The translations under genes and the position numbers were made by a program. Shown one piece after another: positions 1-64,000 of a DNA stretch of 64,000 bases. Below the pieces are notes generated by a model. It worked only from the letters and a program-made list of their open reading frames with translations, had not been told where the DNA came from and made no database searches. This DNA is from Verrucomicrobiota bacterium (GTDB lineage Bacteria; Verrucomicrobiota; Verrucomicrobiia; Limisphaerales; PALSA-1396). The stretch is taken from positions 186,001 to 250,000 of the forward strand of contig JACQFP010000022.1 of the NCBI GenBank assembly GCA_016200005.1, read 5' to 3'. How positions within the stretch are numbered: the first letter of the stretch is position 1; each line of letters starts with the position of its first letter.

Positions 1-1
1 C

Positions 2-3000
2 GGCCACCAGCCCTTGCCCGCCCGGCGCGCGGCCAGCTACCTGAAGACCGTTGCCGAAGCGATTCACTACGCCCACGAACGCGGCATCCTGCACCGCGAC
101 CTGAAGCCGTCGAACGTCCTCATTGATGCCAATGACCAGCCGCGCGTGACCGACTTCGGGCTGGCTAGGCAACTGACCGACTCTCAACTCTCAACTCTCA
201 ACCCTCAACTCACACTGTCCGGCCAGGTGCTCGGTTCGCCAAACTACATTCCCCCGGAGCAGGCGCTGGGCAAACGCGGCAAGGTCTCCCGGCAAAGTGA
301 CGTGTATGCGTTGGGCGCGATGTTGTATCACCTGCTGACGGGCCGGCCGCCGTTTCAGGGCGAAACGCTGACGGACACGTTGCAGCAGGTGCTGAACACC
401 GAACCGCTCGCGCCGCGCCTGTTGAATCCCAGCGCGCCGCGGGACTTGGAAACGATTTGCCTGAAGTGCCTGGAGAAGGAGCCGGTGCGCCGGTATGCGA
501 CGGCTCAGGCGCTGGCGGATGAACTGGAGCGTTTTCTAAACGGCCATCCGGTGCTTGCGCGGCCCATCGGCCTTGCCGGCAAGGCGTGGCGCCGGTGTCG
601 GCGGCAGCCGGTGCGGGCGGGGTTGGCCGCCGCCTTGGTCGTGGTGTTCGTGGCGGGAATCGCCGGTGTGCTCTGGCAATGGCGGCGGGCGGAACACAAT
701 GCCGAAGCGGAGGCTGTCCAGCGCCAGGCCGCCGTTGACGCCAGAGGCGATGCGGAGCACCGCGAATATGCCGCCAACATCGCTCTGGCGCAGGGCTTGA
801 TTCAGGCTCACCAGTTTGGTCGTGCACGGGACACTTTGCTGGCGCGCACACCGGAGTCTTATCGCGGTTGGGAATGGGGCTGGCTCCTGCGAAGCTGCAA
901 TCAAGACCTGATGACCCTGTCCGACAATCCCTCCCTTGGGATGACGGCGTCGTTCAGTCCGGACTCGCGATTCCTGGTTACGGCGAGTCTCCATCCGGTG
1001 ATTTGGATTTGGGACCTCACGACCGGCAAAGCAATCCGCTCGCTCCGCGGCCACACCGGCGTCGCCGACATCACGCCGTTCAGCCCGGACGGCCGACACC
1101 TGTGTAGCTTCGGATGGGCGGGCGGCGACACGACGGTCCGGGTCTGGGAAATGGAAACAGGCCAGCCGGCGTTCGCGCCGCTGGTGCATCCAGACGCTGC
1201 CTTTTATGCCGCCTTCAGCCGGGACGGTCGGCGTTTGGTTACGGCTTGTGCTGATGGCCAGGTGCGCGTTTTCGACGCCGCGACCGGCGCGGACACCGGT
1301 TTAACCAACGACTATGGCGATGCGGTCTATTGCGCTGAGTTCAGCCCGGATGGCCGCCGAATCGCCTATGCCGGCGGCTCCCATTTGTGGACCGGGAGCC
1401 AGGACACCACGATCCGCATCTGGAATCTCCCCACCGGCGAGACCAGACGGTTGGTGGGTCATGCGCAGGAGGTTTCCTGCGTGGCTTGGAGTCCGGACGG
1501 CTCCCTGCTCGTCAGTTGTGGCTGGGAGGGAAAGATCAAGGTTTGGGACCCCGAGTCCGGACGCGAACTGCCACCCTTTGAGGCTTCGCCGAAACAACGC
1601 GTCATCCCCCACGTTGCGTTTAGCCCCGACGGTCGGCTCCTCGGCGCGGTGGGTGTGGATGATCCGCTTCCGACCGCGCGCGCGACCCTGTTCGATGTGC
1701 GGACGCGGCGGGTCGTGCGGGAGTTGGCCGGACATTCGCTGGTCGTTTTCAACATTCGTTTCAGCCCGGACGGCCAGTATGTCGCCACGGCATCGTTGGA
1801 TCGCACGGTCAAAATCTGGCCGGTAGCTCCGCTGCCGCCCTTCGTCACCTTGGAAGGCCACGGCCAAACTGTCTGGGCGGCGGCGTTTTCACCGGATGGC
1901 CAGCGCGTCGCGACGGGCAGCCTCGACCAGACCGCCCGGATCTGGGACGCGAAGAACGGCGCCCTGCTGCGCACGTTCGTGGTTCGCTTCCCGGTGGTGA
2001 GCCTGGCTTTCAGTCACGACAGCAAGCGGCTGGCGACGGTCGGCCCGGACAACACCGCGTGCGTATGGGACGTTCAAACGCCCCCTGAAATCCGTAGCAG
2101 CCGACGTGAGGAGGCTCCAACTGAAAAATCCGAAATCCGAAATCCGAAATCCGAAACTGAACAGAGCCTCCTTACGTCGGCTGCTACGAGTACTGAACTC
2201 CTTCGCTTGCGCGGCCACACTCGCGCGGTGCTGAGCGTTGCGTGGAGCACGAACGACCAGTGGATCGCCACCGGCAGCAAGGACAAGACGGCCAGGATTT
2301 GGAACGCCAACACGGGCGCAGAACGCCTGACCTTGGCCGGGCACGAGGACGCAGTCCAGGCCGTGGCCTTCTCCCCCGACGGCAACACTCTGGCCACCGG
2401 CAGCGCCGACGGCACGGCGCGGCTTTGGTCCGTCTCGTCGGGCCAGCGCCTTCGTTTGCTCACCAACCACACCAACGAGGTTCTTTCTCTCGCCTTCAGT
2501 CCGGACGGCAATCTGCTCGCCACTGGCAGCGATGATAAGTCCGCACGGCTGTGGGACACCCGTACCGGCCAGCCAGTCCATGTCCTGTCCGGGCACATCA
2601 ACGGTGTAACTTCGGTTGCCTTCAGCCCCGACGGGCAGCGGTTGGTCACCACGGCCAGCGGCACGGGACTCGATGCCAATATCACTCGCGATATGCGGGT
2701 CTTCTTCTGGGATGTGGCGTCGGGCCGCCAACTCCTCACTCTCCCGTCACACGACAATGCCGTCTATGCCGCGGCCTTCAGCCCGGACGGAAAGCGCCTG
2801 GTCACGGCCAGCGGCGACAATACCGCGCGCATTTGGACGGCGTTTCCCTGGCGATCCACCGATTACCCGGGCGATTCAAGTGTCGGCATGTCCACCCGGA
2901 TTGAGGAGTTCAAACGCCAGTTTTGGCGAGCCGCGATTTCCACCCAAAAGGCGGCGGACGCCATCGGTCGCTCCTGGACGAACGGTTTCCGCGTCTATCA

Positions 3001-3658
3001 ACACGCCCTTGGCGAGATGCATCTGCCACCGCCCGGCAGCAAGACCCAGCCGTTGTTCCCGATGCCCCCACGCCCGGCCCAAGCCAGCTCGAACCAGATT
3101 GATTTGACCGACGCCTACAACGTCGCGTTGAACGAGTCGTGGCAGGCCATCGGCAACCTGGCAGACGTGGACCGCGATTTGAGCGCATTGCCTGCGGGAC
3201 TCCAGACCTTTGCCGGCGTGCCATTCGATGTCCGCGGCTTCGTCCAACTGTGCGGCCTCGCGCCCGATTCCGAACTCTATCCGGATCGGGTGGCCATCCC
3301 GGTGAAGCAAGTTTTCACACGCCTTCATGTGCTGCACGGAACGACCTGGTTCGAGCGGCAGGGTCGCGAGATCGGCGCCTTCGTGTTCCACTATGCCAAC
3401 GGCGAGGTCACGGAACTGCCCATCGTGTTTGGAGAACACCTGCGGGGCGAGCATCCTCGCCACGATCCCAAGTCGGAATGTCCAAACGGCCAACTCGTGT
3501 GGGGGGCAGGGGCCTCCGCGGATCCTGCCGACAACCGCCCACGGCTTTACGTGACGACGTTCGTCAATCCCAACCCGGCATTGGAAGTCGTGCGGATTGA
3601 TTATGTTTCCAAGTTGACGCGGTGCGGCCCTTTGCTGGTCGGGCTGACGGTCGAGTGA
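2..3658 (+). CDS. Ser/Thr protein kinase with 14 WD40 repeats (5' partial)
   Basis: The reading frame is open to the left edge, so the kinase N-lobe (glycine loop, catalytic Lys) lies outside the window. Visible are the catalytic loop HRDLKPSN (about residue 28 counted from the TTG at 14), DFG (about 47), a PPEQ activation-segment end, one transmembrane helix (about 204-225), and 14 blades each carrying an FSPDG-type motif, enough for two seven-bladed propellers. After the last blade come about 260 residues that I do not recognise. This is the Hanks-type PknB-like architecture common in Verrucomicrobia and Planctomycetes: a cytoplasmic kinase anchored in the membrane, with the propellers probably outside. 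Two repeat insertions are read in frame: a heptamer run in the activation segment (181-211) and a palindromic element between blades 9 and 10 (2094-2187). Substrate unknown. Confidence 0.9.
181..211. repeat. heptanucleotide repeat (CTCAACT type) inside kinase
   Basis: Imperfect tandem copies of the 7-mer CTCAACT, read in frame as [10 protein letters not shown] between the DFG motif and the PPEQ motif of the kinase. Related kinases normally have only a short linker here. The same heptamer recurs at about 15898, 50733, 50784, 51322, 52301 and 53008. Confidence 0.8.
2094..2187. repeat. palindromic element family A, copy A1
   Basis: The left arm GTAGCAGCCGACGTGAG and its complement (ending GTCGGCTGCTAC) flank a loop made of ATCCGAA heptamers. 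It is read in frame as SSRREEA...LLTSAAT between WD40 blades 9 and 10 of the kinase. Other copies lie at 28279, 42751, 44581, 44839, 45130 and 49177. Confidence 0.9.
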
Positions 3659-3683
3659 CTCAAAGCCAACCATCAGTTAAACC

Positions 3684-4607
3684 ATGAAAACAAACACAGC
3701 TCCAATGGCGATGTGGTGTTGGAGGTGTCGGTCTTTCGCGCACGGACCGGCCTTCAGCGTTCGTAGTCGCGGAGCGTTTCGGCCACAGTGTTTCCACTCC
3801 GGCTTCACCCTCATCGAATTACTCGTCGTCATCGCGATCATTGCCATTCTCGCTGCGCTGCTCTTGCCGGCGTTGCAGCGGGCCAAGGTCAAGGCGCAGG
3901 GCATCGCGTGTGTGAACAACCTCCGGCAGCTCCAGTCCTGCTGGGTGATGTACTGCCACGATAATGACGACGGGCTGCCGCCCAATACGCCGGTGACCAC
4001 CAGTTATGCAAGTCGCGCCCCCTTGTCGTCCACGTCAAACTCGTGGGTGGCTGGCAATGCTTGGACGGACACCACCACCGATAACCTCCAACGCGGCCTT
4101 TTGTTCCGCTACAACAATTCGCCAGGCATTTATCGCTGCCCGGCCGACAAGTCCACCGTCCGCGACCAAGGCATCATCCTTCGCACCCGCAGTTATTCGA
4201 TGAGCTGGTACATGAACCAGTGGCCCGATCCAGGCCAATTTTATTACCCTTACGATTGGCATCGGCTCAGTCAGATTCACAATCCAGGCCCGGCCCAGGC
4301 CCTCGTGTTCGTGGATGAGCACGAGAACACCATCCACTGCGGCATGTTCGCGCTCAACCACCCGGACTACTTGGATTTTTGGGGGGGCGTGTGGGCGTGG
4401 CTCGATTCCCCGGCCACGCGCCACGGCAACGCCGGCACGGTGAGCTTTGCCGATGGACATGCCGAAGTGTGGCATTGGAAGGAAGCGACGACGCTCAAGC
4501 CACCGAAGGCGAATCCCTGGCCGGATTTCAAACCCGCCGTGCCCAACACCGATCGTGACCTGGGCCGTTTCTTCCGCGCCCTTCCCGCAAAGGTGCCGAT
4601 TCCGTGA
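3684..4607 (+). CDS. prepilin-type N-terminal cleavage/methylation domain protein with H-X9-DG motif
   Basis: The protein has a long basic leader, then the type IV prepilin signature GFTLIELL with G40 before the predicted cleavage site and E45 (Glu5 of the mature protein), followed by a hydrophobic helix. The C-terminal part ends with a H-X9-DG motif (HGNAG...FADG), typical of the many pseudopilin-like proteins of Verrucomicrobia and Planctomycetes. The leader would be cut by prepilin peptidase, and the product may join a type II secretion or type IV pilus-like assembly; these large families have mostly unproven roles. The leader of about 40 residues is long, and an internal start at Met8 or Met10 is possible. 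It follows the kinase gene by 25 bases on the same strand. Confidence 0.88.
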
Positions 4608-4631
4608 GGTCGTGGCGTTGGTTGTCGCGAA

Positions 4632-4731
4632 GCGTTTGGACTGCGCCGATTCATCGGCGCTTTTGGTTACGGACATGGGGCGAGCCTGACAAGAAGCGAA
4701 AGCGGCGCTGAAGCGCACGCAGTCCAAACGC
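4632..4731. repeat. inverted repeat element (family E)
   Basis: The perfect arms GCGTTTGGACTGCG (4632-4645) and CGCAGTCCAAACGC (4718-4731) are separated by 72 bases. It lies just past the prepilin-like gene. It could be a mobile REP-like element or an RNA hairpin. Confidence 0.75.
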
Positions 4732-4846
4732 TGGCGCGCCATTGTCGGCCCCTTTCCCCGCCAGCCCCGTGCGATAGGGCTTGGCGACCGTGTCGGCGAC
4801 AGGCGGACAGTTATCTCACGGGGCCAGCTTCCGCACTCCTCCTCTG

Positions 4847-4914
4847 GTTGGCTTCCGCAAGATTCTCGAAACTTTTCCGCACCTGTTTCCCGGATTTTCC
4901 TCTGTACGGAGTGG
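4847..4914 (+). repeat. 68-bp direct repeat F, copy 1
   Basis: The block contains TTTCCGCACCTGTTTCCCGG and ends in CTGTACGGAGTGG. A second copy in the same orientation lies at 6174-6241, with near identity over the last 42 bases and looser similarity before that. The two copies flank the secreted-protein gene at 5048-5980. Confidence 0.85.
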
Positions 4915-5047
4915 ACGGCCGGGTGTTCCAGCCGTGACACCGGGGCCTCCCGGGCAGCGCCGCAGCGGACAACCGCAATGGCCTGCGGTCGAGGCTCCGG
5001 CGGCGTGGGACACCGATGGCTGGAAACCAAAAAGAAAGTCCATAACT

Positions 5048-5980
5048 ATGAAAAAATCCGTATTCATTAGAGGGCTCGCTGCCCTCGCAGTCGCGCTGCT
5101 CGCATTGCTGCCGTGCAGCCTCCTGGCGGTCCCAATAGTCGTCAGTATCAACGACGTTCCCAACGGAGCGCCCGTGATCCAGGTGAACGGTGCCCCGAAT
5201 GGATATGACGTGTACACTGGAGCGGGTATCGCCACCCCCGGTATCGAGGATGGGGCGCTGATAACTCTCATCGGCGTGGACCAGTCCGGCTTGATCCCTG
5301 ATTGGGGCGGGCGCTTCGTGGTCCCAGAGGCACCGCTGTGGTTCCGCACGGCGGTTGATATTATCTGGGTCGGACACGACGAGGACGTCATCGGCAACGG
5401 AGATCTCCAAATCGGATTCAACAGCGCATTGCCGGGCACTTACTACTTCAATCCGGGGCTGATTAATCCCGCGACCGGCCTGCCTATCAACGAAGATGAA
5501 AACCTTGGCCTTGTGACCGATGAATGGGTCACGGTTTATGCAAACGACACGCTCGTTGTCAGATATAAACCGCACACGTACCGATTGCTTGCCCAAGTGG
5601 AACGCCCGTTTAAGATCGCCGGCCAGGTCAGCACCGTCATCCAACTCGATGGCAGCTTCGCATTTGACGCCTCCTCTGGCAGCAGTGTGGGGGTGTCCAC
5701 CGCTGGTGGCAGCTTCACGGCAGCGGGGTCGGGGAATGCGTTTACGGGAGTGTGGAGCCTGACGGCGACTTCGGCCAACGGCGACCAGATTTCCGGGTAC
5801 CACGTGCCGGGAAGCATCCCAGATGAGTTCCGCTTTACCAGCGGTACCGGTCGTTTCGCGGGCGTCTCCGGAGAGTTCACTTACGTGACATCAGTTCCAT
5901 CAATAATCCCCAACCCCGACGGTTCGGCTACGCTGATCATCAGCTACAGCTACGAGGGCACCGGCACCATCACGTATTGA
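5048..5980 (+). CDS. secreted protein of unknown function
   Basis: 310 residues. I chose the ATG at 5048 because it is followed at once by a clear Sec signal peptide (MKKSVFIRGLAALAVALLAL, cleavage probably after SLLA); the longer open frame from 4781 runs through repeat DNA. The mature protein is rich in Gly, Ser, Thr and Asn and has no motif I recognise. The last 110 residues (GGSFTAAGSGNAF, SGTGRFAGVSGEF) look like beta-strand secreted domains. It sits alone between the two F direct repeats, so it may be a cassette. Expression signals are weak: an AAAGAAAG run lies about 12 bases upstream of the start. Confidence 0.75.
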   Translation: MKKSVFIRGLAALAVALLALLPCSLLAVPIVVSINDVPNGAPVIQVNGAPNGYDVYTGAGIATPGIEDGALITLIGVDQSGLIPDWGGRFVVPEAPLWFRTAVDIIWVGHDEDVIGNGDLQIGFNSALPGTYYFNPGLINPATGLPINEDENLGLVTDEWVTVYANDTLVVRYKPHTYRLLAQVERPFKIAGQVSTVIQLDGSFAFDASSGSSVGVSTAGGSFTAAGSGNAFTGVWSLTATSANGDQISGYHVPGSIPDEFRFTSGTGRFAGVSGEFTYVTSVPSIIPNPDGSATLIISYSYEGTGTITY

Positions 5981-6420
5981 TCCGTCCCCGCTTGGATTGC
6001 TGCGCCCGTCGGCTTCGGCGAATCCGAGGGTGCGCATCTCACGAGGGCCGCGGGCCTGCGCGAACGCCCAACATCGGAATGAAACACAGCGCGGCGGGGC
6101 ACGCTTCGGCGAGCCCGCCGCGCTGTTCGTGGCGGTCAGCAAGGCGCGAACACAAGTCGGCGAGTTCGCGCCCGTTGGCTCCCGCAAAACCCTCAAAGAT
6201 TTTCCGCACCTGTTTCCCGGATTTTCCTCTGTACAGAGTGGAAGCAGAGCGTTCAGTGCGAAAAGCCGGCTGCGCAAGGGCAAGCCAGGTCGCCGACGTG
6301 ATGAAGGTCAGGAATGGCGCGTCCAGCAGCCCTTGAATCCGCCGGCGCTGAACGCAGGCAACCAACAAAAACACAAACGGAAGGTTCATCTGAACCTCAA
6401 ACCAAAGAAAGGTTAACATA
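5981..6420. other. 440-bp gap with repeat F copy 2
   Basis: No convincing gene. It holds the second F repeat (6174-6241). The last 25 bases carry an AAAGAAAGGTTAACATA leader with a good ribosome binding site (AAAGG) for the next gene. Confidence 0.6.
6174..6241 (+). repeat. 68-bp direct repeat F, copy 2
   Basis: Same orientation as the copy at 4847-4914; the last 42 bases differ at one position (CTGTACAGAGTGG here, CTGTACGGAGTGG there). Confidence 0.85.
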
Positions 6421-6987
6421 ATGAAAACGATACTAAACAAGCTGCTGAAAGGCAGGATCACGCGTTGGGGATTCCTCGCCGTGCTGCTGATCGGCGCTGG
6501 GGCGACGGTGGGCTGGATGAACCAAAGGTGTTACCAACTGGGCGGCTCCTTCGTCGGCGGAGTGCAGGGGATCCAGTGGATCGAAATCGAAACACCCTTG
6601 GATTTGTACGGCCAAAAGGCGACGCTCCAAATCCAATTCCCGACTTGGCCTGCCGAACTCCAAGCCGCGCTGCTGACGCCCTTCGGTGCTGACACCCTGA
6701 GCGTAGGCGCTGGCGAGATGGCGATGACCGACCGGGATACCGCCAAGTTCACCTGGGTCGCGTACGCGGTCACGGATGCGCACCCGCAAGTGATCAAGGC
6801 GATCTGGCTCGTGAATGGGACACGGGAAATCACCGGCCCGAACAGCGCGATGTCAGCCGAGACGCTCCGCATCTATGCGCCGGAAGCCGATGGGAACCAC
6901 GATGGGCTCCCGGACTCGACTGCCATGCCGCTGGCGACAGTGCCTTTCCCACCCGGTCTGAGTGTCCGCGTGCCCATCCTGCCATAG
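6421..6987 (+). CDS. membrane-anchored or secreted protein of unknown function
   Basis: 188 residues. A basic N-terminus (MKTILNKLLKGRITRW) is followed by one hydrophobic segment (GFLAVLLIGAGATVGW, about residues 17-32), then a soluble domain with no motif I recognise. The tail contains DGNHDGLPDS, a short Asp-rich stretch like those in calcium-binding secreted proteins. The start is supported by AAAGG seven bases upstream. It probably acts outside the cytoplasm, either anchored or released. There is no obvious partner: repeat DNA lies upstream, and a split secreted protein follows after 130 bases. Confidence 0.7.
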   Translation: MKTILNKLLKGRITRWGFLAVLLIGAGATVGWMNQRCYQLGGSFVGGVQGIQWIEIETPLDLYGQKATLQIQFPTWPAELQAALLTPFGADTLSVGAGEMAMTDRDTAKFTWVAYAVTDAHPQVIKAIWLVNGTREITGPNSAMSAETLRIYAPEADGNHDGLPDSTAMPLATVPFPPGLSVRVPILP

Positions 6988-7118
6988 TGGATCGCTCGCA
7001 ACTCAGCAAACGAGTTGCTGACGGCGAAACGATGGGGAGTCTGCGCCACCAAGTGGGACAGACTCCCTGTCCAGAGTGAACCCAATGCCGCAAGAACAAC
7101 CACCCAAATTTCGACCTC

Positions 7119-8192
7119 ATGAAAACAAAACCAAACCAATCCATGAACCTCAAGGTAGGGCGCGTCACTCCGTGCGCGCCGCAACTGGCAACCCACGCTC
7201 CGAACGGCGCGCACGGAGTGACGCGCCCTACCGACCCACGCAGTTCATGGCCGCGTTGCCCGCTCGCCGACCGTGGTTTTCTCCTCACGTCCGCGTTGTT
7301 TCTGGCCGCCGTCAGCATCTGCTTGGGCCAGCCCATCATCACCAACCAGCCCGCAACCCAGGCCACTGCTCCCGGCGCGAGCGTAACCTTCCAGGTCGGG
7401 GCGACGGGCACCGCGCCGCTCGTGTACCAGTGGCAGAAAAATCCGGGCAATGGTTTTTCCGACCTCGCGGACCGTACCAATGCCGCCCTGGTCCTGACGA
7501 ACGTGCAGCCGTGGGACGCGTGTGACTATCGCGTGGTCATTACCAACATCACTGGTGCGAGAACCAGTGCCGTGGCCCGCCTTTATGTGATGCGGCCTGC
7601 ACTGGTGACGACCAAAATGGTGGTCGACAACTTCGACGACGACCTGCTTACAGATTGGGAGGTGTTTGGCAGCGGCAGCTTCTTCAATACGAACCAGCAG
7701 TTGACCGTCCGCGGGTATTACCCGGGCGTACACACCGTGAACCATACGGACTCCCAGGTGTACGGAGGGCACTACACGACTTGGGCTGTTCCCAACGGCC
7801 AGACCAGGGAATGGCGGGTGGACCTGGTCCGCTTGGATGAGAACGCCACCAATACGGCGTTGCTGTTAGTCGGCACTACGAGCGGCCTGTATGCCGTCCA
7901 CAAAAGCCGTGACTTCGTGTTCGTGTTGAAATGGCCAACTTCTGGCGGCGGCATTTGCATATTGGCTTGTGAAAGGGCAGCGGTCAGGAACACGAATGTC
8001 GTCCTGACTCTCGCGTTGACGCGGGTGCAACCGAATTTGCTGGTGACGGCCCGGGTGCTGGATAAGGCCAATCTCAACAACGTGCTGTATCAATGCACCG
8101 TCGTAGATACACCGAACGTTGACCCGACGATCAATGCCGCCCGGTTTCAAGCCGTTGACCGGTATGAACTGGCAGGATGTGGGTCCTGCTGA
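7119..8192 (+). CDS. secreted Ig-domain protein, N-terminal part of a frameshifted gene
   Basis: After a palindromic element read in frame (VGRVTPCAP...GAHGVTRPT, 7154-7232) comes a signal peptide-like stretch (GFLLTSALFLAAVSICLGQ), then an immunoglobulin-like domain (NQPATQATAPGASVTFQV ... WQKNPG ... CDYRVVIT), then a beta-rich region. The frame stops at 8192, while the overlapping frame from 8119 continues the same kind of sequence (NWQDVGPADLAGAP, IFDNLELW). One gene therefore seems broken by a one-base frame change at about 8140-8165, either a real mutation or a sequence error. The start is uncertain: there is no ribosome binding site, and the repeat lies between the ATG and the signal peptide. 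Confidence 0.75.
   Translation: MKTKPNQSMNLKVGRVTPCAPQLATHAPNGAHGVTRPTDPRSSWPRCPLADRGFLLTSALFLAAVSICLGQPIITNQPATQATAPGASVTFQVGATGTAPLVYQWQKNPGNGFSDLADRTNAALVLTNVQPWDACDYRVVITNITGARTSAVARLYVMRPALVTTKMVVDNFDDDLLTDWEVFGSGSFFNTNQQLTVRGYYPGVHTVNHTDSQVYGGHYTTWAVPNGQTREWRVDLVRLDENATNTALLLVGTTSGLYAVHKSRDFVFVLKWPTSGGGICILACERAAVRNTNVVLTLALTRVQPNLLVTARVLDKANLNNVLYQCTVVDTPNVDPTINAARFQAVDRYELAGCGSC
7154..7232. repeat. palindromic element family C
   Basis: Perfect 27-bp arms (7154-7180 and 7206-7232, beginning GGTAGGGCGCGTCACTCCGT) flank 25 bases. It is read in frame between the start codon and the signal peptide of the host gene. Confidence 0.92.
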
Positions 8193-9531
8193 TCTGGCGG
8201 GAGCGCCCTTCACGTCATTCCGGGTGGGCTTCGGCTTGTTTCAGTACACCGACGGCACGATGCCAGCGGCCGAGGCCATATTCGACAACCTTGAACTTTG
8301 GACATCGCTTCTGCCAGTGACGCGCTACGTGGACGTGAACAGCACCAACCCCACGCCGCCCTACACCAACTGGCTCACTGCGGCGACGAACATCCAGGAC
8401 GCCGTGGACGCGGCGCTGGCAGGCGACGAGATCGTGGTGACCAACGGCACCTACGCCACTGGTGGGCGCGCGGTGGGAACGAACTTGCTGGTGAATCGCG
8501 TGGCAGTGGACAAGCCGCTCACGGTGTGGAGCGTCAACGGCCCGGAGTTGACGGTAATCAATGGTGACAGCACGGCTCGGTGCGTGTATCTGAGTGACGG
8601 CGCCAGCCTGTCCGGGTTCACCTTGACCCAGGGAGTGGCGGATAACGGCGGTGGGGTGCGGTGCGCATCCACAAACGCTTTTCTCGCGCACTTTGTGATT
8701 GCAGGCAACTCGGCTACCTTCGGCGGCGGGGCGTATGGGGGCACGCTTTACAATTGCACGCTGATGGACAACTCCGCCACCGACGGTGGCGGAGCGAAAG
8801 CCGCGACACTCAACAACTGCACCGTGGTGGACAACGTGGCCTGGGACTCAGGTGGTGGAGTCGCGAGTTCGACCTTGGCGAACTCCATCGTGGCCTACAA
8901 CGCCGCCTGGACCGACCCTAATTACGCGGCCTCGACGTTGGATTACTGCTGCACCTCGCCGTTGCCCACCGGCGGGCGGGGCAACATCACACTCCCGCCG
9001 CAGTTTGTGCATTACCCCAACGGCAACCTGCGTCTGCAATCCAACTCCGCCTGCATCAACGCTGGCCACAACGCCTACGTTTCGAGCACTACGGACCTGG
9101 ACGGCCTCCCGCGCATTGTCAGCGGCACGGTGGACATCGGCGCCTACGAGTTCCAAGGGCCCAGCTCGGTGATTTCCTACGCCTGGCTCCAGCGCTACGG
9201 CCTGCCCACCGACGGCTCGGCGGATGCCACCGACCCGGACGCCGACGGCCACACCAGCTGGCAGGAGTGGCGTTGCCAGACCGATCCCACCAACCCGCTC
9301 TCGGTGTTGCGCCTGCTCTCGGCGTCGCCCGCCGGCACGAACGTGACCGTGACTTGGCAGAGCGTGGCCGGGGTGAACTATTTCCTGGAGCGCAGCACGA
9401 ATCTGTCCGCGACCCCGCCCTTCACCCTGCTGGCCCCGAATCTCCCCGGCCAACCCGGCACGATGACTTACACGGACACAAACGCCACGTCTTTGTCCCC
9501 GCTGTTCTACCGCGTGGGAGTTGGGCCGTAA
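8119..9531 (+). CDS. right-handed beta-helix (choice-of-anchor Q type) protein, C-terminal part of a frameshifted gene
   Basis: This continues the gene at 7119 in another frame; residues before about NWQDVG are probably not translated this way. It contains the typical opening of surface beta-helix proteins (RYVDVNSTNPTPPYTNW, then NIQDAVDAALAGDEIVVTNG), pectate-lyase-like coils (LYNCTLMDNSA, LNNCTVVDN), and the closing motif DLDGLPRIVSGTVDIGAYEF. An Asp-rich segment (DATDPDADGHTSWQEW) of dockerin or thrombospondin-3 type and a final beta domain follow. It is probably exported to the cell surface. Whether the pair makes a full protein depends on the frameshift being real. Confidence 0.82.
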   Translation: MTRRSMPPGFKPLTGMNWQDVGPADLAGAPFTSFRVGFGLFQYTDGTMPAAEAIFDNLELWTSLLPVTRYVDVNSTNPTPPYTNWLTAATNIQDAVDAALAGDEIVVTNGTYATGGRAVGTNLLVNRVAVDKPLTVWSVNGPELTVINGDSTARCVYLSDGASLSGFTLTQGVADNGGGVRCASTNAFLAHFVIAGNSATFGGGAYGGTLYNCTLMDNSATDGGGAKAATLNNCTVVDNVAWDSGGGVASSTLANSIVAYNAAWTDPNYAASTLDYCCTSPLPTGGRGNITLPPQFVHYPNGNLRLQSNSACINAGHNAYVSSTTDLDGLPRIVSGTVDIGAYEFQGPSSVISYAWLQRYGLPTDGSADATDPDADGHTSWQEWRCQTDPTNPLSVLRLLSASPAGTNVTVTWQSVAGVNYFLERSTNLSATPPFTLLAPNLPGQPGTMTYTDTNATSLSPLFYRVGVGP

Positions 9532-9580
9532 ATCCGAAATCCGAAGCCCGAAGGAAAACCGAAACCCGAAATCCGAAAAG
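9531..9580 (+). repeat. heptanucleotide repeat (ATCCGAA type)
   Basis: Degenerate copies of ATCCGAA/ACCCGAA begin on the last base of the stop codon of the preceding gene. The same heptamer forms the loop of palindromic copies A1 and A5. Confidence 0.8.
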
Positions 9581-9784
9581 GCAAGATCATGAAAACGAGA
9601 ATGCACCTCCAACACAGTTGGCACGATGTCCCAATTGGCGCAAGCGAACGCAAGGAACACCTGAAGAAACGCCATCAGCTTGAGCTGTTCGTTGGTTTGG
9701 CCTCGGGAGTGTTGTTGGTAACCTGATTGTAGGGGCTGGCCATTGCGCTTCACTGTGGCCCGGAATTATTACGACCCCGACGCT

Positions 9785-11140
9785 TTATTTCGTCGCCGCC
9801 AGAGAGACAGAAATAATTTCCTTGTCGTTGCGGGCGTACATGCTGCGATTGGCAAAGGCGGGATGCGACCAGAGCACATCCCGACCGGCAGCGGTGTTGG
9901 TCGGTTCGAGCAGATGAGCACGGCTGATTTCCTCGTAACCTTTGGGACTGAGCTTGGCGATGATCAAATCTCCCTTTTCGTTGAAGAGGAAAAAGCGGTC
10001 GCCGTTTTTCACGAGGAAGGCGTTGGCCCAGCGCATTTCTTTTCCGTCCGGTGTTGTGGCTTTCAGGGTTTCCCACACGCGCTCACCGGTGTCGGCCTTC
10101 AAACAGCGCAGTTGACCGTAGCTGCACACGCCGTAGATGTAGCCGTCTTCCAGAAACGGCGTGCTCATTGTGGAATGGAGCGCATCCGTGTCCTTCTCGC
10201 TCACCTTCTTGCTGGCCCAAACTTCGGTGGCGGCCGGTTTGTTCGCATCCAACCGCAGCATGATCGAGCCGTTGTAAAAGCAGGTGAGGTAGAGCAGGTC
10301 GCCCATTTTTCGGGGCGTGGGGATGGTCATGCCGGAGCGGATCTTGCACGGATGTGACCAATAAACCATTCCGGTTTCCGGGTCTAACGAATTAACCGCT
10401 TCGGGATGCCAGACGACGAGCTGGCGTTTTCCGCCGGCTTCAAAAATCATTGGCGGACAATAGCCCGGCTCTTTGGCCGTGAGCGCGCGCCAGAGTTCCT
10501 TGCCGCTATCCTTGTCGAAGGCGACCGCTGTGCTGCCGTCGCCGCCAGCAAGACAGATCAGTTTGTTCCCGTCGAGCAACGGATGCGCGGAGAATCCCCA
10601 CATCGGTGTCGGGATGCCGTAGTCCTTTTTGAAATCGTGCGACCAAAGGGGTTTTCCCGAAATCGCATCGAGGCAAAACAAATGTCCTTCTGTGCCAAGC
10701 GTATAAACTTTTCCGCCGCCAATGACCGGTGTGGCGCGCGGCCCGGCGGGATAACTCACGGTGTAGGGACAATCGTATTTGTGCTGCCAAAGAATCTTCC
10801 CGTCGGCTTCGTTCAGACAGAGCGTCCGTTCCGTGCCAGGAATTGTGCCGCGATCAAACGGATTGGCTGGATTGCTTGCGCCCTCGGCGAGTTGTCGGTC
10901 GGTGAGGTAAACTTTTCCGTTGGCGACTGCTGGCCCGGCGTAACCAGCTCCGATCGGAGTCCGCCACCGCACCGGCGGACCGTCGGCTGGAAGCTTCTCC
11001 ATGATTCCAGTCTCGCGCCAAACTGCGTCGCGTTGTGGGCCAAGCCACTGCGGCCAATCATCCGCCAGCAGCGGATGAACGCAGAGAAAAACACCGATTA
11101 CCAAAGACGAGCCGAGAAGTGATTTCAAATTAGAGTGCAT
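9785..11140 (-). CDS. exported PQQ-type beta-propeller protein
   Basis: 451 residues with a Sec signal peptide ([19 protein letters not shown]) and a mature start [15 protein letters not shown], typical of the outer-membrane-biogenesis-protein-BamB/PQQ-like propellers abundant in Verrucomicrobia and Planctomycetes. Blade motifs are visible: [45 protein letters not shown]. The catalytic residues of true quinoprotein dehydrogenases are not evident, so a structural or binding role is more likely than alcohol oxidation. It is transcribed in the same direction as the sulfite-oxidase-like gene, 310 bases downstream of it. Confidence 0.85.
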
Positions 11141-11450
11141 GGATTTTGATGGTAGCAGTTCATTTTGTTTTCCTCCGACTTAGAGCGCTGAAATAGCATG
11201 ATTAAGAAACCGCCCTCACCCAGGCCCTCCCCCCCCAGGAGAGGGAGAATCATTTGCCGCCTTTTGCCGAGATTGACGCGATGAGTTGTTCGATGCGTTT
11301 TGCGGCGAACAGAGGCTCGGCGGAAGTGGCAAGGAAAACGTTGACATGTTCAAGACGTGTGCCCGCGCTCACCCTCTCCATGGGGGAGAGGGCCGGGGTG
11401 AGGGCGAGCGTTCTTCAAAACGTTCTGCATTGTTTGTTAGAAATCGAAAA
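11141..11450. other. 310-bp gap with two family B elements
   Basis: No gene. It contains a half or degraded element at 11213-11250 (CCCTCACCC ... GAGAGGGAGA) and a complete palindrome at 11367-11405 (CTCACCCTCTCC, a short loop, then GGAGAGGG...GGGTGAGGG). It separates two minus-strand genes and may add a hairpin to the transcript between them. Confidence 0.7.
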
Positions 11451-12602
11451 CTAAATCCTGATCTTGCGAGGGTGTTGTTGGTTCGCTTCCCAATAAGTCT
11501 TTTTCAATTTGATGGCGGGATCATCCGCCGGCGGTTGAACGCGACCCTCGGCATCAATGGCGCGGGAAACCAACGTGTGGTCGCCGGGTTCGGGCTTTTG
11601 CCAGTCATGCGACCAGAAAGTCCAGGCGTATTTAGCGCGCTGCCTTTTATCGAGTTGCACGGTAATCCAATTGCCGTCGTCAATCTTTAACTCCACCTTC
11701 GCGAGTGGCGTGCCGTCCGTCCACGCCGCGCCGCTGACGCGCAGGTTGGCGTCGGCCCGGCGCACCACGCGGGCGACGATGGATTTCACGTCGATCGGGC
11801 CGACGCTCGTTTCGCGCCAGATGGTGCGGCCATCCTTTTCTTCACCGCGAATGGTCACGTATTCGCGGGCCATGTATTTGCTCATGTAACGGCGGTCCAG
11901 AACTTCAACGCGTGTCAGCCATTTCACCCAAGCAATGCCGAACCAGCCCGGAACAATGAGGCGCAGCGGAGCGCCATGCTCTTTGGGGAGCGGTTGGCCG
12001 TTCATCTCGTAAGCCAGCAACACTTCGTCATTGAGCGCATTTCGCAAGGCGAGACTTCGCGCAAAGTTTTGCGAATAATCTTGCTCGCGAATCTTTTCGA
12101 CCTTTTCATCCGCGCCAAAGAAAACGACTTCGATGCCGCGCTTGTCCACACCGCATTCCGTCAAAAGTGGCGCCAGTGGCGTTCCCGTCCACCGAATGTT
12201 GGCGATGGCACCCATAAAGCCGGGATTCGAACTGTTCCCCGAACATTCCAAGGTCGCGATGATGCTCTTGCGTCGGCGCGATTTGATTTCGCTCAGCGAA
12301 AATGTCTTCGGTCGCTTTATCAGACCGCCGATTTCCAGACTCCATGCGTCCGTCTCAACCGGCGGCTGGCCGTAATGACTGACGGAAAAAGCCTGGACGT
12401 TGGGCGTGATCCAACTCGTGAGTTGTTCCCACTTCAACATCGGTCGCTTGGGATCAGCGGGCTGAACGTCAAGGAAGGGGATCAGCGTCTCAGCCACTTG
12501 CGGTTCGTCCGCTCCAAAGACCGACAGCGGGTTGTGCGCGAACCCCAGTGCTGCTGCGGCAACGCTGCTCTTGATCATTTCGCGACGGCTCAGGGAATTC
12601 AC
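11451..12602 (-). CDS. Tat-exported molybdopterin sulfite-oxidase-like oxidoreductase
   Basis: 383 residues. The N-terminus has a Tat signal (SRREMIKSSVAAAALGFA). The molybdopterin domain carries the conserved cysteine that would bind molybdenum (C120 in ATLECSGN), an RWTGTPLAPLL segment and GAPLRLIVPGWFG, all typical of the sulfite oxidase family. The C-terminal part (GAAWTDGTPLAKVELKIDDG ... YAWTFWSHDW) is the Mo-cofactor dimerisation domain. No haem domain is fused, so an external cytochrome would take the electrons. The likely reaction is oxidation of sulfite, or of a related substrate, in the periplasm; the exact substrate cannot be read from sequence. The start is fixed by the Tat motif. 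Confidence 0.88.
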   Translation of the reverse strand: MNSLSRREMIKSSVAAAALGFAHNPLSVFGADEPQVAETLIPFLDVQPADPKRPMLKWEQLTSWITPNVQAFSVSHYGQPPVETDAWSLEIGGLIKRPKTFSLSEIKSRRRKSIIATLECSGNSSNPGFMGAIANIRWTGTPLAPLLTECGVDKRGIEVVFFGADEKVEKIREQDYSQNFARSLALRNALNDEVLLAYEMNGQPLPKEHGAPLRLIVPGWFGIAWVKWLTRVEVLDRRYMSKYMAREYVTIRGEEKDGRTIWRETSVGPIDVKSIVARVVRRADANLRVSGAAWTDGTPLAKVELKIDDGNWITVQLDKRQRAKYAWTFWSHDWQKPEPGDHTLVSRAIDAEGRVQPPADDPAIKLKKTYWEANQQHPRKIRI

Positions 12603-12661
12603 GGCGCAATGATGTCGTTGAGCACTGGAGTGTCAAGCATCTGTCCGCCGGGATTCGTCGG

Positions 12662-13591
12662 CTATTTCATGCCGCCGGCGAGAATGGTTTGAAAATGCGG
12701 CGGCTGTTCTTCGCGGGCGACGACGCTGATTTCAATCTTTTTGAAACCAACGTCCTCCAGCCAGCGATGCAAATCGCCTTCCGCAAAGCCAAGCCAGCGA
12801 TCACCGTACAGTTCGCGTGCTTTGTCGAAGTTGTGTTTGAGCAGATCGAGAATCATGATCTGCCCGCCGCCGCGGAGAATCTTGTGCGCGCAACCTATCG
12901 CTTTGGCTGGATTGGCCGCATGATGCAACGCCTGGCTCAGGATCACCAGATCAACTGATTGCGGGTCGATGGGCGGGCTTTCGAGATCGCCCAATCTGAA
13001 TTCGAGATTCTTCAACCCGTTCTTCTTCGCCTTATTCGCGCCGAAGGTCACCATCTTCTCCGAGTTATCGACGGCGATTACTTTTTTTGCGCGACGGGCG
13101 AGGAGTTCGCTCAACAGACCTTCGCCTGAACCGAGGTCCGCCACGACAATCGGCGGCAGAATCCGCAAAAGCAAATGCCCGAAGGCCTCCCACGAGCGGC
13201 CCGGCCCGTAGCTCCGGTCGAACCGCCCGGCCACCTGGTTGAAATAGACCTGCGCCTGTTCGTTGCGCCGGGTGAGAATGCGTTTGAGGTCGAGTTGATC
13301 GGCGGAATGCTCGGACATTTCCCGGGCGCCGCGCACGGCCAGTTGAATGAACTCGCGTGCCACGCCATCGGCCCGTTCGTTCAACTTGTAAAAAGTTCGT
13401 TTACCGTCGCGTCGTGATTGCACCAAACCCGATTCCTGCAGCAGGCCGAGGTGCGTGGAAATGCGCGACTGGCCCAATCGCGTGATTTCCTGAAGCTCGT
13501 TGACGGAGAGTTCGTCGCGCTCCAGCAGCGCCATGATGCGCAATCGTGTGGGGTCGGAGAGGGCGCGAAGGGATTTCAGTGTGGAGGACAT
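12662..13591 (-). CDS. ArsR-family regulator fused to SAM-dependent methyltransferase domain (SahR-like)
   Basis: 309 residues from the ATG at 13591 (MSSTLKSLRALSDPTR); the upstream extension overlaps the preceding gene. Residues 1-90 are an ArsR winged helix (LSVNELQEITRLGQSRISTH). Residues 130-309 are a class I methyltransferase with VADLGSGEGLLSELLA (motif I), VIAVDNSEKM and VDLVILSQALHHA. This fusion is known from SahR, an S-adenosylhomocysteine-sensing repressor of methyl-cycle genes in Proteobacteria. Its position beside metK and ahcY supports that role: it would bind SAM or SAH in the second domain and adjust SAM synthesis. It appears to be the last gene of an operon starting at 14490, only four bases after the nucleotidyltransferase-like gene. 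An arsenite role is unlikely, as no Cys pair is seen. Confidence 0.82.
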   Translation of the reverse strand: MSSTLKSLRALSDPTRLRIMALLERDELSVNELQEITRLGQSRISTHLGLLQESGLVQSRRDGKRTFYKLNERADGVAREFIQLAVRGAREMSEHSADQLDLKRILTRRNEQAQVYFNQVAGRFDRSYGPGRSWEAFGHLLLRILPPIVVADLGSGEGLLSELLARRAKKVIAVDNSEKMVTFGANKAKKNGLKNLEFRLGDLESPPIDPQSVDLVILSQALHHAANPAKAIGCAHKILRGGGQIMILDLLKHNFDKARELYGDRWLGFAEGDLHRWLEDVGFKKIEISVVAREEQPPHFQTILAGGMK

Positions 13592-13595
13592 GGTG

Positions 13596-14159
13596 TCAGT
13601 TTTTGTTTCGCGCGGTTCGCCGTTGCGTCCGCATTTCGGAAACAAGTTGCTCCAGCAACCCGGTCAATTCCTTTTGCCTGGACGATGACACGGACAAGTC
13701 ATGGATCCGTCCGCGCACGACCTTGGGTTTGACCAGTTTGTGTTTCAGCATTGCGCGCAAGAAAAGCTGGTCCTTATTGCGCCAGGCCACGAGCTTACTC
13801 ACAAATAAATCGTGCGGCTCCAGACACCACGCCGTTACCCCGCCGGTACGAGGCGTTCGGAATGGAATCAATCGTTCCATCCAGCCATCGGGCAGCGTGG
13901 CTAATCCGGGGTCAACACAGTCGAGATAAACTCCGTGCTTCCGATAAAATCGTGAACCGCGCCCCAATTGCTGACGCAGGAGACTCCACGTCTGCGGATG
14001 GCGTCGGGGATATAGATCGGCTTCGAGAGTCTTTGGAAATTCGCGTGGGATGCGCCGACAGACCGCGCGAAGCGATTGGCTTCCAAACAGAAAAAAATCC
14101 CGCTCACGCGCAACCGCCCCAGCTTCGCGCAACATGAGTTCCAGTTTACTTTTCGTCAT
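13596..14159 (-). CDS. DUF6036-like nucleotidyltransferase, possible toxin
   Basis: 187 residues. The segments FFLFGSQSLRAV and TLEADLYPR match the glycine-serine and acidic motifs of small nucleotidyltransferase-fold proteins of the DUF6036/AbiEii kind; HDLFVSKLVAWRNKD later is also typical. Such proteins are often toxins that modify tRNA or other targets, paired with a small upstream gene. Here the start overlaps the end of the 114-residue gene by 14 bases, suggesting translational coupling, and the stop lies four bases before the ArsR-methyltransferase start. The toxin role is inference from layout. If the fold is right, only a reduced acidic set (E-x-D) is visible. Confidence 0.6.
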   Translation of the reverse strand: MTKSKLELMLREAGAVARERDFFLFGSQSLRAVCRRIPREFPKTLEADLYPRRHPQTWSLLRQQLGRGSRFYRKHGVYLDCVDPGLATLPDGWMERLIPFRTPRTGGVTAWCLEPHDLFVSKLVAWRNKDQLFLRAMLKHKLVKPKVVRGRIHDLSVSSSRQKELTGLLEQLVSEMRTQRRTARNKN

Positions 14160-14490
14160 ATCGCGCCCATATCGCCTTACGCTCCCGTTCCGTCAGAATT
14201 CCGCAGAAAGGAGAAGATTGGCGCAGGCGATTCCCCTCCTCGTCCGGACGCGTCATGATGCGTAACACTGTGCTCCGGTCATACTCACGGAGGATTTGCT
14301 TCCATTCGCGCAACGATTGTGGACAGGCTCGATTCATCCGCTCCCAATGGGCAATGTTGCGGCGGGCGCGTTCGAAGAATTTAGGATCGCGGCGAATCTT
14401 GCGGGCCATCGCGCGGTGCAATGCCAAGTCCACCAGATCAATCCACTGGTGACTGCAGACTGGAGGCTGTTTTTGCTTGGCCTTTTGCAT
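14146..14490 (-). CDS. small protein upstream of nucleotidyltransferase, possible antitoxin
   Basis: 114 residues, strongly basic in the first half (ALHRAMARKIRRDPKFFERARRN cut into two short segments: ALHRAMARKIRR and DPKFFERARRN). The C-terminus (NRLRQSSPFCGILTERERK) resembles proteins encoded next to DUF6036 genes. No DNA-binding fold can be named. As first gene of the run 14490-12662 it shares the promoter region with the divergent metK. An antitoxin role is suggested only by the 14-base overlap with the next gene. Confidence 0.55.
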   Translation of the reverse strand: MQKAKQKQPPVCSHQWIDLVDLALHRAMARKIRRDPKFFERARRNIAHWERMNRACPQSLREWKQILREYDRSTVLRIMTRPDEEGNRLRQSSPFCGILTERERKAIWARYDEK

Positions 14491-14573
14491 AAAATGACGT
14501 TGCCAGAGATACTTTGTTTTCTCAAGCCCGCAACCGTTGGCCCAACTTCACCCAACTTTTCTTCAGAAACCAG

Positions 14574-14619
14574 TTGACGCGCTTGCAAAGTGTTATATCA
14601 TCCCATCTTGATACGTCAA
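14574..14619 (+). promoter_or_regulatory. metK promoter with palindromic operator candidate
   Basis: TTGACG (14574-14579), a 16-base spacer and TATCAT (14596-14601) form a sigma-70-type promoter with one mismatch in each box. The near-palindrome TTGATACGTCAA (14608-14619) covers the expected transcription start, a classic place for a repressor. The adjacent ArsR-methyltransferase is the natural candidate. The ATG of metK is 16 bases further on. Confidence 0.6.
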
Positions 14620-14635
14620 TATGACATTTTAACAC

Positions 14636-15895
14636 ATGAGTAAAAACTACATCTTCTCCTCGGAGTCCGTCGGCGAAGGCCATCCGGACAAAGTATGCGA
14701 CACCATTTCTGACGCCGTGCTGGACGCGTGCCTCGCGCAGGACCCGCACAGCCGGGTGGCCTGTGAAACGTACGCCAAAAGCAATCTCGTCGTGGTCGGC
14801 GGCGAAATCACCACCAAGGCCAGGCTCGACTTCAATGCCATCGCCCGCCAGGCCATCCGCGACATCGGTTACACGCATGAGGATGATGTTTTCCACGCTG
14901 ACCGCGTGCTCATTCTCAACGCCATCACTTCCCAAAGCGCGGACATCGCTCAAGGCGTGGATGCGCGCAAAGCCAAAGGCAAGGAAACCGCCGAACAAGG
15001 CGCCGGGGACCAGGGTTTGATGTTTGGTTATGCTTGCAATGAAACCCCTGAACTCATGCCTGCGCCGATCATGTATGCGCATCAACTCGGTCGTGCGCTG
15101 ACGAAGATCCGCAAGAACGGCAAGGTGAAATGGCTTCGTCCCGATGCCAAGAGCCAGGTGTCGGTTCGCTATGTCAATGATCAACCGGTGGCCATCACCA
15201 ATGTCGTCATCTCCACGCAACACAGCGCGGACGTGGACCACGCCACGATCAAGGAATTCTGCATCGAGGAAGTCGTCAAGAAGACGCTACCGAGAAATTT
15301 GCTGACGAAGGAGACCAAATACCTGATCAATCCCACCGGTCGCTTCGTCGTCGGCGGGCCTCAGGGCGACACCGGTTTGACCGGCCGCAAAATCATCGTG
15401 GACAGCTACGGCGGCATGGGCCGTCACGGCGGTGGCGCGTTCAGCGGGAAGGACCCCAGCAAGGTGGATCGCAGCGCCGCCTACATGGGCCGTTACGTGG
15501 CCAAGAACATCGTGGCCGCTGGACTCGCCACGAGCGCGGAAATTCAATTCGCTTACGCCATCGGCTATCCCGAACCGGTTTCCGTTTGTATCAACACGTT
15601 TGGAACGGGTGTGGTGAGCGACGAGGCAATAGAGAAGGCGGTGCTGGAGATTTTCAGCTTCAAGCCGGCGGCCATCATCAAGCAACTGAACCTGCTCCGC
15701 CCGATTTATTCCAAGACGACCAACTATGGCCATTTTGGAAAAGTGGACGACACCGACAGCATCACTTGGGAAAAAACGGACAAAACCGATGCGCTCCGAA
15801 AAGCAGTCACCCAAAACAAATCTCCCGTCGTCGCCGCCACTTTGAAACGAGCAGCCGCGCTCGTCTCGACTTCAAGCGCGCAAGCCTCCGCCTAA
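14636..15895 (+). CDS. metK: S-adenosylmethionine synthetase
   Basis: 419 residues. It makes S-adenosylmethionine from methionine and ATP in the cytoplasm. Signatures are the N-terminal [13 protein letters not shown] (ATP-binding His), [15 protein letters not shown] (a MAT signature), [19 protein letters not shown], and the glycine-rich [16 protein letters not shown] near residue 265. The length fits the family, with a short Ala/Ser-rich tail. The start is the only sensible ATG and sits just after a good promoter. ahcY follows after 33 bases, which contain heptamer repeats, so the two are probably cotranscribed. DNA methyltransferases lie downstream in the island and would use the product. 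Confidence 0.97.
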
Positions 15896-15922
15896 CTCTC
15901 AACACTCAACTTTCAACTCTCA
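15896..15922 (+). repeat. heptanucleotide repeat (CTCAACT type) between metK and ahcY
   Basis: Four degenerate copies of the heptamer fill most of the 33-base gap between the two methyl-cycle genes. Confidence 0.75.
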
Positions 15923-15928
15923 ACCAAA

Positions 15929-17224
15929 ATGGCAGCAATCAAACTTTCTCCCGCACGTCGCACCTTAACCAAAGCACCCGCCAAAAACGGCAATGGCGCG
16001 AGCAAACACGACTTCGCCGTCCGCGACCTCTCGCTCGCCGAGTGGGGACGCAAAACCATTGAGGTTTGCCAGCACGAGATGCCCGGCCTCATGTCCATCC
16101 GCAAAAAGTATGGCGTGAGCAAGCCGCTCAAGGGCGTCCGCGTCACCGGCTCGTTGCACATGACCATCGAGACGGCGATCCTCATCGAGACGCTTATTGA
16201 ACTCGGCGCGTCGGTGCGTTGGGCGAGCTGCAACATCTTCTCCACGCAAGATCACGCCGCCGCCGCTGTTGCCAAGGCCGGTATTCCTGTCTTCGCGCAC
16301 AAAGGCGAATCGCTCGAAGAGTATTGGGACTTCACCCTCGCCGCCCTCACGCATCCGGGCAACAAAGGACCGCAACTCATCGTGGACGATGGCGGCGACG
16401 CCACGCTCCTAATCCACAAAGGCTACGAACTCGAAAACGGCGACACCTGGGTCAACACGCCGAGCGACAACCACGAAGTCGCCGTCATCAAGGCGCTGTT
16501 GAAGAAGGTCGCAAAGGAACGCCCCGGTTTCTGGCACGAAGTCGTGAAGGACTGGAAAGGTGTTTCCGAAGAAACGACCACCGGCGTGCATCGCCTTTAC
16601 CAGATGTTGGAGCAGGGCAAACTTCTCGTGCCCGCCATCAACGTCAACGACTCCGTCACCAAATCCAAGTTCGACAACCTCTACGGCTGCCGCGAATCGC
16701 TCGCCGACGGCATCAAGCGCGCCACCGACGTGATGATCGCCGGCAAAGTCGCGGTCGTCGCGGGCTACGGCGACGTCGGCAAGGGCTGCGCCCATTCGCT
16801 CCGCGGATTCGGCGCGCGCGTGATCGTCACCGAGATTGACCCCATCAACGCGCTGCAAGCCGCGATGGAAGGTTTCGAAGTCACCACGCTCGAAGACACG
16901 CTCGGCATCGGCGACATCTACGTGACGACCACCGGCAATTGCGACGTCATCACACTCGACCACATCCTCAAGATGAAGGACCAGGCCATCGTTTGTAACA
17001 TCGGCCACTTCGACAACGAGATTCAGGTGGACAAGCTCAACACGTTGAAAGGCGTGAAGAACAAAATCGGTGTCTATCGTCTGCCCAAGAAACTGGACGA
17101 AGAAGTCGCGCGCCTGCACCTGGATCGCATCGGCGTGAAGCTGACCAAGCTCACGAAGAAACAAGCCGACTACCTCGGCGTGCCGCCCGAAGGGCCTTAC
17201 AAGCCGGAGCACTATCGGTATTGA
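15929..17224 (+). CDS. ahcY: S-adenosylhomocysteine hydrolase with internal deletion
   Basis: 431 residues. The family splits S-adenosylhomocysteine into adenosine and homocysteine. Clear motifs are [52 protein letters not shown], the NAD-binding [15 protein letters not shown] (about residue 275) and the C-terminal lysine and tyrosine tail KPEHYRY. After [18 protein letters not shown] and GVKNK, however, the protein jumps directly to [12 protein letters not shown]. The roughly 60 residues found here in other family members (from INIKPQVD through the GHPSFVMSNSFTNQ motif) are absent. That segment contacts adenosine and NAD, so this copy may be inactive. Total length looks normal only because bacterial enzymes carry an extra insertion earlier. 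A fragment with the missing SNSFTNQ region lies at 23036. Confidence 0.9.
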
Positions 17225-17251
17225 GCGCTAGTCAAATCTCAAAACACGAAA

Positions 17252-17283
17252 GGCGAACGGGAAACCGTTCGCCATTTTCATTT
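17252..17283. terminator. ahcY terminator hairpin (copy 1)
   Basis: GGCGAACGG-GAAA-CCGTTCGCC, followed by ATTTTCATTT. On the other strand the hairpin is followed by TTTCGTGTTTT, so it may also end the convergent gene whose stop is at 17282. Similar hairpins follow both ahcY fragments. Confidence 0.88.
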
Positions 17284-18922
17284 AAGAATTGTCCTTCAAC
17301 ACATTCACCTTCAGCCATTCGATGAACTCCACAGCACCCGCAAAGATTTTCATCGAAGCGTCCACAACTGGCAACCCCTTCAGTCCGGCACGTTTCAAAA
17401 CGACTTCGTATTCGCTGCTCTTCCGATGAGCACTTCCTTTTGACCGGAGTTCCTGTAGCACGCGAAGCGGTCTGATTCGCAGGTCAGCATCACCGTATCC
17501 GGCCTCAATAAAGAACTGTTGCAAGCGATTCAGGCCACCGGGATTCGGGGCTTGCGCTCGAAGTGTCCCCTTGATTTTGTCTTCGTTCAGGGAATCGTTC
17601 AGCAGCTTCGCCAGAAGACCGTTTTGTTGATCGAACTCAGACTGACTTTCGTCAAGGCAAACGTGGACTTGAGCAAAAACATAACGATCCTCCTCCTCGG
17701 GTTCTCGCCACAACGGCCAACCGTATGCTTTTTGCCAAAGGTTGTTCACCATTGGATACAAATGTTTCAATTTCAAATCGGGCATCGTCGGATTTGCAAA
17801 CCACGCCTTGATGTTGCGGCTGTAGAAGGTTTTGCTTACACCGCCGTCCGGAGCGACGTTGAAGGAACGCCAATGCAAGCGTTCAACTCCTGGAAGGTCT
17901 AGTCCGAGGTCTTTGAGGAAAACGATGACATACTTGGGATGATCATTGTCGATTCTCAAACCCCAAAGACCTCCACATCGGAGATATCCATCTTCGACAG
18001 AAAACTTGGTCGGCTCAGCGAAATACCGTGCCAAGACCCCTCGTCGGAAAAATACAGGTTGCAAGGCATGCCGCGCGTCTTTGTCAGCAGCCTTCGGATC
18101 AGAGGTTTGCGTGATGGCCGCACCTTGTTTGTTATATCCGACGATGAACGAAGGATAAGCTGAATGGTCCTCCTCGTAAGGGTCACGATATTCAACGGGA
18201 CCGGGGCACAAAATGAGGGCCTTTCCAATTACTCGCGAGATGCACTTGCATTGATCGTCATGATGCCGGTCTTCATTTGCACTGAGATGCCAATGAAAAG
18301 TCGCGCCACGCCGTTCACTTCCAACTGACTTTAGACCGAGTTCGCTGAGGGAATACTGACACCAGTATGCACCGTCCCATTGCATAGCGAGATGCATCTG
18401 CTTTGCACGGAGAAAATCGACCAGAAAACGTAAATGAACCTCAACGCGTCCGTTGGCAACTCGAACCACCTCGTGTTCGACCCCATGAATATCAGAATGG
18501 AGAAAAACTCCACGTGCGGTGTCTTGGTAAAGATTGTGAAACAACCTAAACTCTTCAGCGATTTCAATCGTCGGCGATCTCAACCCCCAGAAATGACGTG
18601 CGTGAACCAAGGGTTGTGCGCCAGTTTCATTACCATCAGGCAGGTACGAGATTTCGCGCACTTTTTCTCCTGTTCGCCAATGCTCAACGCATTGTACCTG
18701 CGGATTAAAGTCAGACGCACGATAATCCCAACTCAACTCTTTGAGGAATCGCTCGTCACCAATCAGCGGCAACAGAAAGCAAAAAGTGTGAAAACCATTT
18801 TTGACATCTTCGCTCGAATAGACGCAGACAAATGCGGACGCCGTTGGGTTCTCAATAACCCTAATCTGCCGTAGCTGGAGTAATCGTTCGATTTCCTGTT
18901 GTTTAGTGGCCTCGTCCATCAA
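17282..18922 (-). CDS. uncharacterised 546-residue island protein
   Basis: I do not recognise this protein. It is soluble, with no signal peptide, transmembrane segment or nucleotide-binding motif. It is rich in aromatic residues and has many Trp and His (MQWDGAYWCQYSLSELG, FHWHLSANEDRHHDDQ). The last 110 residues (LLAKLLNDSLNEDKIKG ... GLNRLQQFFIEAGYGD ... VVLKRAGLKGLPVVDA) look like a separate helical domain. It is the first gene inside the island that begins after the ahcY terminator and is divergent from the DNA methyltransferase at 19031 (108 bases apart). The company suggests a defence or DNA-processing role, but nothing in the sequence proves it. Either of two adjacent ATGs may start it. 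Confidence 0.75.
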   Translation of the reverse strand: MMDEATKQQEIERLLQLRQIRVIENPTASAFVCVYSSEDVKNGFHTFCFLLPLIGDERFLKELSWDYRASDFNPQVQCVEHWRTGEKVREISYLPDGNETGAQPLVHARHFWGLRSPTIEIAEEFRLFHNLYQDTARGVFLHSDIHGVEHEVVRVANGRVEVHLRFLVDFLRAKQMHLAMQWDGAYWCQYSLSELGLKSVGSERRGATFHWHLSANEDRHHDDQCKCISRVIGKALILCPGPVEYRDPYEEDHSAYPSFIVGYNKQGAAITQTSDPKAADKDARHALQPVFFRRGVLARYFAEPTKFSVEDGYLRCGGLWGLRIDNDHPKYVIVFLKDLGLDLPGVERLHWRSFNVAPDGGVSKTFYSRNIKAWFANPTMPDLKLKHLYPMVNNLWQKAYGWPLWREPEEEDRYVFAQVHVCLDESQSEFDQQNGLLAKLLNDSLNEDKIKGTLRAQAPNPGGLNRLQQFFIEAGYGDADLRIRPLRVLQELRSKGSAHRKSSEYEVVLKRAGLKGLPVVDASMKIFAGAVEFIEWLKVNVLKDNS

Positions 18923-19030
18923 GACTTAAGTTCGGGCAGTCGGTGCAGAACTGCAAGGGGATTGCATGTCGCTTGCCCCACAATCCAGATTCAGCTTGGC
19001 CGAATTCGCCCTGCGTTGTAGCGTTGCGTC

Positions 19031-20002
19031 ATGCGCAAAGCAAAGAAAGCCGCGTATCCGCTGACCCGACATCATTCCGTTCACATTCTCCGCGAGGAAG
19101 CGCAATCGGCTGGCATCCGCTCAACGACGATTGGCAATTACCTGGACGCGATCATCTGCGGCGATGCGGAGTCCACGTTGCGCGCGTTGCCGCACGAATC
19201 GGTCAACGCGATTGTCACGAGTCCGCCTTACTACCAGCAGCGGGATTACGGCGCGGGGTTGCAAATTGGAAACGAGCCTGCGCCGGAAGTTTATGTGCAG
19301 AAGCTGACGGGCGTTTTCCGCGAATGTTTCCGCGTGCTGGCGAAGGACGGCACGTTGTGGCTGAACCTCGGGGACAAATACAAGGACGGGCGGTTGCTGG
19401 GAATGCCGTGGCGCGTTGTGTTTGCGATGGAAAGCATCGGCTGGATTCTTCGGTCGGACATCATCTGGCATAAAACCAACGCCATGCCCGCTTCGATCAA
19501 GAACCGTCCGACGACGGATCACGAATACATTTTCATGTTTTCCAAGTCGCCGGATTATTTCTACAACGCCGACGCGATTCGCGAGCCGCACGTCACGTTC
19601 ACGGAGAAAAGCCGGATGATGGGCGGACGCGGGCATTTCGGAAAACGCGGCGGAACGCCGGAGCAAGGCAAGAACGGCGGCAATCCCAATCTCCACAACG
19701 CGCGCTGGGATCAGGCGTTTCATCCGCTGGGCAGAAACAAGCGGACCGTCTGGCAGATTCCCTTGTCGAAATTCCCCGAGGCGCATTTTGCCGTGTTCCC
19801 GGAAAAGCTGGTTGAGACTTGCATCCTGGCTGCGACGAAGCCAAACGATTTGGTGCTCGACCCGTTCGCCGGAAGTGGAACGGTGGCAATCGTTGCGCAA
19901 CAGTTCGGGCGGCACTTCGTCGGAATTGATTGCAGCGAGGACTACTGCGCCCTCGCCAAGAAGCGGCTCGAAAAAAGCCAACTGGCCTTTGGTCTGGTCT
20001 GA
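19031..20002 (+). CDS. DNA methyltransferase, beta class (N4-cytosine or N6-adenine)
   Basis: 323 residues. The catalytic motif IV TSPPYY (about residue 63) comes before the SAM-binding motif LDPFAGSGT (about 276), the order of the beta class. SPPY is more usual for N4-cytosine enzymes, but m6A cannot be excluded. The target-recognition region lies between them (KNRPTTDHEYIFMFSKSP, then a Gly-rich stretch). It would methylate a specific DNA sequence. Its stop is one base from the stop of the convergent gene at 20004, a possible endonuclease, so the two may be a restriction-modification pair. The start (MRKAKKAAYPLTRHH) has no clear ribosome binding site. Confidence 0.9.
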   Translation: MRKAKKAAYPLTRHHSVHILREEAQSAGIRSTTIGNYLDAIICGDAESTLRALPHESVNAIVTSPPYYQQRDYGAGLQIGNEPAPEVYVQKLTGVFRECFRVLAKDGTLWLNLGDKYKDGRLLGMPWRVVFAMESIGWILRSDIIWHKTNAMPASIKNRPTTDHEYIFMFSKSPDYFYNADAIREPHVTFTEKSRMMGGRGHFGKRGGTPEQGKNGGNPNLHNARWDQAFHPLGRNKRTVWQIPLSKFPEAHFAVFPEKLVETCILAATKPNDLVLDPFAGSGTVAIVAQQFGRHFVGIDCSEDYCALAKKRLEKSQLAFGLV

Positions 20003-20003
20003 A

Positions 20004-20900
20004 TCAAGCGAACCGTTTGAAAAACGGAATCAGCTTTTCCACTTCCTTTTCGAGCATCGGTTCGATGGCTTCGATCTGATTGGGATTGGCGCGAAGATAA
20101 ATCCAATACTCGCACTTGAGGGTCTTCAGGTCTCCACCCCACGACTCGGCAATTATGACAGGCACGCACTCGTAGCCATTCTCATGCGCCACGGAAATCG
20201 CCTTGAAAATATCCCGCGTGAACAGATTGGCGTGACCTCCGCCCATTGTTTCGCGCGTCTTGACCGGCACAAGAATCGTCCGCTTCTTGCCAATGATTTG
20301 CACGTCGAACGTTTCCTCGTTGATTCGCTTTTCGCCGACGCCGATTTCAAGCCGAACGGAACGTCTCTCGAAGACTTTTCGGAACGCCCCGCGAACCAAC
20401 TCCTCGAATTTCGTCCCTTTGAGCGCCCGGCGACTTCCCTCAAGCCGCGCCAGCATCACTTCGGACAACGCCGGCCACGACCAACTCTCTGCCTGCGGAA
20501 ATAACGGCCCGACGAACTTGCGTAACTGGTTCAAGAGGTTTGCGCGCTTTTCATCCAAGGATTCGCCCTGAACTGAAGTCAGGAGAGGTTGAAGCCGTTG
20601 AGCCGGCGCGTCCCGCAACATCCAGGCGAGGAAATACCACTTTGCCGTCGCGTCTTTGTAAGGTCTGGCCAAACCATCAAACAATTGAACTTCACTCTGC
20701 CTAGCCAGGTAGTCTTTGATGACCTTCGTCGCCTTCGCACCCGACGGCTCATTGATGAAGTCGTGTACGTCTTGATAACCGTGCTGCTTCAAATACACGC
20801 AGAAGTCCTCGTAGAATTTTTGATTCTGCCGGACGATGGCCACCAAATCTTGCAGCCGCAGGTTTTCAATTATGAAACCCATTTTCGGGATTATCTCCAT
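20004..20900 (-). CDS. possible restriction endonuclease paired with the convergent methyltransferase
   Basis: 298 residues, no signal peptide. A segment resembling a PD-(D/E)xK core is present: D199 in ETFDVQIIG, then K214 in ILVPVK, followed by THE acidic TRE. The usual Glu before the Lys is Pro here, so the assignment is tentative. The N-terminal half is helical (ENLRLQDLVAIVRQNQKFYED). Position next to a DNA methyltransferase, tail to tail and one base apart, is the main support. The start could also be Met7 (MGFIIENLRL). Convergent methyltransferase and endonuclease genes are common in type II systems. It might instead be another nuclease-fold defence protein. Confidence 0.6.
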   Translation of the reverse strand: MEIIPKMGFIIENLRLQDLVAIVRQNQKFYEDFCVYLKQHGYQDVHDFINEPSGAKATKVIKDYLARQSEVQLFDGLARPYKDATAKWYFLAWMLRDAPAQRLQPLLTSVQGESLDEKRANLLNQLRKFVGPLFPQAESWSWPALSEVMLARLEGSRRALKGTKFEELVRGAFRKVFERRSVRLEIGVGEKRINEETFDVQIIGKKRTILVPVKTRETMGGGHANLFTRDIFKAISVAHENGYECVPVIIAESWGGDLKTLKCEYWIYLRANPNQIEAIEPMLEKEVEKLIPFFKRFA

Positions 20901-21129
20901 CGCACCAGCAAAGTCGAGTTTTGAGAATTTGATTTAGCCGATTCACCAAGACGGCTGGCGCACGTTGAAGAATGACCGCACGACACGTCGGTTGCGTTGA
21001 CAGGAGTTTTATTTGAACGAACCGGCGGTTGGGATTGAATTCATTTTGCCGAACGAGCGGAAAGTTTTTTCCAAAGTTGGCATCATCGAAATTGCGATGA
21101 GCCGACAACACACCGTCGGAGAATTTATG

Positions 21130-22257
21130 TCATGTCGAGGACCGTCGTTTGTAGGAAACCGGCTTGGACGAATGTCTCTTTCGCGCAACTGGAGCACCGG
21201 CTGTTTCCGCCAACACCAACACGCCTTGCGACGGCGTTGCTGGTTTGTGGACGTTCCCGTTTCGTGGCGACGGTTGCGCAACTTGGAAAACGTCGCGGCG
21301 GAGGTCGGCGGTTTTGCCGTGGAGAATCGCGGCGTGGGCGGTTTTGAGTTCGGCGTCGCTGACGGCTTCGGCGAAGAAGCGGAAGGAGGACGCAGCGAGG
21401 TAATCGAGGCGTTCTTCAAAGGCGAGCCATTTGCGGCCTTCGCACTCGGCCACGTGACCGGTGGTGTTCGAGCCGGCAAAGATGTCCAGCACGAGGTCGC
21501 CCGGTTCGGTGAGGAAGCGGATGAAGAACTCCGGCAGTTTCGCCGGGAAGCGGGCGGGATGGCCTTTCACGCCGATGGTTTTGCAGCCGCGCAGGTAGCT
21601 GCCGTTGGATTCCGAATTCGAGATTTGCAGGAGGTTGGGCGGAATCGCGCCACCGTTGTCTTTGGCGAAGGCTTTGCCGATGTCGTGGCCGGACGGGCGT
21701 TTCTTCGGCGTGTAAAAGCCTTCCGGGTCTTCGAGCAGTTTCTTCATCCGGTCGCTGTATTCGGCGAGCACCTTGGTCACGTTGGCTTTGGGCCAGCGGG
21801 TTTTGCCGAACCACCAGACGGTGTTGACCGCGTCCTTCGCGCGGAGCTTCCGTTTGTTGACCCATTCAATGGGGCTGGGCAGCTTGGACGGGTTGAACCA
21901 GTAGAAATCTTCGGCGAGGTGGAAGCCGAGTTCGTCGCAGAAATGAATCGGGACGCGGAAGTTGTAGAGGCTGCGCGTGGGCGAGCCGGGTTCGTAAGCG
22001 CCGCCGAGGTCGAGAACGAAGCTGCCGTCGTCTTTGAGCTTGCGATGAACGAACCGGGCGAATTGCGCGAGCCAGGCCACATACTCGGCCTGAGCTTTGT
22101 TGCCGTATTCCTTTTCGCGCTGAAGGGCGAAGGGCGGACTGGTGAGAACGAGGTTGACGCTGGAATCGGGCAGCGCGGCGAGCAGGTCAAGCGAATCGCC
22201 GCGATACGCCGCACCCCAGTTGGTGAGGTATGCGGGCGCATGTTTTTCCAACAACAT
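21130..22257 (-). CDS. PvuII-like N4-cytosine DNA methyltransferase
   Basis: 375 residues. From memory it resembles M.PvuII over most of its length: LTSPPFALQREKEYGN, LAEDFYWFNPSKLPSPIEWV, KDAVNTVWWFGKT, RPSGHDIGKAFAKDNGG, PPNLLQISNSESNG, HPARFPAKLPEFFIRFLTEP and the SAM motif LDIFAGSNTTG. M.PvuII makes N4-methylcytosine in CAGCTG, so this enzyme probably protects the same or a similar site. About 70 extra residues follow the catalytic domain. It is divergent from the controller gene at 22304, with operator boxes between, the same layout as the PvuII system. It should remain functional even though the nuclease gene is broken. Confidence 0.92.
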   Translation of the reverse strand: MLLEKHAPAYLTNWGAAYRGDSLDLLAALPDSSVNLVLTSPPFALQREKEYGNKAQAEYVAWLAQFARFVHRKLKDDGSFVLDLGGAYEPGSPTRSLYNFRVPIHFCDELGFHLAEDFYWFNPSKLPSPIEWVNKRKLRAKDAVNTVWWFGKTRWPKANVTKVLAEYSDRMKKLLEDPEGFYTPKKRPSGHDIGKAFAKDNGGAIPPNLLQISNSESNGSYLRGCKTIGVKGHPARFPAKLPEFFIRFLTEPGDLVLDIFAGSNTTGHVAECEGRKWLAFEERLDYLAASSFRFFAEAVSDAELKTAHAAILHGKTADLRRDVFQVAQPSPRNGNVHKPATPSQGVLVLAETAGAPVARKRHSSKPVSYKRRSST

Positions 22258-22262
22258 AAAGC

Positions 22263-22288
22263 TACTTTAAGTCTGTAGATGTAAAGTC
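22263..22288. promoter_or_regulatory. C-box operators of the PvuII-like system
   Basis: Two boxes related to the controller consensus GACTNNNAGTC: TACTTTAAGTC (22263-22273, one mismatch) and GATGTAAAGTC (22278-22288, two mismatches), separated by TGTA. This is the tandem arrangement with a four-base spacer seen in C-protein operators. They lie between the divergent methylase and controller genes. Expected behaviour: one bound dimer activates, and two repress, the controller and nuclease genes. Confidence 0.65.
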
Positions 22289-22303
22289 GTCAATTTCGAT
22301 AAC

Positions 22304-22540
22304 GTGCCGCAGATGAAAGCCAAGCCATCCGCTCGACGTATCTTCGCCGAAAATCTGCGCAAGGCAAGACTGGCGAAAGGACTTTCGCAGGAAGATTTGG
22401 CGGAGTTGGCAAACCTCCATCGCACTTACGTCGGCTCGGTCGAACGGGCGGAACGAAATGTTTCAATAGACAACATGGAGCGTCTGGCCGCTGCCGTGGG
22501 TATTTCACTCTCTTCGCTGGTGCAGGAGGGCAAGCGATGA
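22304..22540 (+). CDS. controller (C) protein, XRE-type regulator of PvuII-like system
   Basis: 78 residues from GTG at 22304, or 75 from ATG at 22313; the latter is closer to C.PvuII in layout. A single helix-turn-helix ([20 protein letters not shown], then ERAERN) fills the protein, as in controllers of restriction-modification systems. It would bind the C-boxes 16-41 bases upstream of its start and delay nuclease expression until the DNA is methylated. Its TGA overlaps the ATG of the nuclease gene (ATGA), so the two are translationally coupled. Confidence 0.9.
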
Positions 22541-23024
22541 AGCCGCATCCCGACACGGTGGAACTCGAACGGCTGTTTCCGTACATCCGCGAGTATCAGG
22601 CGCTCGCTTCGAAGCACGGCATCGGCGACATCTTCCAGGACAACGGTGGAAAGCTCTGCAACTCTTGTTGGTCACAGGACTCAAATGTCTCGGCAGTCGA
22701 GAGGGCAATGATGCGCTTGATGAGCAGGGCAAGGAATACGAACTCAAGTCGGTGAACGTCCTGTTGACGCAAAGTTTTTCGACCCACCATCACATGAACC
22801 CTGTCATTCTTGCCAAGTATCGACAGGTGGATTGGCTGCTGGCCATTTACGAAGGCATAGAACTGCAAAAGATTTATCGAATGAAGCCGGCGACGTTAGA
22901 GCCGTACTTCTCAAATTGGGAAAAGAAATGGCACGAATCGGGAGGCAAAGACATCAACAATCCGAAAATTCCCGTGAAGTTTGTAGTCCAACACGGAGAA
23001 ATGATTTATCAGAAAACCGGGTGA
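22537..23024 (+). pseudogene. PvuII-like restriction endonuclease, frameshifted
   Basis: The first frame gives an N-terminus like R.PvuII ([25 protein letters not shown]). At about 22656 a base seems missing (CTCTG where CTCCTG would keep the frame), and the protein continues in the next frame as [20 protein letters not shown] ... EYELKS ... [16 protein letters not shown] ... [20 protein letters not shown]. The catalytic residues known from PvuII are all present across the two frames: D of GND, E and K of YELK, and the HH pair, plus D of FQD in the first part. The gene is thus a recent break or a sequence error. Its stop lies 11 bases before the ahcY fragment at 23036. Confidence 0.9.
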
Positions 23025-23035
23025 TTGATTTCTGG

Positions 23036-23263
23036 GTGAGCAACAGCTTCACCAACCAATGCCTCGCGCAACTGGACCTCTGGGCCAACCGCGCCACCAA
23101 CAAGGCCGGCGTCTATCGTCTGCCCAAAAAACTGGACGAAGAAGTCGCCCGCCTGCACCTCGACCGCATCGGTGTGAAGCTGACCAAGCTCACGAAGAAA
23201 CAAGCCGATTACCTCGGCGTGCCCGCGGAAGGACCTTACAAGCCGGAGCATTACCGGTATTGA
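23036..23263 (+). pseudogene. 3' fragment of ahcY (copy 2)
   Basis: 75 codons that match the C-terminus of SAH hydrolase, starting exactly in the conserved motif ([12 protein letters not shown]) and running to [12 protein letters not shown]-type tail and stop. The last 156 bases (23108-23263) correspond to 17069-17224 of the main gene, with only silent or near-silent changes plus one Pro to Ala. It includes [12 protein letters not shown], a region that the main copy lacks, so it is not a simple duplicate of that copy. A matching terminator follows. Confidence 0.92.
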
Positions 23264-23307
23264 AAAATGTGTCGCACTCTAACGAGTGCTGCTGCCGAAA
23301 CTCGAGA

Positions 23308-23336
23308 GGCGAACGGGCAACCGTTCGCCTTTTTTC
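23308..23336 (+). terminator. terminator hairpin after ahcY fragment 2
   Basis: GGCGAACGG-GCAA-CCGTTCGCC followed by seven T. The stem is identical to that of the hairpin after the main ahcY. Confidence 0.9.
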
Positions 23337-23394
23337 TAAGCGCAAAGCAGAGGTTGAGGCGCGAGGACGTAAAGATGCCCGGCGAGGCAGGTGC

Positions 23395-24192
23395 TTATTG
23401 ACTCAGCACTTCCACCGCATCGCCCGCGCGCACGATGCCCTCGACCAGTACAGCAGCGTACACGCCGGCCATGCCTTGGTGGGCCTGCGCGACACGCTTC
23501 AAAACGGCTGGATTCGATTCGCCCGTCTCGGGATCCAACGTAATCATCGCGCAACGCGCGTCGCGCTGGAGAAGGGAAACCACCGCTCGGGAGCCGATCC
23601 GCAGCGAACGGCCAATGTAACCGTCCTCCGCAAAACCGCCGGGCGCGTTCAAGTCCAGGTAGATGTTCGCCCGGAAACGCCGCGCATCCACGGTCGCGCC
23701 TATTTCATCACCAAGCTGCCGCGCCGTTTGCAGCGAGAGGAGCGATACGGGCCGGCAATCGGTGATCGCCCGGTCGGATCGCATCAGCGTCAACTCCGGC
23801 GCGCCGGGGAGGCCATCACGTATCGCGTGGAGCAGCGCCGGGTCGTCAATTGCCAGCCTCCGACCGGTTGGCAATTCGACGTCCACCATGAAATCCGTCG
23901 CGTCCGTGGGCGCGGGAGTCAGGCCCACTCCGGGAGCGAGATTTTCCGCTTCGGCCAGATTCGCGGGCTGTGCGGCTTTTTCGGGATGGCGGAAGCGCGG
24001 ACTGCAGGCCAGAAGTTTGCGTTGCTCGCGGGCCGTAAGATAGGGGAATCCTTTGGGAGCAATCGAACTGCGAATCGCAAAGACGCGGTCGCCATGAATT
24101 CCGGCGAAACCGAGGAACGCTTCGCGCAACGACTCGCCGCGCATGCTCTTGACGGGGTAACGCCAAAGACTGGCCACTCTTCCGATGATGCT
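23395..24192 (-). CDS. MOSC-domain protein
   Basis: 265 residues from the ATG at 24192 (MSIIGRVASLWRYPVKSMRG); the longer frame to 24303 is not supported because it runs into the ahcY fragment 3 region. The N-terminal beta-barrel (WRYPVKSMRGESLREA, GIHGDRVFAI) and the MOSC domain (RPVSLLSLQT, DARRFRANIYLD, RCAMITLDPETGE) are clear. The conserved cysteine of MOSC proteins is the C of RCAMIT. Relatives handle sulfur on the molybdenum cofactor or reduce N-hydroxylated compounds (YcbX, mARC). A sulfite-oxidase-like molybdoenzyme lies 11 kb away. The gene sits between ahcY fragments 2 and 3, reversed, so it may have arrived with the island. Confidence 0.88.
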   Translation of the reverse strand, partial: SIIGRVASLWRYPVKSMRGESLREAFLGFAGIHGDRVFAIRSSIAPKGFPYLTAREQRKLLACSPRFRHPEKAAQPANLAEAENLAPGVGLTPAPTDATDFMVDVELPTGRRLAIDDPALLHAIRDGLPGAPELTLMRSDRAITDCRPVSLLSLQTARQLGDEIGATVDARRFRANIYLDLNAPGGFAEDGYIGRSLRIGSRAVVSLLQRDARCAMITLDPETGESNPAVLKRVAQAHQGMAGVYAAVLVEGIVRAGDAVEVLSQ

Positions 24193-24331
24193 CATGGTGA
24201 TGAAGGGTTTGGGGTTGGTTCTCGTTGCGGCGATTGAAGCGACCATACGCGGTTCGCGAAGCTTGTGACAAGCGCGGATTCGAGTGATCACGCACGACCA
24301 CATTGTCAGGATGATGAGCCAGGATTACGTT

Positions 24332-24445
24332 TGCCTGCGCTTCGCACGCAGCGGCGCCAAGTTGACCAAGCTCACCAAGAAACAAGCCGATTACCTCGGC
24401 GTGCCGCCCGAAGGGCCATGCAAGCCGGAGCACTATCGCTACTGA
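24332..24445 (+). pseudogene. 3' fragment of ahcY (copy 3)
   Basis: Clear similarity from [20 protein letters not shown] to CKPEHYRY and stop; weaker similarity begins about 27 bases earlier. This is the shortest of the three ahcY 3' ends. The unusual PCKPEH (others PYKPEH) marks it as drifting. Confidence 0.88.
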
Positions 24446-24470
24446 GCGGATTCAAATTTAAAACACCAAA

Positions 24471-24498
24471 GGCGAATGGGAAAATCGTTCGCCTTTTT
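24471..24498 (+). terminator. terminator hairpin after ahcY fragment 3
   Basis: GGCGAA and TTCGCC arms around a partly decayed stem, followed by TTTTTATTT. It is the degenerate version of the hairpins at 17252 and 23308. Confidence 0.75.
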
Positions 24499-24526
24499 AT
24501 TTGAAGCAATGCACGATTCATCAGCC

Positions 24527-24922
24527 ATGAAAACCAAAAACATTCAACACACAGTGCTGATTCGTGCCACGCCCAAAGCGGTCTATGACGCACTGATGAA
24601 CCAGAAGAAACACACGCGATTCACCGGCGAACCCGCCCGGATTCGCGCGAAAGCGGGCGCGGCCTTCACCTGTTACGACGGTTACATCAACGGCATGACG
24701 CTGGCACTTGCACCGGGCCGGTGCATTGTTCAGGCGTGGCGCTCGCGCGACTGGCCGCCCGAACACTATTCCATCGTCACGTTCGCGCTTGCCAGCATAG
24801 CTGGCGGTCGGACGCAACTTCGCTTCACGCAAGTGGGCGTGCCGGCCGGGGATTACGCCCGGAAATACCAAGGCTGGCGGACTCATTATTGGCAACCGCT
24901 CAAACGATTCTTGGAGAAGTGA
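24527..24922 (+). CDS. SRPBCC (AHSA1-like) protein
   Basis: 131 residues from ATG at 24527 (MKTKNIQHTVLIRATPKAVY); an earlier ATG at 24509 would add six residues. The pattern IQHTVLIRATPKAVYDALMN, FTGEPARIRAKAGAAFTCYD, IVQAWRSRDWPPEHYSIVTF and GWRTHYWQPLKRFLEK is that of activator-of-Hsp90-ATPase-like START-fold proteins, which hold a hydrophobic ligand in a deep pocket. The ligand is unknown. It begins directly after the third ahcY terminator, so the island boundary is probably just before it. Confidence 0.85.
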   Translation: MKTKNIQHTVLIRATPKAVYDALMNQKKHTRFTGEPARIRAKAGAAFTCYDGYINGMTLALAPGRCIVQAWRSRDWPPEHYSIVTFALASIAGGRTQLRFTQVGVPAGDYARKYQGWRTHYWQPLKRFLEK

Positions 24923-25057
24923 TTTTCAATCTTTGTGCTGACTTTGAAGCAGTCGCCCGGTTTGAATTCGCTGGCCACGAGTTTCCTCGCGCCGGCCTCC
25001 AGGTTTCCGGCTAAGTTGTCCTTGAACGGGGTCTGAAGCCGTGGGAGATTTTCCACC

Positions 25058-25240
25058 ATGAACGCAATTAAAGTAGATGACGCGCATCGAATCCAGTTGG
25101 CCGTGCTCGCGCCGGGTGATTCGTATGAGCCGGAAATCGTCAGTGCCGACGAAATCACACTTCGCCGCGTACCTCAAGCGTCCATCAGCGTGTCACGGCC
25201 GACACTGGTCAAGGTGGAGAAGCGGGGGGCTACTCCGTGA
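25058..25240 (+). CDS. AbrB-like antitoxin, possibly truncated
   Basis: 60 residues (MNAIKVDDAHRIQLAVLAPG, then SYEPEIVSADEITLRRV), reminiscent of the SpoVT-AbrB swapped-hairpin antitoxins. After its stop another frame (SVSDQPILSEAIKEALAEFP) runs into the start of a PIN-toxin remnant by an ATGA overlap, as intact antitoxins do, so the antitoxin may be frameshifted. Together with the fragment at 25299 it looks like a decayed VapBC pair. Confidence 0.5.
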   Translation: MNAIKVDDAHRIQLAVLAPGDSYEPEIVSADEITLRRVPQASISVSRPTLVKVEKRGATP

Positions 25241-25298
25241 GCGTTTCCGATCAGCCGATCTTGTCAGAAGCCATCAAAGAAGCCCTCGCTGAGTTTCC

Positions 25299-25418
25299 AT
25301 GAAACATCTCCTGGACGTGAACGTCTTGCTGGCGGCGATCTGGGTACAGCATCCGCAACCATTGTCCTCCACGATGTCTTCGGGTATGAATGCGGCCAAC
25401 AACATTTCCATCCAATGA
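25299..25418 (+). pseudogene. vapC-like PIN toxin fragment
   Basis: Only 39 codons remain: MKHLLDVNVLLAAIW is the typical first beta-strand and catalytic Asp (D6) of PIN-domain toxins, followed by unrelated residues. A full protein would have about 130. The stop overlaps the start of the next gene (ATGA at 25415). Confidence 0.7.
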
Positions 25419-26428
25419 AAAACATGAAACATTTCGCCACTCTGTTGACGCTGTTGACCTTCGCGCTCGGCAACCAGATCCGCGCCGCGGATTGGGTTGT
25501 CTATGAAGGCAAGGCCGGTCCCGGCAAAGGCAAACACATCGTCTTTCTCGCCGGTGATGAGGAGTATCGCTCGGAAGAAGGACTGCCGCAGCTCGCCAAA
25601 ATTCTCGCGGTGCGCCACGGCTTCAAATGCACTGTCCTGTTCTCCCTCAACCCCGCCGACGGCACCATCGATCCCAACAACTCAAGCAACATCCCCGGCA
25701 TCGAAGCGCTCGACAGCGCCGATTTATGTGTGATGCTGCTCCGCTTCCGCGAATTGCCGGACGACAAGATGAAACACTTCGTCGATTTCCTGAACGCCGG
25801 CAAACCGATCCTCGCGTTGCGCACGTCCACGCACGCGTTTGCGTACGCCAAGAATAAGCAGAGCCGCTACGCCAAATACGATTGGCAAAGCAAGGAGTGG
25901 CCGGGCGGGTTCGGCCAACAGGTGCTCGGCGACACCTGGATCAGTCACCACGGCAATCACGGCAAGGAGAGCACGCGCGGCATCATCAACGAGGCGATGA
26001 AGAATCATCCCATCCTCAAAGGCGTTGATGACATCTGGGGACCGACTGACGTTTATGGCATCACACACCTGCCCGTTGACGCCAAAGTTCTCGTTTACGG
26101 TCAAGTGCTCGATGGTATGAAACAAACCGACAAGCCGGTGGTAGGCAAAAAGAATGAACCGATGATGCCGCTGGTCTGGATTCGCAACTATGTCGGCGAG
26201 AGTGGCAAATCGAACAAAATCATTTGCACGACGATGGGAGCATCGGTTGATCTTGAAAGCGAAGGTCTGCGTCGTCTGCTCGTCAACGCCTGTTACTGGG
26301 GACTTGGCCTCGACGAAAAAATTCCCGCGAAGAACAACGTCGATTACGTCGGTGAATACAAACCGACACCCTTCGGTTTCGGCAAATTCACTAAGGGCGT
26401 CAAGCCCGCCGACCACGAATTGAAGTGA
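25415..26428 (+). CDS. secreted ThuA-like protein
   Basis: 337 residues. A signal peptide (MKHFATLLTLLTFALGNQIRAA, cleavage near ADW) is followed by a ThuA/class I glutamine-amidotransferase-like fold: KHIVFLAGDEEYRSEEGLP, LDSADLCVMLLRFRELPDD, KPILALRTSTHAF, SHHGNHGKESTRG, DIWGPTDVYG. In Planctomycetes and Verrucomicrobia such proteins are many, exported, and linked to sugar degradation, but no reaction is established. The end (KIICTTMGASVDLESEGLRRLLVNACYWGLG) is the usual closing motif. Start at 25415 or at the second ATG, 25427. Confidence 0.85.
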   Translation: MKNMKHFATLLTLLTFALGNQIRAADWVVYEGKAGPGKGKHIVFLAGDEEYRSEEGLPQLAKILAVRHGFKCTVLFSLNPADGTIDPNNSSNIPGIEALDSADLCVMLLRFRELPDDKMKHFVDFLNAGKPILALRTSTHAFAYAKNKQSRYAKYDWQSKEWPGGFGQQVLGDTWISHHGNHGKESTRGIINEAMKNHPILKGVDDIWGPTDVYGITHLPVDAKVLVYGQVLDGMKQTDKPVVGKKNEPMMPLVWIRNYVGESGKSNKIICTTMGASVDLESEGLRRLLVNACYWGLGLDEKIPAKNNVDYVGEYKPTPFGFGKFTKGVKPADHELK

Positions 26429-26517
26429 CGGCTTTCTGCCGCATCCAAAACGGCGCGTTGCCACACAAACAAAAAGAGGCTGCATGGGATACGCATCCGT
26501 ATTTATCTTCGCCAGCT

Positions 26518-26697
26518 ATGGAAACCTCTGAATCCATCCTGTGTCCGTTTTGCGGCCAGCGAAGCGAACTGGTCATCGATACCAGCGTCACTTCGCAGCA
26601 GTTCACGACCGATTGCGAGGTTTGTTGCCGTCCGTTCGAAGTCATCGCGGAGTGCGAACCGGGCAAAATTCTGAGCTTGGATGTCAGCGGAAACTAA
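26518..26697 (+). CDS. CPXCG-motif cysteine-rich small protein
   Basis: 59 residues from ATG at 26518. Two zinc-ribbon half sites, CPFCGQRSELVID and CEVCCRPFEV, match the CPXCG family of small bacterial zinc-binding proteins. Function unknown. It lies 89 bases after the ThuA-like gene and 23 bases before the TMEM14-like gene, so all may be cotranscribed. Confidence 0.85.
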   Translation: METSESILCPFCGQRSELVIDTSVTSQQFTTDCEVCCRPFEVIAECEPGKILSLDVSGN

Positions 26698-26720
26698 GCG
26701 AGAATTCGCCTGCTGAAATT

Positions 26721-27026
26721 ATGAACACAAACACCATTCTCTGGATTTACATCATCCTGCTCGTTGCGGGCGGCATGGTCGGCTATCTCAAAGCCGGCAG
26801 CAAAGCGTCCATCCTAACCTCCGTCATTTTCGCGGCCCTGTTGATCCTGTGTACCATCAGAGGATTCCTCGATCCCAAATTTGGCAACACGCTGGCCGAC
26901 ATTATCCTGGCGGTCTTGCTGGTCTTCTTCGGATTACGCTTATCCAAGTCGAGGAAATTCATGCCCAATGGAATGATGCTGATCCTGACCTTGGCGACGC
27001 TGGCGCTGAGGCATTTGAAATTCTAA
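26721..27026 (+). CDS. TMEM14-family membrane protein
   Basis: 101 residues with four predicted helices: ILWIYIILLVAGGMVGYLKA, SILTSVIFAALLILCTI, TLADIILAVLLVFFGL and MMLILTLATLALRHL. The glycine-rich first helix and the GYLKAGSKAS turn match the TMEM14/UPF0136 family. In bacteria its role is unknown. The ATG at 26721 was chosen over the upstream frame because the protein pattern starts there. Confidence 0.85.
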   Translation: MNTNTILWIYIILLVAGGMVGYLKAGSKASILTSVIFAALLILCTIRGFLDPKFGNTLADIILAVLLVFFGLRLSKSRKFMPNGMMLILTLATLALRHLKF

Positions 27027-27066
27027 CCACCCTCCCGGGCGCAACTGTTCTGCGTCCAGCCGTCTC

Positions 27067-29799
27067 GTGGCGCAAACTTCGCTCCCCATCTGGCAAATCC
27101 ATTCTGACATTGTCGGCACGTTGCGCGACGGCAACCGCCTGGTTCTGGTGGCACCCACGGGCTCCGGCAAAACCACTCAAGTGCCGCAAATGTTGCTGGA
27201 TGCGGCGTTGGCCGGCCCCAAGAAAATCGTTGTGTTGCAACCGCGCCGGGTTGCCGCCCGCACCGTGGCGGCGCGCGTCGCCTGGGAACGCGGATGCAAA
27301 CTCGGCGAGGAAGTCGGCTACCAGATTCGTTTTGATGACCAAACCAGTCTCGGCACACGCATCTGCTACGTCACTGAAGGAATTCTGCTCCGCTGGTTGC
27401 AGGATGACCGCACGCTATCGGAGGTTGGCATCGTGCTCTTTGACGAATTTCACGAACGAAACTTGCTGAGCGACGTCGCGCTCGCCCTCGTCAAACATCT
27501 TCAGCAGACACAGCGGCCAGATTTGAAAATGGCTGTCATGTCCGCCACCCTCGATGCCGAGCCCGTGGCCGGGTACTTGAATGAATGTCCCATCCTCATT
27601 TCCGAAGGGCAAAGTTTTCCCGTCGAAGTCCGCTACTTGGATCACCACGACGACCGACCCGTTACGGAGCAGGCAGCCGACGCCGTCGAGCGCATCGTCA
27701 ATTCCGGTGCGCCCGGTGACGTTCTTGTGTTCATGCCCGGCATGGGCGAAATCAACGCCACGATCAATGCGCTTCGCGCCGCGCACACGCACGAGCGACT
27801 CGCGCTGATTCCGCTGCACGGTGATCTGCCGGCCGAAGAACAAGACCTGGCTTTCGCTCCCAATCCACTCCGCAAGGTCGTTGTTGCCACGAACGTCGCT
27901 GAAACTTCGGTGACCATCGACGGCATTCGTCATGTCGTGGACAGCGGGATTGCGCGTGTGGCTCGTTACGATCCGGAACGCGGCATCGGCACATTATTCA
28001 TTGAGGAGATCAGCCGCGCTTCCGCCGATCAACGCGAAGGCCGCGCCGGTCGCACGGCGCCGGGGACGTGTTATCGGCTGTGGACCGAGAGCGGTCAGTT
28101 GAACCGACCTGAACGCAACACGCCGGAAATCCAGCGCAGCGATCTGGCGGAAGTGGTGTTGCTGCTCCACTCGCTGGGCATCAAGCGCGCGGCTGAATTT
28201 GACTGGCTCGACAAGCCTGACCCGCAAGCGGTGGAGCGGGCGGAGAAATTGTTGCTGACGTTGGGCGCTCTCGAATCGGTAGCCGCCGACGTGAGTCGGC
28301 GGGTGAAGTCTCAAAGTGACTCGCGCTCTCACGAGCGCGGCTACGATTCGGCAGGCGACCTCACGCCAATCGGCCGGCAAATGTTGAAACTTCCGATGCA
28401 TCCGCGTTACTCGCGGATGTTGGTCGAGGCCTCGCAACGCGGTTGCTTGCCCGCCGCTGCGTTGTGTGCAGCGCTGGTGAGCGGACGTGATTTGCTGATG
28501 CGGGTTGGTCGCGACGACAAACACATCGCCGAGGCGCGGGAACTGTTTGAGGCAAGCGCCGAATCGGATTTTTACACGCTGATGCGGGCATATCAGTTCG
28601 CGAAGAAAAACAATTTCAGCGTGGAGACGTGCCGTCGTTACGGCATCCACGCGCAAACCGCGCGGCAAATCGAGCAGACGTATCAGCAGATTGTGCAGAT
28701 TGCGGAGAGGCAAGGGTTGGTTGGCCGTCCCAATGCAGAACAGCAACAAACACCCCTCACCCGGCCTTCGGCCACCCTCTCCCCTTCGGAATGGGAGAGG
28801 AGCGGGGTGAGGGGGCCGCCGGACCGTGCCAACGTCGCAACTTCGGACGACGCTTTGCTCCGCTGCCTCATGGCCGGATTCATCGATCAACTCTGCATCC
28901 GCCGCAGCCAGGGAACGCTGGAATGTGATCTTACTGAAGAGCGGCACGGCACATTGATGCGGGAAAGTGTGGTGCAAAACGCCACTTTGTTTGTGGCGGC
29001 GACGATTCGCGAAGTGCCGTCGCGCACTTCGGAGAATCTTACGCTGCTGGGCCTGGCCAGCGCCGTGAAGCGCGAGTGGATCGAAGAGATGTTCCCGCAA
29101 CACCTTTCCACGCAGATCGAGCATCTGTTCGATCGGACGCACAAGCGCGTCGCCGCGGTGAAGCTGGTGCGCTTCCAGGACCTGGTTATTCACCATGAAC
29201 ATCAACGTGAGGTTGATCCGGTTGCGTCGGGCCGCTGTCTGGCCGAGGCGTATCGCAAAGGTTATTTTGAACTGCCGCTGTTCAACCATGACGTGAAGCA
29301 ATTTGTGGCGCGGGTGAATTTGGTTTGCGTGGTTTCGCCGGAACTGGATTTTCCGCCGTTCGATGACGCGGCAGTTCTGAAATGCTTAACCAGGGCGTTT
29401 GACGGCTTGACGCTCGTGAAGGAAGCGCAGGCCACGCCGCTGCGCGATGTCTTCCGGGAACATCTCGCCAAGGAACAACTCGGCTGGCTGGATGAATTGA
29501 TGCCGCTGGCGATTCCGTGGCCGGACGGGAGGAAGATCAAGCTGCTTTACGCGGAGGATGCGCGCGACGAAAACGGCGAGCCAAATTCGCCGGAGATTCA
29601 GGTGAAGTTGCAGGAATGTTTTCAACTGAAAGAGCACCCGCACATCTGCGAAGGGAAATTGCCCGTGAAACTCTGGCTGTGCGGGCCGGACGGCAAACGG
29701 ATTGAGTCCACGTTCAACTGGCCGGCTTTCAAGACGAACAGTTATCCGAAACTGAAATCAGGTTTGCAGAAGAAATATCCGGGCGTGGCGTGGTTGTAG
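27067..29799 (+). CDS. hrpB: ATP-dependent helicase HrpB
   Basis: 910 residues from a GTG. DExH helicase motifs: VLVAPTGSGKTTQVP (Walker A), VLQPRRVAARTVAARV (Ia), LFDEFHER (Walker B, DEFH), MSATLD (III), VVVATNVAETSVTIDG (V) and QREGRAGRTAPG (VI). The HA2-like and HrpB C-terminal region ends with YPGVAWL. The family unwinds nucleic acid 3' to 5'; the physiological task of HrpB is not settled. Two repeat elements are carried in frame: family A copy A7 (about residues 405-426) and family B copy B3 (about 563-583). These are extra relative to ordinary HrpB and probably form surface loops. Confidence 0.92.
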   Translation: MAQTSLPIWQIHSDIVGTLRDGNRLVLVAPTGSGKTTQVPQMLLDAALAGPKKIVVLQPRRVAARTVAARVAWERGCKLGEEVGYQIRFDDQTSLGTRICYVTEGILLRWLQDDRTLSEVGIVLFDEFHERNLLSDVALALVKHLQQTQRPDLKMAVMSATLDAEPVAGYLNECPILISEGQSFPVEVRYLDHHDDRPVTEQAADAVERIVNSGAPGDVLVFMPGMGEINATINALRAAHTHERLALIPLHGDLPAEEQDLAFAPNPLRKVVVATNVAETSVTIDGIRHVVDSGIARVARYDPERGIGTLFIEEISRASADQREGRAGRTAPGTCYRLWTESGQLNRPERNTPEIQRSDLAEVVLLLHSLGIKRAAEFDWLDKPDPQAVERAEKLLLTLGALESVAADVSRRVKSQSDSRSHERGYDSAGDLTPIGRQMLKLPMHPRYSRMLVEASQRGCLPAAALCAALVSGRDLLMRVGRDDKHIAEARELFEASAESDFYTLMRAYQFAKKNNFSVETCRRYGIHAQTARQIEQTYQQIVQIAERQGLVGRPNAEQQQTPLTRPSATLSPSEWERSGVRGPPDRANVATSDDALLRCLMAGFIDQLCIRRSQGTLECDLTEERHGTLMRESVVQNATLFVAATIREVPSRTSENLTLLGLASAVKREWIEEMFPQHLSTQIEHLFDRTHKRVAAVKLVRFQDLVIHHEHQREVDPVASGRCLAEAYRKGYFELPLFNHDVKQFVARVNLVCVVSPELDFPPFDDAAVLKCLTRAFDGLTLVKEAQATPLRDVFREHLAKEQLGWLDELMPLAIPWPDGRKIKLLYAEDARDENGEPNSPEIQVKLQECFQLKEHPHICEGKLPVKLWLCGPDGKRIESTFNWPAFKTNSYPKLKSGLQKKYPGVAWL
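28279..28344. repeat. palindromic element family A, copy A7 (in hrpB)
   Basis: Arms GTAGCCGCCGACGTGAG and CTCACGAGCGCGGCTAC, less perfect than other copies. Read in frame as VAADVSRRV...SHERGYD, a different frame from copies A1, A3, A4 and A5. Confidence 0.8.
28753..28814. repeat. palindromic element family B, copy B3 (in hrpB)
   Basis: CCCCTCACCCGG ... CCCTCTCCCC, a short loop, then GGGAGAGG ... GGGGTGAGGGG. Read in frame as TPLTRPSATLSPSEWERSG. Confidence 0.88.
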
Positions 29800-29815
29800 T
29801 GAAAAGATCTGTGAG

Positions 29816-30490
29816 TTAGTGTTTCACCGCCAAGGATACCAGAACTCCTACGACAATAATGAACACAACTGATAAGACGATCCACCAGAAGTAGGAATGC
29901 AGCGAACTACTCCCCTTGTTTTTCCGTTGCTCAAAATAATCAATCCAACTGCCGTCGCCACCGTTTTTCCGTATTTCTTCGTAGAGCGTGGTGGTGTGAG
30001 TGTCAGTTGCGCCGCGCTCTTTCATAAACTTAGTAAACTCCCGCTTAAAGTTCGGCGATTCATCTGTCGTAACTCCTTGGAGGTCGGTAATGCTTGGGAT
30101 GTGCCTACAGTAGCAGCATGGCTCGTCGTGTTTAGCATAAATCCATTGTTTGCATTTCGGACAGACTCGCGTCGGCATTGAGTCCCAAGCATGGGGATTC
30201 CTGGGAGAAGCATGTGCATTTATAGGAGAACCAACGCGTGTTGGTTCTCGGTTTAATGTGCGAGTCTTTTGCTGGAAATTGCTTCGAGATAAAACATCCT
30301 GTGAACTCTGGATTCCGAGAGCCGAGCCGCACCAATTACAATAATTACCACTTGTCGTCTTATGACAACTGGGGCAAACGACCCCCCTGCCTTGCGCTTC
30401 GATATTCTTTAAGCTCTGTGCTGCCTCCGCTGCACTATTGGACGCATCCAGAATTTTCTTAGCTACAAGTAATTGCTGAAACCAGAACAT
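29816..30490 (-). CDS. zinc-ribbon protein with C-terminal membrane anchor
   Basis: 224 residues. Two zinc ribbons are visible: CPSCHKTTSGNYCNWC (about residues 39-54) and CPKCKQWIYAKHDEPCCYC (about 112-130). A linker region, a charged segment (KREFTKFMKERGATD) and one C-terminal transmembrane helix (WWIVLSVVFIIVVGVLVSL) follow. The linker between the ribbons carries a 24-bp perfect palindrome (30226-30249) and the repeated words PTRVGSP and MPTRV, so it may be an inserted REP-like element. No known function. Convergent with hrpB. Confidence 0.7.
   Translation of the reverse strand: MFWFQQLLVAKKILDASNSAAEAAQSLKNIEAQGRGVVCPSCHKTTSGNYCNWCGSALGIQSSQDVLSRSNFQQKTRTLNREPTRVGSPINAHASPRNPHAWDSMPTRVCPKCKQWIYAKHDEPCCYCRHIPSITDLQGVTTDESPNFKREFTKFMKERGATDTHTTTLYEEIRKNGGDGSWIDYFEQRKNKGSSSLHSYFWWIVLSVVFIIVVGVLVSLAVKH
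30226..30249. repeat. 24-bp perfect palindrome
   Basis: GAGAACCAAC-GCGT-GTTGGTTCTC, inside the zinc-ribbon gene; read there as the REPTRVGS segment. Confidence 0.85.
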
Positions 30491-30595
30491 ATATTGGTAG
30501 TGCTAATTTGGGATACATTTCCGCCGAAACGGGGTTTTAATCAAGCCCAAACTCCCATCCTGATTACGTGGCGGCGTTAGCCGATCGGTTCGTCT

Positions 30596-32068
30596 TCACG
30601 GCATCTCCACGCGGTAACGGTAGTAATCCGCAACCTGCCATTCCTTCTCGCTGAACTCACCATAACGGGTGAAAAAGATAACCAGGTCGCCGGTTTCGCG
30701 GTCCTGGTAAAACCGGAAGTTGGAGTGCTGCACGCGCGGCGAGTCGTTGAAGTTCCGTTCGTCAATGGCGAAGATGGTGTCGCGCTTCAACGCAAAGGGT
30801 TCTTCCTGCACCTCCACGACGACCAGCGGTGAGCGCGGCCAGTTGCCATTCGGTCTTTCGCCACGCAGCGCGAGGTTTCCCATCCAGTAGAGTTTGCCGT
30901 TCTTGATGGAGCGAAACAGCGCCGAGCCGTTGGCGCCAGATTCGATGGGGTCGCCACCCGTGGCCGGCAGCGGCACTGGCGCCGACCACGTCTGGCCCTC
31001 GTCGCTGGAGAAGCTGAGCCATTTGTAGCCGGGCTTTTCCCGGAACGCGCTGTTGTCGCCGCGACAAACGGCGGCAATGCGGCCATCGGCGAGTTGAGTG
31101 ATGGCGTTTTCGTCGAGGCCGCGCGAACTCATTTCGGGGTTGATGTTCAGCGCTTTTCCGAGTCGCCAGTCGAGACCACCGCGCGAATTGTATTCGCCGA
31201 TGACGGTTACGGCTTCATCCACCGGCGCCCAGGTGCTTTTGTAGTGAACGGCTTTGCCGTCGGCATCGACGGTCTTTCTCATGCCGGGAAACAGGAGACG
31301 ACCGTGTGAAGTTTTAAGCGGGAAGGTAAAACTCATGGCCGGCGTGCGTTGTCCGGGAAAACTGAGTTCGCGCCGCTCGGTCCATTTCCGTTTCTTCGGA
31401 TCATAGATGTTCAGCTCGAGACCGTAGTCGGTGTCCACGTTCAGTTTGTCCTTCGGATAAAGCGTCTTGTCGATGAGCACAATGAGCTTGTCGGTGTCAG
31501 GATCGAAGAACGCCGCTGGTTCGGCGTAACGAATTCTGCCTTCGGGAACGACGCTGCTCTTCCATCGCACTTCGGCTTTCGCCCAGGTATTGCCGTTGTC
31601 AGCGCTCAGGCTGATGGCGTAATCGTCGTAGCCGTCCGAGTAATCCTCCCAACCGTTGCAGTGCATGAGAATTGGTTTGGTCTTGCTGACGTAGGTAACA
31701 AAGCCGGTGGCAGCGGGTCGTTTGTCACGGCAACGAATGAAAACCTCCTTGGAGAGGACTTTCATGCGGCCACTGGGCTTGGAGTTTTCGAAGTAGGGCG
31801 CGGGGAAGGTTTTTGCCCTGGGTCGAGGTTTTGTTTCCTGAGCGTGGACTTGGACTGTCGGAGTTGCGGTGACCCATAAAGCAAGTGTGATCAAAGCAAC
31901 CGCGCGCAGCACTCGAGACGACGCGCGTTGGGATTCACTCTTTAGCGTGCCGCCGGAGCAAGCTGAAGCTTGAACGCCAACAGGATCCTTCGCAACCGCG
32001 TGGCGGTGTGTCCATGACAACGTCCAGATGGGTGCCTCAACAAGTGCCCTGATCTTCGATGATTTCAT
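30596..32068 (-). CDS. sialidase-like (BNR/Asp-box) secreted protein
   Basis: 490 residues from ATG at 32068. Two Asp boxes, SADNGNTW and SSDEGQTW, and RCRDKRPAATGFVTYVSKTK fit a six-bladed sialidase fold; RGLDENAITQLADGR is also typical. The likely substrate is a glycan, but the arginine triad of true sialidases was not verified. A hydrophobic export segment (VLRAVALITLALWVTATPTV) starts only about 40 residues in. Between the ATG and that segment sits part of a family D repeat (31928-31981), so the start region was probably altered by an insertion, or translation begins elsewhere. Confidence 0.8.
   Translation of the reverse strand: MKSSKIRALVEAPIWTLSWTHRHAVAKDPVGVQASACSGGTLKSESQRASSRVLRAVALITLALWVTATPTVQVHAQETKPRPRAKTFPAPYFENSKPSGRMKVLSKEVFIRCRDKRPAATGFVTYVSKTKPILMHCNGWEDYSDGYDDYAISLSADNGNTWAKAEVRWKSSVVPEGRIRYAEPAAFFDPDTDKLIVLIDKTLYPKDKLNVDTDYGLELNIYDPKKRKWTERRELSFPGQRTPAMSFTFPLKTSHGRLLFPGMRKTVDADGKAVHYKSTWAPVDEAVTVIGEYNSRGGLDWRLGKALNINPEMSSRGLDENAITQLADGRIAAVCRGDNSAFREKPGYKWLSFSSDEGQTWSAPVPLPATGGDPIESGANGSALFRSIKNGKLYWMGNLALRGERPNGNWPRSPLVVVEVQEEPFALKRDTIFAIDERNFNDSPRVQHSNFRFYQDRETGDLVIFFTRYGEFSEKEWQVADYYRYRVEMP
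31928..31981. repeat. element family D, copy D1 (partial)
   Basis: GTTGGGATTCA on the left and AGCTGAAGCTTGAACGCCAAC on the right (last part: GAAGCTTGAACGCCAAC), a decayed version of the palindrome at 51977. It sits between the start codon and export signal of the sialidase-like gene. Confidence 0.6.
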
Positions 32069-32248
32069 TGGATTGACAAATGCATGGTTCAGGTTTGGAC
32101 GGAAGCATCGTAACATCACGCGGGGGTCAACCTGAAGCAAAACCGCAAATAAGAATCTGCCGGAAAAGCGTATCCGCTCATGACTTCCCGCCCGCCGCCC
32201 CTTCGTTCAAACTTTGCGGCATCGCTGCGCTTCAACGTTCCCATGCTT

Positions 32249-33175
32249 TCACGGTTTCAACGCCGGCACATCCCGCCGATCCAATCTCATGCTGGCTGCG
32301 TGTGCGCGGCACAAACGGCAGAAGGTTTCTTCGGGCAGGCTCAACCGGCGTCCCGCGAGCCAGATGAGGACCCAGGGTCGCCTCAGCGGCTGCGACCCCA
32401 GCGGGCGCATTTTTAACGTCCCGCGAACCAGCTCTCGACCGACCGTCCAGGGCGCCAACACCGACACGCCTAGGTTCAGCTTCACTAGTTCTTTGATTGC
32501 TTCGATGCTGGCAATCTCCATCACCGTGCTGGGCACGATGTCAAGACGACGGAAGAATTCCTCCACCAGGCGGGCGGTGAAACTGTGGCGTTGATAGAGA
32601 ATGAGCGGTTGAGTGCGCAAACCTTCAGCCGTGATGGGCCGGCCGGCAGCCCACGGATGCGAGGGGGCACACACAAACATCAACTCATCCCGGAAGATCG
32701 AGCGTGCTTCCAATCCTGCGAGACTATCCGGCGCGACGCCCAAAGCCAGATCCACCTTGTTCGCGCGGACCAGCTCCACCATCTCCGGCATGTCACCTGA
32801 TTCGATCTGTAGTTCGAGTTGGGCATTGGATTTTTTTATTTCGCGAATCACGCCCGGCAGAATGTGCTGGCAGGCCGAGGCGGCGGCACCGATGCGCAAG
32901 CGTGTTTGTCCCCATTTGCCGAGTCGCTTGAGCGCCTCCGCTGCCGCCTCCAGCGCCGCCAATGGCGGACTGACTTGCGCGAGAAGTTGTTCTCCGGCCT
33001 GGTTCAGCAACATCTTCTTGCCGGCGCGCTCGAATAGCCGGCAACCCAATTCCGTTTCCAGCGACTTGATCGCGTGGCTGATCGCCGAAGGCGTCAGGTG
33101 GGCTTTACGCGCGGCGGTGACGAGGCTGCCGCTCTCCGCGACGGCGCAAAACATTTTCAGAAGTCTCGTTTCCAT
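32249..33175 (-). CDS. LysR-family transcription regulator
   Basis: 308 residues from ATG at 33175 (METRLLKMFCAVAESGSLVT). The winged helix (AARKAHLTPSAISHAIKSLE, then LGCRLFERAGKK) is followed by a periplasmic-binding-like effector domain (RLRIGAAASACQHILPGVIR, LELQIESGDMPEMVELVRA, VDLALGVAPDS). The last 40 residues are basic. The small molecule sensed is not evident. It is divergent from the gene at 33337, and the palindrome at 33242-33256 between them is a plausible binding site. The more upstream ATG (33196) would add seven residues. Confidence 0.92.
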   Translation of the reverse strand: METRLLKMFCAVAESGSLVTAARKAHLTPSAISHAIKSLETELGCRLFERAGKKMLLNQAGEQLLAQVSPPLAALEAAAEALKRLGKWGQTRLRIGAAASACQHILPGVIREIKKSNAQLELQIESGDMPEMVELVRANKVDLALGVAPDSLAGLEARSIFRDELMFVCAPSHPWAAGRPITAEGLRTQPLILYQRHSFTARLVEEFFRRLDIVPSTVMEIASIEAIKELVKLNLGVSVLAPWTVGRELVRGTLKMRPLGSQPLRRPWVLIWLAGRRLSLPEETFCRLCRAHAASMRLDRRDVPALKP

Positions 33176-33241
33176 CAGGTGACGCGCTTGGGTCAAACGT
33201 AACGTTCAAAGTCGAATTTCATTCTTGTAAAGCGGGTCAAG

Positions 33242-33256
33242 GTTACAAGCTTTAAC
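33242..33256. promoter_or_regulatory. candidate LysR operator
   Basis: GTTACAAGCTTTAAC, an imperfect palindrome (13 of 15), nested inside GTCAA...TTGAC arms, in the 161-base gap between the LysR gene and the divergent gene at 33337. Confidence 0.35.
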
Positions 33257-33336
33257 ATGCTTTTGACCACGCCGATTCACCAGCTTCGTTGTCTGGCGCG
33301 GATTTGAATTCGGCAGAATTTGCGCTATAGTGAGTC

Positions 33337-33801
33337 ATGCACAAAGAAACCCTAGCCACCTTTAACGAGATGGACAAAGCCGTGCTCCTCAAAGAGTGTC
33401 TCGACAAGGCCGGTGTCCACGCCGAAATCTACGATGAATCAAAGTTGCAGAAGTTTTGGTTCATGTCGGAGTCGCTGGCCGGTAAGAAAATCCGCATCGA
33501 CGAGAAGGATTTTGAAACCGCCAAACATGTTCTCGAAGGGTTGGATGCCAGAGAGGATGTGTTGCACGACTCAGTGCGTTGTCCGCAATGCAAATCGCCG
33601 CGCATCGAATACCCTCAGTTCACACGCAAATTCATCACGCCAACGCTGGTCGAGATTTTTTGCACGTTGCACCTGGTGGAGAAGGAATTTTATTGCATGG
33701 ACTGCCATTTCACCTGGCCCAAGGAGGAGAAGCCGCTGCCGGATTTGGATGTGCTCGGCTGGCCGAGGAAAAGGTCCGAAACGACCGAATCAGCCCGCTG
33801 A
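33337..33801 (+). CDS. DUF2007-like protein with zinc ribbon
   Basis: 154 residues. Residues 1-75 (ETLATFNEMDKAVLLKECLD, GVHAEIYDES, GKKIRIDEKDFETAKHVLEG) resemble the DUF2007 putative signal-transducing domain. Then comes a zinc-ribbon with CPQC (about 83) and CMDC (about 121). It is probably cytoplasmic and has no known function. Divergent from the LysR gene. Confidence 0.7.
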   Translation: MHKETLATFNEMDKAVLLKECLDKAGVHAEIYDESKLQKFWFMSESLAGKKIRIDEKDFETAKHVLEGLDAREDVLHDSVRCPQCKSPRIEYPQFTRKFITPTLVEIFCTLHLVEKEFYCMDCHFTWPKEEKPLPDLDVLGWPRKRSETTESAR

Positions 33802-33828
33802 AATTGGGGGTCTCAGTCAGGGACGTGT

Positions 33829-35136
33829 CTATGTGAGCCAACCGAATCGATCCTTCTTGGCGAAATACATTAATCCGAGAATCCGCATCTCCACCGTTAG
33901 AAAATACAGTCCAAGAAAACCGGAAATTATTGCTGGCACAATTGGCAGAGGGATCACAACGTCCAGCACTAGATCTCTGATGAACCCCACGCCGATGATT
34001 ACTCCAAAAATCAGCCAGACAACGGCATATTCCAGCGGCACCCTTACGATGGCGGGCACGATATAAAGCGGATTCAAAGCTGCCACTGTGTCAAACATTG
34101 CCACCGCCAGAAAGCCCATCGGGAAATAAATACATCCTAGAATTACGGCAGGGATAATCGCCAAGGCCACTATATCTTGGCCACCGGTCGCCCAAATTGT
34201 CAGTCCGATGGCGGGACCAAAACAAACCAAAATCGTAGCGATGAATTGCAGCAAAGGCGCAATAATATCGCTGCCCCAGTCGGAAAATTCCGGCCAATCA
34301 GGCATAAGGTCCTCACCCAATGCCGAAGACGTAATGATTCGTCTCATGTAAGAAAACAAGTAACCAAAACCAAAGATGGTTATGATCAAAATTGCGACCA
34401 ACCCGAACAGACCCGCAAAGCGAGCAAAGAATCTGGCGGAATCCATTCCAAAGTAAAACAACGTACCTGTAATCAACAAAATGATACCGTCTCCCTTAAA
34501 TGGATATTTGAACGCATCCGGCAACAGGGCAAAGAAATTTCGTTTCAATGCGGGTCTGACAACCGCGTTTTGTTGCAACGGCACGCATTCGCTTCCGCAA
34601 GCACGGCAAAAATGGTGACTGACGTTGCCCACGCGGCGACTGCCAACGCAGAGAGAGCAAAAGTATCTGTTGCACTTGCGGCACATCCATTGCGCGGGGG
34701 ATTTAATGTGTGACTTGCAGAAGACGGGGCCGGTGGGTGCGAGAGTTTCAAGAGGCGGTTCAGCTTCCACGGCTGGTTCGGCGGAAAGCGTCAGGCTCGT
34801 GGCGGTCAAGCGTGCCGGCTTCAACGGCACGGCTGCCGGTCGGGCCGGGGCGTCTGCGTCGAACAACATCTCGAATCCGCCGAGTCGGATGGTCTGGCCC
34901 GGTTTTAACAAGGCTTCGCGAACGGGTGACTGATCGACGAACGTGCCATTGGTCGAACCCAGGTCGGTAATCCTGGTGTCGCCGTCTGCGACCATGAACT
35001 GGCAGTGCGTGCCCGAAACGGAAGGGTCGTCCAGTTTGAATTCGGTGCCGGGCGCGCGGCCAAAGACATTCGAGCCAGGATGAAGTTGGATTTCCATGGC
35101 TTGGGCCGTTCCCGGGTTGATGAAGAGTCGCGGCAT
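33829..35136 (-). CDS. FHA-domain membrane protein with zinc finger
   Basis: 435 residues from ATG at 35136 (MPRLFINPG). Order: an FHA phosphothreonine-binding domain (NVFGRAPGTEFKLDDPSVSG, DLGSTNGTFVD; residues about 20-85), a Pro/Ala linker, a B-box-like zinc-binding region (CKSHIKSPAQWMCRKCNRYF, CSLC, HHFCRACGSEC), then five or six transmembrane helices of the Yip1/DUF4013 kind. FHA domains bind proteins phosphorylated on Thr, so it could be a partner of a Hanks-type kinase such as those at 2 and 49273; the sequence itself does not show which. Confidence 0.85.
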   Translation of the reverse strand: MPRLFINPGTAQAMEIQLHPGSNVFGRAPGTEFKLDDPSVSGTHCQFMVADGDTRITDLGSTNGTFVDQSPVREALLKPGQTIRLGGFEMLFDADAPARPAAVPLKPARLTATSLTLSAEPAVEAEPPLETLAPTGPVFCKSHIKSPAQWMCRKCNRYFCSLCVGSRRVGNVSHHFCRACGSECVPLQQNAVVRPALKRNFFALLPDAFKYPFKGDGIILLITGTLFYFGMDSARFFARFAGLFGLVAILIITIFGFGYLFSYMRRIITSSALGEDLMPDWPEFSDWGSDIIAPLLQFIATILVCFGPAIGLTIWATGGQDIVALAIIPAVILGCIYFPMGFLAVAMFDTVAALNPLYIVPAIVRVPLEYAVVWLIFGVIIGVGFIRDLVLDVVIPLPIVPAIISGFLGLYFLTVEMRILGLMYFAKKDRFGWLT

Positions 35137-35307
35137 ACGTTTCTGAATTTCCGGATGCTGATTGGTCAAATTCCTACCAGCCCCACCACCATTTGTCGAT
35201 GTCAATGTTGGCGTTGTTTCTAAGCATTTCCATCTGCCGTCCCGTGGCCAACACGCGCTGAAAGATTTTGACCGTGACCCCGGTGTGGTCGCTCACCGAT
35301 GATTCTT

Positions 35308-35592
35308 TCAATAATGTTCAACCGTCGCCTTATGGCCGGGAAACGCGGTGTTGTGGTCGAGCGCGTCCCGCATGGCTTGTTCCTTCTTCTGCCAGAGCGC
35401 GCCCTTCCACGTGCCTTCGTGTCCGCCGGGTGTTTGCGTTTTGCACTGGGCGAAATAGGCAAAATCAGTGTTGCGGTTCATTTTTCCGGACTGCGATTGC
35501 ATCTTGATCGCGCGTTCGGAATTTACCTGGCACCCTTGAACGACAAACAGCGCGACCCAGAGGCCCGCGTAGAAAAACAATTTTCCGCACAT
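35308..35592 (-). CDS. small putative lipoprotein
   Basis: 94 residues. A lipoprotein signal (LFFYAGLWVALFVVQGC) ends in the lipobox VQGC, so the mature protein would start with a lipidated Cys20. The rest is hydrophilic with no known motif (FAYFAQCKTQTPGGHEGTWK). It lies 52 bases downstream of the M16 peptidase gene, whose stop is at 35645, and may be cotranscribed with it. Confidence 0.65.
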   Translation of the reverse strand: MCGKLFFYAGLWVALFVVQGCQVNSERAIKMQSQSGKMNRNTDFAYFAQCKTQTPGGHEGTWKGALWQKKEQAMRDALDHNTAFPGHKATVEHY

Positions 35593-35644
35593 AATAATTT
35601 GAGGCTGACGGTTAAAAAAGAGATATGAAAACGGCCCTGCGGCG

Positions 35645-38215
35645 TCAAGGTTTGTCTGGCTTGACGACCGAAATCACCATCGACTTCGGTTTCAAGTATT
35701 TGTTCGCCACGGTCTTCACGCCCTCTAATGTCACGGCCTCGTAATGAGCGTCTTCATTGTCGCAGTGGGCGTAGCCCAGCCCGTAGAGTTCATCCAGCGC
35801 GGTAGTCATGGCGAAGCCGCCCAAGTCTTGCCGCGCGATTTTCTTTTGGCCGATGATTTTGGCCTTCGCGCGTTTCAGTTCTTCCTCCGTCAATCCTTCA
35901 GCGCGCAATAGCGCCGCCTCCTTTAATAATTCCTGCTCGACCTGCCTGACTTTGGCCGGCTCGGTGCCGACGTAGAACGCAAAATAACCAGGAACAAGCC
36001 CAAGGAAATTCTGCGCGCCGACGTAATAGGCCAGTCCAAGCTTCTCCCGGATGCGGAGAAACAGCCGTGAGCCGAGGTCGCTGCATGCCTCCTGCAACAG
36101 TTCAAGCGCGTAACGGTTGGAATCGTGGACGGTCGCGCCGGTAAATCCGATCAGCAACACGGCTTGCTTCTTGTCGCGGGTTTCGGTGACACGTTTGATT
36201 TCTTTGAGCGGTTTGGCTTTGGGAGATTCACCTGACGTGGTGTCACCCTTTTTCCATTTGCCGAGAAGTTTTTCGACGGCGACTTTGACGTCGGAGGTTT
36301 TCACGTCGCCATAGATGGCGAGCACGGAGTTGTTGGGTCTGACCAGCTTTTCGTGAAACGCGCGCAGGTCGTTGGCCTTGATTTTTTGGACACTCTCTTC
36401 GGTGCCGAGTGAATCGAGGCCGTAACTAACCTGGCCGAAAAGCGCGCGGCGCATCGCCTTGGCCCCGCTTTGAAGCAAATTGTCGCGCTGCGCCTTGATG
36501 CCGGCCAGTTGAATCTGGCGCTCACGTTCGAGGGCAGACGCGGGAAACGTCGGGTTCAGCAGCACATCCGTCAAAAGCTTCAAACCCATGACGAAATCCT
36601 CGCTCAATACTTCTGCGTTCACGCCGAAACTGTTGTTGCCGCCGTAAGTGTCGATGCTGCCGCCGAGCGTTTCGATCTCGGTTGCGATGTCTTCGGCCGA
36701 GCGCGTCTTAGTGCCCTTGAGGAGCAACTTGCCGGTCAGTTGGGTCAGGCCATTATTCGCCGGTGTTTCAGCCAGCACGCCGCCTTTGAAGACGGCGCGA
36801 AATTCCACGAACGGGAGGCGATGATTTTCCTTAACGAGCAACCGCAAGCCGTTGGAGAGTTCGAACTTTTTAATCGCATTCTCGGTGGATGATTCAACAG
36901 CTTCCGTTGGCTTGGGCGCGGTGCCGGTGGGCAACAGCGCGTAGAGCGTGCGGTTTTCGGCGGTAAGATATTCGCGGGCGACGCGTTGAAGATCGGAGGG
37001 GGTGAGGCGTTTCACAGCCGCGAGATAGCGTTCGGAAAAATTCAGATCATTGGCCGCGAGCCAGTTGCCACCGAGGTCCTGCGCCTGGCCGGTCATGGTC
37101 TTGCGGGTCGCGAGTGTGCCGGCGGTGAATTGCTTGACGGCTTTGGAAAGTTCCTTGGCGGAGACCGGCTTCGCCTTCATCTTCTCTAATTCCGCCTGCA
37201 TGGCATCACGGGCGGCGCTGAATTTGTCCGCGTCAACCAGCGCGCTCATGCCAAACAGGCCGGGGTCGCCGGGATTATAAGTCCAGGCGTCCACTGAATT
37301 GACGAGGCCTTTCTTCTCGCGCACTTCCTGGTAAAGACGCGAACTACGGCCATTGCCGAGCAACGTGGCCAGCACGTCTAGCGCGGGAATGTCGGGATGC
37401 CGGATGTCTGGAATATGCCAGCTAAAATGAAAGTGGCCGAGTTCGATGGGCGCTTCTTCGATGACTTCGCGCGGCGCGGTTTGTTTCGGTTCTGCGGGAA
37501 GAACGGCAGGAGGCAGCGACCGGGCCTTGGATTTCTCGTAAGCCTGCTTGATCTGTCCGGCGATCTCGTCCGGCTTTATGTCGCCGGCGATGATGTAGAA
37601 AACATTGTTGGGAACATATTTCTCGCGGTAGTAAGTGAGAATATCATCCGGCTTGAGTTCATTGTAGATGTCTGGGTAGCCGATGACGGTGAACCGATAC
37701 GGGCTTTTGGTGTAAGCGGTTTCGAACAATCGGCGACTGGAGCGGCGACCGGGATCGTCCTGGTTCATGTCCATTTCGCGGAGGATGACTTGTTTCTCCT
37801 TGGCCATTTCGTCGGCGGGCAGGGTGGCGTGCTGCATGATGTCGCACAAAATATCGATGGCGACCTTTGCGCCGGTGTTCGGTACGTCGATGTGATAAAC
37901 CGTGCGGTCAAATGAAGTGTACGCGTTCATGTAACCACCGGCGTCCTGCACTTCCTGGTCGATCCGGCTGCCGGGCCGTGTGGTCGTGCCCTTGAAGAGC
38001 ATGTGTTCGAGCACGTGCGACATACCGGCGCCGAGCCACTTGCCCTCATTGACGCTGCCGGCTTTGCACCAGGCTTGTGCGGAAACTACCGGCGCGCTGT
38101 GATCTTCGCGGATAATTATGGTGAGGCCATTGTCGAGTGTGGTGACGCGCACGCCGGATGGCGTGGCGGGAATGGTGGACTTGTTTTCCGTGGCTTTCAA
38201 GGCAGAGGTGATCAT
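35645..38215 (-). CDS. M16-family zinc peptidase (two fused halves)
   Basis: 856 residues. The N-terminal half has the inverted zinc motif HVLEH (H67, E70, H71) in GAGMSHVLEHMLFKGT and the downstream acidic region EKQVILREMDMNQ that supplies the third ligand. The second half repeats the fold (NGLRLLVKENHRLPFVEFRA, LTQLTGKLLLKGTKTRSAED) without the zinc motif, as in pitrilysin-like clam-shaped peptidases with one active half. No signal peptide is obvious at this start (MITSALKATENK). Its substrates would be peptides small enough to enter the chamber. Confidence 0.93.
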   Translation of the reverse strand: MITSALKATENKSTIPATPSGVRVTTLDNGLTIIIREDHSAPVVSAQAWCKAGSVNEGKWLGAGMSHVLEHMLFKGTTTRPGSRIDQEVQDAGGYMNAYTSFDRTVYHIDVPNTGAKVAIDILCDIMQHATLPADEMAKEKQVILREMDMNQDDPGRRSSRRLFETAYTKSPYRFTVIGYPDIYNELKPDDILTYYREKYVPNNVFYIIAGDIKPDEIAGQIKQAYEKSKARSLPPAVLPAEPKQTAPREVIEEAPIELGHFHFSWHIPDIRHPDIPALDVLATLLGNGRSSRLYQEVREKKGLVNSVDAWTYNPGDPGLFGMSALVDADKFSAARDAMQAELEKMKAKPVSAKELSKAVKQFTAGTLATRKTMTGQAQDLGGNWLAANDLNFSERYLAAVKRLTPSDLQRVAREYLTAENRTLYALLPTGTAPKPTEAVESSTENAIKKFELSNGLRLLVKENHRLPFVEFRAVFKGGVLAETPANNGLTQLTGKLLLKGTKTRSAEDIATEIETLGGSIDTYGGNNSFGVNAEVLSEDFVMGLKLLTDVLLNPTFPASALERERQIQLAGIKAQRDNLLQSGAKAMRRALFGQVSYGLDSLGTEESVQKIKANDLRAFHEKLVRPNNSVLAIYGDVKTSDVKVAVEKLLGKWKKGDTTSGESPKAKPLKEIKRVTETRDKKQAVLLIGFTGATVHDSNRYALELLQEACSDLGSRLFLRIREKLGLAYYVGAQNFLGLVPGYFAFYVGTEPAKVRQVEQELLKEAALLRAEGLTEEELKRAKAKIIGQKKIARQDLGGFAMTTALDELYGLGYAHCDNEDAHYEAVTLEGVKTVANKYLKPKSMVISVVKPDKP

Positions 38216-38268
38216 AAGAACAAACTAGGGCCGGTTGGCAAAGCGAAACACATTCCTAGGCCACGCCA

Positions 38269-38721
38269 TCAAGCCTGCGTCGGTTTGCTGTCGGAAATCC
38301 GAGCCGGTCGGCTGTCGAGTTTGGGCGCGACTTTCTTTTCCGTCGGCAAGAAAGGTAAGTGGAACGCCTCCTTGAAATCGTAACCGCCTTTGAAGTCATC
38401 GCGGCTGTCCGTCTCCGTCTTGGCCAGCAACCCGCTCTCCACCATGTTGAAAACAATTTCACCGAAATCTTCGCACGTGCGCACGCCCCATTCTTCGAAG
38501 ACGGTGAGCGCCATCGGACCGAATTCGGTCAAGGCAAACTCACGGATGCCCGCCAGCAACGCCTGACCGGTCACATGCTGGATTTTGTCCTTTGTAACTT
38601 TGCCGGATTTCTTTTGTGTGTACGCCAGCGCCTCGCGCAAGAAGTTGTAGGCGTCGCGATGGTAGCGCGGGTCGTGGGCGACAATTTTTTCCAGGACTTC
38701 CTCGAAGGTTGGAATTTGCAT
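38269..38721 (-). CDS. Minf_1886-like protein
   Basis: 150 residues from ATG at 38721 (MQIPTFEEVLEKIVAHDPRY). The core (DAYNFLREALAYTQKKSG, HVTGQALLAGIREFAL, FGPMALTVFEEWGV, DFGEIVFNMVESGLLAKTE) matches, from memory, a conserved verrucomicrobial/planctomycete family named after Minf_1886. Function unknown; all-alpha cytoplasmic protein. The tail (about 25 residues, Lys/Ser/Pro-rich) is variable. Starts five bases after the stop of a 43-residue gene, so they form a unit. Confidence 0.8.
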   Translation of the reverse strand: MQIPTFEEVLEKIVAHDPRYHRDAYNFLREALAYTQKKSGKVTKDKIQHVTGQALLAGIREFALTEFGPMALTVFEEWGVRTCEDFGEIVFNMVESGLLAKTETDSRDDFKGGYDFKEAFHLPFLPTEKKVAPKLDSRPARISDSKPTQA

Positions 38722-38726
38722 GAGTG

Positions 38727-38858
38727 TCAGGGGTTGGCTGATTGATTCATGGAGGTTGGCGGATGCGCGGCACGGTACGCCTTGACGGCCCAGCCGGTCA
38801 ACAAAAGGCCGAGCACGACGCACAACACCAACTGCTCTTGTCTGGTCAAATGAATCAC
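38727..38858 (-). CDS. 43-residue membrane peptide
   Basis: It begins at a GTG (38858) and reads VIHLTRQEQLVLCVVLGLLL, then TGWAVKAYRAAHPPTS and a short tail. It has a single transmembrane helix with LTRQEQLVL before it, a pattern I associate with small conserved verrucomicrobial proteins. Its stop is five bases before the Minf_1886-like start, which supports it being real and cotranscribed. Confidence 0.65.
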   Translation of the reverse strand: MIHLTRQEQLVLCVVLGLLLTGWAVKAYRAAHPPTSMNQSANP

Positions 38859-38939
38859 CGGCGCAGCTTAGCGCAACCGTTGGACGATGGCAATGCTGAC
38901 GAACTTGCCATCATACCAGCCTCAAAGTAGGTTGATTCC

Positions 38940-41900
38940 ATGCCGAACAAGTCGCACCGAGGCTTTGCACTCGCGCTGATCCCAGCCCTTCTGCTCGCCA
39001 TTGGCGTCGTAACCTCGCCCGCCGCCCTCGTCCTTGACGATCCGCTTCAAGGCTCCACATTGGGAACGCAGTCGGGTGGAGCGTTTGTGACTGACGGGTG
39101 GCAAGTCACAGGCCAGACGGACACGATTTATTGGCACGTGCCGACCATCACCAACGGGGCGGCCGAATTTGATGTGCGCGGTCTGTATCCGGACGAATGC
39201 CGCTCAGGCATGGCGGACAAGGTCGAACTGTTCCACATGTACGATTACACATTCAACAACGCCGACATCAATTACGCGCCCGGCTATCGCGACGACCCGT
39301 TCAAACATTTCATCCGCAAGACCGATTGCCTCGACACCGGCAGAGTGAACTCGATGGAAGTCGTTTGGCAAATCTCGCCCAACTTCACAGAACCGGATAC
39401 GGCACAACTATCGTGGGACCCGAACACGACCTATCACTTCCGCGAAGAGTGGGGACCGGACGGCGCGGGTAACGCCGTGCTGAAGGTTTATCGTGACGGC
39501 GCGTTGCTGCTGACGACTTCAGTGCCCGGCACCTGGAATCCTGTGGGGCACAGTGTGCGCATCGCGGCCAGTCCTCGTCGCGCAGCGGACTTCGGCGCGC
39601 CGATTGACGCCGTTTTCGGCAACGTGAAGGTGTGGAATTTGTCGAGCGGCGCGCCCGGCGCGCCGACGGTCACGCAACCAACGAACGACGCGACGGTGCA
39701 CTCGACGGTGGTGTTCATTCAATGGAGCGGTGACCCACACACGCTCTACGAGGTGCGGATCAATCGCGCCAACGATCCTGACTCCGCCATTGAGTGGGAC
39801 TCCGGCGAAGTCAGTTCGGACCGCAACTTCGCGTGGACTGGGTCGCTCCAAGATCAATCCACGTACTTTGTTTTCGTACGGCTGAGCGATTCGAGCAGTT
39901 GGGGACCGTGGAGCGGGAACGGGCGCGTGTTTCATGTCGATACTACAGCAGTTCCGGATGGAGCGAATCTGGTGCAGGTCAACGGGAAATCGTTACGTGA
40001 CAACAACGGGCCGTTCCTCGGCCTTGGCGCGTCATATTTTCAAGCGCTGCGTCGCGCGAAGTACGACCGCACCCGATTGAACAGCGATCTGGCGCTGCTG
40101 GCTTCGAAGGGTTTCAACTACGTGCGCATCCTTAGCATGGTGAATTGGGATGGGCTGGAGATTGCGCCCGTGAGTTTCACCAACAGCGCCGGGCATTTCG
40201 TTGCCGGTTGGCCCGATTATTGGCAACAGTTTCGCGACGTGCTCGATCTCGTGTCGGGCAACGGATTGCGCGCCGAGGTTACCGTCTTTGCCGATGCGCA
40301 GTATGTCATGCCGAGCAAAACTGCGCGACAGGCTCACCTCGACGGTATTCTGGCGAACATCACCGGTCGGGAGCATAAAATAGCTCACCTCGAAGTCGCG
40401 AACGAAGCGTGGCAGAATGGTTTTCCCGGTTCGCAAGGCGTCAGCGACCTGCGTGAGTTCGCTCAATACCTCGCCGACCACACGACTGTGCCGGTGGCCA
40501 TCACGTCCAACGATGACACCAGCAATTCCGGCATCGCTTCACTTTACAGCGGCAGCGCGGCGGATTTGGCGACGGTGCATTTCAGCCGGGACACGGGCAC
40601 GATTGAAGGCGGCTGGCTGCCGGTACGGGATTGTTATCGCGCGGGCAATTTGTCGGGCGTGCCACCGGTTACAAGTAACGAGCCAATCGGCGCCGGCTCG
40701 TCCGTCAGCACGGAGACTGATCCCATCAAGTTATGCGCCGCGGCGGTGTTCGCCTACATTGCGAATCTGCCGGCCTACGTTTACCACTCGCGCGCGGGCG
40801 TTTTCGGTTATGTGAATTGTTGTCCACCCTCGGGCGGCGAAGTGCGGTTCGAGGACACGGCTGGAATCAATGCGTATCAGTTTCTCCGCCAGATTTTGCC
40901 GCCAGACCTGGCGAGTTGGGTGCGCAACGACGGCTTGGAATCGAGCGCGCCCTTCACCGTTTTTTGCAACGGGCAGGCGAACAAGTATTGGCCGGACGTG
41001 AGCAGCCCCAGCAGCGGTTGCGACCGCAACATCGGCAGCGCGAAGGGCAAGGAGTTTGTGTGCTTCCCAATGGGAATCCTTGGCGGTGGCGTCACGCTGC
41101 AAGCGCGGCGGCCGGTGTCATTCCAGGTCCTAAATCCTTTGACTGGAGCGGTCGTTTACAACTATGCACTTGGCACCGGCAGCCAGGTGACACTGCCGCA
41201 AGGTCCGGGCGCTTACCTTCTCAAGGGCACTTTTCTGGACGTGGACAATCCGTGCCATCCGTGGACGCAATTCCTGGACGGTTCCAGCCTGCCCGCTTCG
41301 CCCTGGCAACCCTACCAGGGAGGCGTGGGCGGAGGGACTCTCATTGTAAATTTTCTCGACCCGGACAGCGGAGCAACAAACCAGGCACTGCGGATCAATT
41401 CCGGATCAGGTGTCAACGAGTGGTTCGTTGGCGCGTTTCCCACGGACGAATGGGCGGTCGGGGCGCGCTTCCGGCTCGCGGCTTACAGTCCCGCGGGCAG
41501 AGAGGACCTGTTGTGTTTGACCACCTACTCGACATCCATGTCTCCGGGGCCGGCGCCCGCCATCACGCTCGTGGATGGACGTTACAAACTCTGGAACTAC
41601 GTGAGCGCGAATACCGAGATCATGGACCTCGGCGCCGTGGACGCGAAATTCCACACCGTTTACATCGGGGCGCGGAAAGACGGGAAAGTGATGTTGTGGT
41701 GGGACGGCAAGCTGGCTTTTGACGGCATGGCACCGCTGGTCAATCCGTTCAGTGGATATGTCGAATGGGGCAGCGGCTCGTGGCAGTATGACGCGACGAC
41801 CACCGTGGACTTCGACTGGATTGTTTATGGCGACATTTGCAACCTCCCGCAATTGCTGAAAGTTAAACTCACTGGAAACAACCTTGTGCTCTCCTGGCCA

Positions 41901-42053
41901 ACCAACGCGCTTGGTTTCGCGCTTCAGTCAACCACCAGCCTTTCATCGCCCAACTGGACGAACGTTACGAATACCGTCGGGGTCGTCAATTCCAACAATA
42001 TGGTTACTAACGGGCTAACGGGATTTAGCCGGTACTTCCGTTTGCAACGATAG
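38940..42053 (+). CDS. large secreted protein with glycosidase-like domain
   Basis: 1037 residues. A signal peptide (GFALALIPALLLAIGVVTSP) is followed by a jelly-roll domain (about 30-230), a fibronectin-like domain (APTVTQPTNDATVHSTVVFI), then a barrel domain of glycoside-hydrolase type (about 345-630): FLGLGASYFQALRRAKYDR, GFNYVRILSMVNWDG and HLEVANEAW, where E of NEAW is in the position of the acid/base residue of clan A enzymes. The second catalytic Glu was not assigned. A C-terminal beta domain (TGNNLVLSWPTNALGFALQS) similar to other secreted proteins here closes it. Probably acts on an external polysaccharide. Confidence 0.75.
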   Translation: MPNKSHRGFALALIPALLLAIGVVTSPAALVLDDPLQGSTLGTQSGGAFVTDGWQVTGQTDTIYWHVPTITNGAAEFDVRGLYPDECRSGMADKVELFHMYDYTFNNADINYAPGYRDDPFKHFIRKTDCLDTGRVNSMEVVWQISPNFTEPDTAQLSWDPNTTYHFREEWGPDGAGNAVLKVYRDGALLLTTSVPGTWNPVGHSVRIAASPRRAADFGAPIDAVFGNVKVWNLSSGAPGAPTVTQPTNDATVHSTVVFIQWSGDPHTLYEVRINRANDPDSAIEWDSGEVSSDRNFAWTGSLQDQSTYFVFVRLSDSSSWGPWSGNGRVFHVDTTAVPDGANLVQVNGKSLRDNNGPFLGLGASYFQALRRAKYDRTRLNSDLALLASKGFNYVRILSMVNWDGLEIAPVSFTNSAGHFVAGWPDYWQQFRDVLDLVSGNGLRAEVTVFADAQYVMPSKTARQAHLDGILANITGREHKIAHLEVANEAWQNGFPGSQGVSDLREFAQYLADHTTVPVAITSNDDTSNSGIASLYSGSAADLATVHFSRDTGTIEGGWLPVRDCYRAGNLSGVPPVTSNEPIGAGSSVSTETDPIKLCAAAVFAYIANLPAYVYHSRAGVFGYVNCCPPSGGEVRFEDTAGINAYQFLRQILPPDLASWVRNDGLESSAPFTVFCNGQANKYWPDVSSPSSGCDRNIGSAKGKEFVCFPMGILGGGVTLQARRPVSFQVLNPLTGAVVYNYALGTGSQVTLPQGPGAYLLKGTFLDVDNPCHPWTQFLDGSSLPASPWQPYQGGVGGGTLIVNFLDPDSGATNQALRINSGSGVNEWFVGAFPTDEWAVGARFRLAAYSPAGREDLLCLTTYSTSMSPGPAPAITLVDGRYKLWNYVSANTEIMDLGAVDAKFHTVYIGARKDGKVMLWWDGKLAFDGMAPLVNPFSGYVEWGSGSWQYDATTTVDFDWIVYGDICNLPQLLKVKLTGNNLVLSWPTNALGFALQSTTSLSSPNWTNVTNTVGVVNSNNMVTNGLTGFSRYFRLQR

Positions 42054-42136
42054 TCCGCTCGTCGGAATCGTGAGTCACGAGACTCGGTGTTCCCCCACAG
42101 CGACAACGCCTCGACTAACTTGCCTCGATGAAGCGG

Positions 42137-42694
42137 CTACCCTTCTCGACTAATTTCGCGATACAGCCAGGCACGGGCGTGGGTCCAGTAATACTTGGCG
42201 GTGCGCGGGGAAATGCCGAGCACTTCCGCTGCTTCCTCGTTCGTCATGCCGACGAAGTAACGCAGCTTCACCAGTTCCGCTTCGACTTTGTATTCGGCGG
42301 CAAGCTTGTCGAGCGCCTCGTTGACGGCGAGCAACTGGTCGTCATCGCTTGGAGACGCGAGATCCACTTTTGCAACGTCCACGCGCTGCTGATCGCCGCC
42401 GTGGCGGATGGCACGCTTGCGCCGGGCGCGTTCGATGAGAATGCGCCGCATGGCCTCGGCGGCGGCGGCGAAGAAGTGAGCGCGGCCATCCCACTTTTGA
42501 TTTTCGTTGCCGACCAGGCGCAGCCAGGCTTCGTGAACGAGCGCGGTGGGTTGCAAGGTTTGTCCCGCCGCTTCGTTCGCCATCTTGTGCGCGGCCAGGC
42601 GTCTTAGCTCTTCATAGACCAGCGGCAGCAATTGATCCGCGGCCGTGGGATCGCCTTGTTGGGCTGCCTCAAGGATGCGCGTTACGTCGCTCAC
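42137..42694 (-). CDS. ECF-type RNA polymerase sigma factor
   Basis: 185 residues of the ECF subfamily often found beside Ser/Thr kinases in Planctomycetes, Verrucomicrobia and Acidobacteria. Region 2: LLPLVYEELRRLAAHKMANE, LVHEAWLRLVG, HFFAAAAEAMRRILIERARR. Region 4: VKLRYFVGMTNEEAAEVLGI, SPRTAKYYWTHARAWL. No anti-sigma gene adjoins it. Control of such sigma factors by a kinase is known for related groups; the kinase at 49273 on the same strand is a candidate partner (inference). Confidence 0.93.
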   Translation of the reverse strand: MSDVTRILEAAQQGDPTAADQLLPLVYEELRRLAAHKMANEAAGQTLQPTALVHEAWLRLVGNENQKWDGRAHFFAAAAEAMRRILIERARRKRAIRHGGDQQRVDVAKVDLASPSDDDQLLAVNEALDKLAAEYKVEAELVKLRYFVGMTNEEAAEVLGISPRTAKYYWTHARAWLYREISREG

Positions 42695-42750
42695 ATGCTC
42701 CAGAATAGCGGAGAAAAAATCGGCGACAACCCGAAACAGTCAAAGAACTC

Positions 42751-42841
42751 GTAGCAGCCGACGTAAGGCTCATTCTGAAAATGCGGAGTGCGAAATGCGA
42801 AACGCAGAATGAAGTCAGAGCCTCGTTACCTCGGCTGCTAC
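42751..42841. repeat. palindromic element family A, copy A2
   Basis: GTAGCAGCCGACGTAAGG and CCTCGGCTGCTAC arms (right arm slightly changed), with a loop of GCGAAAT-like heptamers. Intergenic, between the FG-GAP gene and the ECF sigma gene. Confidence 0.88.
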
Positions 42842-42854
42842 AATCTTAACTTTT

Positions 42855-45515
42855 TCACGGTTGCACCGTGCGGTAGAAGGCGGCGCCGGGCGGCGGGGAG
42901 GTTTCGTGATATTCGAGGAGGCCGGAGGCGGGCGCGGAGTTCGTGACGAGGGCGGACCACGGGCCGGTCACGCTGGGGGCGCGTTGCAATTGGTAGGTGA
43001 CATTGGAGCGACCTGCGATGTTGATGAAGAAGCCGCTATTACCGTCCGGTACGAGAGTGAGCGTAGGTGGCGGGCCGAAGCCGGTGAAGATGTAGGCTGC
43101 GCCGGACTCAGAGGCACTGTTGTTGCTCTGGTCGCCGTTGACCCCGGTGGCGTTGCTGGAGTCACCCCAAGCCCCGACCACCACCGTGTCGCCCGACACC
43201 GCTCCAGCGTAGAACAGTCCGCTGCCGTTGGAGGCTTTGAGATACGCCTGCTGGGTCCAGGTTGTCCCGTTGCGCACAAAGACGTAGGCCGCGCCGGAGT
43301 TTTGGACGCTGTTGTCGCTCTGGTTGCCGTTCACTCCGCTGGCGTTGCTGTCCTCCGAATACGCCCCGATCACCACCGTGTCGCCCGATACCGACACCGG
43401 ATCGCCGAAGTTGTCACCTGCATCGGTGTTGGAAGCTTTGAGATACGCCTGTTGGGTCCAGGTGGTCCCGCTGCGCACGAAGACGTAGGCCGCGCCGGAG
43501 TCTGTGGCGCCGTTGTCGCTCTGGTTGCCATTCACCCCGGTGGCGCTGCTGTCCTCCCCGTTCGCTCCGATCACCACCGTGTCGCCTGACACCGCTACCG
43601 AAACACCAAACCGATCACCACTGTACGGGTCGTAAGGGGGATTGCCTTCTGCGTTCGAAGCTTTGAGATATGCCTGCTGGCTCCAGGTTGTTCCATTGCG
43701 CACAAAGACGTAGGCTGCGCCGGATTGCGGCGCGTTATTGTCGCTCTGGTTGCCATTGACCACGGTGGCGCTGCTGGCTTCCCCATCCGCCCCAATCACC
43801 ACCGTGTCGCCCGACACTGCCACCGAGATGCCGAAGCGGTCACCCGCCTCCGCGTTGGAGGCTTTGAGATAGGCCTGCTGGGTCCAGGTCGTGCCGTTGC
43901 GCACGAAGACGTAGGCCGCGCCGGAGTTATTCGCGCTGTTGTTGCTCCCGACGCCGTCCACCCCGGTGGCGTTACTGGCCTCTCCAAGTGCCCCAACCAC
44001 CACTGTATCGCCCGACACCGACACCGATGAACCGAACCTGTAGAAAACATTGTTCGCGACGGTGGTGGAGGCTTTGAGATAGGCCTGCTGGCTCCAGGTC
44101 GTTCCGTTGCGCACGAAGACATAGGCTGCGCCGGCATACCAGACGCTGTTGTTGCTCTGGTCGCCGTTCACCCCAGTGGCATTGCTGCCTTCCGCCGGCG
44201 CCCCGACCACCACCGTGTCGCCCGACACCGCAACTGAACTGCCGAAACCGTCACGCAGGCCGGTATTGGAGGCTTTGAGATAGGCTTGCTGGGTCCAAGT
44301 TGTCCCGCTGCGCACGAAGACGTAGGCCGCGCCGGAACTATAAGCGCTGTTGTCGCTCTGATCACCGTCCACCCCGGTGGCGTTGCTGGATTCGTAATAC
44401 GCCCCGACCACAACCGTGTCGCCCGACACCGCAACCGAACCGCCGAAGTCGTCATACGCACCGGTGTTGGAGGCTTTGAGATAGGCTTGCTGGGCGATGG
44501 GGTCAATGGTCAGCGGGTAGCGCGCGCCGCGTTCGTCAATGGCGAGACGGAGAACGGCCGTCGTCTCAATCAATCCGCCCGTAGCAGCCGACGTGAGTCG
44601 GCTCTGACCTTGCTGCGAGAAAGAATGAGCGGACTCACGTCCGCTGCTACCTGGTGCTGGCTCGAAGTGCGCGGGAAGTTTCCGCCCGTCGGCATCGCGC
44701 ACGGTCAACTCCGAGTAGGTCAGGGCTGCCGCGCCTTGCGCATCCACGAAGCGCACGCCGCGTCCGTCCGCCTGCACTTCCGGACGCAACCCGCCGCGCA
44801 CCGCGAGGGTGAAGGTGAGGGGAGTCAGTTCCTCGCCCGTAGCAGCCGACGTGAGTCGGCTCTGATCTTCCGGCCTTTCAGAATGAGCGGACTGACGTCC
44901 GCTGCTACGCGCCTCAAGGAGAACGGGTCGCTCGCGCACGGTGAAGCCGTGTTCCAAGCCGTGCCGGTCGTTCACGAACCATTCCTGCAACGTGGCACCC
45001 CAATCGTAAGTCACGCGTGGGCCGACCGTGTTCACGTGGGGATTGCCGCTGACGGCGCGTTCACTGCCGGCGAAACCGTAGCTCTGGAGTTCCAATCCCC
45101 ATTGCCAGGTCCCCGTTGCCATGCTCTCCGTAGCAGCCGACGTGAGAAGGCTCTGATCAATTTCGGATTTCGGGTTTCGGGTTTCGGATTTTTCAGAGTG
45201 AGCCTCCTCACGTCGGCTGCTACGAGGCTCAGGCTGAACAATGAACCCACGGCCATCAAAGCGGGTCTGCCATTGCTGGCCGGGATTGCGCGCCTGATAC
45301 CCGCCGTCCACGGCGAAGGCGGCGTGGCGCTGCTGCTCATATTGCTGGCGGATGCTGGACCACTCCGGCGCGCTCAGACCCTCCGGCACGGCGTCGGGCG
45401 AGGCGAGCTTTTGCGGGCGACCCGATTGAGTGGGCGCGGCCCAGACCGTTGGTGAAAGGAGCGTCGCCACCAGCAGCGCGGCGCCGACCAACGGAGCAGA
45501 CAGTTTTGTGTTCAT
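42855..45515 (-). CDS. secreted FG-GAP repeat protein
   Basis: 886 residues with signal peptide (LVGAALLVATLLSPTVWAA), an N-terminal motif SGRPQKLASPDAV shared with the LRR protein upstream, a beta-rich region, and seven repeats of about 65-75 residues (QQAYLKASN ... FGGSVAVSGDTVVVGA ... SGAAYVFVRNGTTW) of FG-GAP/integrin-alpha type that fold as a seven-bladed propeller. The last 90 residues are a C-terminal beta domain. Three family A elements (A3, A4, A5) are read in frame in the N-terminal half, each as SSxRxxAHS...LTSAATG. It is probably surface-exposed. It starts seven bases after the stop of the LRR gene, so the two form an operon. Confidence 0.85.
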   Translation of the reverse strand: MNTKLSAPLVGAALLVATLLSPTVWAAPTQSGRPQKLASPDAVPEGLSAPEWSSIRQQYEQQRHAAFAVDGGYQARNPGQQWQTRFDGRGFIVQPEPRSSRREEAHSEKSETRNPKSEIDQSLLTSAATESMATGTWQWGLELQSYGFAGSERAVSGNPHVNTVGPRVTYDWGATLQEWFVNDRHGLEHGFTVRERPVLLEARSSGRQSAHSERPEDQSRLTSAATGEELTPLTFTLAVRGGLRPEVQADGRGVRFVDAQGAAALTYSELTVRDADGRKLPAHFEPAPGSSGRESAHSFSQQGQSRLTSAATGGLIETTAVLRLAIDERGARYPLTIDPIAQQAYLKASNTGAYDDFGGSVAVSGDTVVVGAYYESSNATGVDGDQSDNSAYSSGAAYVFVRSGTTWTQQAYLKASNTGLRDGFGSSVAVSGDTVVVGAPAEGSNATGVNGDQSNNSVWYAGAAYVFVRNGTTWSQQAYLKASTTVANNVFYRFGSSVSVSGDTVVVGALGEASNATGVDGVGSNNSANNSGAAYVFVRNGTTWTQQAYLKASNAEAGDRFGISVAVSGDTVVIGADGEASSATVVNGNQSDNNAPQSGAAYVFVRNGTTWSQQAYLKASNAEGNPPYDPYSGDRFGVSVAVSGDTVVIGANGEDSSATGVNGNQSDNGATDSGAAYVFVRSGTTWTQQAYLKASNTDAGDNFGDPVSVSGDTVVIGAYSEDSNASGVNGNQSDNSVQNSGAAYVFVRNGTTWTQQAYLKASNGSGLFYAGAVSGDTVVVGAWGDSSNATGVNGDQSNNSASESGAAYIFTGFGPPPTLTLVPDGNSGFFINIAGRSNVTYQLQRAPSVTGPWSALVTNSAPASGLLEYHETSPPPGAAFYRTVQP
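44581..44650. repeat. palindromic element family A, copy A3
   Basis: GTAGCAGCCGACGTGAGTCG left arm and ACGTCCGCTGCTAC right end; in frame inside the FG-GAP gene. Confidence 0.92.
44839..44908. repeat. palindromic element family A, copy A4
   Basis: Same length (70 bp) and arms as A3, different loop; in frame inside the FG-GAP gene. Confidence 0.92.
45130..45223. repeat. palindromic element family A, copy A5
   Basis: 94 bp, same length as A1 and the same ATCCGAA-type heptamer loop, in the opposite orientation on the plus strand; in frame inside the FG-GAP gene. Confidence 0.92.
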
Positions 45516-45522
45516 ATTTCGT

Positions 45523-47718
45523 TTACGGTGAGCGGAGGCGGTAGAAACGGGCGTGATAATTCTTCCACTGGGGATCGCTGAAATAGGACCAGCCGTCCGT
45601 GAGGGTGTTGGTGCCCACCGGAGACCAGATGGGATTGGCCAGGTTCGTGCAGGCTTCCACCACCACGTCGATGTTCGCTGCCCAGGAGATGATGAAACCG
45701 AACACGTTTGTCTTCACGCCAAAGCTGGGACCGCTGGTTAGTATCAGCGGGTACGGAAGCAACCATAGCGCGGTCGGAATGCCGCCAAACGTCGAGTCCC
45801 AACCCGTGGTTCCCGGCAAGTAATAGACGGTCGCATTGTCGGTACCGTTGAACACAGACGAACCAAGGTTGGGGGAGTTACCTTGGAAATAGACTCCTGT
45901 CAGGCTGGTGCAGCCAGCGAACGCCACGTCCCCGATACTGGTGACGCTGTTTGGGATTGTGACACTGGCCAGGCTGGTGCAGTCTGCGAACGCCACGTCC
46001 CCGATACTGGTGACGCTGTTGGGGATTGTGACACTGATCAGGCTAGTGCATCCTTCGAACATGTAGTCCCCGATGTTGGTGACGCCAGTGCCTATCGTAG
46101 CGCTGGTCAAGCTGGTGCAGTAATAGAACGCATAGTTCCCAATGCTCGTAACGCTGTCGGGGATCGTGACGCTGGTCAGGCTGGTGCAGTTTTGGAACGC
46201 ATAGTACCCGATGCTGGTGACACTATTGCCGATCGTGACGCTGATCAGGCTGGTGCAGCTATAGAACGCTTGTCCCCCAATGCTGGTGACGCCATTGCCG
46301 ATCGTGACGCTGGTCAGGCTGCTGCACCAAGCGAACGCAACGTTTCCCATGTTGGTGACGCTGTCGGGGATCGTGACGCTGGTCAGGCTGCTGCATTGTT
46401 GGAACGCATTGTTCCCGATGCTGGTGACGCTGTTGCCGATTGTGACGCTGATCAGGCTGGTGCAGGCCATGAAAGCCTGGTCTCCGATGCTGGTGACGCT
46501 GTCGGGGATCGTGACGTTGGTCAGGTTGGTGCAGCCAACGAACGCCCCGCCCCCGATGCTGGTGACGCTGTTGGGGATCGTGATGCTGGTCAGGCTCCTG
46601 CAGCCACCGAACACCCCGCCCCCGATGTTGGTGACGCCGTTGGGGATCGTAACGTTGGTCAGGCTGGTGCAGTCACGGAACGCCCCTTGCCCGATGCTGG
46701 TAACGCTGCTGGGGATCGTGACGCTGGTCAGGCCGCTGCAGCCAGAGAACGCTTGGCCTCCGATGCTGGTGACGCTGTTGGGGATCGTGTAGTCACTTCC
46801 GGCTTTGCCCGCCGGGTATTGGATGAGCGTGGTCTGGCTTTTGTCGAACAAGACCCCATCCACACTGGTATAGGCTGAATTGGCTGCACCCACCGTGATT
46901 GCCGTCAGGCTAGGGCAACTAGAGAACGTCCCCTCCCCGACGTTGGTGACGCTGTTGGGGATTGTGACGCTGGTCAGGCGGCAGTAAGCGAACGCAGAAT
47001 CCCCGATGCTGGTGACGTTGGTGCCTATCGTGACGCTGGTCAGGGCGTAGCAGTATAAGAACGCAGAGTTCCCGATGTTGGTGACGCTGTTGGGGATGGT
47101 GGCGCTGGTCAGGTTGCAGGATACGAACGCATCTTGCCCAATGCTGGTGACGCTGTTGCCGATCGTGACGTTGGTTAGGAGGTTGCAGAAACCGAAGGTA
47201 ACATTCTCGATGCTGGTGACGCTGTTGGGGATCGTTACCCTGGTCAGGCCGCAGTGATAGAACGCCCCGCCCCCGATGCTGGTGACGTTGGTGCCGATCG
47301 TGACGCTGGTCAGGTAGCTGCAGAAATAGAACGCAGAGTCCCCGATGTTGGTGACGCTGTTGGGGATCGTGACGCTGTTCAGGCTGCTGCAGGAATCGAA
47401 CGCCCCGCCCCCGATGCTGGTGACGGGCAGGCCAGTGATCGTGCTGGGAATGGTTACCACCCCGGCGAGACAGGAGGGGTACGTGATGGTGATCGCGCCG
47501 TTATTGGTTTCGTAACTGTATTGGGCTTTCACCACGGCGGGCAGCGTCAACAGTGACAGCACGGCCAGCAGTCTGATGGCGCCGCCGGTCCTTAAACGCA
47601 GCCAGACAAGTACAGCGTCGCGGGAGGCGAACTTTTGCGGGCGGCCCGATTCGGTCGGAGTGGGCGCGGCCAGCGCAACCATTGCGAGGGCTGATACCAT
47701 GCGATTCCGGTTGTTCAT
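45523..47718 (-). CDS. secreted BspA-type leucine-rich-repeat protein
   Basis: 731 residues from ATG at 47718 ([17 protein letters not shown]). Near the N-terminus come the shared motif [13 protein letters not shown] and a second hydrophobic stretch ([16 protein letters not shown]), so the mature start is unclear. The bulk is about two dozen LRR_5 units of 22-24 residues ([20 protein letters not shown] pattern). It ends in a C-terminal beta domain. BspA-type proteins are surface adhesins or host- and matrix-binding proteins in other bacteria; here the partner is unknown. The high DNA similarity between units makes repeat-number variation likely. Confidence 0.9.
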
Positions 47719-47802
47719 ACTTTCTTTCGTTGATTGATTTTTCGGTCCTCTGGCCGCTTGCCTTGGAGAAGCTTCCGCCAAGGCAGGTCGCGTTTGATTC
47801 GC

Positions 47803-49017
47803 TCACGGCCCGACTTGCTTGCGGACGATCCAATGAGACGACGGCGAGGTGGACGGGAAGAATGCCCCTCCGCAGACATACACGCAGCCGGCGGCATCGC
47901 ACGCGACCGCCATCGCGAACCCGGAATGCCAAGGGCCGAAATCCTCCACCATGGCCCAAGTCGCGCCTTGGTTCGTGCCTTTCTCGACGATCCAACGGGG
48001 ATAGCCCAAGATGTCGGTCACGCGGCCCACGGCATAGAGGTTGCCCGCGGGGTCAGCGTCGAGTCCGTAAAGCCAGCCTCCCGTGAGCGTGGCGTCCATC
48101 GGAATGATCGGCAGCGTGGTCCATCGGGTGCCGCCATTGGTCCCCTTGCGGACGACCCAGTTGTAAGTGGTGGTGCTGATGGCGTTCCTGCCTTTGCCGG
48201 TCGTGACGGTGATATTGGCAAATCCCCCGACGTAGAGGTTGCCAGTCCAGTCGGCGCAAAGGGCCTCCACGTTGCCGCCACTGAAGCCGGGCGGCGAGTA
48301 GCTGTCCACGGTCGTCCACGTCGCTCCGCCGTTGAGGCTCTTTTTAACCACGCCCCACGCGCCCTCCTCGGAATCGGCGGTGAAGAGTCCTGCCGAGGCA
48401 CCCAGGATGCCCCGCACGCCCCCATTCTCATTCCAGGCGATCCAGGTTGCTCCGGCGTCGCTGCTCTTCAGGATGGTCGAGTGGCCGGGCAGCCTCACGC
48501 TCACATAAATGGCACCCGAAGCATCCGCCGCAAATCCAGGAGTCCCGGCGTTCGCGAGCCCGCCAACAATGTACGGGATGGCGACATCCAGGGCGGTGCC
48601 CCAGGTCGCTCCGCCATCGGCACTCTTGCGCACAATCAATCGGCTGCTATCCTGGGAGCCGAGGCCAGTCATGCCCACCGCGTAGAGATTTTGCGCCGGG
48701 TCAAGGCCGATGGCGGTGTATACGACGGAGTGGTTGGTGGGATTGGGGTTAACGTAATCCTCGATGGTGGTCCAAGTTGCGCCCTGGTCGCTGCTGCGTC
48801 GCACGATCGCGACTCGATAGCCAACCAAGCCATTATAGCCCATGCCCGCGACATAAATGTTGCCTTGAGCATCCACCGCTATGGCGTTGGCCTGCGCGTT
48901 TTTGTCGGCAACATATTGGAAGTCATCCACCGTCTGCCAGGTTTGGGCAAGGGTGGTGTGGGTGAATAAAGCGAGCGTGCCCGCCAGGGCCAGCCGCGTG
49001 GAGAGGAGTGTTTTCAT
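47803..49017 (-). CDS. secreted Asp-box (BNR) propeller protein
   Basis: 404 residues with a clear signal peptide (LALAGTLALFTHTTLAQ). At least six blades carry Asp boxes or relics: SSDQGATW, SADGGATW, SSDAGATW, SLNGGATW, GTNGGTRW, GTNQGATW. Blades also have AVGMTGLGS and LYVGGFANI-type strands. No catalytic residues of sialidases were seen, so a binding or structural role on the surface is more likely. It is upstream of the LRR gene by 84 bases on the same strand. Confidence 0.85.
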   Translation of the reverse strand: MKTLLSTRLALAGTLALFTHTTLAQTWQTVDDFQYVADKNAQANAIAVDAQGNIYVAGMGYNGLVGYRVAIVRRSSDQGATWTTIEDYVNPNPTNHSVVYTAIGLDPAQNLYAVGMTGLGSQDSSRLIVRKSADGGATWGTALDVAIPYIVGGLANAGTPGFAADASGAIYVSVRLPGHSTILKSSDAGATWIAWNENGGVRGILGASAGLFTADSEEGAWGVVKKSLNGGATWTTVDSYSPPGFSGGNVEALCADWTGNLYVGGFANITVTTGKGRNAISTTTYNWVVRKGTNGGTRWTTLPIIPMDATLTGGWLYGLDADPAGNLYAVGRVTDILGYPRWIVEKGTNQGATWAMVEDFGPWHSGFAMAVACDAAGCVYVCGGAFFPSTSPSSHWIVRKQVGP

Positions 49018-49176
49018 GGTTTTGTTTGATGTGTTGATTTGGCTTCATCAAGTAATGCGAAGTTCAGGAGCGAAAAGGGCAAAGAAAGTTTGGCGGGCGG
49101 TGGATCGTTGAAGCGTCAAGCGGGGAAAACGGTGGATTGCAAGCGTCAGCAGGCAATTAAAGAAGTCTCAAGCCGC

Positions 49177-49252
49177 GCAGCCGCCGACGTGAGGAGGCGG
49201 ATTTCCTGGGCAATCCACTGCGCTCTCGCCGCCTCCACACGTCGGCGGCTAC
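49177..49252. repeat. palindromic element family A, copy A6
   Basis: GCAGCCGCCGACGTGAGGAG and ACGTCGGCGGCTAC ends; intergenic, 21 bases past the stop of the TPR kinase gene, where it could act as a transcript-end hairpin. Confidence 0.85.
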
Positions 49253-49272
49253 TTTTTGAGCGGGGCGCGGCC

Positions 49273-51879
49273 CTACGGACCGCCGGTCTTTTTCCCGGCT
49301 TCGGTTTTATCAAACCCGGCCAGCTTTTGCTTCCATTCGGCGGCTTGATCAGCCCGGCCCGTGACTTCGTAAAGCTGCACCAGACGTTGAACAGTTTCCT
49401 TGAGACGCGCTTTGGTAATGATGGGGTCCTGGCCCTCCCGCATTTTCATTCCTTCGTAACCCGAGAGCAGCAGCGGCTCGGCTTCAGCGATTTTTTTCTG
49501 ACCCAGCAGGCTGCCACCGAGCAGGCTCCGGGCGTTGAACGTCTGCCAGTCGTTGGGAAGTTTCCTTTCGCAGATGGCCAGGCACTCGCGGGCCAGCGGT
49601 TCGGCTTCAAACATCTTTCCTTGCTGACAGAGCACCTCGGCCAATTTTTGCAGCGTTTCAACCGTGTTAGGATGTTCGTCGCCCAGCACTTTTCTCTCGC
49701 TCGTCAGCGCTTCGCGGTACGCGCTTTCGGCCTCGGTCAGCTTACCTTCTTTTCGAAGCACATCGCCCAAGTTATTCAGCGAGCCGCTTGTGTAAGGGCT
49801 GTCATTGCCCCGCAACCTCCTCCCCATCGCCAGCGCGTCGCGATAACAAGTTTCGGCTTCAGACAGTTTGCCTTGGGCACTGAGTCCGTCAGCAAGATTG
49901 TGAACTGAGAGGGCGGTCAGTACATGCTCATTACCGAACCACCTGCGTCGCATTGCGAGTGCCTCACGGTACATGGGTTCGGCTTCAGCCGGTTTGCCGT
50001 TCCTAAGAAACACGTCGGCTAAACCGGTGAGCGAACTAGCTATCGCGGGATGATCGTTACCCAACAATTTCTTCCGTATCGTCAACGCCTCGCGATGCAG
50101 AGCTTCGGCTTCAGTCAGCTTCATTTGGTCCCAAAGCACGTAACCCAGGGCCTCTAGCGAATCGGCCACCGCTGTGTGCATGTTGCCGAGCACTTTCCTG
50201 CGTATCGCCAGCGCCGCGCGGTCCATCGCTTCGGCCTTATCATACTCGGCAAGCTGATAGTAAACTCCGCCGATCGTGCTTCGTAACTCCGCTTCGACCT
50301 CCGGCTGGTTGGTGAGGTCCCTGCCCACCCGCTCGGCCGTCTTGTCCAGGATCTCGCGCAGCATCGTCGTGTCGCGCCCCAAAGCCACCGAGGGGCCAAT
50401 CCCTTTCAGCATGTCTTTGAGAAACTCGGCGACTTGTTTGCTCTTGGCGGCTTCGGCCAGCGCGTGTTGATGTTCGAAGCGCTCTTTGAGGAACAGCCAG
50501 GTCGAGACGCCGAGGCCAAAGATCAACGCGGCCGCCACCGCGCTCGTGGCGGCGACGGCGATTTTGTTGCGGCGAACGAGTTTCTGGAAACGGTAGGCCG
50601 CGCTCGGCGGCCGGGCCACGACGGGTTCGTTGTTCAGATGACGCTCGATGTCACGCGCCAAGCCGTTGGCTGTTTCGTAACGACGCGTGCGGTCCTTCTC
50701 CAGGCACTTCATCGCGATCCAATCCAAATCAGTTGAGAGAGATTTGAGTTGAGAGTTGAGCGTAGAGGCGGGGGCTTCGCCCCGCTCAACTCTCAACTTG
50801 CTTAACCTCTCAACTACCGTGGAGGGCTTTGGTGGCTCTTTCTCGCGAATGGTGCGGCGCATTTCGTCCAGACCGGCGGCGAGCAGTTCCTTCTGATCGA
50901 ATGGCGTGCGGCCCGTGAGCAGTTCGTAGAGCAGCACGCCCAGGCTGTAGATGTCGCTGCGCGTGTCAATGTCCAGACTGGTCATCACCGCTTGCTCGGG
51001 ACTCATGTAAGCCGGTGTGCCGATGAATTGCTCGAACGCGGTGAAGAGCGTGTGGTCGGTCAGCCGCCCCTGCGTGGCCTTGGCGATGCCGAAGTCAATC
51101 ACCTTGGGCACGGGCACGCCGTCGTTGACGGTGACGAGGATGTTCGAGGGCTTGATGTCGCGGTGAATGACGCCCTTCTGGTGCGCGTGCTGGATGGCCT
51201 GACAAACCTGGATGAAGAGCTTGAGGCGGTCCGCGGTGGAAAGCTGGTTCTCGTCGCAGAACTCGGTGATCTTGATGCCGCGCACCAGTTCCATGACAAA
51301 GTAGGGGCGGCCGAGGGGAAGTGGAGAGTTGAGAGTTGAAAGTTGAGAGATGGCGTCCCCCTCACCCCGTCCCTCTCCCCCAGTGGGGGCGAGGGTGTCC
51401 GCAGGACGGGTGCGGGGGCGCTCGGTTGATCCGGCATCGAAAACCTTGGCGATGTTCGGATGGTCCATGAGCGCCAGTGCCTGCCGCTCGACCTCGAAGC
51501 GGGCGATGACTTGCTTGGTGTCCATGCCAAGCTTGATGACCTTGAGCGCCACGCGGCGGCGGACCGGTTCTTCCTGTTCGGCCATGTAAACCACGCCGCA
51601 TCCGCCTTCGCCGATTTGCTGGAGCAATTTGTAGCGCCCAATTTTGTCGCCAGGCTTTTCGGTGAGCGGAATGTTGGCGGTTCGTTTGAAATCGAAGCCT
51701 GCCGGCGAGACTTCCAGGAAACTGTCCGCTTGCTCGTGAGCTTGGAGCAGGGCATCAACCTGCTGGCGCAACGCCGGGTCGCCCGCGCAGGCTTGATCCA
51801 GATAGGCCGCGCGCTCCACCGGGTGGAACTCCAAGGCGGCGTTCAGAATGGCCACTTCAGGATTGGGCTGCTCGCTCAT
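49273..51879 (-). CDS. Ser/Thr protein kinase with TPR repeats
   Basis: 868 residues from ATG at 51879 (MSEQPNPEVAILNAALEFHP). Order: a short helical N-terminus; kinase domain (IGEGGCGVVYMAEQ glycine loop, VALKVIKLG catalytic Lys, HRDIKPSNILV, DFGIAKATQG, TPAYMSPEQ); one transmembrane helix (VAATSAVAAALIFGLGVSTW); then about eight tetratricopeptide repeats of kinesin-light-chain type (EAEALHREALTIRKKLLGND). The kinase faces the cytoplasm and the TPRs probably the outside. Family B copy B4 plus heptamers insert about 35 residues between the N-lobe and the hinge, and more heptamers sit in the C-lobe before LDWIAMKCLEKD. Both are in frame. Whether the kinase still works is not certain. Confidence 0.92.
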   Translation of the reverse strand: MSEQPNPEVAILNAALEFHPVERAAYLDQACAGDPALRQQVDALLQAHEQADSFLEVSPAGFDFKRTANIPLTEKPGDKIGRYKLLQQIGEGGCGVVYMAEQEEPVRRRVALKVIKLGMDTKQVIARFEVERQALALMDHPNIAKVFDAGSTERPRTRPADTLAPTGGEGRGEGDAISQLSTLNSPLPLGRPYFVMELVRGIKITEFCDENQLSTADRLKLFIQVCQAIQHAHQKGVIHRDIKPSNILVTVNDGVPVPKVIDFGIAKATQGRLTDHTLFTAFEQFIGTPAYMSPEQAVMTSLDIDTRSDIYSLGVLLYELLTGRTPFDQKELLAAGLDEMRRTIREKEPPKPSTVVERLSKLRVERGEAPASTLNSQLKSLSTDLDWIAMKCLEKDRTRRYETANGLARDIERHLNNEPVVARPPSAAYRFQKLVRRNKIAVAATSAVAAALIFGLGVSTWLFLKERFEHQHALAEAAKSKQVAEFLKDMLKGIGPSVALGRDTTMLREILDKTAERVGRDLTNQPEVEAELRSTIGGVYYQLAEYDKAEAMDRAALAIRRKVLGNMHTAVADSLEALGYVLWDQMKLTEAEALHREALTIRKKLLGNDHPAIASSLTGLADVFLRNGKPAEAEPMYREALAMRRRWFGNEHVLTALSVHNLADGLSAQGKLSEAETCYRDALAMGRRLRGNDSPYTSGSLNNLGDVLRKEGKLTEAESAYREALTSERKVLGDEHPNTVETLQKLAEVLCQQGKMFEAEPLARECLAICERKLPNDWQTFNARSLLGGSLLGQKKIAEAEPLLLSGYEGMKMREGQDPIITKARLKETVQRLVQLYEVTGRADQAAEWKQKLAGFDKTEAGKKTGGP
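50733..50813. repeat. two CTCAACT heptamer runs in the TPR kinase
   Basis: Runs at about 50733-50757 and 50784-50813 read as [11 protein letters not shown] and LSKLRVE-type words in the kinase C-lobe. Confidence 0.7.
51322..51396. repeat. heptamer run and family B copy B4 in the TPR kinase
   Basis: GAGAGTTGAGAGTTGAAAG (51324-51342 region) is joined to CCCCTCACCCC ... CTCTCCCCCAGTGGGGGCGAG (B4, 51357-51396; second part shorter than the full palindrome). Read in frame as TLAPTGGEGRGEG and ISQLSTLNS. Confidence 0.75.
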
Positions 51880-51976
51880 GGTGACATTCAACTGTCTATC
51901 ACTTAATGCGAAAAAGAGAAGTCGAAAGGACGAAGAATTTGGAGGAGCACCGATCTCCAGATTGGAGCGAAGAAGA

Positions 51977-52046
51977 GTTGGAGTTGAAGCTTTAGCTTGT
52001 TCCACCAACCCGGCGCGAGCCGACAAGCTGAAGCTTGAACTCCAAC
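51977..52046. repeat. palindromic element family D, copy D2
   Basis: GTTGGAGTTGAAGCTTTAGC on the left and GCTGAAGCTTGAACTCCAAC on the right, about 30 bases of loop. Intergenic between leuS (stop at 52053) and the kinase start (51879). Confidence 0.9.
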
Positions 52047-52052
52047 GGGCCG

Positions 52053-54971
<2,919 letters not shown>

Positions 54972-55229
54972 AAGCGCGGGATATTGCGGAAACCGGAGAG
55001 GCAGGGCAATGGCAGAATTCACCATCGCGGGGAATCAACGTGACGGGGCGAAGTTACAATCAGAGAAAAGTGAATCGTAACTGGTGATTGGTGAGCGACG
55101 GAGTTCGCTGAGATCGGATTGTCCTTTTCAATTGCGCAGAACATCGGTGGCCGCTGCGGGGCGCGGAGAAGAGCAAATGCTCTCTGGGTTACTCCGCGCC
55201 CGCGTTCGTTAGAAGTATCTTCGGTCGCC

Positions 55230-56636
55230 TTAGTTGAGTGGCAAGTTCTGGCCGCGGATTTCACCGCCAGGGTAATTGGTTGTATGGATGTTGGCGTAGG
55301 TCAGGCCCGAAACCAAATAGAACAATTGCTGCACGGTCAAAGCCTGCGTGCCGGACAGTGTGCCCGAAGTGCCAGACGTACCGCTCAACGCGAAAAGCAC
55401 ACCCGCTGCGTGAGTGGTATCAGCAGGTCCATGAATGTGAAAGGCGGTTGCGGCGGACAGAAGGTTCGTATAGCTGATGTTGTAGGTCAGGACGCTGTTC
55501 ACGAGGTTCATCAAGCCCGATCCCGTGCCCGGAGTTACCGTGGGAGTTGGGGCCTCGGAAGCCCCGTTCATGTTCACGCCAAGCTGGAACGGGTAGATCT
55601 GACCGCGGATTTCGCCGCCGGGGTAATTGGTGTTGTGGATGTTGATGTACGTCACGCCACGCAGAAGGTGGTTCAACTGAGTGGGCGTCAGGGATAGAGA
55701 TCCTGAAATTGTTCCGGAAGGGCCGCTTGGCGTGCTGAGTGGAACCAGCACATTCGTCGATTGAGTAGTGTCGGCGGGACCGTGGATATGGGCGGCGGTT
55801 GCCGGCCCGGCCAGCCCGGAGTAGCTGATGTCGTAAAGCAACTGGCTGCCGATGAACGTCAGCGAACCGCTCCCGGTGGCGCTGGTGGTCACCGGCGGGA
55901 CTTCAGACGCGCCATTCAGAGTGACGGTGGTGTGGAGCGGCACGATCTGGCCGCGAATTTCTCCACCCGGGTTGTTGGTGTTGTGAATATTAAGGTACGT
56001 CATTCCATTGACGATGGCGGCGATCTGGTCTGTTGTCAGCAGCTTCGTCCCAGCGATAGTGCCTTCGGTTGCCGCGGGGACGGTCAGTGGGATTAAAACG
56101 CCGGCGGTATTGGTGGGACTGGCCAAACCGTGAATGTGCGCCGCGGTGGCGGGCGCAGATAATCCCGAAAAGTTGACATTATAGGTCAGGTTGCTGCCTT
56201 CGAGCGCCAGGGTGCCGATCGCGGTCGCCGGGGTGACGACTGCGGGAACTTCGGATGCGCCATCCATATATGCCGTAAACGCCACCACCGTGTTGGTCAC
56301 CTGGTTTTGCAGACGGAAGAAACCAGCTTGGGTGTCCTTGGCGATGGCGGTGTTGCTGCTGAGAGTGGTGAGCACATTGACCCAGTTGGAGTCGGTCAGG
56401 CTCGTTTTTTTCTGCAACAGATATGGTGCATTGCCGCCGTCCCAATTGATAGCTGCAGCGAGTCCTTTGTCCGTGACATTGGTAAAGGTTTGTGCGGTCG
56501 CCGCTTCCCGTAACAGCAAAGCGGCCGTCAGACCGAGAGCAAGTGCGCTGGCGTGGCTGAACGGGTTTCTCCCGCCCGTGGCAGACTTGATCCTTGGGCG
56601 ACCTTGAAGGCGCGTACACAACGATATTATGTTCAT
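55230..56636 (-). CDS. secreted protein with three CHRD domains
   Basis: 468 residues. After a hydrophobic signal (ALALGLTAALLLREAATAQ) and a short domain (about 50-115), three tandem CHRD domains of about 115 residues follow, each with the hallmark words: MDGASEVPAVVTPATA, ATAAHIHGLASP, YLNIHNTNNPGGEIRGQI, then variants in the second and third. CHRD domains were first noted in chordin; bacterial ones are extracellular with unknown ligands. The His and Asn in HIHG and NIHN may bind metal. Start at 56636 is the only one upstream of the signal. Confidence 0.9.
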   Translation of the reverse strand: MNIISLCTRLQGRPRIKSATGGRNPFSHASALALGLTAALLLREAATAQTFTNVTDKGLAAAINWDGGNAPYLLQKKTSLTDSNWVNVLTTLSSNTAIAKDTQAGFFRLQNQVTNTVVAFTAYMDGASEVPAVVTPATAIGTLALEGSNLTYNVNFSGLSAPATAAHIHGLASPTNTAGVLIPLTVPAATEGTIAGTKLLTTDQIAAIVNGMTYLNIHNTNNPGGEIRGQIVPLHTTVTLNGASEVPPVTTSATGSGSLTFIGSQLLYDISYSGLAGPATAAHIHGPADTTQSTNVLVPLSTPSGPSGTISGSLSLTPTQLNHLLRGVTYINIHNTNYPGGEIRGQIYPFQLGVNMNGASEAPTPTVTPGTGSGLMNLVNSVLTYNISYTNLLSAATAFHIHGPADTTHAAGVLFALSGTSGTSGTLSGTQALTVQQLFYLVSGLTYANIHTTNYPGGEIRGQNLPLN

Positions 56637-57200
56637 TTCTTTCTCCAGTTATTTTGGTTCAAAGTTTGGGCTTCTTGCGAAAATGTGATGTGCGAATAAG
56701 CGAAAGGTTCCCAGGAAAAGAAATCCGGCCTTTGGCAACGGTTGTTTGCTGTTTCCAGTGGAACCCACGAACCCTGCGAAGCCAAATCCGAAACTCGAAA
56801 TCCCAATTGCCGCTGGCGACCGAGGTGAGCAACCTCCGGTCTGGGACGGGCGTTGCGCGGCGCAAACAGGGCTTTGAGGTCAGAGCCCTCACCGAGTCGG
56901 GCGTTCGGATTTCCTTCAGACCAGCACCGGTGCCACCGAAAACAGCGAACCGACTCGTTTCCCGTCATACCAGGCTTTGCTGTAAGCCGAACCAGCCGAC
57001 TGCCTTGACTTGAAGGTGGCGCAAGGTCTTTTCACCCTGGTAATATTTCTGTGGGCCGACGTGCGGTTTGTTGTTAAAAAGGAGTCTTGAATAGGGCCGG
57101 GGATGTTGGGCTAATCTTTGACATCCGCACCGTCGGCGCTTAAATAAAGAGTAAGCATGACCCATTCGACACGACAGCAAACCGAGAGTGACCGGGCCAC
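56637..57200. other. 564-bp gap between divergent genes
   Basis: No gene is supported; the open frames here are short and unlike protein. It holds a few degenerate ATCCGAA heptamers (about 56782-56810) and must contain the promoters of both the CHRD gene and the prepilin-like gene. Confidence 0.55.
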
Positions 57201-58067
57201 ATGAAGACAGCAATCAGAGCGCAAACGACGATTGACACGGCGGAGCGTCTTGGCCGGCGGGGTTTTACGCTGGTTGAACTCCTGGTGGTGGTGGCGGTGA
57301 TTGGCATCCTGGCGGCGTTGTTGATGCCGGCCTTGTCCCGGTCAAAAGCCAAAGCGCACGCCATCTTCTGTCTCAACAACACGAAGCAACTCACGCTGGC
57401 ATGGTTGATTTACGCCGATGATCACAACGACCAGCTCCCCTACAACCTCGGCGGCGACGTCGCCCGCAAAACGGTTGCCGAAAAGAACAATTTGAACTGG
57501 GTGAATGACATCATGAGTTGGGAGTTGGATGCGGACAACACCAATGCCGCCTTGATTGCGGACGCGAGTTTGGGACCGTACGCCAACAAGGTGGTCGGCA
57601 TTTACCGGTGTCCGTCTGACAATGTTCTCAGTGATATTCAGCGGGCGGCGGGGTGGAGAGGACGCGTGCGGAGCTATTCGATGAACGCCATGGTGGGAAA
57701 TGCGGGCGAGCTTTCGCCATCAGGCGTGAATCAGAACAACCCCGATTACGAGCAGTTCTTCACGCTATCGTCGATCCCGCAGGCGGCGCAGATTTTTGTG
57801 TTTCTGGATGAGCACCCCGACAGCATCAACGACGGTTACTTCATCAACCAAGCCTACAAGTGGGAATGGACTGATCTGCCCGCTTCTTATCACAACGGGG
57901 CGGGTTGCTTTTCGTTCGCCGACGGACATTCCGAGACGCATCGCTGGCGCTTCGACAGCACGAAACGCCCCGCCCGCCCGGACGCGGCCCAGTTGCCGAT
58001 CGCCATACCCAAGAGCGACTGGGGCGACATCGACTGGGTCACCGACCACATGAGCGTGGAACGATAG
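57201..58067 (+). CDS. prepilin-type N-terminal cleavage/methylation domain protein with H-X9-DG motif
   Basis: 288 residues. Leader of about 20 residues (MKTAIRAQTTIDTAERLGRR), then GFTLVELL with the prepilin Glu at position 5, and a hydrophobic helix (VVVAVIGILAALLMPALS). The mature part has CLNNTKQLTLAWLIYADDHN, IYRCPSD and the H-X9-DG motif HNGAG...FADGH. Same family as the gene at 3684 (about same length and order). It probably forms part of a pseudopilus or is exported by that route; role unknown. Convergent with the anti-sigma gene. Confidence 0.92.
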   Translation: MKTAIRAQTTIDTAERLGRRGFTLVELLVVVAVIGILAALLMPALSRSKAKAHAIFCLNNTKQLTLAWLIYADDHNDQLPYNLGGDVARKTVAEKNNLNWVNDIMSWELDADNTNAALIADASLGPYANKVVGIYRCPSDNVLSDIQRAAGWRGRVRSYSMNAMVGNAGELSPSGVNQNNPDYEQFFTLSSIPQAAQIFVFLDEHPDSINDGYFINQAYKWEWTDLPASYHNGAGCFSFADGHSETHRWRFDSTKRPARPDAAQLPIAIPKSDWGDIDWVTDHMSVER

Positions 58068-58087
58068 GACGACCGCCGTGCTGACGC

Positions 58088-58840
58088 TCAGAGGTATTTC
58101 CGGATAAAATCCTCATCACCGAATCCGCCCAGAACATAAACCTTGTCACCCGAGCTCCAACTGGCGGTCATGAGTCGGTTGACCTTGGCGATGCGCGGTT
58201 GGTTTTCGGGCGGCGCGTCCGGCAGGGAGGAACGGTCCACAACAAAAAGGAACAGGTCGCTCTTCTGGCCGGGGGCAAGCGATTTGCCGGACAGAAAACA
58301 GATCATGGCGACACGTTTATCCTGCCATCGAAGAACCCCGCAGCCTGCCACAGGTGTGGCTTGTAACGCCCTGGGCAGTACATAATTGGTGGGCGCCAGA
58401 TTTTCCGCCAGATGCAACCGGACTTGATTCAGGTCGTTCGTTTCCAAAGTCATCGCGTAAGGCCGCAACACCGTGCGCACCATCCGGCTGCTAAATACGG
58501 AAAGACCGTCGCGTCCGCGAGGTTGAGACCAAAACAGGGAAAGGCCGATCAACAGGACGATGGCAGCGGCAGCCGCGAGCACAGCCGGCTGTTGCCACCA
58601 AATGATTTTGCGCGTCGGCGGACATTCGGCCAGGATTTGCTCCTTCAAAGCTTCGGGAACGGAAATCTGTTTGAGCTTTTCGCGAATGACCGCCTGGAGA
58701 GCGCAATGGGTCGCAAACCAGCTTTTCAATTCCGGGTCGCGTTGCGCCAGCCCCAACGCCTCGGTCAGGTCGGGATCGCCCCCATCGTCAATGCCGGGGC
58801 GATAAATCATCAGGATTTCTCTGGCTTGCTGATTATTCAC
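58088..58840 (-). CDS. anti-sigma factor-like membrane protein
   Basis: 250 residues. The N-terminal cytoplasmic part (about 1-80: TEALGLAQRDPELKSWFATH) is followed by one transmembrane helix (PAVLAAAAAIVLLIGLSLFW) and a periplasmic domain ending FGDEDFIRKYL. The start overlaps the end of the ECF sigma gene by eight bases, the usual layout of a sigma factor and its membrane-bound inhibitor. The zinc motif HxxxCxxC of ZAS anti-sigma factors is not evident, so inhibition would use a different N-terminal domain. The periplasmic part would sense the signal; nothing in the sequence names it. Confidence 0.8.
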   Translation of the reverse strand: MNNQQAREILMIYRPGIDDGGDPDLTEALGLAQRDPELKSWFATHCALQAVIREKLKQISVPEALKEQILAECPPTRKIIWWQQPAVLAAAAAIVLLIGLSLFWSQPRGRDGLSVFSSRMVRTVLRPYAMTLETNDLNQVRLHLAENLAPTNYVLPRALQATPVAGCGVLRWQDKRVAMICFLSGKSLAPGQKSDLFLFVVDRSSLPDAPPENQPRIAKVNRLMTASWSSGDKVYVLGGFGDEDFIRKYL

Positions 58841-59363
58841 GGGGTTCGTTTCTCGATCGCCGGGTCAGGGCAACTTCGTTGGTTAAGAGTTGTTGCAGTT
58901 GAGCCATGCCACGGGCCATCCTTGATTTGACGGTACCCAGCGGCACTTCCAGAATCGCGGCAATTTCCTTGTACGAGTAATCCTCCAGATAAAACAACGC
59001 GAGCGGGGCCTGGAAGATTTCGTCGGTCTGGGCCAGTGAGCGGAGCACTTGTGTCGAGTCCATTTGATTCACGGTCGCCGGCGAGATGGTGGGCAACTCG
59101 GCGTTCACCTGACTGAGCTCGTAATGCGGAAAACGCGTCTGTTTGCGACGCGTTTCCAGGAACTCGCGATACAAGGTGGTAAACAACCAGGTCTTCACTT
59201 TTGATTCATCGCGCAGTTGATGGCCCTTTGTGGCCCAGACATAAAATGTTTGTTGAACCAGATCACAAGCGTCGGCTTCCGTCCGCGTGAGACTGAAAGC
59301 GAACTGGTAGAGCGACTCATAAAAGCGCGCCACGAGAGTTTCAAAGTTTAAGCCAGCAGCCAT
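58833..59363 (-). CDS. ECF-type RNA polymerase sigma factor
   Basis: 176 residues. Region 2: LVARFYESLYQFAFSLTRTE, DLVQQTFYVWATKG, VKTWLFTTLYREFLETRRKQ. Region 4: APLALFYLEDYSYKEIAAIL, EVPLGTVKSRMARGMAQL. It directs RNA polymerase to a stress or envelope regulon and is cotranscribed with the anti-sigma-like gene, eight bases overlapping. It is divergent from the cytochrome-barrel locus at 60091, separated by 727 bases. Confidence 0.93.
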   Translation of the reverse strand: MAAGLNFETLVARFYESLYQFAFSLTRTEADACDLVQQTFYVWATKGHQLRDESKVKTWLFTTLYREFLETRRKQTRFPHYELSQVNAELPTISPATVNQMDSTQVLRSLAQTDEIFQAPLALFYLEDYSYKEIAAILEVPLGTVKSRMARGMAQLQQLLTNEVALTRRSRNEPRE

Positions 59364-60090
59364 ACATGGCCGTCAACGATAAGAGCCATCAACGTCGGAA
59401 TTGTTCCCACGCCTCTGCCCCAATCGGACAACCCAACCAGTCTGCCATCAACTCGACGCCCAAACGAGATCAAAAATTTCGACCTGCCCGGGAACTAAAG
59501 CTTCTTCGCGACCATCTCAAAGCAGGATGGACTGGCGGCTAGGGGGGAGTGCTCCCGTCCGAGCCGTAGTTCTTGTTTCGGTTATGAAATTGAGAAGGCG
59601 TTCAATGTGGGTGAGATCGTGTTCGAACAGAAGCGGAGTCGGCGTGCGGTCGTTTCATTCCACGCACGCCCGACGAGCCGCGAGGGGGAACGGCTTGCGG
59701 GCGCGGAGTCGCTCTGTACATGGTTCCGTGATCCGGCAGCTACGCGCAGAGGGAACGGGCGCACTCAAACAAATTGGGATCACCGGATGGCAGGCGCACT
59801 CGTGGATCAAGCCGTTGCGGAACCTTTGAGCCACTTCAGGTGCATCCCACGGAGCGCAGAGAGGTCGCCGTCCGGCGGGAGTCCCAATTCAGTTCCCGAA
59901 AAGCAGCAGGCTTGAAATTCCATTGCCGACATCTAAACTCACCGGGTATTATCAGAGCACGGATCCAAATGACTACGGGTTGCAAATCGTCTGCTCATGG
60001 GACGCTTCGCCCTCCAGAGCCGAGTTGGCTCTTGCCTTCCACTGGAGCAAGAACTACAGCGTCGCACCCACTTAAACCGGGAGACGCCGC
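59364..60090. other. 727-bp gap without a supported gene
   Basis: Open frames on both strands (for example 59607-59915) do not look like protein. It must hold the divergent promoters of the sigma factor and the cytochrome locus. No repeat of the named families was seen. Confidence 0.5.
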
Positions 60091-60879
60091 ATGAATCTCA
60101 AGGATCGCTGTGTGCCCTGGCTCGTGTTGCTTGTGACCACCGCGAGCGCTGGTTTCATGCTGATGTCCTGTTCGACGGTCGAGCGCACGGTGATGGCGCC
60201 GCCGGAAATTCCCGGGGCGACTTATGTGGGCAACCAAACCTGCGCGGACTGCCACACGAACATTTCCCGGCGATTTCCCGGCAGCGCTCATGCGCGTGTG
60301 CATCTGGAGACGGCGCAACTGGCTGGCGGCACGGGTTGTGAATCCTGCCACGGGCCGGGCAGCAAGCACGTGGCGGCGGGAGGCGGGCGCGGCGTGTTCG
60401 TCGTCAATCCGCGCCAGGACGCGGCGGCGTGTTTCCAATGTCACCTGGAGACGCACGCCGAGTTCAATCTCCCGCAGCACCATCCCGTGATTGAGAACCG
60501 GATGAATTGTGTGCAATGCCACGATCCGCACGGCAGCGACATTTTCAAACCGGCCGGCGGTCTGGCGATGGCCCGCTTGAACGAGAGTTGCGCGCCCTGT
60601 CACCGCGAACAAACGCGTCCGTTTGTTTTTGAACACGAGGCACTGCGGGAAGGTTGCACCGTCTGCCACAGCCCGCACGGTTCGATCAACCGCAAGCTGC
60701 TGGTTGCGCCCGACTCGAATTTGTGCCTGCGCTGCCATGCGCAGGTACAAGGGAGTCAAAGCGAAATCTACATCGGAAAAGTCAAACACACGCTGCTGTT
60801 GCGACAGGGAACCTGCTGGACTTCGGGTTGCCACACGGCGGTGCACGGGTCGAACGTTCACCCAAAAATGTTTTATTGA
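60091..60879 (+). CDS. eight-haem c-type cytochrome lipoprotein (DmsE/MtrA-like)
   Basis: 262 residues. The signal ends in a lipobox (GFMLMSC), so it is probably anchored by lipid. Seven CXXCH haem sites (CADCH, CESCH, CFQCH, CVQCH, CAPCH, CTVCH, CLRCH) and one CX4CH site (CWTSGCH) give up to eight haems. The ending GTCWTSGCHTAVHGSN is typical of DmsE/MtrA-type cytochromes, which carry electrons through an outer-membrane porin. GGGAG-like ribosome site GGGAGA about 10 bases before the ATG. The barrel gene follows 12 bases downstream, so the two form an operon. DmsE/MtrA members usually have ten haems; this one is shorter. Confidence 0.9.
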   Translation: MNLKDRCVPWLVLLVTTASAGFMLMSCSTVERTVMAPPEIPGATYVGNQTCADCHTNISRRFPGSAHARVHLETAQLAGGTGCESCHGPGSKHVAAGGGRGVFVVNPRQDAAACFQCHLETHAEFNLPQHHPVIENRMNCVQCHDPHGSDIFKPAGGLAMARLNESCAPCHREQTRPFVFEHEALREGCTVCHSPHGSINRKLLVAPDSNLCLRCHAQVQGSQSEIYIGKVKHTLLLRQGTCWTSGCHTAVHGSNVHPKMFY

Positions 60880-60891
60880 AGGGGATGCGAA

Positions 60892-63402
60892 ATGCGTCGC
60901 GATAACCAACAGACCCAGCATTGGAGTTCAGCCTTCCGGCTGCTTTGGGCGCGGAGCACGCTGAAGCGTGAACTCCAACATCACCTCACGCATCACGCAT
61001 CACGCATCACGTTCTCCATTTGTGCGGGATGCCTGTCCCTGACAGCGGCGGAGATCGACCCAACCAAACTGCCGCCATCAGCGAAGCTGCAAGTCGAGTT
61101 CGACCGCGACATCAAGCCCATCTTTGAAAAATCCTGCCTGCGTTGTCACGGTCCGGAAAAGCCCAAGAGCCATTTCCGTCTGGACAACCGCGAAGCCGCG
61201 CTCCAAGGCGGCGACAACAACAAGGACGACATTATTCCAGGCGACAGCGTGAAGAGCCGGCTCATCCAAAATGTAGCGCGGCTGGTGGAGGACATGGAAA
61301 TGCCGCCGCCGGGCAAAGGCGAGCCGCTCAACCCCGCGCAAATCGGACTGTTGCGCGCATGGATTGATCAAGGTGCCAGTTGGCCGGAGCCGTTCCCGGT
61401 GGAGGAACGCAGCTTTGTTTTCGCGCCGACGTTGCGGTGGATTCACGTCGAAGGCAACGAGAAGAAGTTCCGCGAAAACGAGGGGATGAAAGAAGGCTGG
61501 GCGACCGGCATCGAAGAGTTTCAGTTGAAAGAGCAACTCGACAACGGCAGGACATTCACGGCGAGGGGCCGCGCGCTCTTTCAGGATCAGGATTATCAGT
61601 TGAACCTGAAATTGGAGAAACGGGAGGTCGGATTCATCAGCGGCGGATTCGAGCAATGGCGGAAATACTACGACGACACGGGTGCTTATTATCGCCCGTT
61701 TCAAGCGAAGCCTTCCTACGACCTGGATCGCAACTTGTTTTTGGACACCGGCCGCGCGTGGATTGATTTCGGGCTGACGTTGCCAGACTGGCCGCAAATG
61801 GTCTTGGGCTATGAGTATCAGTTCAAGGAGGGAACCAAATCGACGTTGCAGTGGGGGGATGTGAACGGGAAAAATATTTATCCAGCGGCCAAGGACATCG
61901 ACGAGCACACGCATATTCTGAAATTCGATCTGACACAGGAATACCGGGACTGGCGGATCGAGGACAATGCGCGCGTCGAGATTTACGATTCCCGAACCCG
62001 CCGTGACAACGTGAATTCCTTCTCTTCGGGTCCTGGCCCGGACAGCGTGGTCAGTACGCGGGAAGGTTTCGAACACACCCAAGGCATGAACGCGCTGCGC
62101 CTGGAGCGACAGGTCAATGACTGGCTGTTTCTCTCCGGCGGTTACCTCTACTCGCGTCTGGATGGCAGTGCGTCGCTCAATCAGATGACGGTGGATGCCG
62201 CGGGAACACCGGTCATGGGCAATCTGACCCATGGTGGTTTTTGGTCGAGTGAGGAAATTCTGCTTCAGCGCGAAACCCACATCGTGAGCCTGGGCGGTTC
62301 ATTGTTGCCCCTGGAAGGTTTCACGACGTCGCTCGGCCTGCAAACCGAATGGACGCAGCAGGAGGGCTTCGGCAATGTCAACCTGGATGAAGGCGACCCG
62401 TATCAACCGGACAACTTTGTGCATCCCGCGACGCTTCGATCGGACTTGGACAAACAGAAACTTTCGGGCGAGCTTTCGTTGCGCTTCTCCAAGATTCCGT
62501 GGACCGTGTTGTTCGCCGAGGCCCGCATCGACCACGAGAGCATCGGCCAGTTTGAGCGGGAACTCGGACAGCAGGAGGATCAGTTTGGGCCGCTGGACAG
62601 CGCCTTTTTGCGCGACACGGATTTCACCAACCTCAGCGGGGATTATCGCTTTGGTTTTAACACTTCGCCGTGGCGCTGGCTCAGTTTGAGCGCGCATTAC
62701 CGGATTCAGGCCAGCGACAGTGACTACGATCATCGGCTGGATTTCAGCGACCCGCCAACGAACAGCATTCCGAACGAAGGTTATTCAGCTTTTATTCGTA
62801 ATCGGAAAATCGACGGCGATGAGGTTCAAACCAAACTCGCGCTCAAGCCCGCCAAGTGGTTGAAGACGACCTTCACCTATAAATTGTTATCCACCGACTA
62901 CCACACCACGACCGATCCCGTTTCCACCACGACCGCTGTGCCGGGCGGCGGAATCCAAGCGGGCAATTACGACGCCCATGTGTACAGTGTCAACGCCGCG
63001 CTCACGCCGTTTCAGCGACTTTACCTAGCCACGACCTTTTCCTACAGCGATACCCGGACATTGACCGCCCAACTCAGCGAGCCGTCGGTCGTTCCGTATC
63101 GCGGAGACGTGTACACAATCATTTCGTCAGCAACCTTCGCGCTGGACAAATCCACCGACCTGAATGCTGCGTATTCCTTTTCGCAGGCGAATTACGATCA
63201 GAACAATTATGCGTACGGACTTCCGTTGGGACTGAATTACGCCCGCCACGGAGTGATCGCCGGAGTGACCCGACGTTTGACGAGCAACCTCACGACCAAT
63301 GTGCGTTACGCCTACTATCGGTACGACGAACCCAGTTCCGGTGGCGTGAATAATTACGCGGCGCATGGAGTGTTTGCGACGCTGACAATGAGGTGGCCGT
63401 GA
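60892..63402 (+). CDS. outer-membrane barrel with fused N-terminal cytochrome c domain
   Basis: 836 residues. After a family D repeat read in frame (about 11-30) and an export-like segment (ITFSICAGCLSLTAAE), residues about 55-165 are a Planctomycete-type cytochrome c domain: FDRDIKPIFEKSCLRCHGPE (haem site CLRCH near residue 82), SHFRLDNREAALQGG, PGDSVKSRLI and DMEMPPPGKGEPL with the likely Met ligand. From about 200 to the end is a beta-barrel like MtrB/PioB (GFEHTQGMNALRLERQVNDW, then SGGYLYSRLDG), with alternating strands and the last strand GVFATLTMRWP ending in aromatic residues, as BAM substrates do. With the preceding eight-haem lipoprotein it would form a porin-cytochrome conduit moving electrons across the outer membrane. 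Direction and donor are unknown. Confidence 0.85.
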   Translation: MRRDNQQTQHWSSAFRLLWARSTLKRELQHHLTHHASRITFSICAGCLSLTAAEIDPTKLPPSAKLQVEFDRDIKPIFEKSCLRCHGPEKPKSHFRLDNREAALQGGDNNKDDIIPGDSVKSRLIQNVARLVEDMEMPPPGKGEPLNPAQIGLLRAWIDQGASWPEPFPVEERSFVFAPTLRWIHVEGNEKKFRENEGMKEGWATGIEEFQLKEQLDNGRTFTARGRALFQDQDYQLNLKLEKREVGFISGGFEQWRKYYDDTGAYYRPFQAKPSYDLDRNLFLDTGRAWIDFGLTLPDWPQMVLGYEYQFKEGTKSTLQWGDVNGKNIYPAAKDIDEHTHILKFDLTQEYRDWRIEDNARVEIYDSRTRRDNVNSFSSGPGPDSVVSTREGFEHTQGMNALRLERQVNDWLFLSGGYLYSRLDGSASLNQMTVDAAGTPVMGNLTHGGFWSSEEILLQRETHIVSLGGSLLPLEGFTTSLGLQTEWTQQEGFGNVNLDEGDPYQPDNFVHPATLRSDLDKQKLSGELSLRFSKIPWTVLFAEARIDHESIGQFERELGQQEDQFGPLDSAFLRDTDFTNLSGDYRFGFNTSPWRWLSLSAHYRIQASDSDYDHRLDFSDPPTNSIPNEGYSAFIRNRKIDGDEVQTKLALKPAKWLKTTFTYKLLSTDYHTTTDPVSTTTAVPGGGIQAGNYDAHVYSVNAALTPFQRLYLATTFSYSDTRTLTAQLSEPSVVPYRGDVYTIISSATFALDKSTDLNAAYSFSQANYDQNNYAYGLPLGLNYARHGVIAGVTRRLTSNLTTNVRYAYYRYDEPSSGGVNNYAAHGVFATLTMRWP
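60921..61013. repeat. palindromic element family D, copy D3, plus CATCACG heptamers
   Basis: TTGGAGTTCAGCCTTCCGGC and GCTGAAGCGTGAACTCCAAC (60921-60979), followed by four CATCACG/CTCACG copies (to about 61013). It lies between the start codon and the export signal of the barrel gene and is read in frame. Confidence 0.85.
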
Positions 63403-63483
63403 ATTTTTGCAACCGCGGTCCGATTAATGCCGCTCGGTAAATCCCCGTTGCAGTTAGAGTGTGGAAACTGTGGAAATAAAAAT

Positions 63484-64000
63484 GTGAATTGGCTGAAGTT
63501 CATTTTCAGACTGTGTCTCCTCCTGGGCGGCGCGGCGGTCGCGTTGAGCCATGCGTCCGCGGACACGGTCACCTTGAGCCCGGTGGCGGACGCCGAAATC
63601 CGTCAGTTTTCTCCCACCAGCAATTTTGGCAGTGATGTGACAATGGTTCCGGGTGTCCTGGGCTTTACCGCCGGTCAGGAAATCAGGCGTGCCTTGCTTC
63701 GGTTTGATTTTGGCGGGCCAACAATCCCAGCCGGCGCCATCATCAATTCGGTCACGGTGAAGGTCAAAGTGGTCAAAGTGCCGTCCGGAGCGGCCAACTC
63801 CACGTTTGATCTGCGTCGGCTCCTGCAGTCGTGGAGCGAAGCTGGCGTCACGTGGAACTCTCGTTCCTCTCCCAACACACCCTGGCAGTTGCCCGGCGCC
63901 ACGGGTGCGGCTGATTCAATTCCCTCGGCCAGTTCAACCGTATTCGTCACCGGGCGGGGCACGTACACATTCCCTTCCACGACGAGTTTGGTGAACGACA
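63484..64000 (+). CDS. secreted DNRLRE-domain protein (3' partial)
   Basis: The frame runs off the right edge. I start it at GTG 63484 (NWLKFIFRLCLLLGGAAVAL signal peptide); an in-frame ATG at 63427 would add 19 residues. After SHASA the mature part (VTLSPVADAEIRQFSPTSNF, GQEIRRALLRFDF, AIINSVTVKVKVVK, WSEAGVTWNSRS) is a DNRLRE domain, an extracellular beta-sandwich often attached to polysaccharide-degrading or surface proteins. Lies 81 bases after the barrel gene; relation to it unknown. Confidence 0.85.
   Translation, partial: MNWLKFIFRLCLLLGGAAVALSHASADTVTLSPVADAEIRQFSPTSNFGSDVTMVPGVLGFTAGQEIRRALLRFDFGGPTIPAGAIINSVTVKVKVVKVPSGAANSTFDLRRLLQSWSEAGVTWNSRSSPNTPWQLPGATGAADSIPSASSTVFVTGRGTYTFPSTTSLVND

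What the first reader, a model, noticed from the sequence alone, without database searches (positions are those of the whole stretch)
21130..23024. A PvuII-like restriction-modification set with a single-base break in the nuclease
The methylase, the controller and the nuclease have the gene order and ATGA overlap of the PvuII system. The nuclease carries a one-base loss near 22656 but keeps every known catalytic residue across its two frames. Loss of the nuclease with retention of the methylase is a common route to a solitary methyltransferase; here it appears caught early.
Basis: partly seen in the sequence, partly recalled or inferred. Interest (0 to 1): 0.6.

Follow-up and report, generated by a model that had tools for sequence, protein, structure and literature searches.

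The report
PvuII-like restriction system, nuclease gene broken
A bacterial DNA-defence set closely related to the laboratory restriction enzyme PvuII keeps its protective methylase and its switch gene, but its DNA-cutting gene is split by a one-base frame change; it is an ordinary kind of decay, found in an unusual island beside repeated ends of a housekeeping gene.

Summary
Window 21130-23024 encodes a PvuII-type M-C-R set: intact methylase, intact controller, and a nuclease lying in two frames (PF09225 positions 2-36, then 41-155). Three genomes of the same order carry intact sets with methylases 86-89% identical. Of 86 distinct other loci, none has a frame break; one has an in-frame stop. 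The nuclease has gathered more derived residues than its sister's (8 against 0; methylase 7 against 17), with none at 57 invariant positions. That fits a real, young loss, but an assembly error cannot be excluded without reads.

The set lies in a 5.8-kb island that also holds a second, apparently intact restriction system. The island sits between direct repeats of the 3' end of ahcY plus terminator; a third copy lies 1.2 kb further on. The only near-full ahcY lacks about 56 residues. Repeated ahcY 3' ends on one contig were seen in 8 of 320 genomes of the order, some beside candidate defence genes; no integrase was recognised. This resembles the known insertion of restriction systems with long target duplication. 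The family is known; the ahcY site was not found in the papers searched.

The parts
21130..22257 (-). M: N4-cytosine methylase of the PvuII type, intact, 375 aa
   Evidence: PF01555 5e-40; 1boo 7.4e-152; 86-89% identical to methylases of G091, G083, G064
22258..22312 (.). region between M and C with the expected controller-binding boxes (C-box-like repeats, not tested)
   Evidence: sequence conserved in the four closest sets
22313..22540 (+). C: controller, helix-turn-helix, 75 aa from the likelier start (ORF from 22304)
   Evidence: PF01381 6e-15; PADLOC Control_protein 3.3e-26
22537..22755 (+). R, first frame: N-terminal part of the PvuII nuclease, then out-of-frame tail
   Evidence: PF09225 positions 2-36; R.PvuII alignment
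22665..23024 (+). R, second frame: rest of the nuclease with the active-site residues
   Evidence: PF09225 positions 41-155, 4.6e-49; R.PvuII alignment
15929..17224 (+). ahcY, only near-full copy in the genome, with an in-frame internal deletion
   Evidence: no match for residues 374-429 of 6uk3
17060..17278 (+). left repeat: ahcY 3' end plus terminator (copy 1)
17282..18922 (-). 546-aa protein of unknown kind
   Evidence: no Pfam, NCBIfam or PADLOC match at the thresholds used; relatives on plasmids named hypothetical protein
19031..20002 (+). methylase of a second restriction system
   Evidence: PF01555 1e-54; PADLOC MTase_II 6e-97
20004..20900 (-). probable nuclease of the second system, convergent with its methylase
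   Evidence: PADLOC REase_II 2.6e-29; 49.5% to a protein beside a methylase gene on a Salmonella plasmid
20938..21093 (.). 156-bp segment also found directly upstream of an ahcY 3' fragment in G128
23031..23334 (+). middle repeat: ahcY 3' fragment plus terminator (copy 2)
   Evidence: 90% to copy 1 over 165 nt
23395..24303 (-). MOSC-domain gene between copies 2 and 3
   Evidence: PF03473, PF03476
24333..24510 (+). third ahcY 3' fragment plus terminator (copy 3)

Best explanation
A horizontally moved PvuII-type Type II restriction-modification set whose nuclease gene has lately been broken. In such a set the methylase is made first and methylates CAGCTG; the controller builds up, binds the region shared with the methylase gene and switches on itself and the nuclease; the nuclease then cuts unmethylated DNA. 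Here a one-base frame change after about residue 39 stops full-length nuclease, so the cell would keep methylase and controller without cutting: a very young solitary methylase. Shown: homology of the three genes, order, overlap, two-frame nuclease, intact relatives. Inferred: target, loss of cutting, recent date. The set lies in an island at the 3' end of ahcY that had already gathered other genes between copies of that 3' end, and it seems to have landed in front of an older ahcY fragment.
For: Families and structures. Intact sets in G091, G083, G064. R is one alignment segment in 89 of 90 loci tabulated, the window alone needing two; 3 of the 89 duplicate others. Low dN/dS in both halves; derived residues R 8 against 0, M 7 against 17 in window and G091, Fisher p 0.0006. 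No other unexplained frame switch in 42 coding segments, about 50 kb. DNA similarity among sets is confined to M-C-R. The 156-bp segment.
Against: No reads; the frame-switch scan misses short breaks and did not flag R itself. The excess of changes rests on few residues and on a sister relation with modest support (84 in the R tree, 52 beside G000 in the M tree). CAGCTG avoidance does not separate genomes with and without the set. Methylase and controller function untested.
Confidence: 0.7

Rival explanations
1. The break is an assembly or consensus error and the restriction system is whole and active.
For: A single-base difference in a draft assembly of 87 contigs; every catalytic residue is kept; no columns invariant elsewhere are changed.
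Against: No homopolymer at the place; no other unexplained frame switch detected in about 50 kb of coding sequence; extra derived residues in R.
Confidence: 0.22
2. The two frames are used: ribosomal frameshifting, or a restart at 22665, gives some active or regulatory nuclease product.
For: An open frame with a possible TTG start at 22665; both halves still look constrained.
Against: No repeat or homopolymer at the place; 86 distinct relatives encode R without a frame break; a restart would omit the first 40 residues or so, including the residue recalled as D34.
Confidence: 0.05
3. For the setting only: a site-specific recombinase, now lost or acting from elsewhere, puts elements into the 3' end of ahcY.
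For: The copies share the end of the gene and mostly a terminator while their starts vary; two kinds of tail stand side by side in G015 and in the window.
Against: No integrase or transposase among the ORFs scanned in the window island and the other arrays (not every ORF was scanned); tails also vary among single-copy genomes; repeats of 165 nt are long for a recombinase core (recalled).
Confidence: 0.25

Closest known systems
PvuII restriction-modification system (Proteus plasmid NC_002632; structures 1boo, 1eyu, 3ksk)
   Same: All three genes, divergent M and C-R, C-R overlap, R 63.5% identical in its second half
   Different: Nuclease in two frames; chromosomal contig; placed in an ahcY repeat island
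Intact PvuII-type sets of G091, G083 and G064 in the same order
   Same: Methylases 86-89%, second nuclease half 76-88% identical, conserved M-C region
   Different: Nuclease unbroken; other neighbours; in G064 C and R are fused
C-REase fusions such as NsoJS138I (PMC3850674, passages seen)
   Same: Same nuclease family; a relative at 50-69% identity has PvuII specificity
   Different: C and R are separate in the window
Insertion of restriction systems with long target duplication (PMC3031569, passages seen; Nobusato 2000 seen only as a citation)
   Same: Restriction genes between long direct repeats, no mobility gene recognised
   Different: The repeat is the 3' end of ahcY, in arrays with differing cargo in several genomes

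Membership tests
PvuII-type restriction-modification system | Nuclease homologous to R.PvuII along its length | tested here: met
   PF09225 positions 2-36 and 41-155 in two frames
PvuII-type restriction-modification system | Nuclease encoded by one open frame | tested here: not met
   reads not available
PvuII-type restriction-modification system | Active-site and recognition residues of R.PvuII (positions recalled) | tested here: met
   alignments
PvuII-type restriction-modification system | Methylase homologous to M.PvuII | tested here: met
   1boo 7.4e-152 over 7-320
PvuII-type restriction-modification system | Controller gene overlapping R and divergent from M | tested here: met
PvuII-type restriction-modification system | Controller boxes between M and C | tested here: inconclusive
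   region conserved in four sets; binding not tested
PvuII-type restriction-modification system | Methylation and cleavage of CAGCTG | not testable with these tools
   site avoidance inconclusive
Insertion with long target duplication | Long direct repeats of the target flanking the insert | tested here: met
   165 nt at 90% plus terminator
Insertion with long target duplication | Empty site in a close relative | tested here: inconclusive
   G128 lacks the PvuII set between the shared 156-bp segment and its ahcY fragment, but is of another family; same-genus G001 has ahcY split over two contigs
Integrase-borne genomic island | Integrase gene in the island | tested here: not met
   none among the island ORFs scanned; the 546-aa protein is unidentified

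The most novel reading that the evidence does not exclude
In this order (probably Limisphaerales) the 3' end of ahcY is a recurrent landing site used without an integrase of its own. Cargo units, among them restriction systems and other defence genes, arrive with or displace a piece of the ahcY 3' end and its terminator, so that arrays of cargo between ahcY ends build up and units can be exchanged by recombination on the repeats. The decaying PvuII set would be one passenger.
Probability: 0.35. Interest if true: 0.6.

Novelty: new member of a known kind. Interest (0 to 1): 0.4.

Why it matters
It is a clear case of a restriction system that seems to have just lost its nuclease while methylase and controller still look sound, with close intact relatives for comparison. 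The setting may matter more: if the ahcY 3' end is a general landing place for defence genes, it gives a simple way to find new defence cargo in a little-studied group, and a test of how restriction genes move without an integrase.

Tried and rejected
CAGCTG avoidance. A first comparison suggested that avoidance tracks the PvuII set. The wider one did not: observed/expected is 0.21 or less in 4 of 4 genomes with the set, but also in 4 of the 9 without it that had at least 7 expected sites (G001, G115, G227, G023; Fisher p 0.10). Absence of the set in G115 and G227 was checked afterwards; with only the 7 genomes checked it is 2 of 7, p 0.06. G081, G128, G015 and G138 were left out of the count for too few expected sites. 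Kept as inconclusive.

Repeats beside PvuII sets in general. Of 87 loci (three duplicates dropped) 74 had 400 nt or more on both sides; 4 of 74 had a match between their flanks (2500 nt each side), one of them a 67-nt repeat at 97% in G083; shuffled pairs gave 1 of 71, 0 of 72 and 1 of 73. The window's own repeats lie too far out to be seen there. Long repeats beside the set are not the rule. The fragment beside the set of G091 that I take for the end of clpB is not a duplicate (other match 41%).

Defence enrichment of ahcY cargo. PADLOC at 1e-40 hit 2 of 8 ORFs of 250 aa or more in other arrays and 0 of 40 random ORFs drawn from 465, p 0.025; with 8 ORFs of G128 it is 2 of 16, p 0.08. With the window's own five it is 4 of 21, p 0.011, but the window was the starting point. 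One of the two hits lies just beyond the fragment, not between copies. Suggestive only.

Hotspot control. The last 75 aa of ahcY match two or more times in 17 of 320 genomes and three or more in 5; a 75-aa stretch of metK 9 and 0 of 320; p 0.16 and 0.06. Some second matches are genes split between contigs or paralogues.

Two tail types as attachment sites: weakened, since tails vary among single-copy genomes. Uniqueness of the window as a broken R: not quite, since L156 (Ignavibacteria) has an in-frame stop in mid-gene. The 546-aa protein stayed unidentified.

Full report
OBSERVATION. M, 21130-22257 (-), is a PF01555 methylase that matches the solved M.PvuII (1boo) along residues 7-320 at 7.4e-152. 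C, ending at 22540, is a short helix-turn-helix protein closest to controller proteins in PADLOC. R overlaps C by ATGA at 22537-22540. R lies in two frames: 22537-22755 carries PF09225 positions 2-36 and 22665-23024 positions 41-155. Both halves align with R.PvuII structures, and residues that I recall as D34, D58, E68, K70, H83-H85 and N140-N141 are kept. The net shift is one base, in about 22654-22670, without a homopolymer of 4 or a 3-unit repeat in 22631-22690. The second half has one match in the genome.

RELATIVES. PF09225 matches in 5 of 97 related genomes, 4 of them over the curated cut-off: the window's own, G091, G083 and G064; G014 is weak. Methylases of 86-89% identity sit beside the three intact nucleases, which are 76-88% identical to the window's second half. 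In G064 C and R form one 235-aa protein, like the fusions of PMC3850674 (passages seen). A scan of GTDB genomes found 111 relatives and kept the best 80; IMG/VR gave 6. Titles of the closest records say Verrucomicrobia, Verrucomicrobia subdivision 3 or Limisphaerales, from which I infer the order. R is one alignment segment in 89 of 90 tabulated loci and two in the window; three of the 89 duplicate others, so 86 are distinct. One of them, L156 from an Ignavibacteria genome, has an in-frame stop in mid-gene. The 31 weaker relatives were not seen and may include broken ones. Eleven plasmid records carry relatives, five from Acinetobacter and one the Proteus PvuII plasmid; five phage records carry distant ones; E. 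coli genomes gave no DNA match.

HOW OLD IS THE BREAK. Between the window and G091 the nuclease halves have dN 0.058 and 0.060 with dS 0.85 and 1.57; M has dN 0.067 and dS 0.76. With G083 as outgroup, dN of the second half falls 0.047 on the window's branch and 0.013 on that of G091; for M 0.022 and 0.046 (my arithmetic). In an alignment of 12 sets chosen from those found, R of the window has 8 derived residues against 0 in G091, M 7 against 17 (Fisher p 0.0006). None of 57 columns invariant in the other 11 is changed; leaving out each other sequence in turn gives 0 to 2 changes, so this is normal for a working gene. So R seems to have slackened, but briefly: an excess dN of about 0.03, against a synonymous change of about 0.8 per branch, fills a few percent of the branch. 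This is rough, as dS is near saturation and support for the sister relation is modest. It fits 'caught early' and speaks somewhat against a pure assembly error.

IS THE ASSEMBLY RELIABLE. A codon-usage scan gave 42 coding segments, about 50 kb, and one frame switch, which is an ordinary 8-nt overlap of two genes. The scan cannot see short breaks and did not flag R itself. Reads are needed.

THE UNIT AND ITS SETTING. DNA similarity among the four closest sets covers M-C-R and stops near the stop of R. The neighbours differ. In G083 a 67-nt piece of the neighbouring aminotransferase gene is repeated across the set at 97%. In the window, R ends a few bases before a fragment of ahcY that runs to the gene's stop and terminator (23031-23334). 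The same 3' end stands at 17060-17278 (90% over 165 nt), and a third copy at 24333-24510 after a MOSC gene. The terminator, with up to 3 mismatches, occurs in the genome only at copies 1 and 2 (copy 3 has diverged further). Between copies 1 and 2 lie a 546-aa protein of unknown kind, an apparently intact second restriction system (methylase 19031-20002; probable nuclease 20004-20900, convergent as in a Salmonella plasmid pair), and the PvuII set. No integrase or transposase was recognised.

A DAMAGED HOUSEKEEPING GENE. The only near-full ahcY of the genome has no match for residues 374-429 of 6uk3; it is 431 aa long against 489 and 492 in G015 and G081. The gap is in frame and lies just before the left repeat. 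Fragment 2 still holds part of the lost stretch. If true, the genome may lack a working S-adenosylhomocysteine hydrolase. This too needs reads, since repeats are prone to misassembly.

A PARTLY EMPTY SITE. A 156-bp segment between the second system and M (20938-21093) is single in this genome. Of eight genomes searched it was found in full only in one other, G128 (89%), which also has a marginal 43-bp match elsewhere; there it stands directly upstream of an ahcY 3' fragment, and G128 has no PvuII nuclease match. So the PvuII set seems to have been put between that segment and the fragment, with loss of part of the fragment, after the ahcY array existed (inference).

A RECURRENT SITE. The last 75 aa of ahcY match in 276 of 320 genomes of the order, two or more times in 17. 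Followed up in 18 genomes, repeats on one contig occur in 8: G000, G128, G255, G225, G227, G135, G015 and G081; partial copies on contigs of their own in G089, G091, G138 and G234. G128 shows no full ahcY at all. The 3' limit is constant, the stop, mostly with a terminator after it; the 5' limit varies from about residue 316 to 463 of a 492-residue reference, contig ends aside. Cargo includes a helicase-nuclease matching PADLOC PDC-S37 in G225; HicA and UPF0150 genes between the copies, and a Schlafen-type helicase matching PDC-S41 just beyond the fragment, in G015; but also a DUF4303-WD40 protein, a hydrolase, Band-7 proteins and a TerC protein. A metK control gave 9 genomes with two matches and none with three. 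The excess for ahcY and the share of defence genes are suggestive, not firm. No held paper has 'ahcY', 'integration site' and 'genomic island' together; the 15 papers listed in a wider search do not mention adenosylhomocysteinase (listing of 507 that hold three of four terms); Limisphaerales with restriction-modification and horizontal gave 0, Verrucomicrobi with defence systems and integration hotspots 0.

WHAT IS KNOWN. PMC3031569 (passages seen) reports that restriction systems can insert with long and variable target duplications, citing Nobusato 2000, which I saw only as a citation; Furuta 2010 was not held. Homology-facilitated illegitimate recombination (PMC3240628, start of the abstract in a listing) is a plausible way to join cargo to an ahcY end. 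The C-R overlap of PvuII is studied in PMC2997769 (passages seen), and solitary methylases are discussed in PMC3874152 (passages seen).

VERDICT. A decayed member of a well-known family, with a fair case for recent loss of the nuclease, in a composite island at the ahcY 3' end that deserves its own study. It works, or worked, like PvuII; as a complete restriction system it fails one defining feature, a nuclease in one open frame.

Noticed in passing
window 15929-17224: The only near-full ahcY of the genome has an in-frame gap against residues 374-429 of 6uk3, right before the left repeat; true deletion or misassembly is open.
   Followed up: partly
window 17060-24510; L058, L059, L075-L081: Arrays of ahcY 3' ends with differing cargo between them in several genomes of the order.
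   Followed up: partly
window 19031-20900: A second, apparently intact restriction system whose nuclease has no Pfam match; relatives sit beside methylase genes on enterobacterial plasmids.
   Followed up: partly
window 17282-18922: A 546-aa protein of unknown kind in the island, with distant relatives on Pseudomonas, Rhodococcus and Streptomyces plasmids.
   Followed up: partly
L076, about 8592-8625 (G128): A hairpin-like insert of some 35 nt interrupts an ahcY fragment in G128.
   Followed up: no
L057 1444-2151 (G064): Controller and PvuII-type nuclease fused in one 235-aa protein, a further C-R fusion.
   Followed up: no
genome samples of G000, L181-L200 and window: GTCGAC is almost as strongly avoided as CAGCTG (observed/expected 0.07 and 0.06); GTCGAC is low in many genomes of the order.
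   Followed up: partly
L156: A PvuII-type nuclease of an Ignavibacteria genome has an in-frame stop in mid-gene, a second possible case of a lost nuclease.
   Followed up: no
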